A stretch of DNA of 64,000 bases from Brachycybe producta (Eukaryota; Arthropoda; Diplopoda; Playtdesmida; Andrognathidae), in contig JAUPFP010000008.1 in assembly GCA_036925085.1 (NCBI GenBank), forward strand, positions 713,501 to 777,500, read 5' to 3'. The notes beneath the pieces are model-generated. The model did no database searches, had not been told where the DNA came from, and was given only the letters and a program-made list of their open reading frames with translations. Shown here piece after piece: positions 1 to 64,000 of the stretch. Position numbers and translations under genes: made by a program. Each line of letters opens with the position of its first letter. Position 1 is the stretch's first letter.

Positions 1-14
1 CATATCTATTATAC

Positions 15-702
15 CTCTAGTTTGTGAATCGATGTTCGAAGATCTGTGTCTGGTCCTCCCTTTTTAACTCTTGTCAAATTCTTTTCCATTTCATTTATTT
101 GCTCAAACATACAGTCAATAACATCCGTCTGATGTTCGAGTATATCCGGAGATAACTTTTCGTTCATCCACGCCTTTCGGAAGAAAAAAAAAATCGGAAA
201 TATAAATTCAACTTTTGCGCTTCTTCTGTTTTTCTTAAAGATTTTCTAAGGTTTTCTAAACGGTTTCTCTTGAACACTCTAAGCAGGGTTCCAACATAGG
301 AAACCCACGTTTAAAGATATTCAATAAAACAGGGCGCATCTATGAAAGTTTCCAGACTTGACACTTGAACGTCAAATTGAAAGTTTAACTTCAATGTTTC
401 ATTCTTGAATCTAGGACTTTATGACAACCTGTTTTCAACTCTTCGTGTACAACGATTCATACATAACAACCAACAAATGACTTCAAGCATAAGAGACATT
501 AAATGATTAAACACGTGAAATTATCACATACAAAAAAGAAACGTTGTCAACAAAGAAAAAGCGCGCGAAAGACAACAATAACATGCGATTAACACCCTGT
601 TACCTCCTCTAATTTCGATAAAACGTCAGCTGCTGTCACAGTTTCAGTGTCTTCCCCACCTTCTGCACAACTAGCACTTATTTCACCATCTAAATCATCC
701 AT
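15..702 (-). CDS. GINS4: GINS complex subunit SLD5 (GINS4), 5' part
   Basis: SLD5 is one of four subunits of GINS, which joins CDC45 and MCM2-7 in the nuclear CMG helicase for DNA replication. Two coding exons are visible on the minus strand: exon 1 at 702-604 (ATG at 702-700, 33 codons, beginning MDDLDGEIS) and exon 2 at 173-15 (53 codons). The 430-bp intron has GT-AG ends and is phase 0. The join reads LEE-AWMNEKLSPDILEHQ, and further on come NEMEKNLTRVKK and SIHKLE, which match the start of the SLD5 helical domain as I know it from vertebrates (AWMNEKF..E, MEENLRRAK, SIHQME). A donor follows at 14-13, so the remaining roughly 60% of the protein lies left of the window. Neither exon is longer than a short open frame, so recognition rests on the protein motifs. 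Confidence 0.88.
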
Positions 703-991
703 TATTTAAATAAAAACTTCGCAAACACTACTTCAAAACAAGAAAAAAACACACAAATAAGCTAACACCGCCATCGAAAACTTTATTAGCCGCCGCCGTA
801 ATGACCACTCACTAGTGACGACCGCCGGTGAACTTTCCTTTTTTTTCATCCTTAATTTCACAATATGGCAAACACGATTAATTTTAATTATTTTGAAATA
901 TGTAAATCAGATCTTTAATAATTTAGGAGTCGAAATATTGTTTAGGTTAACTTACTGCCTTGCTTTTGACAATGAGTTATCGGCTAACCGC
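703..991. other. spacer upstream of GINS4
   Basis: This stretch is the presumed GINS4 promoter and 5' leader, between the GINS4 start codon and the left end of the TIR element. It includes a GC-richer patch at 790-830 in otherwise AT-rich DNA. No other gene, RNA or repeat was recognised. Confidence 0.4.
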
Positions 992-1239
992 TATGGAAGC
1001 CCGTTTGGGACATTTCGCACAATAATTTCTGTTTAATAATATTGTGCACCCACGCTCAATAAGAAGAAGAAGAATAGCATTTAATGCTCTCTGGTCACCA
1101 ATGTGACTAGTAACGTGACTTTAAATTTTTTAATAACAAATTAACCATTTTCAATGGTAGTAGAAGGAAAGTAGAAGGGTCATGAAAGAAAATAAGAATT
1201 GTTTCTTGTTAATATCTTTAACAATTAAGATTATTTTAA

Positions 1240-3845
1240 CAACTTAAAAAAATTAAAATTGAACAGACACCACTGAGATTTGAACACATGAACATCAGTT
1301 ATTAAGCCAATGATCTTAACCACACAGCCAAACGGACAACTGCAACAATAAGTGAAATAAATTATACTTAGAAACCTTCCCAACCTTGAATGTTTACTAA
1401 AACAAAATTAAAAAAAATTCAGCCAAAGTAGATGGAGCCGCCATCTCCATTAAAAAAATTTTGCCAAAAAGTAAAAACTTTTTTTGAGGTATAGGATTTT
1501 TAACATAGAACTTTTTTAATTAATGTTTGAAATGTTTGAAGACAGGTGGTGCTTCAATCAACTATTACATAGAGTCCATGTATTAAGTGTTAGGTTAGGT
1601 TATGTTAGTGGGTTAGTGTTGGGTTAGGCTATGTTAGTGGGTTAGTGGGGGGTTAGAGTTTAAGGGGGAAAATTTAAAATTTGAAAAAATATACACACAT
1701 AACTCATGTTTAAGAGAACAACAATAGATGGCACTAGCATCTCCATTAAAAAAACTTCTTAAATATACATTTATATTGAACCACTGAGATTTGAACCCAT
1801 GAACATCAGTTAAGAAGCCAGTGATGTTAACCTCTCAGCTAAACTGACAACTGCAACAGCAAGTGAAATAAATTATACTTAGGAACCTTCCCAACCTTGA
1901 ATGTTTTCTAAAATAAAATTAAAAAAATTCAGCCAAAGTAGATGGAGCCACCATCTCCATTAAAAAATTTTTGCCAAAAAGCAAAAACTTTTTTTAGAGG
2001 TATAGGATTTTTAACATAGAACTTTTTTAATTAATGTTTGAAATGTTTGAAGACAGGTGGTGCTATACTCAACTATTACATAGAGTCCATGTATAAGGTG
2101 TTAGATTGGGTTTGGTTAGTGGGTTAGTGTTGGGATAGGCTATGTTAGTGGGTTAGTGGGGGGTTAGAGTTTAAGAGGGAAAATTTAAAATTTGAAAAAA
2201 TATACACACATAACTCATGTTTAAGAGAACAACAATAGATGGCACTAGCATCTCCATTAAAAAAATTCTTAAATATACATTTACATTGATCCACTGAGAT
2301 TTGAACCCATGAACATCAGTTAACAAGCCAGTGATGTTAACCCCACAGCTAAACTGGCAACTGCAACAGCAAGTGAAATAAATTATACTTAGGAATTTTC
2401 CCAACCTTGAATGTTTTCTAAAATAAAATTAAAAAAAATCAGCCAAAGTAGATGGAGCCACCATCTCCATTAAAAATTTATTGCCAAAAAGCAAAAACTT
2501 TTTTTAGAGGTATAGGATTTTTAACATAGAACTTTTTTAATTAATGTTTGAAATGTTTGAAGACAGGTGGCGCTATACTCAACTATTACATAGAGTCCAT
2601 GTATAAGGTGTTAGATTGGGTTTGGTTAGTGGGTTAGTGTTGGGTTAGGCTATGTTAGTGGGTTAGTGGGGGGTTAGAGTTTAAGAGGGAAAATTTAAAA
2701 TTTGAAAAAATATACACACATAACTCATGTTTAAGAGAACAACAATAGATGGCGCTAGCATCTCCATTAAAAAAATTCTTAAATATACATTTACATTGAA
2801 CCACTGAGATTCGAACCCATGAACATCAGTTAACAAGCCAGTGATGTTAACCCCACAGCTAAACTGGCAACTGCCTCAGCAAGTGAAATAAATTATACTT
2901 AGGAATTTTCCCAACCTTGAATGTTTTCTAAAATAAAATTAAAAAAATTCAGCCAAAGTAGATGGAGCCACCATCTCCATTAAAATTTTTTTGCCAAAAA
3001 GCAAAAACTTTTTTTAGAGGTATAGGATTTTTAACATAGAACTTTTTTAATTAATGTTTGAAATGTTTGAAGACAGGCGGTGCTACAATCAACTATTACA
3101 TAGAGTCCATGTATTAAGTGTTAGGTTTGGTTATGTTACTGGGTTAGTGTTGGGTTAGGTTAGGTTAGTGGGTTAGGAGAGTTCGAGTTTAAGAGGGAAA
3201 ATTTAAAATTCGAAAATAAATAAACTTGTAAGTCATGTTTATTAAGTAAACAACAATAGATAGCACCAGCATCTCTCCATTAAAAAATTTCTTAAATATA
3301 CATTTATATTGAACAGACACCACTGAGATTTGAACCCATGAACATCAATTTAGAAGGCAGTGATGTTAACCCCACAACTAAACTGACAACTACAACAACA
3401 AGTCAAATAAATTATACTTAGGAACCTTCCCAACCTTCAATGTTTACTAAAACAAAATTAAAATAAATTCAGCCAAAGTAGATGGAGCCACCATCTCCAT
3501 TAAAAAATTTTTGCCAAAAAGTAAAAACTTTTTTTGAGGTATAGGATTTTTAACATAGAACTTTTTTAATTAATGTTTGAAATGTTTGAAGACAGGTGGT
3601 GCTTCAATCAACTATTACATAGAGTCCATGTATAAGGTGTTAGGTTAGGTTATGTTATAGGTTTAGTGTTGGGTTAGGTTAGGTTAGTGAGTTAGTGTTG
3701 GGTTAGGCTATGTTAGTGGGTTAGTGAGGGGGGGTTAGAGTTTAAGAGGGAAAATTTAAAATTCAAAAAAATATACTCAAAACTCATGTTTAAGTAAACA
3801 ACAATAGATAGCGCCAGCATCTCCATTAAAAAAAGTTCTTAAATT
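1240..3845. repeat. tandem array of five ~511-bp units
   Basis: The marker CCACTGAGAT occurs at 1270, 1781, 2291, 2801 and 3320, giving periods of 511, 510, 510 and 519 bp. Each unit contains in order: a tRNA-like segment (complement), a block with the phrase AGATGGAGCCACCATCTCCA (an internal palindrome), an A/T-rich spacer, and a G-rich block built on GGTTAGTG and GGGTTAGG. Units 2-4 are most alike; units 1 and 5 share variants such as GAACAGACACCACTGAG, as outer copies of an array often do. Short frames inside it are not coding. Confidence 0.9.
2801..2871 (-). repeat. tRNA-like segment of array unit 4 (best B box)
   Basis: On the complement, 2817-2805 reads GGGTTCGAATCTC, close to the RNA polymerase III B-box consensus GGTTCGANTCC. 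About 35-45 bases upstream lies TTTAGCTGTGGGG in the A-box position. Unit 2 (1781-1851) has the better A box, TAGCTGAGAGG, with GGTTCAAATCTC as B box. The anticodon and acceptor arms do not form a convincing cloverleaf, so this is a tRNA-derived, SINE-like head and not a working tRNA gene. The same segment recurs at 1270, 1781, 2291 and 3320. Confidence 0.6.
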
Positions 3846-3854
3846 TTGGAGGGG

Positions 3855-4075
3855 AATTTTGGACAGGCATTTAGAAAACAGATGAACACAAGTTAGCTCC
3901 GCCCTTTTTATGACGAATTCAACTTCTAGTTGATTGGTTATGTAGTCTGACGTCACATGCTCTGCCTTTTTCAACGTCGAACCACAAAACAAACCAATTA
4001 GAAGTTGCTGGTCGTCATAAAAAGGGCGGAGCCAACTGGTGTTCGTCCCCGATTTCTAGATGCCTGTGAATTTTG
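3855..4075. mobile_element. foldback MITE with GGCGGAG/TGACGTCA core
   Basis: GCTCCGCCCTTTTTATGACG near 3897 is matched in inverted orientation by CGTCATAAAAAGGGCGGAGC near 4013, and ACTTCTAGTTGATTGGTT is matched by AACCAATTAGAAGTTG, forming a long imperfect hairpin. The outer ends also pair weakly (GGACAGGCATTTAGAAA against TTTCTAGATGCCTGTG). The loop contains TGACGTCA at 3948-3955. A related element lies at 47057-47177. Confidence 0.7.
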
Positions 4076-4538
4076 GTGGGTCGGAGGGAGAAGCTAGTTG
4101 TAACAAAGAGAGTAAAGACTTTACTCTTTTTGGTTGTAACAACTAGTCGCTGTTATGATTTGAACAAGTATCCTTGCATAAACGACATTATAAAGAGCGT
4201 TGTAATCTAAAATTCCTTTAAATATTGTTTTTATATATAGGCGCGCTCTCTTTTATGAAAAGCAGCGATAATAGGGGGGGACATCTTGTGTCGTCATTCT
4301 GGGTAGCGTCTTTCAAGCAGGAAAACCCCACCCCGTTTCTCTCGACCAATAACCTATTGTGCACGTTTACTTCTTTCTCACTGGTGTTCCAATTGGGACA
4401 TTTTGATCTATGTATGTGCAAAATATTATTGAGGGTGGGTGTACATTATTATTGAGGGTGTGCAAAATATTATTGAGCGCGTACACAATACTATTGAACA
4501 TAAATTATTGTGCGAAATGTCTCAAACGGGCTTCCATA

Positions 4539-4949
4539 AAAGGGGGCTGCAAAGTTCATTTGAAAATGACAACCTATTTACAAATACAGAAATAATTTTA
4601 ATGTAATGGCTCGCGCAGGCATATATTGTCCCAGAGGGCAAGGCGTCAAATGCCGCCTGCGTTGGTCCTTCTAAGCGCTCGTGCTTCAAATATTCACCTT
4701 TATATTTTCGAAATGAACCAAATAAACTAGTTTGGCGAAAATAAACAAAAAACGAAATTGAAAAACATTCATTCATTTTATTGTCACTTTTTAAGTATTC
4801 CAGATACTAATAAAATATATATGAACAAAACTTCACTTTGCAAATATTTATAATTAAATTAACAAATTTATTGCAATATCTAAATTGAAAGCATTAAAAC
4901 ATTAAAAAAAAGGCTTTTTAGTGATGAATTATTTGAATTCAAAGAGAGA
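4539..4949. other. 3' flank of the short-chain dehydrogenase gene
   Basis: No gene recognised. The complement of 4867-4872 is AATAAA, about 80 bases past the dehydrogenase stop codon, and is the likely poly(A) signal of that minus-strand gene. The short frames here are AT-rich and do not resemble a known protein. Confidence 0.4.
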
Positions 4950-6044
4950 TTAATATTCAATTGGTTCACCAGAAAAAGAAAAAAACCCTCCGTTGTTGGC
5001 GACCGTCAGCTTTGCAAAAGTAGACAAAATCATAGAGATACTTTCGTGCAGTTCGAGACGGCCATTGGGACCACCCATGTCCGTCTTAACCCACCCTGGA
5101 TGAATGGAAATCACAAGACTGTTCTGCTGTTTTAGATCTAAACTCAACACTTTCGTTGCCATATTCAATGCAGCCTAGAAAAAAAAAAATGCAATCAATG
5201 ATTTAATTATCTTATAATTTATACAGACAGCACAATAAATATTTAAAAAAAAATAACCACAAATAATAAATTTATACTTTGCTCATTCTGTAAGCGAGAG
5301 TTTCATGAGGTACTAAACTGACAGTTCTGGTAATCGAACCAACATAACTTGAAATGTTAATGACGGCAGATCGGGACCAAGTGAAAGGATTCCCGTTACT
5401 ACTTTCGAAACCTTTCTTAAGAAGTGGAACAAATGCCTGAAGAAAGAAAAACAGGAATGTCACAATTCTTGTCAATATATTGCTCACTCATTTAGAAATC
5501 AACTGACTCTAGTGAGAAGAGTGGGTAAAATCGCATTCACTTCGTAAGTTTCCAACATCTCTTCTTTAGACAGATACTTTATTTTGGTTCTAGGACAGAT
5601 CCCCGCGTTGTTCACCAACAGATTGATTCCGAGATCACTGCCAACGATAGAAGAAACATCATCAACGACCTTCGCGTAATATTCAATGTCTCGAACATCT
5701 GAAACAAAAATACAATCAATACCAATTTCAAAAACCTATAGTGAAATTCTGTGATTCTCACTGTATACCAAATTGAATAGGTCGAATGGATTTGTTCGTT
5801 TCGGCCAACTCGAGCAGCTCCTTAATGAAAATAATTTAAAAGTCTGAAACTAATCCTCTTTATATCTAAAATGAACTGCTGATAAAATGAAAAATATTAC
5901 TTTCGCTCCATCGGGGTTACGATAAGTGGCGATGATGATCTTTGGAGGTTCTTTAAGTTTGGTCAGTTGCTTGACCAACTCCAAACCGATTCCACGGTTT
6001 CCACCGGTAATAAAAACAGTTTGAGGCGGCGACCCACCAGACAT
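4950..6044 (-). CDS. short-chain dehydrogenase/reductase, C-factor/sniffer-like
   Basis: Five exons: 6044-5901, 5820-5769, 5698-5508, 5436-5278 and 5174-4950, giving 256 residues, the normal size for a classical SDR. It should be a cytosolic NAD(P)H-dependent carbonyl reductase. The dinucleotide-binding motif TGGNRGIG is at residues 13-20, NNAG at 95-98, the catalytic serine in NISS (156-159) and the Tyr-x-x-x-Lys pair as YRMSK (178-182). The end reads IHPGWVKTDMGG, the cofactor-loop PG motif, typical of the sniffer/C-factor branch. All introns are short GT-AG, and phases agree at each join. Substrate cannot be told from sequence. The gene is transcribed away from PSMD4. Confidence 0.92.
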
Positions 6045-7077
6045 ACTTGTAGAACTAAGAATATCACTTGAATTACTTATTATAGAAGTTTTGACAACGA
6101 ATTTAAGTTACTTGGTTTGACCTTCATTTTAAGAAGTTCTGCTCAAATTTTTACCATAGTTCCCCAAATTGTGAGATCATTTTTTTTAGCCTTGGAATTT
6201 AAGCCAGATTTAAAACTAGGCCAAAACGAAATCATGAAACTTACATAACCTTATGATGAGGCGACGGGGTTTTGCAATAAACACAAGAATAAGTTCAATT
6301 ATGTGGCCGTGGCCACACAGGCAAATAAAAATGTGGCATATGTTTGAATTTTCAGTTATGAGGGAAAAAAATCAAAATTATTATTAGTTTCACATTTATT
6401 TTATTAATCGATAGGCCATCGATATAAACGCAAAATATATATTTTGGTGTGTATTTTGAGACATTTTTGGTGAGATCGATGTTTTAAGTTTTTGATTACA
6501 GGAAACAAGAAAACGTCATTATTTTTGATTGGTGACAGCCTCCGACCGTGTCAATTTCAGAAATCTAACTGAAATTACATGAAAACTTCTCCTTCTTGAT
6601 TGTTTTCAACCAAATAGTGCTAACATTTATCAAGTGATCGCCATCCTTTAATAGCAGCATTTACCTGTTACCTTTGGAGGCTAACTTTCAAGGGAAGAAG
6701 GAAAGCCTAAAAACAACAAAAAACAATGAAAAAAACTTTGAAAAACAAATAAAATTGAACTTTTCGACACCAATTTACACATTGAAATACAACATGACAA
6801 GGCCAATTTCGACTCCCAAGAGGTTCTGCAGATAATAAACTTGAATTTGACACTATTTTTAATGACAATAATATTGTTTTTAGGTAGTAAATACGGATTT
6901 AGCCGTGAACGCGTGTGACATAATTTCGATACGGCCAAATTCGGGCCCTATTTTCGTATTAAAAACTCATTTTTTTCTTATTCACACTGGTATCAAAATG
7001 TTCCTCACATTCTGATCTTTACTGTGGTGTTCGAATCATTACCTTAACACAAGGATTTATATTTTTTCGATTTTATT
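6045..7077. other. intergenic DNA between SDR and the foldback element
   Basis: The 5' flank of the dehydrogenase gene. It contains a GTGGCCGTGGCCACAC palindrome near 6302 and TATCGAT-type repeats near 6410-6425 (ATCGATAGGCCATCGAT). The short frame at 6681-6938 has no recognisable protein features. Confidence 0.3.
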
Positions 7078-8010
7078 AAATGACGGGAGCAAAATTCACA
7101 GGCAATTAATTGTGCGCATGCGCTTCGTTTTTTCTTTTTTTTTTTACTCATTTCATTTCAATTTCAGTCACCCCTCCCACTTTTTCCCCCTCGACGTTTC
7201 TCTCCCCCTCTACACTTTCCAATCTTTTCCCCTCTCCAATTTAATATCATGGGGTTCTTGGATGGGAAGGGTGCAACATATAGTTGACCTTGAGAGAAAA
7301 AAAAGCTGTTCATTTCTTCATTTATTTAAATTTATATAAATTCCGATGTGCTTCAATGGTTGTACAGCGTTACTTCAGACAGACAGACAGACAGATAGAT
7401 AGATAGATACACAGACCTGGCATAATTATTATATATACTAGTGGTGTAAACCCGTCATAAATGACGGGGGTAACCCGTCATACATAATGTGGGTAACCCG
7501 TGTCCCGTGATGTATGACGGGACATTCTAGTTTAACTATTTTATTCAAATTGAGAAGGTCACTCAATGAAGGACGTTTCCTTCTCCCCTCTCCCCCACCG
7601 CCCTCACGTGTGTTTGCTTAAAGGTTTTTGTCCTTGTTCTTACAGCGTTATTTATAGACAGACAGACTTGGCTTAATATATATATAATAATATCCCGGGA
7701 CTGTGTATGTGTGTGGAGTAACAAAACCATTGAAGCACGTTGGAATTTATATAAATTTGAATAAATGAACCGTTTTTTTCTCAAGGTCAACTATATGTTG
7801 AACTCTTCCTTTGGAAACTGTAGAAGGGGAAGGGAGAGAGAGAAAAGTGGGAGGGGGTGAGGGGAAAAGGTTGGAAAGTGTAGAAGGGGGAGAGAGAGAG
7901 AGGAAAGTGGGAGGGGTGACTGAAATTGAAATGAAAGGAGTAAAAAAAGGAAAAAATGACGCGCATGCGCACAATTGCCTGTAAATTTTGCTCTCGTCAT
8001 TTATGACGGG
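7078..8010. mobile_element. foldback element with ~350-bp inverted arms
   Basis: The left arm (about 7078-7375) and right arm (about 7720-8010) are inverted copies. Shared landmarks are ATGACGGGAGCAAAATTCAC at the outer ends, TGCGCATGCGC, TTTCATTTCAATTTCAGTCA, a CT-rich stretch, CAACATATAGTTGACCTTGA and TTTATATAAATTCC. The centre holds GACA/GATA microsatellites (7378-7412) and several copies of CCCGTCATAAATGACGGG-type palindromes (7450-7525). Serine/phenylalanine-rich frames in both arms are low-complexity artefacts. One arm recurs at 46700-47228. Confidence 0.8.
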
Positions 8011-8339
8011 TTATAATCTTTGATAATAATATAGGTAATTATATCATGCTAGTTTCACTTTCTTTCTACTAGAGGACGCGTAAAAGGTAAAACGCTAAAA
8101 ATTAAAACTAAAATTTGCCATTTATTTCTTTGAAGGTCAAATTCACCAACGGCGCTCACTAATCTACGTGCACCGTATTCGATAACACGTTCTGTTAAAT
8201 ATTACGTCATACTCTCAAGAGCGCTCTCAGCGTCTGACAAATACCGCTGTGAACTATCTTTTATTTCTCACAGTTATTCTTTTATGCAGTGTTGCCAAAC
8301 TTGTCAGCAATTTCAATTCAATTTTCATTATTTGCCAAG
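8011..8339 (+). promoter_or_regulatory. presumed PSMD4 promoter and leader
   Basis: This 330-bp stretch lies between the foldback element and the PSMD4 start codon. It has no clear TATA box at a convincing distance and no other gene. The CAAGATGGTG context around the start (purine at -3) is a good animal initiation site. Confidence 0.35.
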
Positions 8340-10258
8340 ATGGTGCTCGAAAGTACGATGGTTTGGTAAGTTACTCGTAAACAAAACACAAATATTGCAG
8401 GATATAAGTAGAATTTTGCATGAAAGATCATAAAATAGTACAGATTATCAATAAAACTCCACGAAATTTCTTCAATGCTGAAAAAATAGCTGATTAGATG
8501 GGTTTTAATGTCCATTCTGTTCATAATGTCAATGACTTTGCCAAATTGAAGGAACAAAATACATTGATTACTATTGTTAACGTTGTTGTAGTGCTTGTTA
8601 TCAATCGATTATTTTTTGTTATTATTCGTATGAAACAGTGTCGACAATAGCGAGTATATGAGGAATGGAGATTACATTCCTACTCGGCTCCAAGCTCAAC
8701 AGGATGCCGTCAACATGATCTGTCACTCGAAGACCCGTTCCAATCCGGAAAACAACGTCGGACTTCTTACTTTGGCTAATACGGAGGTATTGGCCACCCT
8801 TACTTCAGACGCAGGTCGAATCCTTTCTAAACTGCATCAGGTTCAACCGAACGGAAATATTAACTTGTTGAGTGGAATAAGAATCGCTCATGTAATTATA
8901 ATCATAACAACGCGTTTCGTTATGTTATACTCATTCCTATTCTTCTTTTTTGTATTTAGCTCGCTTTAAAACATCGTCAAGGGAAGAACCATAAGATGAG
9001 GATTGTCGTTTTTGTCGGAAGTCCGATCGAGAGTGACGAGAAAGAGGTAAAAAAAAGAGGATCTTTTTCATTATGGCTTATAACAAGTGGTTCTTGAACT
9101 TTACAGCTCGTGAAACTCGCCAAGAGACTTAAGAAGGAGAAAGTCAACGTTGATATCATCAACTTTGGAGAAGACGTGAGAAACGCATGAACCCTCAATT
9201 CTTTTATAAGACCGTTTCATTTCATATATTCTATCACAGGTCATCAATTCGGATAAGTTGACATCGTTCGTAAACACGATCAACGGGAAGGAAGGTGCTG
9301 GATCGCATCTAGTAACCGTTCCACCAGGTCCTCACTTGTCAGAAGCGCTCCTCACTTCGCCTGTTATTCAAGGAGAAGATGGAACTGGAGCTATTGGACT
9401 CGGAAGCGCAACTGGCTTCGAATTCGGAGTGGATCCAAACGAAGATCCGGAATTGGCCTTGGTTTGTCTCATGGTGTTGTTACTTTTAGAATACTCTTTA
9501 GTATTTTCTTCTTGCCAAATCAAAAGGCTTTACGTGTTTCGATGGAGGAACAACGTCAGAGACAAGAAGATGAGGCTCGAAGGGCAGCTGCTCAGTCGGC
9601 AGCCGAAGCTGGAGTTGATGTTAAAACGGAGCCAACAACTGACGAAGGTAAAAAATAATCCTTTAGAAATATAAACTCTTTTAAACCAAACGTCCTTACC
9701 ATTGCAGGAACTAGCGAAGAAGCTCTTCTCGAAAAAGCGCTGGCACTTTCTCTCGTTCAAGAAGGTCAAGCCGAAGCTGTCAAAGATCTAGATTTTGCTG
9801 CAATGACTGAGGACGAACAGATTGCTTATGCGATGAAGATGTCGTTGCAAAATCGTAAGTGCTGCATCTACTTTTGAAGTACCTGTACTGTAGTCTTGTT
9901 ATATACTTTCTTTTCTTGTTTTTTTATTTTAGAATCCGATTCTGGCGAGATGGAAACAGAGGGATCGGATAACCCAGTTCCAATGGAGACCGACGATGCA
10001 GAGGTTGGCAACAGGGTACGAAGACTTGAAACGTTTCATTCATAATGCTTTAAAACGATTTGTATCTTCCACAATTAGACCGAGAGCGAGGATTACTCAG
10101 AGGTTATGAACGATCCGGCGTTTCTTCAAAGCGTTCTGGAAAACTTGCCCGGAGTCGATCCGAGCAGCGAGGCGATAAGAACGGCTATGGGAGCGCTATC
10201 GCAACAGCAAGACAAGGTTAAGAAGGAAAAGGACGCAGATAAATCGGATAAACAATGA
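8340..10258 (+). CDS. PSMD4: 26S proteasome ubiquitin receptor Rpn10 (PSMD4)
   Basis: A subunit at the hinge of the proteasome base and lid that captures polyubiquitinated proteins. Nine exons: 8340-8365, 8639-8891, 8960-9046, 9107-9175, 9240-9461, 9527-9647, 9708-9854, 9933-10015 and 10079-10258; 395 residues (human 377). The N-terminal VWA domain (about 1-190) begins [20 protein letters not shown], almost the human sequence. Ubiquitin-interacting motifs are at about 213-228 ([15 protein letters not shown]) and 294-308 ([15 protein letters not shown]), with a third consensus-fitting motif at 263-278 ([16 protein letters not shown]) that is degenerate in the human protein. The end is [17 protein letters not shown] followed by a lysine-rich tail. 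Phases agree at all eight joins. Convergent with alpha-catenin. Confidence 0.98.
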
Positions 10259-10338
10259 AACGTCTTTGTATTAGCCATGAAACAATTTAACTAAAAAGTC
10301 TTCATAACTTTTCTTTACGTTAGCGTTTTTGGGTCTCA

Positions 10339-10344
10339 AATAAA
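10339..10344 (+). terminator. PSMD4 poly(A) signal
   Basis: AATAAA 81 bases past the PSMD4 stop codon, followed by a T-rich stretch at 10369-10378 that fits a downstream element. Confidence 0.6.
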
Positions 10345-11604
10345 ATCATAAAATGTAATCTTTGTGCATTTTTTTTTTAATTGTGTTTTAATTTTACTTT
10401 TGAAAGACTTGTTTGATTAAAAAGAAGTTCACAAAAGAAACACACAGAAACGATAATTGAAATACAATTTTCATTGCTTACCAACATAGAAAAAAAAGCA
10501 CCCACTTTATAAAAAGACAATATTGAAACATCTAACATATTGTGCAAATTTCAGGCACCGAATCTTAAGTTTGCAATCAAGGCATCAATTTTCAAATTTC
10601 TATTCTGACAAATCAAAAAGAAACATAACTTTCACTTCCGTCAGGCATTCATTTTAAAAAAACACAACCGTGTATGCTGCACCCTTATTAATATGCATAA
10701 TAATTTGTCAAGTATGATTAAGACTACATCAGGTACTTCTCAATGTAGCTCAAAAATTAAAATAAAAAGAGTGGGGCTTAAGCACAGTAAATTCAGTCGG
10801 TTTTGCGAGAAACAAAGAGTCTGAATTTGCTGCACGAATACAACGAAATAATTGATTTAAAATAATGCCTCAGTTATGTGTCTTACGGTACAGAAAAATT
10901 CGTGATGTGATGAGAAGAGTCCTTTGGTGTGATAGATAACGGCGACCTCATTTGGAATTCATTCTTTCATGATTTTTTAACGTCACTAATTTTCTGTAAC
11001 GCAAGACCAATGGCAATTCACTGTAAAGGTATACTTGCGGCCTCAAAACCCCTAAAAACTGTTTCGTTAATTGAGGGGCTTAAAATCTGGTTTCACTTGA
11101 GAGCCTTCAAATGGGTTATCGGCCACTATGTAAAGATGCCGATACATAACCGAGCCATAAGAGAAAATAGTAAAACATAAAAAACTAGAAGAAAAAACGC
11201 TTCAATATATAAAATCATCTGGTATAAATATAAAAAAATGTCAATAGAATTTGCCACCTAAATTTTTCAAGAATGAATTTAAAAAAGCGAGAACTCAAAG
11301 ATTACTTTTTGTTGCTTTGGATGAACGATAAGTAGATGTCTGACGGTATTTACGCTTATTAGTTATCGAGGTTAATATTAGTTTCATGAATTAGAAACTA
11401 AAAGAAAATAACCATTTTGAATGATTGAATTATTGCTGAAAATTAAATTAGTTTAAATTTGATGTTCAGTTACATGATTAAGTATGTTTAAGACGACACT
11501 GCTAGCGTAAATAAAACAAATGGAATGAATAAAAGAAAGAGAGAGAGAGAACATTTCAAAGAATGTAGAATATTGTATGTGTATTATTATAGAGAAGAAA
11601 ATTA
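10345..11604. other. 3' UTRs of convergent PSMD4 and alpha-catenin
   Basis: Most of this 1.26 kb is probably the long 3' UTR of alpha-catenin on the minus strand. A pyrimidine/purine microsatellite (GA repeat) lies near 11535-11550. No coding capacity was recognised, and the short frame at 10929-11180 has no family features. Confidence 0.35.
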
Positions 11605-14600
11605 CTAAACATTTTCTGCAGGGCTCTGAAACTCGCTAAGAGCTTTGATGGCAGAAATGTGTTTCTTCTGCGATCCCTTGCGTACTTTAGCACGAACTTC
11701 TTCCGGTTTCTCTCGACGAACGAGTGGCTTCTTCTCAGGCGCTTTCATTTTCCACACAACGATTGGCGACTTGAGAATAATAAAAGAAATGAATTACTAA
11801 GTCGATGCAAAACATTAAATATCTCAAAACACAAATCAGTTAACACTTACGCTAACCATTCCACTTCTCGGATACTGTTTTTTTTTGTTTAAAAAGTAAA
11901 ATAAAACATAAGTAAACAACAAAAAACAGAAACAAAAAGCTAGTTAAATACCTTTGTAGACGCTACATAGGACGCTTTAACGGTCAATACGACGGCATTC
12001 ATCAAATTCTTAGCCGCTTGAATCAAAGAAGTAGCGCTGTCCAGCTGAAAAATATGTTTTAGACATTTGAAAATTTACAAAGTGACTAAAAATAGAAAAG
12101 AGAAGCAACACTTAACACAGACACAAATGGGAGGAGCAGGTTACGAAAAAAGCACCAATAACACAAATCTATCAAAAATCATAAAAACGGATAGAATTCG
12201 CATTCAAAATATAAATTTGATTATTCAACGAAAACAAAACTAAACTAAAGCATTCCAAAAATTAAAATAAATAAATGGATAAAAACAAAAAAAAAATGCA
12301 CGCAAATGTTAACTAATTTCGAAAAAATAAAAAACTGGGATCGACAACATCGACGACGACGATTACGACAAATTTTGTTTTGTAATGTCGTACCCCCGAA
12401 ACCACCAATTCTCCACTAATATTTTGAACATCTGCCTTCACTTTACTAGTGATATTAAGTTGGTGGCAGTACAACGCTATACGCTGAAGATATGCGAGTA
12501 GGTCTTTCTTGGTGCTGGATTCTGGACACTGCAACAGTAGGAAACGGAACAAACGGGACAGATAAGCATCGGATGCAATTAAGATGGTAACGCTACTTAC
12601 CCCAGACACAACAAGTTCGCCACTATGAACCTGGATTTCGGCCTTCACTTTGCTCGTAATGTTTAACTGGTGACAGTAAAGGGCTATCCGTTCCAGATAA
12701 GCCACCAAATCTTTCTTTGTGCTCGACTCTGGGCACTACACGAATTGATTTCACACAAATTTTCAATTGGATTCCCCACCCTCGATTAAATCACAAGAAG
12801 GTTAAGTGACATTTAAATTCTTTCGAATTAATAGTCATAAAAACCAGTAAAAGGTTATTAAAATATAACAAGTCAAAAGAAGCAGGTTTTAAAGAGTCGA
12901 ATTAGTAATTTAGCCACCACCAAATTGTTTCCTCGTGAAATAAAAATTTTGATAATTGAAGTTTTCCCAACTACAAAGAAAACGACGATCGAGATAAAAC
13001 ACACGCTCCGAAAACAGAGCTAAAGATACCTGGTCTGCGATCTGGCGAGCAAGTTTATCCAGCTTAGTGCCAGCTTCAGAGATCTTTTTGGCAGCATTGA
13101 TAACATCCATGGTTGTCTTAAGAGGGCCTCGGCCTCTGCAAAAGATTCAAAATGAAAAACAAACCGATAAAATAACTGCTTTCTTCCATTTAAGGTGGTT
13201 TTAATGTATTTTAGAAACTAGAAGAGTAACACAATCACATAAGGGTATTTTTCATGTTGATATTTCTTTTTAAAATGAATTTATTGTTGTCTATAAAAAG
13301 TTCATTTTGAATAATATCAACATGAAGTGATTCAGCTACCGTTCTAGTTTCTAACACACTTTCAATTTCTCCTTAATTTAGCTCTTCTGAAATAAATAAA
13401 TGAATGTGTAAACCTAGTAAAATCTGTCATCTCCATCATTATCATGCACATGTGTTTTGCAAGTACAATGATATCGTTGCCTGTGTCATCCCATTTGGCG
13501 ACCTCACGATCGAATTTAGATTTCTCCGAGCGGAAAATCTCCACTTGTTGAAGAATCTTTTCCTTGTCTTCTTTGGCCATAAAACGCATCGCATCCTTAC
13601 ATAAATATAATATCCAACTTAGAACAAGCAAAGATGAGCAATAACTATATTCGTAACCTTACTCGAGTGTTATTGATTCCGCTGATGTCGGGATACTCGT
13701 CGTGTTCGGTGTGTGCACTTGCTGAAAACGTTTAAAATGTTACAAATTGAAGCGATTTTCTATTTGCATATATCGTTTTGAAAGTGCATAACGAACAATC
13801 AGTTAAAAAAAAGTTAGAGCATTACGTCCAACCCAGGGATAGAAAACGTCACCAGAAACACACACAAACACGTCTTAAGTTATAAATTACAATAGAAGAT
13901 CAGATGAAATCGGATTCCCGAATATAAATCCGTTAAAATTGCAATCATGCACCCAAGTTTTTATTAGTAAGTGGTGTGAGAACCAAAATTTTGTGGGGTA
14001 GTAACTACGACCATCTTACATTTACTCCTCGTTTCGTAAGTGTTATCCTCGTATTCTATTTCAGTTTCACTGTCGAGTTCTTCGGCAGTCTGAAAAGCGA
14101 GTATTTTTGGAACCATATAAACAACAGATAAAAAAAACTGCGGCATAAAATTTTAGTTTTTTGAGGTTTTGTTTTATGTATCGTAAAATGTGGCGAGAAA
14201 AGTTCCATTCGATGTTTCTACAACATTTTCTTTCCCCGAGTCGAGCTAATAAAAAACAAAGCTGCAGCTTTCACAAACTATATTATAAATTAACCTCCTT
14301 ACATTTGCTTCGTGTATCGTACGTGCCCTGTTCATCGAGCAGCACTTCGTCTGGATCCAATTCCTCATCAGTCTACACATACACGTAACATAACAAACGA
14401 ACTAGCCTCTTATTACGTTCAATCAAAAATCACAATGCCTAAATTGTGAACTCAACTCGACACAAGATAAAAAGTTATTAGAACTTAAAAATGCATCTGA
14501 AAGTCAAGAAGCCTGAAAATGATAAATGAAAGGAAATGTTAACGAACTAACCCTGTTCATGAGAACGGCACGACGGATTTCGCGGACGCCATCGTAAACA

Positions 14601-17335
14601 AGCCTAGACGCATCTATGAACTCGTTTTCATCTACATCACGCTGAGGTTGGGTTCCGAGAGCTTCGACAGCAACTTCGACACGTTGCGCAAAGTTCGGCA
14701 TCACTTCAAGAAATAAAAAAAGCGCATGAAAAAAAAAACAAGAAAAAAACAACGAGAAGTGTATTCACATACCTTGATCTTTAAGAACGGCCACAGCTTC
14801 CAAGACGCGTTCAGTGTAGATTCCAGGCTCGTAGTTGTCCATTTCGGCAGTGACTACATTGCAAACACGAGCCGAACGTCCACGAATAGCTCCGGCCGTT
14901 CTGTCTAACGTATCGGCATCTCCCTCCTGAAGGGCAAGGACGCACTTGTTAACATCCTCCAAGATGTGATTCTCTTTGAAAACGATTTAAATCTCAATGA
15001 AAACGATTTAAATCTCAATGAAAACAAAATTAATGAAACTAAATGAAAATGAAAAGGATACCGGAAACGGCAAGAAAATCATCAATAGTGGTGATATCGT
15101 CGACGGCTTCGGTCAAAATTCGAACCTGGTTCTCCCAGGCCTCTTTGAAAACATCCATGTTCTCCTGAGCCACTTTGGATCGCGGACGAGCTGCAAGAAT
15201 CCTTGCAGCATTGATCACCTACAACAACAAATCAGATCATTATTAAGGACAAAAGTTTACATAAATCCCACAAAACGCACAATCTTTGGAAATTTGCATA
15301 AATTCCCACAATAAAATCATTTTTACGCACATTTTGGAATTTTTGGAAGTTTATTTTCTATTTGCATAAAAACACAATTTCTAAAAACAATTTTCACATT
15401 TCTGAATTTTTTATTTGCATAGGATTTGGCGATTAATCATTAGACACAATAGAATTCGTTCTTATCGATTGAAACGAACCTGTGGGCAGAGATTCTCGAT
15501 CTGTGCAGCTGCAAATCGAACCATCTTCACACCATCATCGTTATTCGACATGGAACATGCCAAATTAGCAACCTAACACACAAAAAAGAGTTAAAACTAA
15601 CAAAGAACAAAAATAACAAATAGCAATCTAACGCCAACCTCAACTAGCTTGTTTGCATGTTCGGTGAACACCTGAGCATACTCTTCGACTTCCTTCTCGT
15701 TGCCATTTTTAGCAGCTTCGATGAGGACGAGAAGTGGAACGTTCGTCTCCAAGAAAGAGTCCGACACATGATCGACTACGGCCTTGCGAAGTTGTCTACG
15801 CAGATCTCTCGTCTTGCGACACATGTTTTCAATCGCTTTGTCAAGAGACTCGGTCGGCTTATTTTTTCCAACCTATGAACAAAAAAAGATACTGACATCC
15901 ATACACGAGCTACGTTTTCCCTCATCATACGTTCGCCATGTATTCCGAAAGAAGATCCTGAAGGGCTTGGCGCACTGCATTGCATTCGGCTACGATCCGT
16001 TCTCGACGTTCGTCACGCGTACAAGAAGAGTCAGCCATCAGAGCAGCACCACTGATGATACTCTCCAAGCGCTCCTCGAGAGATGGCCGAGTACGAACCT
16101 CGTTATATGTCAACGGATCCATGATTATGCGCTCCTAGAACGTAGAAAACATTTGACTCGTTAAATAAAAGGCATTTGAGGAAACCAAACAGTCTTACAT
16201 CAAAGTCATCCAAAGCAGCTGCAAGTTCTCCCGGACCATCGTACGGCTGAGCAACGCCACCTAATGCTTTTCCCTGCGCCACATCAGCAATCGTATTAAC
16301 AGCTTCGCACACCTGCTTATAAACATAATCCCTATTTGCTTTGGCAGCTGCAAGCTCCGGATGACGAACATAAGCCTATAAAATGAATAAAAAAGGTTGT
16401 TGGTGAAAGAGAAAACAAATCGTGGGGTTTCTAAATCTTACCTTTGAAGCAGTTAGAAGCATCATGCTGTGCTTCTTTAAGACGGCTCGTGCTGCGGCCA
16501 GATCGTCACGAAGTCTCGGATCTTTCAATTCCTAAGAACAAAAAAATTAGAATCAACCATAACATTGGCCTAAAAAAGAGCCGTTACTAACAGCCTGTCG
16601 TTTAGCAGCTTGTTGAATCAAATCCACAGCATTTCTTCCAAACTGACGGAAAGTATCTAAAAGTTCAGATTGGCTCGAAGCATTTTTAACCTTCTCCAAA
16701 TCACCTTCAACCTTTCAAAGACAAAGAAAAATTGTTTAAAAACAAAAGATATGCAAGATGAATAACATTCCAAAATGACGAACCAACTGCAGAGATTTAA
16801 GAAGTAGGTGAACGTCGACCATGTCGGCAAGTATTAAGAGCCGTGTGACGGCCGAAAGAAGGTTGCGAGCAGCTCGCACCATGTTGCCACGCTTCAGAGA
16901 CGAACAAGGATCATCTGCAAACTCTCTAGCTGCCACGCTCATTGCGTCTCCCGTCTTGCGCACTTCATCGACAGCCGAAAGCATCTCCTGTTTGATGTCC
17001 GGATTCTCGTAGGCGATCTGTTCTCCTTTCTCTATGAAATTCTCGGTTGCCTTTTCGACGGCTGCGACAAGGACGTGAGCTCGCTTAGATCGGCCCTTCT
17101 TCTTCTTCGAAGGGCCCTTCGTGTTCACCAATGTCGTCACCTATGAAGAGAAATAAAGAAAACGATGTCCACATGCATTTTTCTTTTAGGTTTTCGTTTT
17201 TTTCTTATATCCTACCTGAATGACCAATGGTTCAAGAGTTTTCTCTACAGACCGAGTTCTTATCTCTAGATTCTTTGGATCCCATTTAAGAGCCATAGAA
17301 CCGGTAATGTTCATTTGGAGGTCGGCAGGAATCAT
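11605..17335 (-). CDS. CTNNA: alpha-catenin (alpha-E/alpha-N type)
   Basis: Links the cadherin-beta-catenin complex to F-actin at adherens junctions and acts as a tension sensor. Exons in order: 17335-17216, 17140-16784, 16711-16592, 16531-16442, 16375-16199, 16134-15931, 15872-15639, 15572-15480, 15218-15062, 14973-14773, 14703-14552, 12A 14372-14303 or 12B 14089-14020, 13721-13663, 13595-13414, 13135-13030, 16A 12735-12601 or 16B 12528-12394, 12044-11952, 11874-11851, 11769-11605. The product is 912 residues (human alpha-E 906) and collinear with the vertebrate proteins from KWDPKNLEIRT to KMKAPEKKPLV and ALSEFQS. The N-terminal beta-catenin-binding and dimerisation domain is about 1-260, the M (vinculin-binding) region about 270-630, a linker about 636-680, and the actin-binding domain about 680-865. 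Translation might instead start at Met8 or Met14. It shares with vinculin the helical-bundle fold, but the sequence is clearly alpha-catenin. Confidence 0.97.
11851..11874 (-). other. alpha-catenin 24-bp microexon
   Basis: Encodes YPRSGMVS between exon 17 (ending ...YVASTK) and the last exon (beginning SPIVVWKMK). The vertebrate protein has YQKSQGMASLNLPAVSWKMK here, so the microexon fills the alignment. It is phase 0 at both ends, with GT-AG flanks. Confidence 0.8.
12394..12528 (-). other. alpha-catenin alternative exon 16B
   Basis: A 135-bp, phase 0/0 exon encoding 45 residues from CPESSTKKDLLAYLQRIALY to GELVVSG. LLAYLQR and VQN match the vertebrate sequence better than 16A does. The donor is the weaker GTACGA, and the acceptor is CTGTTGCAG. 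Including both copies would keep the frame but would duplicate a helix of the actin-binding bundle, so exclusive use is the more likely arrangement. Confidence 0.88.
12601..12735 (-). other. alpha-catenin alternative exon 16A
   Basis: A 135-bp, phase 0/0 exon encoding 45 residues from CPESSTKKDLVAYLERIALY to GELVVSG (residues 775-819 in the actin-binding domain). It ends in GGG before the strong donor GTAAGT, and its acceptor is TTCGTGTAG. Against 16B it differs at six positions: V/L, E/Q, E/D, I/V, V/N and H/I. The intron between the two copies is only 72 bp. Confidence 0.88.
13190..13385. mobile_element. hairpin MITE (CTAGTTTCT family) in alpha-catenin intron 14
   Basis: TTTTAGAAACTAGAAGAGTA (13211-) is matched in inverted orientation by TACCGTTCTAGTTTCTAACA (13338-). 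Internally, TTCATGTTGATAT is matched by ATATCAACATGAA. The same arms recur at 20262-20545, 49985-50345, 59565-59737 and 63480-63680. Confidence 0.75.
14020..14089 (-). other. alpha-catenin alternative exon 12B
   Basis: A 70-bp exon with the same phases as 12A, encoding TAEELDSETEIEYEDNTYE and then TRSK. It is preceded by CGCTTTTCAG and followed by GTAAGA. Ser642 in LDSETE sits in an acidic casein-kinase-2-type context and occupies nearly the same position as human alpha-E-catenin Ser641, a known CK2 site. This copy is therefore closer to the vertebrate linker than 12A. Confidence 0.88.
14303..14372 (-). other. alpha-catenin alternative exon 12A
   Basis: A 70-bp exon (phase 0 in, phase 1 out) encoding TDEELDPDEVLLDEQGTYD and then TRSK. 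It is preceded by GTGTATGTGTAG and followed by the donor GTAAGG. It aligns residue for residue with exon 12B and with the human alpha-E linker at TPEELDDSDFETED. It lacks the serine that 12B has after EELD. Because 70 is not a multiple of three, 12A and 12B cannot both be used without a frameshift. A transcript using either one stays in frame with exon 13. Confidence 0.88.
15228..15440. repeat. TTTGCATAAA-type dispersed repeat in alpha-catenin intron 8
   Basis: It carries CAAAACGCACAATCTTTGGA and CAATTTCTAAAAACAATTTT, both also present at 61100-61500 with the same spacing pattern, so this is a dispersed repeat. A separate 23-bp tandem duplication (AAAACGATTTAAATCTCAAT) lies at 14978-15023 in intron 9. 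Confidence 0.5.
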
Positions 17336-18783
17336 TTTTGTGCCTTTGTTTTTCAATCAGCCTAAAAAATAATAATAAAAAAAACGAAGATAAAAATCAT
17401 TTTAAAAAAAATACGCCCAGAGTGACGTCATCACTACAATTGTTTCATTTTCGCTTTTCGTTCAAAATAAATTCTTTACTTTTTTCGGTTTATTTGTTTG
17501 AAACGATTATCACGAATTGAAATAAGCAAACAAAAACGAACCAAAAATGATGTTATTCTTTATAAAATGTCAAAAAAAACGCGATAAGTGACATTATTTG
17601 ACAAATACACCTTGAAAAAAAACATAGCGGAACTACGGTGACGTCATAAAACTACGTTATGATTGGCTAACTGCCATGGAACTGAATGTAGCTCCGCCCC
17701 AAACCCTTCTTCAGATATGTCAAAAAATCAAACGACATTTTAAAATCGGATCAAAATGTTAAAATACAGGGTTAAATTTGTTCTTATTTTAACATAGAAT
17801 ACAAATTCTTTGTTTATATGTTTTTATGGTTAAATTATATGCATAAATTTCAATAAATTTACTTACCGGAGATTAAGAAACACTACACAAAAATAAAAAT
17901 GGCTTCCAGAAAAAAAACAGAATCTAAAACACCAAGAGGGAGCTTCATTTATTTATGATTGAATGCCTCTATTCAGTCTCCTTTCAAAAATATTCGCCTT
18001 GCTTTAAATAACCGCATTTATCCTTTTTACATAAAAAGGTCTGGTTAGAGGCGTTAATAGGCTACTGAAAAAATGAAGCACCCAAAGTAATTTAAACGTT
18101 AACAAAGGTCATGAGCTAGCCACGTTATACAAAATCTTGAAGCATAGGATTGTCTAAGTGAGCCATACAAATATGATTAGAAAGAGTGATCTAACATGAC
18201 GTTCTTCCGCAAATATATCATAGACATACGCCATATTGTTACACCTTACTAACGCCAAATCTAAACTCTAACGAATGATATCATATCTTATTCGTATAAA
18301 AAAAAATAAAAAACCGGTTCAAAATAAATAATCGATAATAAACAATCGATATATTTGTACTAAATTGGTTTATTATCGATTTAGAAAGTTGCAAAAACTT
18401 TTTTTTTTGTTGCTAAACTAAAAATTATGACAGATACAAAAAAAAAAACACGTATAAATATTTGTAATGTGTTGTACTAAGATTGAAATGTGACGTGAAA
18501 TGGACAGTGAAAATGTAACGAAAATTCAAAGTTCTACATAAATGCACAAACTTCATTGAACTGAATCATATAGTTTCCTGTAAATATAAAGAACTGGGAG
18601 TTTCCTCCTCTTCGTATGTTTTATATAATGTAATGTATCTTATATGTTACTACTATACAAGTAGTACATTTATATAATATCTATAAATATATTATTTATT
18701 AATGGCCGTCTTCTCTATTCAACAATCCTTATAGATCAATACATATGTGTGCATACTAAAGAAACCCCACCGTATATTGAAAC
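17336..18783. promoter_or_regulatory. divergent intergenic region, alpha-catenin / DOCK
   Basis: A 1.45-kb region between the two divergent start codons. It contains two perfect CRE/ATF-type octamers TGACGTCA (17423-17430 and 17639-17646). The second stands beside ATTGGCT and GCTCCGCCCC, words also found in the GGCGGAG MITE family. It must contain both promoters, but no TATA box at a defined start can be assigned. The DOCK-proximal half is very AT-rich. Confidence 0.45.
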
Positions 18784-21700
18784 ATGACAAAGTGGACACA
18801 AGTTGTAGAAAAGGATAAGTTTGGTGTTGGTAAGTTTCTATATTACAGTAGTATCTCATATTCTAAATTTCTAATCTAATCTAACAAGTTGTACGATGAT
18901 CAAAATGCTTGATAAGCTAATGCAGGTGTAATAATAGCAATAATATATATAATATATATTTTAAAAAAAATATACGTTGAAATAAATAAACACAGAAAAA
19001 AGTATGAAATAAAATCAAGCAATGTTTTTTTTGTTGTCGAAATTAAATCCAATTAAACACGTGTTTTTTGTCTCTTCTGAGATTGTTTTATGGAAATCAT
19101 TAAGCCATCTGTGGTCGTAAAGTGACTTCAAGTACATGAATTATGAATGAAAGGTCCACTTTACGACCGCGATGACGTCATATTTGAGAGCCACGCCTCA
19201 AAGGATGTAATAAAATATAATTGTTAAAAATGTATTATTCTATAATAATAATATTATAAAGGATGAGATTAAATGGAAATTATTTAATAAAGGTCACAAA
19301 AATAATTTTGTAAACGGAATAATAAATATAATATGAAATGTGACTTTGAGAATTTAAATAAAAAATGATTTTCTTTTCTGTGTGTGTTTTTTTTTTATAT
19401 TTTCGCCATTTCTTTCAAATTAAATAATTTTTCTTACACACTCTTTAAAGGGTTCATCTCAGAATTAAGTGAAAATTGAAGATTGATTTTGATGTTTTTG
19501 AAATTACAGAAATTACAGTACAATTTTTCAGGGCCGTCTTTAAGTCTTTTGTGGCCCCTGGCACAAGATTTATTTGAGGCCCCCCCAACCATGCCTTACA
19601 AATAAACTCATTTTTCTCCAAAGAACCAGTGTTCTATATATAAAAAGTATTGATGATTCCATAATTTCCATTGTATATATTGGAACAGGACTTTTATGAA
19701 GTAAATCACATAAGTGAATAGGCCTATTTTTTTAAAATAGTAAAATGTTTTTGATGTCGGATAAATTGAAATTAAAGATTTAAAAATACAGAAAATAGTG
19801 ACAATTAACTGAGTGAGGCCCTAGTTTAGACGGAGGCCCTAGTTTAGACGGAGGCCCTGGGCCAGGGCCCTTATAGTTACAGAAAGTGTTTCATGTTTTT
19901 TTTTACGATCAACTTTTAAAAGAAATATGAATGTAATTGGAATTTGTAGAAGGATGTCTCTCTATCCTTTTAGATGAGTAAAACACATGATATAAAGAAT
20001 TTTAATAAAAAATTGTTTAAAAATGATATAAACATTTTCATAGTTATAATAGTTATTTCCTTTTGATATATTTCCAAAAAAAAAAAAATAATTTGGATCC
20101 TAAAAATTGTTTACTGTGTAAACGTTTTTAAGATTTCATTTTAATAATTCATTAATAACACAATTCAAATCAATTTACTTATTTTAAAATTTACTTTACA
20201 AAATCTAGCTAGAGATATATTAATATAAATTTTAAACAAAAAAGTTAAAAAGTTAGAATTAAGGTGGTTTTATAATGTGTAAACTACTCTTTTATCTGTT
20301 TTTATTCTGTTTTTTTAGGAACTAAATGAAGAGAAATTTGAAAGTATTTTAGAAAATAGAAGAATAGCTCATTTCAGGATTATATTTCGTGTTGATATCT
20401 TTTAAAATAAGCTTTTTATGATAAGTTTGAAAATTACCCAACTTTCAGCATTTTGAATGATATCAACATGAAAATACTTCTTTAATTGATTCAGCTACCC
20501 TTCTAGTTTCTAACACACTTTCAATTTCTTCTTAGTGTTGCTCCTTAAACACAGAATAATTAATCTTGTCTGACACGTATGTTCCTAATTAGACATCGTA
20601 TTTTATTTTCCAGCCATTTTCACATATCATGAAGAAAAACAACATAGATTGCGACTCTTCTGTGGCGACACAGTTCATATTTTTTGCGAAAACAAAGGTA
20701 TGTTATTGACATGCATAGAACTTCCCAAAAAAGAATACCGCTGAACCCTCACGTCCATTAACACAATAACAAAATTTCTATACTCAATTTTTACAGAATG
20801 GTACTATGGTTACCGTACCAAAGACAGAAATACAAAAGGGATTTTTCCAAAGACTTACGTTCATATCAAAGAATCGGTCTCGGACAGAAATGGTCCGTAC
20901 GAGTTCGTGTTTGCCAAAGAACCTCCAATCGCTCACGAAATCTCGAACGTCCTTCGAGAGTGGGGATTTCTTGCTAAACAGCATTACGTACGGAGGGATC
21001 AAGAGTTTGAAAAGATCAGACATATGACATACGAATTAGTAGACTGGAGGAAACAGATTCTGTCTGGAACGCTACCGGTAGATGAAATGAAGGAGATCAA
21101 ACAGAAAGTGGCTCATCTCATAGATATGGGAAACTGGTCAGTTATTCTTCGCCGTTTGGTTAGTCGATTTAATAAAACAGTAATGTGCCATGAAGATTTT
21201 TATTTTTTTCGAATTAAGGACTCTGTCTCTGGATTTGGTCGTGAGAGACGAACAGGGCAATATAATGAATCCAGACTGGACGGGTACGATAAACTTGTAT
21301 CGACAACATGCTCTCGCATCTCAAAGGATACAATCGGTGTGACTTGCAAGTCGAACGAACGAATGAATTGGCACAAATAAATTAATACATTTTGTCGTTT
21401 TAAGGCAACAAAAGGATCGTCATCACAAAAGACCGTTCCGACTTTCACTCACAGTCTTTTTGTCACCATTAAGAACTGTGTCTGTAAGATTGCGGACGAT
21501 TCGCAGATCCTAATGACACTGTACGACGCAAAAGAATACAAATACATCAGTGAGAATTATATCGTCAAATGGTTCAAAGATGGCTCCATTGATCTGGAAC
21601 AATTAGAAAACATGAAAGTCCTGTTTACGGTACAACCTTTAGCATTTTTTTTTATCGTTAATTTTGATCTAAATCAGAAATTGTTTTCTTCGTTTTTGTT

Positions 21701-24700
21701 CAGGATCTGGGAAGTAAAGATCTCAAGAGGGAAAAAGTGTTCCTTGTTTGCCAGATAGTTCGAATAGGTTAGAAAATAAATGAATATAGATTGTTTGTTA
21801 AAATACAGCGTGTGTAATAATAACGAATCTTTTGCTTTTTCTCTGGTCAATCACTTTACTTATGAGTAAGGCCGAAACTTTCATACAATTTAAAATTCAG
21901 AAATGTGCAACCTGTTTTCAGAAATCATACGTTTTATGTAAATAGAAAAGAATCCCCAAAAAAATTCAAAATATGGATTAAAATTGAAAAATTATGAAAA
22001 GAAAAATTGTATACAATAAAGGAAAGCCACAATATATTAAATTTCTGGATCAGAGGTTAGAACACGAAATGCAACAGCAAAACAAATTGATTTCAGAAAG
22101 TATTTTTTTTAAAAAAGGTATTTTTTAAAAGAAATAAGTGTAATTATGCAACTTTAAGCAGAGTGGCACAACTAAAAAAAAACACTTTTTTGGTTAAAAA
22201 TGAGTTTAAAGTTGCATTTTTTCTATCTCAATGTATTGTAGGAGAGCCAAATAAACCGATGTTAGAAATAGTTAAAACGGTTTTTGCACTTAAAAGCTCA
22301 GCAAAGCAAGCCATTAATCTTCTCTGAACTTTTAACTTATTTTCCCCAAAAAGTGTTTTTTTGAATTGTGCCACGCTTCTTGCCGAGGTGCGATATGACA
22401 TTTATATGGTATCATAGCGGGTTGGTATCGTGGTCTATGGATGGTATCATAAAGGGATTTGAACTGTCAATATGTGTTTTGTGCATTTTATGCAAACTTT
22501 TGGCCTTACTCTTGAGTTATGACAGTATTAGTTATTAAAAGTAACTTATGGACTCTTAAGAAAAATTAATTGTCTATTAGAAACATAGGTCGATGTAAAA
22601 TAATAAAATGCAATTTTATGATGGTACCTTTGAGAATAAACGTTTTATAGCAGTTACAAAAATGCTTAATTTCATATTTTCTCCCAACTTTAAAGTGATA
22701 AGGGTAGAATTAATACAGTACGTCATTTGCAAGCTACCGTAAAGCGTTTATTTTTCAAAGATAATATAATGAAAGTATTACGTTAATTATTTCTCTTGGT
22801 GAGTTCGTATGAAACTTATTATTTTTTAGTTGCTTACAAAAACAGTAGATCAGACTAAAGTTGAAATTGTGTTCTGATTTTTTCGAGACCTGCGCGTAGT
22901 GAGTTCAAAACCGACTCTTGAAACCAAAACTGTCTGTTGTGTGTAGGTCCCATGGAAATGAAAGACAATGATAACAGACGAATGTCGACCATTCATAGAA
23001 AGCACAACGAAACTGTACGGCGGCCATTCGGTGTTGCTGTCATAGACGTAACTGGAGTCATTTCGGGGGCTGTGGACAATGATGATGAATATTTTGTTCC
23101 TTTCTTACAGTGAGTATGTGTGTGTTCAATAGTATAACTTATTTCACTCGAAATGCTAACTCTTTTCTAAGATGTGGAGAGCACGATTTTCTGGACACTG
23201 TTGTGAGAAAACTAACATCACTCAAAGAACTCAGCCAAAGGGAACACAAGGGTCAAGGATTACATGTGTCACTCAGATTACTACACGGCGATCTAAAACA
23301 AGTGAGGAACAACTGTTTAATATTACACTGGAACTTAAAATCACAATTTAATCGTCCACTTTTAGGTTAGAGAGGGAAATCCTCACCTGATATCCAGTAC
23401 GATGGCCACCGCAAGGAAAATGGGTTTTCCAGAAGTGATTCTACCGGGCGACGTGCGGAATGACCTTTATTTAACTCTGGTAATGGGAGAGTTCACTAAA
23501 GGAAGCAAAACCTCGGATAAGAATGTTGAAGTTACGGTCAAAGTGTGCAATGAAAAGGGACAGTGCATTCAGGTCAGCTCCTTACTTCAACACCTAACAA
23601 TGAAAAGTATCTCTCTCGTGTATTTTGTTGTTTCTTATTTGAATTGCTTAATTTATTGCAGCAAGTGATAAGCATGGGTGGTGGCTCTCCGTCTGAAAAC
23701 ACTTATTCGAGTGTCGTTTATTACCACGAAGACAAACCAAAGTGGTATGAAACAATCAAAGTGGCCATTCCAATCGAGGAATTTTACGGTGCTCATCTGG
23801 TATTCCGATTCAAGCACAGATCATCAAATGAAGGTTGAATTTGTGTGTTTAAATCTAAAAAAAATGAATTGTCAACCACAATTGTATATATGAATGTTGT
23901 ACATTAGCTAAAGATCGAGCGGAAAAGTCGTTTGCCTTATCGTTTGTCAAATTAATGCAACCAAATGGAACTACACTTCAAGATGAAGTTCACGATTTAC
24001 TCGTATACAAGGTGCAAAATATAGATAAAACCTAAATGGAAGCAGTTCGATAATATTGTCGGCAAATAATATTTTAATTCAGGTCGATCACAAAAAGTTT
24101 GACGAGACGAATACGAGTTATCTTTCACTTCCGTATTCTCGAAGTGAACTGGATGCACTGAAGGCCGGTGATTCTCCATCTAAGGTGTTTCCGGTAACCG
24201 GTTTAACTCTAAGCAATAAAGATTCGTTCCAAATCTCAACGGTTACGTGTTCAACCAAATTAACTCAAAATGGTATTAAAGTGATTAACTTGTGGAACAT
24301 CAGTCATGAGGTTTTAATGTTATTTTTTGATGTTTCAGTTGATCTTTTGGGTTTGCTGAAATGGCGAGACAACCCAAGTAAACTTCAGGACAGCTTAAGA
24401 GCTTTGTGCAATGTTAACGGTGAAGTAGTCAAGGTATAAACAGCGAATGATGGAAGATTAGCGACGAAAACAATTCAAATTATTCTTTTGCTTTTGTACA
24501 GTTTTTGCAGGACACGTTAGATGCCCTTTTTGCCATCCTTATGGAAAATACAGATTCTAATGCCTACGACACGCTTGTGTTCGATTCTCTGGTAAAATTG
24601 TTTACAATTCTAGAGATTCAATAGCGAAGCATGATTTTTTGTTCATTACGCATAGGTCTTCATTTTGGGTCTCATTTCTGACGAGAAATACAAACACTTT

Positions 24701-27700
24701 CTACCGATTCTTGATACGTACATCGAACATAATTTCAGTGCAACACTTGCATACGAGTAAACAATTGAGTCATTTTCGGGCCATTCGTCTTCTTTCGATC
24801 TTTTTTTCTTAATCAATGTGTGGCGTTTATTTTTCAGTAAGCTTATTAAAGTTTTGAAGTTGTACGTAGAGTCTGCGAACGACACCAGCATTAGCTACAC
24901 TTTGTTCAAAACAATGCGTTCATTAGAATATATTTTCAAGTTTATCGTTCGATCGAGAGAACTGTTCTCGCAGTACGTATAAATCTAGAAGAAAATGTGA
25001 GACGTTAGAAGACCTTAGATTTTTTTTTTATCCTGCAGACTAAACGAAGGCAAAGGAAAGCAACAGTTTGAGATGTCCTTCAAACAACTGTTGCAGGCTA
25101 TCAATGTTCTAATGCTGTATAAAACAGATCACACATTTAGTATCCAGGAGGCTTGTCTCCGATACTTTCCCAGTGCTATTACGGACATTTTAACTGTTTT
25201 CGATGCCAAGGAGCTTAGGTTTGTGTTTGTGAATGTGAATTAAACAGAAATATGCTAGCAATTTTTACTGTTATATGTAAAGCAACCAGAAAAATGTGTT
25301 TTGCAGCAAAGAACCTAGTTAGAGGCTAGATTTTTAATGTGAACAAGAATAACTTTAAACCTCTAGCCTCTAACCAGATTATTTTTTTTTATTGAAAACG
25401 CATTTTTCTGGATGCCTTTGCTATTTTTGTTGTTTGTGGCGTTGACCATGAATAAAAAGATCTTTTTTTATGAAATTGTAAAGAATACCGACAGTTTTTT
25501 TGGTGTCTTTAGTTCGCTCGTAGTCATCTTGATCGACAATATTGTCGGAGATCGTTTACTAAAGGAAAAGTTGCAGTGCATAAAGAAAGTAGTTCACGGA
25601 CAACTGTTTCAGTTTTCCGAGTGTCGAGCTATTCTGTTGCCGACCATCGTACAAAAACATGTTAAGAACTTGTTGGAAAACAATCAAGAGATGGAATCGT
25701 GCGTGGAAATCATCAGTGATATACTCGAGGTCCTTCACAATCAACGAGTGGCGAGTGTCGTGTCTTTTGCTTAGTTATGTGATGGTGGATGACTGATTTT
25801 ATCAAATAATTTTGATTTTTAATTTACAGGGGACGACTTGTGACGACATAAGCATAATAACACTTTCTATATTTCGTACTGTTATCCAAACCTTTATAAA
25901 GAAAAACAAAGGAGATCCTCTAGAAGTATTACCTTTATTGTTTTCCGATGGCATTGTACATCGAGTTATCTAATGTTTGTGTCCTTTCTTGGCAGGCTGG
26001 CATCGTTTCCGTGATGATTTCAATCTTTCGACAAATGGAAGCTCGTCACTACATGGAATATATCGATAGTTTCACTCAGAAAAGTGACCTTTTCGACTTT
26101 GTCATCGAGATCCTGATGGTCTTCAGTGATTTAGTTGCTAGAGAAGTGTTTCCAAGAGACTGGAATGAAATGATCATGTTACAAAATAGGTACATAAACA
26201 AACAATAATTATCGATCGAACATGAACTTCACTTCAATTGACTTATTATGACTTTAGCATCATCTTAAAAGCTGTTCGACACATTTCGCATACTATCAGG
26301 GACAAATTCTCAAACCCCTTTGAGTATCAAGTAAAGAATCACGTTTAGTCGTATCTCTATTGTATTCGAATATTCCTCTTTTCATTTTCTTTTGATTGTT
26401 TTAGGTATGGAATAACTTTTTTCATGGTGCCATTAAGTTCCTTACACAAAAAGCGCTTCAGTTGGAAAACTTTACAGAAAATAAACGGAAGAAAATCATT
26501 TCCAGGTAAACTTAACAAGACGTGATTCCATTGAATCATGAAGATTTTTTTTTTCAAGAGTGAAACTATTAACGTTTCAGGTATAAAGACATGAGACGAG
26601 AAACCGGATTCGAAATACGAGCCATGTGGTTTAATTTGGGCAAGTTTGGGCAAGTAATTTGTGCTTACGACAAGTTTCACATTGTCGATTTTTACAGGTC
26701 AAAATAAGATCCGTTTCGTACCGGGAATGATCGGTCCCTTTCTAGAAATGACTCTTATTCCCGAGAGAGAACTACGTCGTGCCACGATTCCTATCTTTTT
26801 TGACATGATGCAGTGTGAATTCTATTCACCAAAGTATTACATTCCTGGTTATGATAATCACAGAAGTAACACCGTGTATGGTTCAATCAGAGGACATTTT
26901 AATGAGGTTTCACTTCCAACATTTCTCATAAAAGAAAAACTGCAAATTGCATTCAATGTTTTGATTTTTTTTTAGTTTGAACACGAAATGATTACACAGT
27001 TGGATGCTCTCATTGAAGGCGGTCGTGGTGACGAAGAGTACAAGAATTTATTTTATGAAATGTTAGTTAATTTGTTAACTTTTAAGCTAATTTCAAAGAG
27101 TAAACCCCCTTACATTTTAGTAATTTTGAAGTGAAACTTGAATGTGTTTTAGGTTTTAAGACAACTGTTACTGTTACTGTTACTCGTTACTTTTCTGAAA
27201 CATAGAATAACCAGAGTTCGAAAATCAGCTGTTCTTTAAACATGTTAACTAAACTTCTGAAAGATGCTAATCAATATATTTCTTTGCATCTTTTGAAAGA
27301 ATGTCGCAACATTGCGAAAGTCATGCTACAATGAAAGAGCAAGGAATGCGATTCGTGACTATCGTTACAAAATTGATAGAATACCTATTGGAGTATCGTT
27401 CCATCGTTCAAGAGGAGAACAAGGAGAACCGAATGAGCTGTACAGTCAATTTGCTAGTACGATAAAGGACAATTTTGCCTTATTTATTATTGAGCTTCAA
27501 TAGTGAATAAAAGTTGGACTTACTTTATGACTTTTTTGATGACAGGGTTTTTACAACGAGATCAATCGTAAAGAAATGTACATACGATACTTGAACAAAC
27601 TCTGCGACCTTCATCTCGAATGTCAGAACTATACTGAAGCGGCATTTGCTCTTCAGTTGCACACTAAGTTATTAAATGTAATAACAACATGATCAGATTT

Positions 27701-30700
27701 TAATAAGTACAGTGTAATAATTAATGTTGATTGATTTTACGTTTCAGTGGTCTGACGACTCTTTGCCTCAGTTGTTGCGAAACGAGAAATATCTTAAATG
27801 CGAAACACATCGTAGTTTGAAAATACAATTATACGATGACATTATCAATTACTTTGATAAGGGAAAAGTAAGGATGAGGGAATCATTTGTCGAGTTTTAA
27901 AAAATGCATCGAAAAATTAATCTTAATTGACGTATTTCAGATGTGGGAGGCTAGTTTACCATTGTGCAAAGAACTAATTCATCTTCACGACTCAGAAACC
28001 TACGATTACATTGCTCTTGCCGAGTTATTGGTTTGTTTTCAATTGTTATACGTTATGAAATGTTGTATTAGCTTAACATCATTTCAAGATTTATTAAAGT
28101 TGATTCTAAAAAAAAAACTTCACATCCACTTTGTTCCCAAATTTACTGATAAACCCACCTTAATTATCATGGATCGAACGTATTAACGTTTTGTTTTTAC
28201 TTGTAGAAAAAACAGGCCAACGTTTATGATAACATCATGAAGCAAATGAGGCCTGAACCTGAATATTTCCGTGTGGGGTTCTATGGAAAGGGTTTTCCTG
28301 CTTTCGTTCAAAACAAAGTGTTTGTTTACAGAGGAAAAGAATACGAAAGGTTGGACGAATTCAGCGGACGAATGCAAAACGTATTTCCAAAGGCTCAGGT
28401 AAAAACCAGTAATACTAAATATTTTAACAATAATGCTAACCGTTTGAAAAATTAAAACATTAAACTCCCAAATGGAAAATGAAACTAATTCACAGCTGAT
28501 GACAAAGTTGACTCCACCCGGAGACGACATCTTGGAGTCGACTAATCAGCGTATCCTTTAATAATTTTTGCATGAAAAATTGAATGAATGAATGGAATGA
28601 AAATAAATTATAGTTGGTTTCCCATAACTGAAATTGCTTAATAGACCTGCAGATTAACAAAGTGGATCCTTTAATGGAACAGAGAACAGAGTTTACTAAT
28701 CGAACGATACATCATCAGATTTTGAAGTCTGTAACTTGTTAAACCCGTTATGAAAGCATCCTTTATCGAAATAACTTATTTCACACCATCTCGTTTTCTC
28801 AAGGTATTACAAAGTCAACGAAGTTCATAGGTTCTCCTTTTCGAGACCCTTTCGAAAGAAAGAAAGCGATTCTGAAAACGAGTTTGCAGTAAGCTCCAGT
28901 GTTAATTCTACTTTGTATATAAAATCTACATTCTTAGCTTGTTAACTTATTTAACAGACGCTGTGGGTCGAAAGAACAATTCTGTCGACTGCCCAACCGT
29001 TTCCAGGAATACTGAGGTGGTTCCCAGTGACTTCCACTAAAACGGTGTGTTTTAAAAGTTATTTTTTCAGTGTCAAAATTGATCATTTACCACTTTCGTT
29101 AATTCTTTTGTTAGTTTGAGATAACTCCACTGGAAAATGCAGTCGAAACAATGGAAGTGACGAATAAGAAGTTAAGAGAGGCTAACGTGGCTCACAAAAT
29201 GGATCCTCACTTGTCCGTTAACCATTTGGGCATGCTGTTAAATGGTGTCGTCGATGCAGCCGTAATGGGCGGTATCGCAAACTACGAGAAGGTCAGAAGA
29301 GAGAGAGAGAGAACGACAACACACTTGAATTTCAAAAGGCTTTTTTAATTAAACAAAACTGTCTTATTTTAAAAGGCATTTTTCAGTGGCGACTTTGCAG
29401 CCACAAATAACTCAGAAAAAGACCAAATAAATTTACAAAAGCTGAAAAATCTCATTGCAGAACAAGTATGCATTTTCTAAAAAAATGTTTAGCTGTGTTC
29501 ACGTTTTAATGACTGTTAATATTTATATCTTTTAAACCGTAAGATTCCTCTGCTAGAAGTCGGCATAAGGATTCATAAACTAAAAGTTCACGATAGTCTA
29601 AAACCATTCCACGACCGACTCGAAGAATGTTTTGCAAAGATGAAATTAGCGGTTGAAACGAAATACGGAATAAAGGTGGACAGAAGAAAGAAAAGACCAT
29701 AAAAAAAATAGATCATTCGACATTACGCTCAGATTTTTTTCTCTCGTTTTTAAAAAAAGGCACCAGAACCGGAAGTAATAAGCATTCCATCGGTTCGTCG
29801 CATTCAAACGATGCCGACCGAAACAACACATTCTGCAAAGAGTCTTCCTGATCTCAAGAACGTTGGAATTGAGCCGTAAGTTCTTTCGACGAGTAGAAAC
29901 ACACTATACTAATCTAAACCTGCCTTTTAACATCATCTATCATCTGGTTTAATGTGGTTGTGGTATTAATAATGCATGAGTCTGTCTCTGTGTCTTATTC
30001 TTTTTACTTATAACAAAAACATCTCAACTTCCTGATTTCCAAAACTACAGTAGACAGAAACAAGTTCATCTCAGGTAAATCCCTTGTTGCTGCTGTCACA
30101 CATTGCATTAACTGTTTTCCGATTAAATTTAAATATACTTAAAGAGTAAAAGGGTTAAATAGAACTCTGGAAACTTAAGCGTTTTCAAAAAGTCTTTAAA
30201 ACTCGGCTGGAGAGTTGTTTTGGGGTGCATAGATCACGCAAACGTTTTTCGAGAACAATTACATAACTAGAAATGGTAGAAGATTATGCTAAACGTTTTT
30301 TCATTGCATTATCATATCTATTTATAGCAGTCAACATTATTTTGAGAGATATCATCATCATAAAAAAAACTTTTAGCAATTACACCAACTATTATAGTTT
30401 CTAAAACACTTTTGAATTTTTTCTTCGTAATGTTTTTTCTGAAAAAAGTTTGCACGAAAACCTTAAATTTTCACAGAACTGTGGGGAAGGGGAGAAATTT
30501 AACTATCCAGCTACAAAAAAGGAAAAATTTTAAGTGTTTTAGAAACTAGAATTGTAAATTATTTGTTTAGGTCATTGTGCGGTTATTTTCATTGAAAACA
30601 ACAACAACAAGCTGTTTATTTCAGTTTTTAATGAAAAGACGAAATGTGACAACTTTCGACAAAATGTGATAATTTCAAATTGCCACAAAAAGTTTTAGAT

Positions 30701-33700
30701 ATCATCAAGAAAATGTCCAATTTTATTCATTTGTCTTTTTTCTTAAACACTTTCAAATTTTTCTTAAAGTCGCTTCTAAAAACGTAAAGTATCAACTATT
30801 CAGAGATCTATTTCTATTTTTTGTTGTTGTCTTTTTGTGTTTTTTATCTTATGCTGCAATGTAATCTCCAGTAGAAAAGTTTTAAAATATTTATGACGTC
30901 GTTTGATTATACGACAGGAATGCAACGCCGAATGGAGCAAAGAGCTCTGCGGGAACCAGAGTCCAATCGGTATTTGTTAAACCCCTTACATCAAACTCGA
31001 GCAAAACGTTGAAAAAGAGTAGAGAGACGCTGACTCTAAGGAGAACGTCGACCAGTTCGACAACTGCATCTCAGGAGTCAGTTTCAACAGCTCACCAGAC
31101 TGTGTGGTACGATGGAAAACCAGATCCCAGTCAACCAGTGATTGAACTTAAAGAACAGGTAACGTTTCACAAGACCCACATAATAAAACTTAATATTGAT
31201 AAAAAAAAATTTCGGTTTGTTTGCGGGGGGAACAGTTGATCTCTCAACGGCCTCGTAGGTCAGAATGCGAAAAGAGGCTAAGCCGACCGATGAGTGGAGT
31301 GTATCGTGGTTCGACTCCACCGACAACACCAGGTGACGAGATAATTACGATACCACTTGCGGCTGAGAACGAGAAATATACTAAAATATGCTCAAATTTC
31401 AGGTGGTGGTGCCTCGACACAAAGCCTTAATTCTCTAGACGAAGACACGCCACCGCCCTTGCCACAGAAACAGAATGCGGCAGAGTTAGGGAACACAACG
31501 CCAGATATTGGTGTTGCTACAGTTCCGAGCACTTTACCGAGAAGGACTTCATCGAGTACAAACCCATTAGTTAAAGCCAAGAACAAGGTAGGGCAGCTCA
31601 TTTCTCTTTTAAGCCATTCCGATGATAAGTAAAAATAAAAACATAGGAAGTAAGTTCTAGAAACTTAGAAATATAAGTTTACACAAGTCTTAAATTTAGA
31701 GATGAATTTAGGCCGAGAACTTCGATTTCATTCCAAATTGTTTTTTTAAAAAAAATATTTACAGCCATTTTCACAATAGAACCTTGAGAAAAACTCAATT
31801 CAAGTTACACTTTTTGGCCATTATTGCATTGGTCAACATACTTTGTTCATTTTTTTTTTAAGTTCTACTGTGAATATGAATGTTATTTTTACCCTTGAAT
31901 GTCAGTTTGCTGTCGTATGTTATAATTACGAACAATTCGGAGGGGGTTTTTTTTTTTTGGTGCAATTTCATTGAGTACAAAGCGCTATAGGTGCAGTCGT
32001 AACATTCCTATTATATTTTATTTTACCAAAGAACAGAGAAGGGCGGACGGTCAATATTTTAAGTCTGGCCTGGCCAAGATTGTCCTAAGAACATCTTGTG
32101 AAATTTCTACAAATTAATAAGACTAAGGCCAGGCCATTTTTTAATAGACTGTCTGCCCTAATCGAGAAGTGATATTTTTATTTATGTATTTTAAACACAG
32201 TAGAATTCTAATAATTAGTGTAGTTTGTTGTTTTTAGTAATGATGAGTAGTCCATATTTTTTGTATTAGTCATGAAAATGTTTGTAAGTAGTGGGTCGTA
32301 GGTATTTTTTTTATTTTAGCAATTTTAAGAATTCTGAATTTATATATAAATAAATGCCAATAAAAAAAATTAAAAAACTTTGTGCCTAATTTTAATTCAT
32401 GTTAAATCTCATAAATGATTAATGAAATGAATAATGAATAATGAATTTAACAATTAGTTTGTAATACAAGTGGAAGAAACTGTTCAACACGAAAATGGTT
32501 AATACCAAAAAAATCGGATAACACGAAAGATGTGTTCGTGTCCCTGGTACCTTAGAATATATTTTTCATATGTGAATTTATTTCGCCAATGGTGAAAATT
32601 TGACGAAATTTGATAGCTTTTTTTTTAACACAAAATAAAGTTAAAGCCTAGTTTTCAAAATTCACTGTTTCTGTATAATAATCTTATTTATAAAAGGAAT
32701 ATTGTAAAATAAAAAAATTGTTCACATTCTAAAATATGTTATTAAACATTTTTAAAATTAATTTTTTAAACTTTTAATACAAAAATTGTTTAACCTGAAA
32801 AACATTCTGTTCCCTTCCATTTCGTGTTAAACGGTTTCCACTGTATATACAGGTTACAATTTCATACTTCAAAAGTTAAACTTATTAGCCTACTGATGCA
32901 ATTACACAAAGTAGAACTGTTTTCATTTTGAAAAGTATAAAAGCAATTCACATTTCATTTACTTGATTTAAGAAAAAGGCGTTAAATTATAAGAAAATGT
33001 CATTTTCCTCTTAATTTATCCCCCCCCCCTCCTAAAAAACTACTGTGTGAGTTTAGCTACTTGTATTGGGCGTTGAACCTCAAAATGTGTGTTTTTTTAA
33101 CAAAAACAAATAACTATTAATCTCATTTGTGTGTTTTTATTGAGAACATACTAATCCACGTTTAAATGGTTAATGAAAGTAAGTGTTTATTTTATGAGCA
33201 AAAACGAAATGTATTCTCAATTTCTCTCGTGACAACCTAAAATGGGGTTACATTGCAAGGTTGGTATAGGTCGTAACATTACTTATATAACATAACAATA
33301 AGACATAATTATGAATGTGGTCAGCATCATTTAAGTTTTATTTCACCCCTTTCACCTCATAACCAAACCTAACAAAACTGACATACAAACTTTTATAACT
33401 GTTTCATTTGAGGATAAAGTTTTACATCGGATCGGTGCCAGTTTTCCCCAAAAAAAACATACTGAGAATTTTCATTATTATTATTATTATGCCCAAACTC
33501 CCCCACATTTGACCCAGTTGGGGATTTCTCATTTAAAAAAAAATGGTTATTTCAAATTGACCACACAAAACTTTAAAAAATCCCAACTTTACTCAAATAT
33601 GATGGAGGGGTTTTTTTGCGAGAGTTTATAATGTCCGTTGTGTAAAAATGTAGACAGTGGAAAACCCAAACAGTGAAATACTATCTAAATAAACCCATAC

Positions 33701-36700
33701 CGAATTTTTTTTTTCTTGTTCGTATTTTATCCCCAGTTCCCAAAATTACTTCAAGGTGAATCTCGTCCGTCTTTTTTTTATGGAAAAACCTTTACTAAAA
33801 CACACATTTGGTCGAACTTTTTCTTAAACTAAAAAAAAAAAACTCAAGGAATTTTCAAAAACAAAATAACGTCAAACATTAGCAGTAAATCTAATTTTTA
33901 AATATTAAAACCAAAAAATTGTTGAATAAAAAAAAACCTACCAAATGACATTAACTATGATAAAGTGTTGGGAGAATAAAAAAAAATCGCGCGCTTGAAT
34001 TTTATTTACAAATTGCCCTAAATATTACGTTTATTCTTGTTTTTATTTAAATCTTTTGTAGTTTTTTTTATGAATTGTGTGTGTTTAGAAATGATCTTAT
34101 AAAATTTATGAATTTTTTTTAATGTGATTTATGTTATAAAATATAAGATTACTAAGTCAGGGTCTTTTTCTTCTGTTCTAACAATAGCATATCACGAATT
34201 TCAAGCACAAAAATGTTGTGTCAAAAATGGAATTCGAGAATTCCCCCCGCTGAGCAGAAGAAAAAAAAAACCTAATGAATCCAATGAATCGCTCTTAATA
34301 TTTATTGAAAATATTTTTTTATAGAACATTAGTTTAATGATGTTCAAACAAAATTTTTTTTTTCTAAAAAAATAATATTATTTATTCTGATGTCATCAAG
34401 TCAAGGATAAAACTATTCATAATTTTGTTTTTATTACTACTATGATAGGAGCTTCATTTGTTAGTTATTATTATTATTTTTTTATCTATTTAGTGTAAAA
34501 TTTCAAGGCTGAAGTAATCCCATTTATATAAAAAAAGAGTGCAACAATACATTTCTATACCTAGAAATTGCATGAATATAATAAGTATATTGCTTTACAC
34601 AATGTTTTTTTTTTATGAATTTCACCAATAAACCTACTGACATTAATATGATTGTCATGAAAACTAAGAGAAAAGAAAAATTGATCCACTTTTGGACATG
34701 TATGTGTGTATATCATTATGATGTAGGCACCAAAGTGTTAGCCCACACATATGACGGCGAACCCGGAGATATTTATTACCTAACCCTGAAAAAGCCAACC
34801 AAAACTGTGACCACACCACAATCACCAATTTGGGCTTTTAAATCAGTAACATAATAATGCCCATGAATATGATAACAAGAACGCCTTCTGACGAGACTGA
34901 CTAAACAATCTAAGTCTTAAATAAGGGCTAAACACTTATAACGGTGTGGTGATAAGACACTTCAATGCAAATTAAGATGATGTCTCACGGTAAAACCAAA
35001 CACAAAAGCGCCCGCAGACTTGTTTCCTATTATGAGGCGTATGACTAGCGTCTACAATACTACAGAAGAATAAGTAGAACACCATTGTGATTTTCTAAAA
35101 TGTGGCTTCAAAATTAGTTAATTAATTAAAACTTTTCCACATTAAAATTTTTTTTTAAAAAAATTATATTTAAATAGAAAAAAATTCGTTTTGGAAAAGG
35201 TGAGAGGTGCCTGGTTCCCCCCCAATGCCCCTCTCTATGTACGGAGGAGCCCATGATTTATTAATATAATATATTTTTTTTCAAGATCCTGTATCGGTTG
35301 TTATTGTCAATTCTCTCAGATTTATTGCTTTGTTTCATTGTTATACAAATTTGTAGGCTAAACACCATTTATACAACTAATATAATGGAACATTAATTGT
35401 GTTTATTGTTAATAAGAATGCAATGCAAAATGTGTGCAATTGTTGTTTTTTGAACAACAGTCAGCATTCTAACACGCAGATGCATATGACAATTATTTAA
35501 TTCGTTTATTGTCTTAATTTTATTTTCTGGTTCCCTGAATTTGAAAGGGAAGAGATTGTAATCCCATTTTTTTATAAAAAAAAATTCAAAATTTCTAAAT
35601 AACACTAAGGAAATAGAGAAAATTAAAAACTCATTGTGTCAAGATAAAAATTTGTTTTTGCGCTACTGTTCTTCCCACACAAGCAAAACATTTAAGGAAT
35701 ATTTGCAATTCCATAACAACGTCTTATCAAATTTAAAATTTACAAAATAATATGCAATTTTATAAGTAATTTTCAACAAAAAAAAATATTATATATGCAA
35801 GTCAGGTACATGTACAATACAACACATACACTGTACTGTACAGCACGAACAATTGTGTTTTGTGGTTTACACAAATGTCTACAATTGACTAATTGCTGCT
35901 GCCCATAAAAGTTAAAAGAAAATTATTTTATATAGCTAAAAAAAAGTTCTAAATATGATAACATTTTCGACTGACTTCGAAATTGGAGCAGAATTATTAT
36001 TAACCGTTATTTTGTAAGCTATTTTTTTTTGTCTTTCTACTAATATATTTTTTACGATATCTAAAGACATCACGACTTTTAAACCTTTCCTCAATAAAAA
36101 ACCCTTCTAAATAAGGAAATGTTGCTTTTAAATGTAAAGCATAATGTGATACTATAATTAGAAAACATTAATGATTAGAAAAAATTTGTTCAAACTAATT
36201 ACTAATTTGTCATTCATGCAGATTACATTTCAAATGAGTAACCAAGAAAAAGAAAATAAAACTTTATTTCACTTTTCAATTTTAACTTTCACTTTTAAAT
36301 AAAAACTATATAATTATATTGTTTGGAAATAAAAATTTGCACGTCCTTTGTTTAAAAAAAGGCTTAAATTACGTGAGGTCCTCCACAGTCATAAGTTCTT
36401 AGGGGGTGATTCAGTTGGTCAAAGAACGCTCTTGACCCACTTTAAAAATTAAATTGGAACTGCACCTCAAACACTGAACTCCCCGCCTCCTCCTCCTCCA
36501 CCATAGTTACCCACGTACAAAAAAAAATGAAACCACGTTAATCACATTCTATTACAAAAGATTGATTCTTCTATTATTATAAAGAAAGTGTACGTGGCAA
36601 GTCTTCCCTTGTTGATGGCCCCCAAGTACCCCACTTTCTCTCTTTTTTTTATTAAACAAAAAAAAGAGGGAGAGTGAGTGGGTCACTTTTTTAAAAAAGA

Positions 36701-39700
36701 TTTGGGGTGATGTTAGGGAAAGTAACCGCCTGAAGATAGTTAAGAAACTGTCTGTTGTGTTGTTAGATATATTTAGTAGGGCATCAACCGATCAAGAATG
36801 CGCTCATATTGTTCTTAAAACCACCATTTTTGTAAATCCTTAAGACACAGATTAATAATATTATGTAATAATAATAATAATAATAATAATAAGTGGGATA
36901 TATTCTATGAGCTGCTAAAACCCACACTCTCTCAACTTCACTGTCAAAACTAACTTAACTAACCACTCAAAACCGGAACTAAGAAAAAACAAAAAAAAAC
37001 AATGACACATGATAAGACCTATTTTCATTGTTATATCTCATTCTTTTCTTTTTCTTGATTAACAACAATTGTTTATTATTATTGTTGTTGTTTTTGCCTA
37101 TTCATCCTGATTCTTATCCTTTTTTTTTTAAAGAATTTTTTTTTAAAAAATTAGGTAGAACTCCTCGCAAATGATGACAACTCCTACACTAGGAAATGGA
37201 TGACAGAAATATTGAACTGTCTCTTAATTCCTTTTTAGTGAGTGTATGTTTGAATCCACACACTGCTTGAAGACAAAACAAACAGCCAGTTCATTAACTT
37301 TTATTTATACAACCATCAATCAAGACTTGGATGTAATTAACCTGTATATAATATGATGAAAATGATGATGATCATCATCGTCATCATCATCATTAGGCCC
37401 TACTTTCATACTTGTATGGAAGATAAAGAGAACAATTCGACCGTGGAAGAAGAACTTAAATTATTTGAAATTCTACATAGGGTGGAGTTTGTCTTGAAGA
37501 TTAGAAATTGAAATAACTAAAGTACAACAAACCGCAAAAGAACGTTTTGTTACTAACAATAAAAAAAAGGTTAAAAAGAAAGAATCTCGTCAGTCATTAC
37601 AAAATGTGACTAACAGAAGAATCACACATGCTGAATAAAATCCCACTGAATTTTACTATGTAAGGCATTTATCAGAAGCGCCGCCATATATCTTTCAGTG
37701 CAAACTGCAAAGGAACACACAATTTTTTTTATTTCTATTTCTATTTTCCGTATGTGTGATTCTTCCTTAAGACAAAATGCATGATTCCTTCAGAACTCAA
37801 ATAGAAATATAGATAAACGTTTCTTCACGACGACATATTTCAAAATTTTCATTTTTCACGGCAGTTCTGAAACTGAACCAAAAGTTAATGAACAAAAATT
37901 TCTCAAATTGCCTTAAAACTTATACTTTTAAAAAAAATATCACCATGAATGTAATTTTCGCTTATTCATATGGTTTCGTTCAAATTAGGATTTTTTTACC
38001 TTCTTAATGTTGCTTCTATTACAAGTTTCTAAGACGAATTTTTGGGTCAAATTTTTTAAACAGATAAACTTTTGATAGGAAGTTTTATGCAAAAGTTGAT
38101 AAGTTTAGCACTAGCTTTGACTTAAAAATCACGCGACCTTAAATAAATTTATGAACTACCAAAAGAGAATAAGAGGAATTACTCGAAAAACGTAATTTGA
38201 ATTGTGAAAAACACAGCCGTAATTTTTATAAAAAAAATTAAAAAAGGTGTGGTACCTAAACTGATCCTCAACTGAATTCAACAAAAATAGAATACAAGTA
38301 GTTAAGGGGGGGGGGGAGGGAAAACACCATAAAGGCATCGCCAATAATAATACTAATAAATTGCAGAAACAGAACCTTAAAGTGAAGGACAGAATTCTTA
38401 ATTAAACAAAAAAAAAGTTCCCCAAATTATTATTTTCATGTCTCAAACAAAAGCATTTGTGATTTAGGGAAAAACAAATGTGTTTTATGTTCACAAAGTG
38501 GAAATGATGACCAAAACCAATTATTATTAATCACTTCTATTTTAGAAAAAGAATAAAAAGCGTTTTACCTACCTGTTGATGTTATTTATAACGAGTCGAA
38601 ATCGCAATATCATCGAGTTACCTTGATTAACTCAATTACATTCAGTAATTTAAATGACAGAATAAATTAACAACAGTAGTTGTTATTTGACGTTTCTGAA
38701 TCTAAAGAAAATTAAACAAAAGAACAATTCTAAATGTCATTTGAAGAAGAAAAAGAAAAAAGGTGACAAAATATTTACCGTCCAATTTGAAATTGTTGAT
38801 TTCTTTACTTGAAATTGTTGTCGTCAATGATTCCAACGATTATTATTCATCACAATCAACTGCAATTATGTCTAAATTTAGATCAAACACGGAAGGTAGA
38901 AGAAAAAAAATAGCATAAATAAAACAATTTTTTAAAAAATTCGATTACAAATAATTTTAAGATATTAATTATTATTAAATACATTTTTGAAGTAAAATTT
39001 TTGGGTTTTTATGAATTTTTTTTACTTAAGTTTCAAAACTTAATAATGACCACAATTTGCATAATTCGTGACCAATTCAATTCATAGTTACGCCTCGAAG
39101 TAACACCTCGATTACAAAATTAAATAATAATTTAATAAATATACAGAAAAAACAAAACGTTTTTAATAGAGAAATGAATTTGTATTTTTGGGTGGGGGGG
39201 ACGGACACTTTTTGTCTTTGGCCATGGAATTTCCAAAGGTTAACACCGATGTCAAAAGTTATAAAAAAAACATGTAATAACTAATAAACAAGAAGATAAA
39301 TTCAGTTTTTTTTTGACAAATAAAAAAGTACTCTAGAAATTTCTATAAAAAAAATTCCTAGATATTTATTTTTTCAATTGTATAGTATTTTCAAGGTTCG
39401 AAATCGAATGTTTTTGTAGGCGGCCCACACTTCTTACATAAAATTCCAATGAAGGAGATTGTAATCACAAACGTCATTCACTTTCACCCCTATTTACATA
39501 TTCGTGTGTATGTGTGTTCCTACATCATTATTTTTAACTCATTGCCATTCAAAACAATAATGTTGATAAACATCAACTTTTTAATATAATAATTCCATAA
39601 TTTGTCATTATATAAAATCTCTTTTTTTTACATCTTTTGGTATTAGTTGGGGTTTTTTTTTTACACCAACAACTTTAATAATTGGAAGGTCATCGTGAGT

Positions 39701-41459
39701 TTCATTTCTGACATTTCAGGGGGAAAAAGTTGATAACTATAATTTATTTCTGGTATTACCTAACTAATTACTGCACTATTATTACTTAATTATTATATAG
39801 CGTAGAAGTAAATAGGTGTTCAATTTAAAAAGAAAAATCACAGAAAAGTCCAGAAACACTGAAATTTTAGAGGTCATTTTCGGCACCAATACTTTTGGAT
39901 GGCTGGATAGGCTGAGGTGGTCTAGGCATGTACTTAGGAGTGGGAAGGATGAGCTGCTAAAACAGGTGATCAGTTTGGACGTTGGGGTTGAAAAGGGTAG
40001 AGGAAGGCCCAAACAAGCCTGGGACATGGTGGTAATATGGGTGCATGTGGGATATCTGGGAGTTTGGCACAACATCGAAAGGAATGGAGAGCTAGAACCC
40101 GTTAAGGCCTTAACCCTGTATATTGCGAGAAAAGGTACAGGAAATGATGATGTAATTATTGAACGAATTAGCATGCAGTGTTTTGTTAGCATTTCGCTAT
40201 CAAGGCCCCTCGTGTGTATAAGTTGAATATAAATCGGCAGAGGATGCCCATCGTGAAATGACGCGACTATAAACGAGGCATACGTGTAAAGAGTTTTGCG
40301 CTATCCAAAATTTACTGCAACTAATAAAAATTAAACAAATGCTCAATTTGTTGTAAAGGAAGATAGAACAACCCCACGAAAAATCCCCAAAATAGTTGTG
40401 TAGATTTATGCAGCAATGCGGCATTTAGGATGCATCAGCTGTATAATTAAACAACACATTCTTTTATTATCAATTTATCTGGTGGTGTTTGGGTTCAGAA
40501 AGACCTAAGAAAAGAATCACACATGCTGAAACAAAAACAAAATCCCACTTTGCAAGGAATTTACCAGAAGCGCAATATATATTTTTTGCATGAAAAGGAT
40601 CATAGAAATACGTGTATAACTGAATTTCTATTTTTTTTTTTGGTGATTTTCAGCGCATGTGATTCTTTTCTAAAAACAATTATTGTTGTATAAAAAGTCT
40701 ACGTAATAAAACCGGCAAAATGAAAAAATGCAGTTGTTGTTAACAGTAAAAACCCCTACTGTGTGTGCAATTTCCAGTTGCAATTATGCATTTATGCATA
40801 GACATTAGATAAAGACCTAGTCTTCCACAAGCAAAACGTATACTTGTGCACGTACAATTCATGTATAATGATGATATTTATTCATTGTTGGTTGGAATGT
40901 TTACAAATTTACTGTATAAATTTCGAAAAAGCCCTGTTTAAAAAAAACCCGGAAGTTGTTGAATTTTCTTTTAAAAGTAATTCTCTCATAATGAACGAGG
41001 CCAAAATACTTAACATTTTAATGCCACACAACGAAAGTAGAGGAATGGGATTTCACTTTTTTTTTTAGGATTTCAAAAACTATTAGGCTCTTTGCCAGAG
41101 TCAAGTGAGTGAAAGAAAGAGAACAACGTGTCAGAAGAAGAAAAAAAAACATTTTTTCTCATAAATGGGGGGTCGTCGTCGTCGTTTCACTCTTCTTGTA
41201 TTTTTAGTCAGAAAACTTAAAAAATTATTAGAAGAGGATACCAACAGAGTTTAAAAAAAATCCATAAAATAACACAAAACACATTTTTCACTTTTAATTT
41301 TTGTCGTTATAAATTATTTATGACTTTGGCCAATTAAACCAATTTTCAAATCTTCTTTCTGAGGATAAACTCGCGAGCCACAAAATTTCCTTGTCCCAAA
41401 TTTTCTTTTCAGATGGCGTTTTTTTTTCATGTTATATTTCATCATGTCAAATCATTTAT

Positions 41460-41498
<39 letters not shown>

Positions 41499-43916
41499 AG
41501 ATAAAACGTTTGTAATTTAAAGATTAAAATCTGAGAAATTATAAAGAAACCTTAAACTAATTTGTTAATAATAGCATATTAAAATTTATTTGTACCAAAA
41601 ATAAAAAGCACGTAGATCAGATTCAACAATTAACAAAAGTTATTGATTTTTTTTTTTGAAAATTGAGGTTTTGAAGAAGAAGAAAAAAATTGTTTTCTTT
41701 ACAATGTAGAACTTGTTATTTTCTGATGGTAGATAATTCTTTAAATAACTGTCTCACCAGGTATTGAAGTGAAAGTCTCTCTCTCTCTTTTGTGTGTTTT
41801 AATAAGTGACCTACTGTAGGTACTGTAGGGTATTAGGTAAAACCCACTGATTTCACTTTATTAAAAGTTCCTGACCCTGACCAACATCCTAAAGCTTTTG
41901 TAGACACGCCCTCCCCACCTCCTCCTCCCTCTCTCAATTTGAAACTCACTTTTGGTTTTTTTTTTTCATGATTCTTTAACTTTACATAAAATCGAGCAAA
42001 ATGAAGAAAAGGTAACAAAAAATATATAGGACAGGTAAAAGTAAAGAAGAAGAAGAAGAAAAAAAAAATTAATGAGATTTTTTTTGTGCTAGTTCTTTTC
42101 TTCATAATATGTATTCACCTTGCACGATATAAAAAAAAGTGCAATCCCCACCCCGCCTTGTAATTTTTAAAAAATATTTTTTGTAAAAAAAAAAACTCCA
42201 GAGATGAAATTATTTGTTGTGTTTTCATTCTCTCTACCCCACCTCCTCCTCCTCCTCCTTCATCTTATTTCATGTAACTGTAACCCTCATCTTGTCCATG
42301 AAACAGTTTTCACTCCACCCATCATCTCTCATGTCTCTCCCTCTCTTATGTCTGCTGCTGCTGCTGCTGCCTGTCATCATTGAATTTTTTTAAAACCATT
42401 CCTTCAGAAGTTCAGATCAATCAAAATTTTTAGCTTCATTTCAAAAAATTCTCAACATTGTTTTTTTTTTTCATTTGTTGTTAGACCTGTTAAGGCCCTG
42501 TTTCTATACTTGATGAAAATTATTAAAATGTGAAAATTTCAACTGGAGAAAAATGGCAGTTATAATAATGCATTTCTCCATTAATTTGACAATGCAATGT
42601 CACCATAAGGGGGAAAAAAGGAATTCGATATGAGGGCACAAACATGGCCCTCAGCCTGTTCACTATAAATGGTTTGCTTTTATTATGTTAGGTCAATTTA
42701 AGTGAGAAAACTATCACTTTGTTTTAACTAAATCATAAATTGCCATTTCTCATTCATATTTACACTGAAATGGTGTCATTTTAAGATAAAGCTATATAGT
42801 TAAATCTAACCTAGATTAATTAAATTGCATTACATTACCAGAAATTATGAATATTTGAAATGCTAAATAGTTTAGAAACTAACCCAAAACCAAAGAGAAA
42901 TCCGACAATGGCAATCAAAATCACCCTCACAAGTTGAAAATAAATTCAATTAGTTCAAATTTTGAACCTATTTTTTATATCGATCAATTTCTCCTTTTTT
43001 TACCAAGTTTAAAACGCATTTCATCCTCGTTTTCATCAAGGGCCTAAAAGACAAATTTGTCGCTGAATTTACTACACAAAAGATGCTAAATTATGAACAC
43101 TAATTTATATTCTTTTATCCTGATGAACAAATGTAATAAAATCAGAGCATATGTACTAAATAATATATTAGCAAGACAAAAACTGTGAACAAATTTTTTC
43201 AATGAAAATATAGGACAAATTGTTTCTTTGATAAAATGAACGAAAAAATGACGAAATGCCGCGACAAATGTTTTTTTTTGTTGTTCTAACATTTTCGGTT
43301 ATTTTGCAATTCACTTAACATAAGACTCTTAATACGAGTCCATGTTATTTATCGTGAATGCAAAATTGCTTCTCTATTGAATTAACTATTGTATACAAAA
43401 TTGTATATTGATTATAAGTAGGGCTCCGATTTTGATGCAATATCAACAGGAATGTTTCTCAATTTGTGGCCCAAGAGCCAACTGTGAAGTAATCATCATT
43501 AGAGCAACTGCAATTATGATATTTATAATCAAAAAAGCTGGGTAAAGAGGCTAGTTGTCTGATTACTATCAGTTGTCAACTAGAGTTTTAGCCTCTAACC
43601 ATTGTTTTTAATTAGGAAGAACAATTGTTTTTTTTTATTATCTAAACGAGATTGTCACTTCACAATTGGCACTTGGGCCACATATTGAGAAACATTCCGG
43701 TTGATATTGCATCAAAATCCAAGCCCTAATTATAAACATTGAATGTTGTTGGTTCTTAAGTTTCGTAATTTTAAAAATAACTTGTTTTCTGTTTAATTTC
43801 TTTAGCCGTTGCCTCCATTACCGGTGAAGGAGAAGACTCCACCTGCAGTACCAAAGAAACCAAATCGAATTCATAATGAAAGCCCTCAAAGTAATCAAAG
43901 TCAAAATCAAAACTAA
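18784..43916 (+). CDS. DOCK1: DOCK-A subfamily Rac guanine nucleotide exchange factor (DOCK1/2/5, CED-5, Myoblast city)
   Basis: With ELMO, DOCK-A proteins activate Rac at the membrane for cell migration, phagocytosis and myoblast fusion. Forty-three coding exons give 1889 residues (human DOCK1 1865); all reading phases agree. The order is N-terminal SH3 (about 12-75), DHR-1/C2 lipid-binding domain (about 415-600), armadillo-like middle, DHR-2 catalytic domain (about 1215-1625) and a basic, proline-rich tail with two PxLPxK CRK-binding motifs. The SH3 and CRK motifs place it in DOCK-A. Some stretches ([12 protein letters not shown]) look DOCK3/4-like, but TPPGDDI and [10 protein letters not shown] are DOCK1-like. 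Intron 1 is 1.8 kb, intron 6 is 1.2 kb and the last 12.2 kb; most others are under 300 bp. The symbol denotes the invertebrate single-copy orthologue of DOCK1/2/5 and is inferred. Confidence 0.96.
19529..19900. mobile_element. truncated hAT-type MITE
   Basis: The left end reads CAGGGCCGTCTTTAAGTCTT, like the complete copy at 50034-50301. The right side has GGGCCAGGGCCCTTATAGT but lacks the final AAGACGGCCCTG. A 19-bp motif (AGACGGAGGCCCTAGTTT) is tandemly duplicated at 19820-19858. Confidence 0.65.
20262..20545. mobile_element. hairpin MITE (CTAGTTTCT family) in DOCK intron 1
   Basis: The right arm GATTCAGCTACCCTTCTAGT and the internal pair GTGTTGATATCTTTTAAAAT / ATGATATCAACATG match other copies of this family. 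The left arm is more diverged (TTTAGAAAATAGAAGAATAG). The element ends about 70 bp before exon 2. Confidence 0.7.
23366..26189 (+). other. DOCK exons 9-20 (DHR-1 and armadillo-like middle)
   Basis: Exons 23366-23572, 23662-23833, 23908-24011, 24083-24272, 24339-24433, 24502-24591, 24656-24756, 24838-24972, 25039-25218, 25513-25747, 25830-25925 and 25996-26189. DHR-1 motifs are [21 protein letters not shown], split across the text as [13 protein letters not shown] then GEFTKG, and [13 protein letters not shown]. The exon 18 end (CGA before GTGGCG) is the least certain border. Confidence 0.9.
25262..25411. mobile_element. small hairpin MITE in DOCK intron 17
   Basis: CAGAAAAATGTGTTTT (25289-) pairs with GAAAACGCATTTTTCTG (25395-), and AGAGGCTAGA (25321-) pairs with CTCTAGCCTCTAACC (25361-). 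The AGAGGCTAG core is shared with the elements at 43420 and 51062. Confidence 0.6.
26258..29675 (+). other. DOCK exons 21-37 (middle and DHR-2 catalytic domain)
   Basis: Exons 26258-26330, 26405-26505, 26581-26639, 26698-26906, 26976-27061, 27300-27456, 27546-27677, 27748-27867, 27941-28030, 28207-28398, 28496-28550, 28645-28726, 28804-28888, 28958-29044, 29115-29291, 29376-29465 and 29544-29675. Catalytic-domain signatures are [44 protein letters not shown] and [20 protein letters not shown]. The last contains the valine of the DAAVMGG nucleotide-sensor loop that expels Mg-GDP in DOCK proteins. Exon 23 ends at a GC donor. Confidence 0.92.
30340..30790. repeat. degraded hairpin-MITE fragments in DOCK intron 39
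   Basis: Scattered pieces of the CTAGTTTCT family (GATATCATCATC, TTTCTAAAACACTTT, AAACTAGAATTG, AACACTTTCAAATTTTTCTT) lie in broken order. Nothing else was recognised in this 840-bp intron. Confidence 0.4.
32038..32162. mobile_element. small foldback element
   Basis: GGGCGGACGGTCAATATTTT...GGCCTGGCC (32041-32073) is matched in inverted orientation by GGCCAGGCC...AGACTGTCTGCCCTA (32126-32160). Confidence 0.6.
32464..32848. mobile_element. TIR element (CAGTGGAAAC type)
   Basis: The left end ATACAAGTGGAAGAAACTGT...AACACGAAAATGG and right end CCATTTCGTGTTAAACGGTT...CCACTGTAT are inverted repeats that begin next to TA, suggesting a Tc1/mariner-type MITE. A partial copy lies at 52842-52960. Confidence 0.6.
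37615..37768. mobile_element. small TIR element (AGAATCACACATGC family), copy 1
   Basis: GAAGAATCACACATGCTGAA at the left and TATGTGTGATTCTTCC at the right are inverted repeats. The interior matches 40509-40674 (AAAATCCCACT, CAGAAGCGC, ATTTCTATTTCTAT). Confidence 0.7.
39816..40226 (+). pseudogene. non-LTR retrotransposon ORF fragment
   Basis: The open frame contains [20 protein letters not shown] and, after a short gap, [13 protein letters not shown]. This RLRW-GHV...GRGRPKxxW pattern is the C-terminal end of many invertebrate LINE reverse-transcriptase polyproteins. No polymerase core remains, so it is a dead 3' fragment. Confidence 0.75.
40509..40674. mobile_element. small TIR element (AGAATCACACATGC family), copy 2
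   Basis: AAAAGAATCACACATGCTGA at the left pairs with GCATGTGATTCTTTTC at the right. It is the second copy of the family in the same intron. Confidence 0.7.
43420..43735. mobile_element. TIR element (AGAGGCTAG family)
   Basis: The left arm (GGGCTCCGATTTTGATGCAA, TGTTTCTCAATTTGTGGCCC) and right arm (GGGCCACATATTGAGAAACA, TTGCATCAAAATCCAAGCCC) are inverted copies. AGAGGCTAG and CTAGAGTTTTAGCCTCT pair inside. It ends 70 bp before the last DOCK exon. Confidence 0.75.
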
Positions 43917-43925
43917 ATAATTATA

Positions 43926-43977
43926 AATAAAATAATTATCAGTATTAGCAGGGACACATCTTGAATTTATAAATAAA
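43926..43977 (+). terminator. DOCK poly(A) signals
   Basis: AATAAA occurs at 43926-43931, ten bases past the stop codon, and again at 43972-43977. The second is the likelier working signal given usual 3' UTR lengths. Confidence 0.5.
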
Positions 43978-44938
43978 ACTTGTAAGTTATCTTTTAGATT
44001 TTTAAGTCATGTTTGAATTTGATTTTTGGACCTTTATTTTGTGTACCATAATTGCATTTTTTTTAGATTAGCTTTTTAAATATTTTGTTTGTTCACACTT
44101 GTCATTCGTCATTGGCTGCACATATTATTCACAATTTTAAATGACATCCAAAAACGTTGTTTATCGAAATTTTCTCTACTTTTATATATATTATTCCTTT
44201 TCACTATTGTAACAATTATATTTGGGGCCAAAATAAAAGTAATTTACGCCTGTTGAACTGCAATATATTATTATTACCAAGAATGTAACTTAGTTACTAA
44301 TTTTTTGTACCTTTTGTTGTTCTTGTTCAACTTGATCTGGATTTGACAAATAACGTATTTTCAGATTCCTAACTACCTGTATTCCTGTTCATAATAGAAG
44401 TTTCAAATGTCTTATCAAGTACACTCAATGCGCACCGTGGCTTTTATTAGCCAGGGGAATTATGTCCCTATGTTATCAACTTATCACCTGGCACCATTAT
44501 AAAGTGACCCATTTATATTTAAAAAAAACGTTGGAAGGCCCTTGTTTATTAGGTGTGTTCCACCTCAAATGATGACGAGGATTGGAGTGCATCTAGGTAA
44601 TGTTGTTGAAGTATCCTGGCCGTGGTATTTGTTTAGTTAATTTGGGATAGAGGATGTTAATTTACATCCAACTAGCAACCAAGGCACACTAGATACTCTA
44701 ATGTAATCCCCTAATAGCTAGCCTCCTACCGAACGTCGTCGTTTGAGATAATCTTCTCAATATATTCAAGTGAATATAGTGCAGGTGCCCTAGTTTAAAC
44801 ATATCAGACACATGTCACAAGCAAAATATTAAAATACCACCCTCATATTGTGACATGTGATATAAGTAATTTTTTTAAATTTAATCGAATCGTGTGGTTC
44901 GGTGGTTCAATTGTCTCATTGACAGAGAAGACAAAAAA
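43978..44938. other. intergenic DNA between DOCK and the MARCH-type gene
   Basis: No gene or RNA was recognised. CTCATTGACAG at 44915-44925 looks like a splice acceptor 13 bases before the MARCH-type ATG, so a non-coding 5' exon may lie upstream here. Confidence 0.35.
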
Positions 44939-46137
44939 ATGATTCCCTTGAGTGTGATTAGTTTAGAAGTGGAAAATGGTGAAGAACAGGTCGATAGAAT
45001 GACACTTGATATGTGTCGTATTTGTCACTGTGGCCCAGATGAAGGTGAACTGAACATTTATTGCAAATGCGTTGGAAACGGAGGGGCTCAACATCAAAAG
45101 TGCCTTCGAAAATGGGTGAGGAGCACGCCAGAAATAGGACTGCGAAACCAATGCGAAATCTGCCGTCATCCTTACAACTTCACTTATGCATTCAACCATA
45201 ATTGTTTCGAGGTTCATAAATAATTAAAACGTTGGAATACACAGATCACTTCGGTGACCAATTTCGACTTCAAAATGAAGTCGATTTGAAGCCAAAATAG
45301 ACCACCTCGAATCTTTCCATTGGGAGTTGTTTCCATTGCGGTGAAAATTTGATCTTTTTGAAAAAAAATTTTAACTGGTGAAAAACAGAAGAATCGTGGC
45401 CCCCGACTATTCACTATCATAGGCGAGAGCCACGTTTCTTCTATTTTTCACCAGTTGAAATTATCAAAAAGGTCAAATTTTCACCACAATGGAAACAAGG
45501 CCCTTTACGAATTTACATCGAGATCATCTGCAACTTCGTTTTGAAGTCAAAATAAACCACCAAAAGTGGTCTGTGTGTCAACGGCCTAAGATCAAACAAT
45601 AAATATATATATACAAGATATTAACCGATTAAATAAATTTAGTGGAGATGCCGCAATCCTCTTCCACACGATCAATATTATGCGACCAAGACTGAGTTGG
45701 TAATTTCAACTTTAATATTTATCATGTCATGGGTATTGTGTATCTTAGACATGATTGCTATTCCTGAACTTTTCAACGGCTTCATGAAAAGAATTCAAGG
45801 AGAACAACAAGATATTCACCGTTTCAGTATATTACTGATTTTACGAATTTATAATCTTATATATCAATAAATTAACAATTTCCCTCAAAAATATATTTTC
45901 TTTCTAATTTAAGATTTATTGGATTATTTGATCCTGCTCTTGTTAGCTATTGTCGCTTTAATAGTCCTACTGTTCGTCTGTACGACAATCTCCGTATACG
46001 GAATTCAACGCTTTTTCTGGATCAATTCAATGCTGGTTATTCATCCTTTTCAGGAAGAAAATGTCTCGTCCGTCGTACATGATTTTGATGATGTTGACCT
46101 TTCGCTTGATTCTCCTTCTCTGGAAAATTCTTGTTAA
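44939..46137 (+). CDS. RING-CH (MARCH-type) membrane E3 ubiquitin ligase
   Basis: Membrane-bound MARCH ligases ubiquitinate receptors and other membrane proteins in endosomes, plasma membrane or ER. Exons: 44939-45211, 45643-45826 (alternative donor at 45820, same phase) and 45914-46137; about 226 residues. The RING-CH finger spans residues 26-75 with every ligand in place: C26-x2-C29, C42-x-C44, H52-x2-C55, C72-x2-C75 (C4HC3). Two hydrophobic segments follow, LVISTLIFIMSWVLCILDMI and LILLLLAIVALIVLLFVC, giving the usual cytosolic finger with two transmembrane passes. The tail is acidic (HDFDDVDLSLDS). Size and layout fit the MARCH2/3/9 group, but the loop sequence does not let me name a specific member. 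A GTG-initiated extension from 44894 is less likely than the ATG at 44939. Confidence 0.85.
45236..45592. mobile_element. foldback element in intron 1 of the MARCH-type gene
   Basis: Arms: ACACAGATCACTTCGGTGAC / GGTGGTTTATTTTGACTTCA-type outer ends and TTTTAACTGGTGAAAAACAG (45369-) against TTTTTCACCAGTTGAAATTA (45445-). ACCACCTCGAA and CACCACAATGGAAAC are also paired. It fills most of the intron. Confidence 0.65.
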
Positions 46138-46272
46138 TTAATTAAAAAAAAATTTCACTTCGAAGGTTTTCTTTGTTTTGTTCACAATTTACGTGTTTGT
46201 ATTTTATGCTTCGTGTTATTTAGCTAATTAATCTAAAAGTTACATTTTCTTCACAAAGAACTTTTTAATTAA

Positions 46273-46278
46273 AATAAA
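46273..46278 (+). terminator. MARCH-type gene poly(A) signal
   Basis: AATAAA about 135 bases past the stop codon, the first such signal on the plus strand. Confidence 0.5.
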
Positions 46279-46699
46279 GCATTTTACAGTTCCTGTTTAT
46301 TATTGATAATTTGAAGTCCCTTACTTATTACTTGAGTTAATTCTACAAAAGCCAGTTTTACACGGACCATTTTGTGATGTCGCATAAAGTAGTGGTTTTC
46401 AGCTGACCATTGACTACATACGGGGTGTTCACATGAGCCACCACCACCGTTTTTAATTGCACCACATTAAAGATCAATGGTTGAGTAAATGCCACAAACG
46501 GTGACCACTGCCTATTTGTCAATGGTGCGCAAGATCATACCAAAGAGCTCATAATACCTCTTATAGCCATATGTGATCTGCACCGACAGCACGGCATAGT
46601 TTTAATCAGTATGTCACACGAACCATCGCGTTTTCCATGTAAAAAATATAAGGGTCGATTCACACTATACAGTCATAGGCAGGGTCCACTTGACCATGG

Positions 46700-47228
46700 T
46701 CAAATATTATATATATAATATCCCAGGTCTGCGTGTCTGTGAGTAACATCGGAATTTATATAAATTTGAATAAATGAACTGCTTTTTTTTTTCTCAAGGT
46801 CAACTATATGTTGCACACTCCCCATCCAAGAACCCCATGATATTAAAATGGAGAGGGGGAAAAGGTTGGAAAGTGTAGAGGGGGGGGGAGAGAGGGAGAA
46901 AGAGAGAGAAACGTGGAGGGGGTGACTGAAATTGAAATGAAAGGAGGAAAAAAAGGAAAAAAACGACGCGCATGCGCACACCAGAGAAAACGCTCTCTTT
47001 CAAATATAAAAAAGGGGAGGGGATAATAGTAGCAAAATTAAACTACTGTTTATCACAGACAATTGTGCCCAGCATTAGAATTTCTTTTGCTCAGCCCTTT
47101 TATGAACGTCATTAATTTCTAATTGGGTTTGTTACTTGGTCTGACGTCATAAAAGGGCGGAGGAAAATAAATTCAAATGCTGGGCACAATTGCCTGTGAA
47201 TTTCGCTCCCGTCATTTATGACGGGCTA
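46700..47228. mobile_element. single arm of the 7078-8010 foldback family
   Basis: It shares TTTATATAAATTTGAATAAA, CTCAAGGTCAACTATATGTT, GTGACTGAAATTGAAATGAA, GACGCGCATGCGCACA and GTCATTTATGACGGG in the same order as the right arm at 7720-8010. It is interrupted after GCGCACA by about 200 bp that ends where GCACAATTGCCTG resumes. Confidence 0.75.
47057..47177. mobile_element. GGCGGAG/TGACGTCA MITE nested in the foldback arm
   Basis: ACAATTGTGCCCAGCATT at the left and AATGCTGGGCACAATT at the right are inverted repeats. GCCCTTTTATGA pairs with GACGTCATAAAAGGGCGGAG. It contains TGACGTCA and is related to the element at 3855-4075. Confidence 0.7.
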
Positions 47229-47499
47229 CCCCACTAGTAGTACTATATAATTTCAATTCAATGTATTTAGAAAGTCGGCATTCACATATTCACACTAGTG
47301 ACCAGTGACCACACTCAGATCAGGGTTTTCCATAGAAAAACGACCGGTGACAATTCCCGCACCGTGTTATATGACAGGATAGTGTGAAGAGACCCTAAGC
47401 TGCACCAACCACTTCGTGCAGCTACTTTTTGGGGACACAAAGTGGCTCGTGTGAAGCCAGCCCAACTTACAATACAGTAAAAGAAGTACAAAAGGTAGA

Positions 47500-48913
47500 A
47501 TTTGTTCATTAAGAATTAAAACGTTTAAGCTTCAACCTTAATATTATAACAATTAACAACTGTACTTAAAGACTAGCTGTGTCTCTCGTTTGTACAAATA
47601 AAGTTCAAGTTTATTAATTATTTATTATAATAAAGTTTATTCGACTGAGATCTCTGAAACACGGTGACAAATTTTATTGCTCAGCATTACTCAATGCAAA
47701 TTGTTTAATACATCTGACAACAATGAGTTTGAAACAATTCGTTTCACTTTGTATTAATTTAAAATCACGCAAATATCCTATTTTTTTTTTTTCTAAAAAA
47801 AAATTAATTACAATTTGGAGAAGAAGAAAAAAACTAAAAATTATGGTCAGGGTTTTGCAAAGTTTTGCTCAAATTTGCCACACTTGATTTTAGATGAATT
47901 TAATTTAACAACACACCTGTAGTCAAATACGTCCTGTGTGTGTATGTGCGTGTCCTACATTTTCCCCAAAACTAATGACAAAACTACCTTCAAAAATTAT
48001 CAGCAATTTTTTTTACCGATGTTCTAATTTATTTCCTTCTTCTTTTTCGTTAAAAGAATTGTTTTCTTTAAAAACCTCTCTCAACTTGAGATCTATGTCA
48101 AGGTCCCCCTTAACTAAATTACAACATTTTCTTATTTCACTACAAAATATGAACACCTTTTTTATTTAACAAATGTAACAATTTTAATAGCACAAATTCT
48201 TAGGATTATGCCATACAAAAAATCTCCATGTAAAATATAATTTGTCATTTTATCGTAGAAAAATGCATGTTTTTTTTTTTAAATGTTTCAAACGTTGCTT
48301 ATTATACGACAATATTTAATTTCCACATGAAATCCTCGTCTGAAAAATTTCAATTTTCTTTCAACATGGCACAGAAAGAAATTACTGATTCCAATTACAA
48401 GCAATACCTAAAATTTAGTATATTGTAGAATACTACATGAAAAAAAAAACATAACAATCAATTTAATGTGTATCAAAAAAAAAATGTTTGATTTCAACCA
48501 ATGAAATCACAATCTAGCCAATCCCAATTTAGTTACAGATTGTAACTTTGTATGGGTGCTATATATTTAAACCTATTTATTCTACTAGATACTAGCTACC
48601 AATTTCACTGAAAAACAACAAAAAAAAACAATACAACAACAACAATAACATAAAAAAAAATCATCTGGTGAAAGGTTTTTCCCTTGAAGCTAGTAGACTG
48701 CCGTTGAGACAAAGTGAAGGTTGGAACTTAAAAGTGGACGTTAGAGACACCATTTTAATGTCGACAAAATTAAACCAAATGGACGAACTTTGTTGCCATA
48801 TTTGTTTTTATGTAGGATGATAATACACAGTCCACCTTGATGCTGTTTTTGTCTTCTTCTCTTTTTTTGTAAACGAATCTTGTTTTTTTTTTTTGGTCAA
48901 ATGCAATCACGAT
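47500..48913. other. 3' flank of the LOXL gene
   Basis: AT-rich DNA, probably in large part LOXL 3' UTR and flank. The complement of 48576-48581 is AATAAA, a possible poly(A) signal 330 bases past the stop. The short frames here show no protein features. Confidence 0.3.
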
Positions 48914-51900
48914 TTAAGGCCGTGTTATCGTACAATTCCATACATGAATCTGGTAACTGTTGTAATAGACGTTGCATATTGCTGCATTGTTATCGAATGT
49001 AATTTCTGGAACTTTGAAATCCGGATTGATCGAAACCTGTATCAAGATAGAACATTTAAAACACATCTCTTTCTCTTTGTATTGATTCTGATGTTGAAGT
49101 TTCTTTGTAAAAACAAAAATCAAGTCAGAAGATGGTGCAGTATTAAAAAAAAAAAAGAAACATCCAAAAGCCAAAGCGATCCGTTAGTCCATCACCATAA
49201 TTATTAACGTGCATTTTTAGTTAAAACCAGGCCAACACACTTTTTTTTCGAAGCCATATTTTTCTTATTCTTCTTTCTTTGATGTTCTACAATATGTTAG
49301 TTGTTGTTACTGACTTTTTTTTTAAATAACAAAAGTACAGTTATGCAAGGCTATACGTTGACATTATAAACTTTGGAAGACAACACCAAACATTGTTTAG
49401 TAAATAACAAGATGTTAGAATAGTAAGTCACAAAAGATGTTACTTGTAACAGGTTGCAACTTTTCAACATTTTACCCACAGCTAAGTAGCTACTTAATTG
49501 AAAAATAAAACTGAACTAAATAATATGTTACTGTTGCTGTCATATTTGAAACCGCAACATTTCACTTTACTGTCAAATGTCAACCACTGTTCAACTATCA
49601 GTGAAAAGTGGTTGAGAGTGTAGTAATAGTAAAAGAAATATTTATACTACAAAGCAACAGGTGTCAAAAATTCAGAAACATGTGATCATTAGGTAAAGTT
49701 TCATGTCTTTCCAGATTTGTCTTCTGTTGACAAATGACAAATTGAACTATTCAAAATATTCTAGTAAGATTTATTATGAACAAGTTGACTTTCAAACTTA
49801 TTTTGTGTTACGGAGAAATTTAAATTGTGTTAGCTAAGCTAAAACGATAGTACTAACTAAATCACTAAAGTATTTTTATGTTTATATATTTCAAATTAAA
49901 CTTTTTTATAAAAAAAAAAATTATCATATGTTTATTAAAAGTTGAGTTATTTTAAAACTGACATAAATAGCATATTTTAAAAGATTTTAATATGAAAAAA
50001 TAACCTTAAAGTGATCGAGACAACTCCTTCTAGCAGGGCCGTCTTAGGGCATGTCGGGGCCCTTGGGCACACAAGAATTGGGGACCCCATTGGATAGTAA
50101 AAAATGTGTGTAAAATTGTCCTATTAACATTTCAATTTAGAAATGTTGACGGTAATTCTTAGTAGGTATCTACCTAAAAATAGAAAAAAAATTTAAGCTC
50201 CTTTTTTTCGTGTAAGCGAATATATCGGCCTTTCGGGGCCCCCGTGAGATCGGGGGCCCTGGGCACGGGCCCCGTGTGCCCTTATAGTAAAGACGGCTCT
50301 GCCTTCTAGTTTCTAAAACACTTTCAAGTTTCTCTTAATTTTGTGCTTCTAAAACACCAAAAATAATCAAAGTTGAAGGACGACGGCGTTCAACATTTTA
50401 AAACCAGCTTAACAGGTCTTGGAAGTTTGTTTCTTTGCCTAAATGTTGATCAGTTTGCAATAATTAACACCGTATAGCTATATCATAATATCAGTCATGA
50501 CCGCCACCAAAAACCAAATGCAAGTGCAAAAACAATTCTTTCAAATAAATATGAACAGTGATACACCAATAGCAGACAAACACAAAAAAGCACCATAAAA
50601 AGTACCTAAAACTACCAAATCCAACACCAAAGATCTCATACGAATTAATAAGGAAAGGGGGGGGGGAGGGCCAAAGTTAAAAAGAAGAAATTAGAGAAAG
50701 TAAAATAGAAAAATAAAATAAACAAGCTTATATTTTGTTTCTTACCTTTAAAAAGTAGACACCTGGTTTGACGTCAGTAATGTCTATCCACTGACAATCC
50801 ACCGTATGCAAATAAATGTCCGTACATCCAACCGAAATTCCCTGATCGCCATAATTGGCACAAACATATTTTGCTTGGACGTTTGGACTACAGGCGTTGT
50901 CTTCTAAACAAAAACTAGCCTTGTGGCCTTCAGCAATCTTACGACCACTCCCGTCAATGATATCAAAGTTGGCAAACACCTCCATACTGTGATAATGCCT
51001 ATAAATTTTTTTTAAAAAAAAGATACATTAATTAACGAAAACTTATATAGATAATTAATTATTAGAGGTACGGATTTGTATGCAAATAAATATCAAAGCA
51101 AATGTTTCTCAATTTGTGGCAAAAAGTGCCAATTGTAAAGTCATCATCATGATCATTAGAGCAACTGCAATTATGGCTTTTTCTAATCAAAAAGACTGGT
51201 TAGAGGCTAGATGTCCGGGGCCACTCAATCGAAAAAAAAAGTCATAAAATTGTGACAATTATATATTATGATGCTTATTATTTTATGACTATTACATTCT
51301 ATTGTAAAGCAGTCATATGACAGTACCTGTCATAATAATATTTTGCAACTTACTTTTGTGACTGATACAAGGTTATGCTCTTGATATGAAACTTTACTGT
51401 CATATGACAGTCTTATTCCATTTCTGTAATGAGGCTCTTGGTTACTATCAGCTGTCAACTAGAGTTCTAGCCTCTAATCAGTGTTTTTGAGTGAAAAAAG
51501 CCATAACTGCTGGTTGAATTAAACGAGGATGTTACTAAGTTGGCATTTTGGGCCACAGATTGAGAAACATTTGCATGAATTTGCATAAAAATCCTAGCCC
51601 TAATAATTATATTATTTATTAACATCATTTAGACAACATTTTCAATTAGCCATATTAAATTATTTTGCATCTGGAACCTTGTACAATTTTATAGTAGGTC
51701 ATAAATAATATTAAATATAGTTGAATACCATCATCTATCTAACTATTCAAAACTATCAATTAGTTTAACCAAAAAATACACATTTAATAAATAAAAAACC
51801 TAGTAGCCTAATTGCAATAGGCAAAATTGACAGCCTACTGTTATATATATTTTTTTTATTAATTACAAGCCACATTTTTTTTTCTGTTTCTGTTTCTAAA

Positions 51901-54900
51901 ATGAAATGAACACATGGAAACTGCCCACTTCCTACAGATTCTTAATGTTAAAAGTTTTAATTTAGATCACGCAGTAGACAAAAATCGGATAAATTTTTAT
52001 ATTTCTCGTTTGATCGTAAATATCTTTCAAGGACGGAAACCCGTTATGGGTACTTCTACACAGTATACTCAAGATGAATTTACGATGTTTTTTGTAAAAC
52101 TATTTTGCTTACTTAGCTCTCTCTCTCTATATGAATTCTATGTTCACCAAGCAAGAAGTCGTCGTAAAATTTAATATTTCAACTTTGATGATTTTTTGTT
52201 AGACGTCAAATTTTCAACATATACTTTCACTAGAATTATAAACCTTTTACAACAACTAAAACAAAAAAAAAAAAGAAATTGTCTCTTTTTTTTTCTGTTT
52301 TGTTTAAAAAAAGAATTAGGTTTTCAACCTCGAAACCAAAATAGAATTTTAAAGCCAACGTTTCCTGAAACTGTTACGTTTTTTTTTTTTTCATCTACCA
52401 CCAATTACATTTCTTTTTTTATTGTTGTTGATGTTGTTGTCTCTGGTAAATTTAACTGAAACTTGGCATTGTAACACGTTAGTTTGTATGCAAAAAAACG
52501 TTTCTTCTAACAAGACTTTCAACAGCTGTCAGCGAGGCGTCAAATCATAACCACGATCATCTTTTTTTTTTAAAGTAGAAAAATAATCCATTACCCTAAT
52601 AAGAAAATAGAAAGATTGAATTCCAACTTACATGTGACACATATGCCATTGCCATAAATTCTTAGGCACAAAAGGACGGAAATCAGCATTGCCAATGTTG
52701 GCAATTTTGGCAGTGAATCGCAACAAACGGCGGACTTCCAATTGCCACCCTGAAACAAAAAACAAAATACCATCAATTTACATTAGTTGGCAGTTGACAG
52801 GGAGACGTTTTAAAACATACCAAGTAAAAAACTAGATTGAAGTACAGTGAAAACCGTTTAACATGAAATATATTTTGAGTACCTCCCATTCTCTTAGAAT
52901 AGCATAAAATGTTTTTAAAAGACACGAAAAAATATTCTCGCCCCTTTCCATTTTTTGTTGTTAAAAGTTAAGTTAAAGGAAATTCAAAGTTTACCTCACA
53001 ATTTTCTAACTATTAGTTAACAGATAAAATAATGGCATGTTAATTCTGTGAAAAGTAACTTTTTATCATTGTTTAAAAAAGTAACTTTTTATCATTGTTT
53101 CAAAAAGATGAATTTTATTTTTCACTTTTACCTTAGCCAACAAAAATGCAAATTTTGACCATAAAAACTTAAATTTTCCAAGATGTTATAAAATTTCCAT
53201 TACAAAATAATCCTTTAGTCCTTTGATAGTTGTTGAATATAAACTTTAATTTATTCTGAAGATAGGTTCATGTTCTTAATGATTGCTAACTTATTATCAA
53301 CAGTTGATGAGTTTAGCTTTAGCTTTGACTATCTCACAGTTAAAAATCATTAAAGGTCGCATTCTTAATGAATAAGTTAAAGCTAATGCTAAATTCATCA
53401 ACTTCAACATGAAACTTCATATCAGAAGTCTGTGAATTTAGCACTTACCTTTGACTTAGCAATCATTAAAGATACGACCCTTATTTAAAAATAATTTTTA
53501 AGATCAATCTGAACCATAGATCTAAGTATAAATTATCACTGATTACATCTTCAATAAGAAAAATATGTAGGCTATTAAAACAACTAAATTCCACTAATGA
53601 ACTCGTAGAAATTATAAAAAAAATCGTGATCAATCTTTTTTTTATATTGTTATTCTAACGAGATCAATTGTAAAATTTAATTAACTGCTTAAATAGCCTA
53701 AATATTTTTTTTTTTATAAACGATTGTTTTTTTTTGTACATTTTAAAATGTTATCTGATAAGAATTAGATTCAAAACTCAAACACTAATACAGATTACAA
53801 ACAAGACTGAGCCTTTCTTAATTATGAATATTTGAGGTCAGATTTAGAAGAAGAAAAAAAAAAGAAAGTTCTAGATTTGATCAGATCGAAAAATGGTTTC
53901 AGTTAATTTAATATAAATTATTTGAAGAAAAAAAATTTAGGTTGTATAAACAACACACTTTAAAAAAAAAAACGGAGTGACTAGAAAACAATGGGCGTAG
54001 AAAAAACCAATGTGTATAACAACCAATAGAAAAACTTAAATAAGATAGAAATTCAAAAATAAAATCGTATTTAAAAACATCTCAATACGAAACACAATCA
54101 TTTTCTTTGTTTCATTCAGTTTGCATGTTATATTTATTCTCAATTAATAAATGACAATATTATTTAAAAAAAAAGACAATTTATCTTCTTTCTTTCATGA
54201 TCTATATATAAGTGGGTTGCACGTAACAAAATACACCAAAAAAAATCATTTTTACAAATAAAAATCTTACTTTCATTTTTTTTTTAATAATTAAAAACAA
54301 TATTTAAAACTTTAAATTAGATTACACTTTGCGGAAGTAGTTGGTTTCTGTAACATGCTGTGATCCCATGTTTTGCAATATTCTCACAATGTTTTTGTTC
54401 GACCTTATTTTTTTCTATAACTAGTTTCCCTCCTCCTCCTCCTCCTCTTTTTCTGAACTTGGCTTTATACGTTTGTAACCATTACGGTAAACCACAAACA
54501 AAAACTTGTGTAGTAAAACTTACTATAAAAATAATTTACAATGCAATTATGAATATAGAGAAATTAGCCCTGTTTGTATTTAATAAGTGACATCTTGAAA
54601 CTAAGCAAAACCATCATCATCATCATTGTCGTCGTCATTATATCATTTATTTTGCTCTTCAATTTCCACTGCCAATCTACCATAATTAAAATCCATCTAA
54701 CAACTTTCTATGTGACCCATTTCTAAATCATTTTCAAAAAATTAAAAACCCATTTTAACATCATGAAACTTCATTTTTTTTTTCAAGTGTTGGCTAATGA
54801 ATTATTTTTTATTATTATTAGTTGCAACTTTCACTTATTTTTTTATTTCTCCAACTTTTTATTTTTTAAAAAATAAAATTACATAAGCATAACATGGTTA

Positions 54901-57900
54901 AGAAAAAAGAAAAAAGCCTGAAAAGAAATTGAAGTCACTACTTGTTGCTAAGCTGCTTCAGTAGTTCTTTTCTGTTACCACACAGCGTTATCATTTTTAT
55001 CAAAAATTTACGATTTTCTTAGAGATGTTTTACACTGACAACTTAAGAGCTTCTTGATGTCATAGGTTAATAACCGCTAATTTCTTTTCTGTTGTTGCCA
55101 GTTGTAACATTTTTATGTTTTTTTTTTTTTTGAAAGTGGAAAAACCAGGTCAAACTTTAAATAGTTGGACATTCTGGAGACATTGGATGACGTCTCGAAA
55201 CGTCCAACCTTTTTTCTTCTTCTTGAACTTGTACAATAAGGACACCTTTAAATTACATAACGTGTGACATATAGCCTCATAGGTCACAACATTCAACTTC
55301 ATCATCAAGTTCCATGTCAACTTGACACTTACCAGGTGCTCAAAGATCTGAAGTGCCATTTTGGTAAAGAAAAAAATTAAAGAGAGATTTTTCTATGAAC
55401 ATATTTAATATTACAGGTCTTTTGTTACTATAAGGGTGGTTCGAACAATTGCAGGAGATTTTGTTCATGAAAATCAAATTGTATTATGTAGGGGCTCCTC
55501 CTAATTTTCTGACAGTACATTATTTCAGCTGCATCAGAACACATTGCAAATAAGACTTTTGTCCTTCTTGTCAAAGAAAGGCCTTTTTACAAGCTTTTAT
55601 TTAAGATGACATGAGGGTTGTCCGTTTGCGTGGTGAATTTTTATTTCTCCTATTTCAACCAACTTCCCCCATAACCTAGAGCTGGCATTTTGTACACTGC
55701 ATCCTCTACTATAGTGCGACCTGTTAATCTATCAAATTTTGACAGATCCTCCAATGACACGTGGTGATTGTCCTAAACCGCAGTCCAGTGATATTCATAA
55801 AGCACTATATATGGGCAGGGCTGACCACTCTAAGAAAATTAGGGAGATTTTTGTTAGGACAGATTCATATTATTGGTCTTTTTTTTCCTAGAGTTATAAG
55901 ACAATGGAACTCTCTTCCTGAGGCAATGGTGAATGGGGATAATTTTGTTTTATGGGATTGACATTTGTATATTCGTTTTGTTTTTATATATGTGCATGTA
56001 TATGTGCTTGACAATGCTTAATGCTGCATGTGGACTTTTATGTCCCTCTGCCATAGGCCTATTTGGCTGCTAGCAGAGTACTAATTGTAATTGTAATTGT
56101 AATAGGAAGAGGTGTACCTTAAATAACGTACTTTTCAACAAAATAAAACAAATTACACTCCTGTAGTCTCAAGAACAAAAATCATGTCTTAGTAGTCTTG
56201 TACCAAAAAATGTAGAAGAAAAAAAAACTACGTTTTTCGGTACAAGCTTTTTATTTATACAAAGACATGTTTTTTTTTTTGGGACTACAGGAGTGTAATT
56301 TTTACTTGTTGACTTCTTGTAGTATAATTTTTTTAAATTCAATTTCAAATACTCCAGTTAAAAGTTGCATAAAAACTTTCAACAATCAGAAATATTAGTA
56401 CCATAAAAGCAGTTATTGTAAAATTAGTTTTAAAATTCCATTAAGAAAAATGGGGGGAGGGGTTATTCAACTTCTGTTTTTTCTTTTTTTCGTATATATT
56501 ATTAATATGTTTCTCACGTGTTTTTCTCTCTCTTGATTTTCTTCGCTAAATATATTAAATGTAAGACACCAATAATGTGAACATCCTCCTCCTTTTTTGC
56601 ACATATTTAAGCGGAAAAACAAAATAATAGTTGCTTCAACTAACTAAAAGCCTACATATATCTATAATCAAAACTAGGACAAAACTTTTTACCAATTTAT
56701 TTCATTTTTCTTTTTTTTTTTGTAATAAAAAAAGTTGCTTTTTTTACGTCACGTTCGCTTTAACTTTCAGCTCAATTTGATATTCTTACACACACACACA
56801 CACACAAGATATAATATATCATAATTTAAGCTCAACACTGTGTATTAATTATACACGATCAACAAAAAAAAAAGTAACCATAATAATAAATATGAAATTC
56901 AACCAACCGTATGTTGACTGATCATAATTATATGCACTTCTGGCGAGGCAGTTCTCCTCCATGGCACACTGTAAGAAAAACAGTTGCCGATCTTCGAGAT
57001 ATGCTGATCTTTCGAGTTCAAAGTGATCCGGTGTGAGATCGGGTAAAACTGCAATCATATTCACGTATTTAAAAAAAAATGTCGATCTCAAATAAATAAA
57101 TAAGATATTGAATTTACTTTCAGTGCAGATCACTCCGGCAATGTTCTCTGTTCGACCAGGACAAAACACGGCTCCCATTTGGTCGTGATCACAATCGGCA
57201 AGACTGTTCTCTCGTCCCGAACACCTGACTCCACTGAGGAGCATCGGTAAATGATGACCTCCAAAGAATGAACTTTGAACAGCTGCTTGAGCATGTCCCA
57301 AACCAAGCATTTTGCAAGTGGCAGTGGCTTCGAAGATGCCCCAACCATCTCCACAAATGAGACCCCACGGTCCATCTCCGAGTCGAATTTCGACACGACC
57401 TTCTTCACGAACACGTCCTCCGACAATACGGATTTGAAGTGGTCCTGGCAGTGCGTGCTGCAAGAATCAAAATTTAAAAATTAGGTTTAGTTAGAAACAT
57501 CGTTCCATATAGACATTGAATTTTGATTTTTGGCTGTTCCATCGTTACAAATTTTAGAAATTCTTGAAATTTTCGTACTTGATTAAGTTTTGTATTTTTT
57601 TTTTTTTTGACTGTTGATTAACCCTGAAAACTTTTTTTAAAACTTTTCACACCATTTAAACATTCTTCGATTTGTTTTTAATGTTTTTTTTTTTTAATTT
57701 TAAAAATGTTTTGTATCTTTGTACTTTTTTTCAATATATTTGTGATTTCTGAACATGTAAATTCAAAACGAAGTGATCTCTTTGGAACTCTTACGTAGAA
57801 ACATTTTTCATATTAAAAGAATGCTTTATAATAAAAAAATACATGAAATTATGCAACTTTATACGCAAATTTCTAAAAAAATATGCATTTTTATTTTTGG

Positions 57901-60057
57901 TTAAACTGATTATAATATTGCACATAAGCATTATTACTTGTCAGTATGTGTTTTATGGATTTTATCGAAACTTTTTGGAATTATTCCACCATAACCACAC
58001 AATCAAATCTGGCTTGTCCATCCTTTTTTGTTTTCTTTTGAAGTTTTATATAAATTTTCTATATATATATATTTTTTTTACTAATTAATCATTTACCCAT
58101 CATTTGCAAAGGAATTCTAATTTGAACAAATGTGTAAGTCCTCATTTCCAGAATGGACAGGCCAAAATTGATTGTATGTATACCCAACCTTAGTGATGAC
58201 AGAAGATAGCCAATTTAGCACTTGGATGAAATTAACCTTGAATAAAGTTATTAAATAAATTAAGTTATTAAGTAAATTGCCCTACCGTTGCAATTGCATT
58301 GTTTTTCTGCACACACAGACAATAATTGAATTTGTCAATTATGTGGTGCGCAGTGTTGTTCTCTTTTTTCTACTCTCAAGTGGATTTTAATTCATTAATT
58401 CATTAATATATAACATTTCTTTAAAAAAAAATAATTAATTTCGTAGAATTCAACACTATGACACAAGGCTATCAAGTAGATACAAACTGAAATCACTTCC
58501 TTAAAAATTACAGTAAACTGGACATGAAAACCCATTCTCTTCTTTTTTTTTTTTTCTTCTCCCCCTTCAGCCAAATTTTAGAAGGTTACTACAAATCTAT
58601 TCAGTTTGGTCAAACGCATATCATTTAAATTTCAAGGTAAAAACTCAACTATTTCCCAGATGCAATTCAACCAATCAGCACCGGAAACTGATTCGTTTAA
58701 CTATTTTGAAATGAATTTTTTTTTTCTGTATAAAAAAATAAATAAGAAAGAACCCCCCCTCCTCCTCCTCCTCCTCTCTCTTTCCCATTTCATTAAAAAA
58801 TGCCATTAAAAATGCAAATTATGAAATTGATTTCGTAACCTGTAATAATTAAAAATATAAGTAGTTATATATACTATTGTCTATTTGTTTAAATCTCATT
58901 AATTATATATTTTATTAATTAGCATAAGATTTACTTTCTATGAAATTTAGAGCAAACATACTTTTTTTTTTTGATAAAAATTGGAACATTCTACAAAATA
59001 ATAATTATAATTATTAGAAATAATAATGAATTTTGTTATAAAGTCCTCTTCCTATAAGAATAGAATTTACATTCAAATAAAAATGTTAAAATAACGGCTA
59101 ATAATGTGTAGAAAAGAGTGGAGGAGGGGGGGGGGGGGGGGGGAAACTAAAAAAGTGAAATTATGTCACATCCTTGTTACTGTCATTATTAGTTTAGATT
59201 CAATATTGTCGTTGTTGTTGTTTCCATTCAAGAAACAAACAAAACAAATAAGTGACAAACGATTTTCTCTTATTTGGTTGACATCGAAACCAAATTGAAT
59301 GGAATGGAAATTACATATACAAAGAGTACAAAAATGTATTTTTTCATTCACACTTTTTCAGTTTTCTTTTCAGGTAAAAAATAAAAAATGTCGCTCGATT
59401 GATCTTCTAGGTCATCAAACAATTCACAAGATAATTTTTTAAAAAATCTTATTATGTCCACTTGGCACTTTCACAACACTTCAATTTCTAAATGAGTTAC
59501 TTTTTTTAAAAAACAAAAAACAGAAGGAAATGGATATTAACATTTTTTTTTGTTGCTTTCTTGAAAGTGTTTTAGTAACTAGAAGAGTAGCTGAATATCA
59601 CTTAAAATGGTATTTTCATGTAAGATATATATTTGAAAATTAAGTTTTTTTTGGGGGTTTATATAAAAAGTTGATCTTGAAAGATATCAACATGAAAATA
59701 CTATTAAGTGATTCAGCTACTCTTCTAGTTTCTATGTTATTTTTTTTAATCTTACTCGAATTCGTGATTTTTGTGCTGCTGCGGAAGATTCATCGCGAAG
59801 TACCAATGATGATAAAGTGGGTAATGAAGATGATGATGATGATGACTGTGTCAGATTCGTGTTCAAAAGTTCAGTTGTTTCAGAACCGAGTCCACTATTA
59901 GAAAGTCCTGAGTTGTTATTTCCGGATGGTTCTTCTTCACAAACAACTCCGGCCGCTTCCTGAGCGCTACAATCGTGATTACCCCAACCATCAAATGGAC
60001 AAGAAGTTATGTTCAATTCATCGCCATAACAATAAAGATTGTCCATCCAAATGCGTT
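48914..60057 (-). CDS. lysyl oxidase-like protein (LOXL2/3/4 type), 3' part
   Basis: A secreted copper amine oxidase that deaminates lysines of collagen and elastin for cross-linking. Six exons on the minus strand: 60057-59756, 57457-57118, 57048-56908, 52749-52632, 50998-50746 and 49036-48914; about 425 residues, phases consistent. Order: end of one SRCR domain (DNLYCYGDELNITSCPF, AAGVVCEE); a Ser-rich linker; a complete last SRCR (VGGRVREEGRVEI to AGVIC); and the catalytic domain, opening AYLEDRQLFFLQCAMEENC. The copper site is WHMCHMHYHSME with four histidines. The cofactor pair is the lysine of GHKASFCLED and the tyrosine of TDIYLHTVDCQW. The C-terminus is SINPDF...WNCTITRP. Signal peptide and earlier SRCR domains lie beyond the right edge. 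LOXL2, 3 and 4 cannot be told apart. Confidence 0.93.
49985..50345. mobile_element. hairpin MITE remnant split by a hAT MITE
   Basis: Sequence either side of the hAT element joins as ...CAACTCCTTCTAG + TTTCTAAAACACTTTCAAG..., matching the right arm of the CTAGTTTCT family. It lies in the last LOXL intron. Confidence 0.7.
50034..50301. mobile_element. hAT-type MITE with 8-bp target duplication
   Basis: It begins CAGGGCCGTCTT and ends AAGACGGCTCTG (inverted repeats, one mismatch) and is flanked by CCTTCTAG at 50026-50033 and 50302-50309. A perfect 8-bp duplication and CAGGG ends are hallmarks of hAT elements. No transposase; 268 bp. Confidence 0.88.
51062..51605. mobile_element. TIR element (AGAGGCTAG family) with extra central block
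   Basis: It has the same arms as 43420-43735 (TGTTTCTCAATTTGTGGC, AGAGCAACTGCAATTATG, CTAGAGTTCTAGCCTCTAA, CAGATTGAGAAACATT). The centre has about 230 bp not in the other copy (51215-51440), including a GTCATATGACAG repeat in two places. Confidence 0.7.
52842..52960. mobile_element. partial CAGTGGAAAC-type element
   Basis: TACAGTGAAAACCGTTTAAC matches the right terminal repeat of the element at 32464-32848. The rest is diverged. It lies in the 4.2-kb LOXL intron between the AYLED exon and the copper-site exon. Confidence 0.5.
53030..55639. other. LOXL intron interior (AT-rich)
   Basis: It holds a 23-bp tandem duplication (GTAACTTTTTATCATTGTTT) at 53046-53101, several copies of a TTTAGC...CTTTGACTTA word also present at 38060-38130, and a (CTC)n run at 54430-54447. 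No coding exon was recognised. Confidence 0.4.
55740..56110 (+). pseudogene. LINE (CR1/jockey-like) 3' fragment
   Basis: The frame contains FFPRVIRQWNSLPEAM, the conserved extreme C-terminus of many animal non-LTR reverse transcriptases, then a stop at 55959-55961 and a short 3' UTR. It ends in tandem AATTGT units (56083-56103), a typical LINE 3' tail. The 5' part is missing. Confidence 0.75.
56136..56311. mobile_element. TIR element (ACACTCCTGTAGTC type)
   Basis: CAAATTACACTCCTGTAGTC at the left is matched by GACTACAGGAGTGTAATTTT at the right. CATGTCTT / AAGACATG and GTACCAAAAAATGTAG / CTACGTTTTTCGGTAC pair inside. It lies directly after the LINE tail. Confidence 0.75.
56789..56806. repeat. 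(CA)n microsatellite
   Basis: A short CA dinucleotide run in the LOXL intron, about 100 bp past the AYLED exon donor. Confidence 0.8.
59126..59143. repeat. poly-G run
   Basis: About 18 consecutive G residues after GGAGGAG, in a LOXL intron. The exact length may be affected by assembly error. Confidence 0.8.
59565..59737. mobile_element. hairpin MITE (CTAGTTTCT family) beside a LOXL donor
   Basis: GTAACTAGAAGAGTAGCTGA at the left and CAGCTACTCTTCTAGTTTCT at the right are a near-perfect inverted pair. The inner pair is TTTTCATGTAAGATAT / GATATCAACATGAAAA. Its right end is about 18 bp from the donor at 59755-59754 of the LOXL exon ending at 59756. Confidence 0.8.
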
Positions 60058-61099
60058 CTGAAAAGAAGAAGAAGAAAAAAATTAATATAACCTTAATTAA
60101 AATTCAAAATAATAATTATTAAATTGACACATCATGACCCTGAGTTGAGAGAAATAAAACAAAAAAAAAAAGCATTTTGTTTCTTCCAAACATAACGGAC
60201 TTAAAAAAAAAACAATAATAATTGTTATTTGGTGCTCATTTATTTGTAATCAATTAAATTAGTCACACTTGGTTTACAAACAGATTGTAATCCATTTGTT
60301 ATTATTTTATTATTAGCCCTGAATAATTCCGGTTAAATAAAGGCTAGATCTAAGATTTTTTTTTTGATTCAATGAGATGATTGGAAATAATAATAAAAAA
60401 AAGGATTGACGGGAAACACATATTTTTTTTTATTACATTGTGAAAGTCACCAAACATCACAAATCGGTTCAAGGTATTTTTTCTATTTTATGATTACACT
60501 GATTAGCATAATGAAATATTTTGAGTGAAATCTCGAACACAGGGAGAAACTGACTATGTACCGTCAATAAGTGGGACGAACCAAATTGTTTTCTTTATTG
60601 TTACCTTGTGTATATGTGTAATTTTTATGGACAATCTAAAATAGGAATGTCATACTTGACCTAATTTGTTCTCATTACCAATACCAGAATTTCATTCATT
60701 TTTTTTTATTATTCATTATTTCTCCAAAATTGAATCATTTGCTAATAATGTATGAAGTCATACTCATAAATGGAATATGTGGGTAAGAGTTTTAATTTTT
60801 ATAGACTTAAAAAAGGCTCACGCGTGGGACTTTATCATTTTATTCATTAAAATTCAAATTTAATTTAACATGAAAATTCTAATGAATAAAATGATTACAA
60901 GAAACGTATAAAGACAATGCCGAAACGGGAAGAAAAAAATCTCCAGCAGAAAAGATAAAAAATAATTTCCGTTGGATGTCAAAGTTACTTTTTGCAAACT
61001 TTACGTTTTGTCTTTAGTTTTTTCTTGTAACAACCTGTCATTAGTCATCTATACTCAATCATTACTGAATGATTTCTATTTAGATTAGTAGATTACTAA

Positions 61100-61500
61100 G
61101 GCTAAAAGTTTGCATAAAATACATAAAATGCACAAAACGCATAATGATGGCTCCAATGCCTTTTGGGTACATTATGCATAACATACACAAAATCTTTGGA
61201 AATTTGCATAAAGTTGCATAATTGAAGTTATGGTCAGAAAGTTTGGTCAGAAAAAAAAAAGCAGTGCTGATGGATTACTTTCAAAAGTAATTTGTCCCAA
61301 CACTGGAAAATAGGATACAATCTACAAAGGATTTCTTCTTCTGCAAAATCGTTTTGATTTTGTATTTTATCTTAATGCTTTTGTAATTAGTTGTGATTTT
61401 GCTATATAATAACTTTTTTTTATTTGCATAAAACGCACAATTTCTAAAAACAATTTGCATATTTCTGATTTTTTGTTGCATAAAAAGTAACTATTTGACA
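61100..61500. repeat. TTTGCATAAA-type dispersed repeat
   Basis: Many TTTGCATAAA, ACAAAACGCA and CAATTTCTAAAAACAATTT words, matching the copy at 15228-15440 in alpha-catenin. Boundaries are unclear. Confidence 0.5.
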
Positions 61501-63479
61501 ATTGAGTTGTGATTTGCTGTTAGATGTAGCCATTGGAAAGTTATTTCATCAAAAGTTTATGTCACAAAGTAAAAACATTTGGCTCGAAATTTTTTTCTAC
61601 TTCATTCAGAAATTATTCAAAAAATGGTTTTCATGGTTTAAGAAAAACAAACATTAATTAAAATTAAAATTAAAAACAAAATGATCTATAGATGAAGGAC
61701 TTTTGTTATTCACATAACGTGAACTACTTCCTTAAAAATAAAAAAGTGACAGACTGGTTTACTTTAAAATCAGGGCTGAATTTAAATGAAGACAAAAAGT
61801 TTTTTTTTTAAAATATACTATATACATGTATTATACATATTCTATAGTGGATTCTAGTTGATCCTATGCAAACCACGTCAAGGCAAAATACAACCACAAC
61901 AACAACAACAACAATCAAAAATAAAAGAACTTTAGCTAAAAACCACGAGAAGAAATATAAAAATTATTCTCTCAAAGTCTGAGTATTTCTTAAAAGGCAC
62001 ACCTAATGTCGTCTAAAATATGACAATAAAATAAATAATAAAAAAAGTAAACCACCTAAAAAATAATATGTAAATATACTAAAAAAATATCACTTTACTA
62101 AACGGAATAATTGTGAAATTTACTTATCATAAAAGGTTAAAAATTATAGTAGAATATCGGGCCATGACTAGTTTCGATGAATCAAAAGTTCATATAATCG
62201 AACTCCCAATTAAAAAAATGGAAAAAATTTAGAAAAAACGGATTTGCAAAGAAATTTTTTTTATTTCCATAAGTAGTATTTCCATAAGAAAAATTGGTTC
62301 CGATAATCAATGGTTCAGATAACCACCGGTCTAATGTATTTATATTTATAGCATTTCCGTTTTCACCAATGACATAATAAAGTGAAATTGGTGTCATTTT
62401 TGTCAAGTAAATTGCTTGTTCTTGATGCTTTTTTTTTAAAGTTTACTTGAATTAGGTGGAGTCCGCACTTGTAGCCTTGTAAACACATTTTATTCTTCAA
62501 ATAATTGTTTTTTCTTATCATTCATTTTCTTAAAATTTTCCAATTGTAAATAATATTATTTTTGCAAGTTTATTTGACGACCTTTTTCTTTTTCTTTCAC
62601 ACTTTCAATACTTTAATACTAGTTTAATGCAGTCAAAAAATAAATAGAAAATTAAACCGTGTTGCGAATGTGATTATATGACAAAAATTTTTAACCTAAA
62701 TTTAAAAGTGAGAAGAAAGAAAAGAAATAAACAAAAGAGTTTAGACACTCTTTGAAATCGTTTTACCATACTTTATAATTTAATACAAAAATAAGGGACG
62801 TGACCACTCGTAAACCACATTTCTATTTCGTATTTAGCATTATTATGTGTTATGTGGAGGAGAGAGTGGGAGAGAAAATATATGTTTTTTTAATTAACAT
62901 TAGTGTTAGTTAAGGGTCATTGTGTAAGTAAACCAAAAACAAACAAACAAACAAATGTGAATATCTAAAAAAAAAAACACTAACCGACATATACCGAATG
63001 TAGAAAGATGATTAAAAGATAAAACTACAGAAATCAACGTTTTACATAAAAACAATTAAAATTGTGGTCTGTAAATGTGTTAATTTAATTAACTGCAGAA
63101 AAAGCAAACTTTAGACATGGATTTGGATCAAACCCAGTATTCATTTTAAACGGGTGTGATTTTTATTTGTATGTTTAACAAAATTAAAATAATACCAACC
63201 GACCAAACCGTTTGGGTATTTATCATGCATTAATCAATAATTGAAACTTCATTGTGAATTTATATTAAAAATGGATAGCTTTTGGATTTACTAGTCAATC
63301 TACAGAACCAGCAATCCCAGATTAAATTGGAGGTATTCACTAGCGTTTAAACAATGTACCTAATGTACCTAAGACGTCTATCTACTTCAACAATTCAATG
63401 TACATAAAGACTTTCTTTATGAACTAATTTTTGAACTCTTGATTATTCTACATTTCAGAAGCAACACTAAAGAGTAATT

Positions 63480-63680
63480 GAAAGTCTTTTTACAAAATAG
63501 AATGGAAGCTGAATCATTTAATAGTATTTTCATGTTGATATCTTTCAAAATAATCATTTTAAAACTGACAAAAAAAGGATATTCTAAAAGATATCAACAT
63601 GAAAATACCCTTAAGTGATTAAGATATCCTTCTAGTTTCTAAAATACATGTATTTTGAAGTTTTTCTTTAGTTGTCCTCC
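63480..63680. mobile_element. hairpin MITE (CTAGTTTCT family), right-edge copy
   Basis: GTATTTTCATGTTGATATCT (63527-) pairs with AGATATCAACATGAAAATAC (63590-). The right arm ends in CCTTCTAGTTTCTAAAATAC. Confidence 0.8.
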
Positions 63681-64000
63681 AGAAATACAGAATGACCACG
63701 AGTCCAAGGGACGTTTACACATTAAAACCATCTTAACAGAATGTTTAGATTGGCTTGTTGTTTTAAACATTTTACATATTTGCTACCAAATTGATAGTTG
63801 TATACATTGTCTAGTAATTGTATAGAATAACTGATTTTTTTCCACTTTAGCCTGGACATAACAAGAGACCTTGCTCAACTGTATAAAATTAGGTCAATTT
63901 TATTTAAGAGATTGCTCTTTTGAATACTAAACCAGATTAATCTCAAAGAATCTTTCATTTTTTGTTAATCTGATATAATCTATTTTTTTTCTTGTTAATC

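Follow-up and report, generated by a model that had tools for sequence, protein, structure and literature searches.

The window analysed here, a 64,000-nucleotide stretch of Brachycybe producta DNA, contains a complete alpha-catenin gene on its minus strand, running from ATG to stop between positions 11605 and 17335 in one open frame. Alpha-catenin is the protein that links cell junctions to the actin skeleton. The gene has 19 coding exon positions, or 21 exons when two twin pairs are included, with GT-AG borders at all 20 of the introns between them, and its product is 912 residues long. The product of exons 10 to 17 matches the Pfam family PF01044 Vinculin (E=1.2e-152, 510.6 bits), that of exons 10 to 15 matches catenin alpha-1 chains of the PDB with E values down to 6e-100, and over the M domain and the actin-binding domain (ABD) the PDB ranking places catenin alpha chains best and vinculins far lower. 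Judged from its sequence, the gene is an alpha-catenin of the invertebrate type. Micro-exon 18 (24 nt, 11874-11851, minus strand) is preceded by an A-rich acceptor tract, AAACAAAAAAAAACAG, with by far the lowest acceptor score in the gene. A tblastn search with one 113-residue ABD query gave no confirmed relative among 105 pattern matches in genome contigs and 12 in viral contigs.

Two exon positions of this gene are doubled in tandem, giving exons 12A and 12B of 70 nt each and exons 16A and 16B of 135 nt each. When the translations of the 21 exons were compared with the window by tblastn, a second convincing copy was found only for positions 12 (E=5e-4) and 16 (E=3e-23); the remaining off-site matches in the window had E values of 0.076 or worse, exon 18, with 8 residues, being too short for judgement. 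Both pairs are missing from a self-search of 1846 open reading frames, which used a cut of 1e-4 and showed matches within 6 kb only: the E value of pair 12 lies above the cut, and the two copies of pair 16 share one reading frame, of which an antisense echo alone appears. The introns that touch the twins are long, with at least 150 nt in five of six versus two of the 14 others (Fisher P=0.007).

Elsewhere in the window, a repeat of roughly 510 bp, with no evident gene, occurs in about five tandem copies at 1250-3900, and these fill most of the self-search list. Three short MITE-like inverted repeats on the minus strand (13360-13201, 20524-20341 and 59740-59569) carry GAAACTAGAA followed by GTAGCTGAAT, and one of these elements sits inside intron 14-15 of the alpha-catenin gene. 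Two further inverted repeats (43696-43453 and 51580-51085, minus strand) share TGTTTCTCAAT.TGTGGCCCAA and perhaps form one DNA-transposon-derived family. Neighbouring stretches at 20745-21377, 8634-8966 and 44885-45220 (plus strand) and at 51027-50731 and 57466-56852 (minus strand) match the Pfam DOCK_N, VWA_2, RINGv and lysyl-oxidase domains; the VWA_2 neighbour is presumably RPN10-like, and in the PDB the lysyl-oxidase neighbour matches lysyl oxidase homolog 2. Stretches resembling SRCR domains were seen by eye near 57 kb, where one stretch, in another frame, is without a Pfam match.

The original prediction described exons 12A (14303-14372) and 12B (14020-14089), both on the minus strand, as homologous exons of identical length and phase with intact splice sites, and each of these points was borne out. 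Both measure 70 nt, share 37 of 70 nucleotides and 12 of 23 residues, enter in phase 0, leave in phase 1 and have GT-AG borders. Among 100 dinucleotide-shuffled windows (one strand), the best open segment of 70 nt between AG and GT reached 6 of 23 identities to 12B, versus the 12 of 23 observed. The 12A acceptor, TATGTGTAG, is a valid AG though weak: it scores -3.1 with a leave-one-out matrix, 19th of 20, and only the acceptor of exon 18 is lower. The acceptors of both upstream copies, 12A and 16A, end in GTGTAG, a likeness noticed post hoc; by eye, several other acceptors also share six bases, and the likeness is given no weight. Joint inclusion of 12A and 12B breaks the frame, as predicted, with a stop inside 12B at codon 666, and skipping of both leads to a stop in exon 14 at codon 706.

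The substitutions between 12A and 12B bear on their age. NG86 estimates give a dN of 0.45 and an undefined dS (-1), that is, saturation; 18 of the 33 differences fall at third positions, and eight codons differ silently while 11 change the residue, so that 11 of the 23 residues differ. In 20000 simulations of random substitution, a mean of 5.2 of the 23 residues was kept, compared to the 12 observed (P=5e-5), and a stop codon arose in 64% of cases. The introns adjoining both twin pairs show no relationship to each other, their ungapped identity over 60 nt being 22-35%. Because synonymous sites are saturated and the adjoining introns unrelated, we consider the duplication of exon 12 to be old and under selection.

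A second tandem pair, absent from the original prediction, occupies 12735-12394 (minus strand) and encodes the actin-binding helix H4. Exon 16A (12601-12735) and its twin 16B (12394-12528) have the same length and phases and compatible splice sites with GT-AG borders, and they agree at 39 of 45 residues; the best segment in 100 shuffled windows (one strand) reached 9 of 45 identities to 16B. NG86 estimates give a dN of 0.11 and again an undefined dS (-1), that is, saturation. Third positions account for 29 of the 40 differences, and 25 codons differ silently versus six that change the residue. Random substitution kept a mean of 20.1 of 45 residues and introduced a stop in 77% of the simulations, none of which, among 20000, was as conserved as the observed pair. 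On these sequence comparisons, constraint is moderate on pair 12 and strong on pair 16. Inclusion or skipping of both 16A and 16B stays in frame, and exclusivity is therefore not enforced by the frame in this pair; gaining or losing 45 residues is likely to be harmful to a helical bundle.

Exon 16 corresponds to residues 767-811 of human alphaE-catenin and contains L785, I792, V796 and V800. In the consulted sections of the structural papers, L785A, I792A and V796A lower F-actin binding (PMC6269467), I792, V796 and V800 are actin contacts (PMC7588232), and V800 packs on V870 of the next ABD and may add to cooperativity (PMC7588230). L785, I792, V796 and K797 are kept in both twins. The twins differ at positions 777, 781, 799, 800, 802 and 803 in human numbering; the human residue is found in 16B at 777, 781, 800 and 802, in 16A at 799, and in neither at 803. 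Exon 16A, altered around the contacts L785, I792 and V796 and with a conservative exchange of Val for Ile at contact 800, would thus appear to be a fine-tuning variant and not a dead one.

Could the second copies be spurious? An assembly artefact, in which two haplotypes or loci were joined, would also arrange the copies in tandem, yet it is extremely improbable, since the twins differ at 47% (33/70) and 30% (40/135) of their bases and have unrelated introns, far beyond haplotype difference, and doubling is seen at just two of the 19 exon positions. A decaying duplicate, more likely 12A, which splicing rarely if ever includes, would agree with the weak 12A acceptor and with the modest number of residues shared by the two copies. 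However, synonymous saturation has been reached with no stop, frameshift or lost GT-AG border, the shared residues exceed those left by random substitution, length and phase have been kept exactly, and the same gene bears strong constraint on 16A and 16B; we therefore regard decay as improbable. The claim that 12A and 12B are used exclusively is well supported by frame and selection, and a candidate competing intronic pairing, described below, fits it. Both exons are thus very probably used, in a mutually exclusive manner.

The candidate pairings in the introns around 12A and 12B are known from computed energies and were picked out by inspection, a point against them. A candidate docking site lies in the intron between the two exons (14207-14251, minus strand), a candidate upstream selector in intron 11-12A (14449-14483, minus strand) and a candidate downstream selector in intron 12B-13 (13820-13869, minus strand). 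The downstream pairing, 14251-14207 with 13869-13820, has an energy of -43.1 kcal/mol and 42 bp, 11 of them G-U, with one A-C mismatch; the upstream pairing, 14247-14216 with 14483-14449, has -26.9 kcal/mol and 29 bp. The part of the docking site at 14247-14216 is used by both, with 26 docking nucleotides in common, and because the same 26 nucleotides are used, the two pairings cannot coexist. The downstream helix encloses 12B and the upstream helix 12A, so each pairing should, under a docking-selector model, favour the other exon.

In several comparisons, these local pairings are stronger than chance. With 36-nt windows, the best summed energy was -64.8, versus a mean of -37.9 in shuffles, and was matched in none of 200 shuffles of the three introns; taken separately, the downstream energy was reached in 0/200 and the upstream one in 1/200. 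With the docking window fixed, the upstream selector was matched by 5 of 1000 intron shuffles and by one of 316 real segments elsewhere on the strand, and the downstream selector by none of the 316. In a scan of the middle intron, the windows that pair best with the two partners began 4 nt apart, and the downstream helix is part of the minimum-energy fold of a 929-nt region. When the docking and selector stretches were compared with the window by blastn, no further match appeared up to an E value of 0.01. A search of Rfam gave no match at the gathering threshold. For 16A and 16B, local intronic pairings as strong as those observed arose in 2 of 200 shuffles for the sum, 25 of 200 upstream and 17 of 200 downstream.

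Energies computed over whole introns give a different picture. For introns 11-12A and 12A-12B they are at chance level, matched or exceeded in 85 and 86 of 100 shuffles, a result against the docking-selector reading for the upstream pair; for introns 12A-12B and 12B-13, 0 and 1 of 100 shuffles were as strong, but this pair comes no higher than second when the 37 intron pairs are ordered by z. The top pair, 16B-17 with 18-19, was unexpected, and z is as low as -2.50 and -2.35 for two pairs among the ordinary introns. Whole-intron duplex energies do not discriminate. In the 64 kb, the downstream pairing ranks 10th among the 46 separate places with an energy of -27 kcal/mol or lower (the best 30 of the 46 being listed), and the nine pairings above it resemble repeats or simple sequence by eye.

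Steric hindrance was ruled out as a cause of exclusivity, the intron between 12A and 12B having 213 nt; for 16A and 16B it was ruled out likewise, their 72-nt intron resembling the 12 short introns away from the twins (58-88 nt).

In a rival account, both 12A and 12B are used, splicing factors and the strength of the splice sites select between them, wrong products decay, and the intronic complementarity is either a coincidence or the remnant of a worn inverted repeat. The frequency of strong pairings in the window and the chance-level energy of the upstream pair over whole introns agree with it, and the long introns flanking the twins could house protein sites. A UGCAUG, which we take to be a Fox-type motif, lies 69 nt after the 12B donor (13946-13951, minus strand); as TGCATG occurs seven times on the same strand of the window, it is weak evidence, and UGCAUG and UG-rich motifs are altogether too few or too common to carry weight. 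Against this account stand the convergence of two pairings on one docking stretch and the uniqueness of the stretches in the blastn search. A worn inverted repeat would moreover be expected to show G-U pairs and A-C mismatches in about equal numbers, whereas the downstream helix has 11 and one, a contrast to be read with the fact that energy-based choice of a helix itself favours G-U. We see splicing factors without a docking structure as a real possibility of secondary rank, and for docking-selector control of 12A and 12B, modelled from computed energies, we judge the chances to be even.

Competing docking and selector structures are known from insect Dscam (PMC5740500, citing Graveley 2005). 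The 12A/12B region resembles that system, as far as the consulted text describes it, in having a single docking stretch that can pair, by computation, with either of two partners but not with both. It differs from it in that the docking stretch is flanked by the two exons, one of which would be looped out by each pairing, and in that the structure is known here from computation.

The two exons encode different linkers, TDEELDPDEVLLDEQGTYDTRSK in 12A and TAEELDSETEIEYEDNTYETRSK in 12B. In human alphaE-catenin the corresponding linker is phosphorylated by CK2 at S641 and then by CK1 at S652, S655 and T658 (PMC12393524, PMC11744050). The millipede linker is like this phospho-linker, as given in the sections consulted, in its position, its acidic context and its equivalents of the three CK1 sites. 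S657, the equivalent of human S652, is encoded in 12A and 12B alike, and the single-copy exon 13 (13663-13721, minus strand) carries S660 and T663, the equivalents of human S655 and T658. Unlike mouse Ctnna1, where the consulted part of PMC12393524 places all four phospho-site codons within exon 14, B. producta would have its priming residue in an alternative exon.

Exon 12B has, as predicted, a serine at residue 642. Its equation with human Ser641 is approximate: HMMER alignments put Ser641 opposite T644 and S642 opposite Asp640, so that neither residue is aligned to it beyond doubt. Both S642 and T644 fit the CK2 motif [ST]xx[DE], whereas 12A reads P-D-E-V-L-L, with Pro and Asp at those places, and has no Ser or Thr at residues 637-651. 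The original prediction of a choice between phosphorylatable and non-phosphorylatable forms stands in part: T636 and T663 are CK2-type in both forms, the CK1-site equivalents S657, S660 and T663 are likewise in both, and only the priming site would be subject to the switch. The linker segment has a net charge of -7 in the 12A form, in the 12B form and in human. A switch is therefore plausible in a narrower sense than proposed: the two forms would be equally acidic and would differ in whether they contain a priming residue.

Alternatively, 12A and 12B may be alternative exons whose difference is irrelevant to CK2, the linker twins altering disorder or partner binding instead. The equal charge, the shared CK1-site equivalents, the CK2-type T636 and T663 of both forms and the ambiguous position of S641 all speak for this. 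Yet between residues 637 and 651, the region of CK2 priming in the human protein (PMC12393524 and PMC11744050, in the sections consulted), CK2-type residues occur in 12B only. We hold irrelevance to CK2 to be a considerable possibility, short of an even one; a CK2 priming switch through 12A and 12B is itself a tentative proposal, which we would put just under even.

Taking the locus as a whole, 12A and 12B are probably an old, functional, mutually exclusive pair with docking-selector control and a CK2-related choice of product, a confidence that applies chiefly to the first part of the statement. In the mechanism we propose from the computed pairings, the docking stretch would pair with the intron before 12A, loop out 12A and lead to use of 12B, or else pair with the intron after 12B, loop out 12B and lead to use of 12A. 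Transcripts with both exons or neither meet an early stop, as the frame shows, and would be destroyed or yield truncated products. The choice would then lie between a CK2-primable linker (12B, with S642 and T644) and one without a priming residue (12A), the latter keeping equal acidity and the downstream CK1-site equivalents, while 16A and 16B would vary the actin-binding helix H4. With two pairs, up to four alpha-catenin proteins are therefore possible. More speculatively, and in our view unlikely as it stands in full, the region could act as a co-transcriptional RNA switch, in which the weaker upstream pairing forms early and gives way to the stronger downstream one when the intron of the latter has been transcribed, elongation speed or an RNA-binding protein setting the 12A to 12B ratio; together with 16A and 16B, phospho-priming and actin-bond cooperativity would be set independently.

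Criteria for mutually exclusive exons have been given as similar length, same phases, compatible GT-AG sites and homology (Pillmann et al., PMC3228551). Like the tandem-duplication exon clusters of that study, in the part consulted, the alpha-catenin pairs agree in length, phases, splice sites and homology, and the frame bars joint use of 12A and 12B; unlike them, they are hosted by alpha-catenin, and 16A and 16B are not frame-enforced. Drosophila N-Cadherin has three mutually exclusive exon pairs (PMC2655722, in the sections consulted), and like it, alpha-catenin is an adhesion-complex gene diversified through twin exons, N-Cadherin being an adhesion receptor and not an actin linker. Neither twin exons nor competing intronic structures in alpha-catenin, hmp-1 included, were found among the literature matches listed, a coverage outside which most subscription papers lie. 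Twin exons are already a known kind, as are competing intronic structures; alpha-catenin as their host appears to be new, and what follows from it can be tested unusually well.

Those who described the CK2-CK1 relay of alpha-catenin called its logic a puzzle (PMC12393524, in the part consulted). If our reading is true, primable and unprimable alpha-catenin made from one gene amount to a natural experiment on the logic of that relay, and the second twin pair, lying in the F-actin-binding helix, would provide naturally occurring variants of the actin bond. The animal is probably able to tune cell adhesion through the splicing of alpha-catenin.
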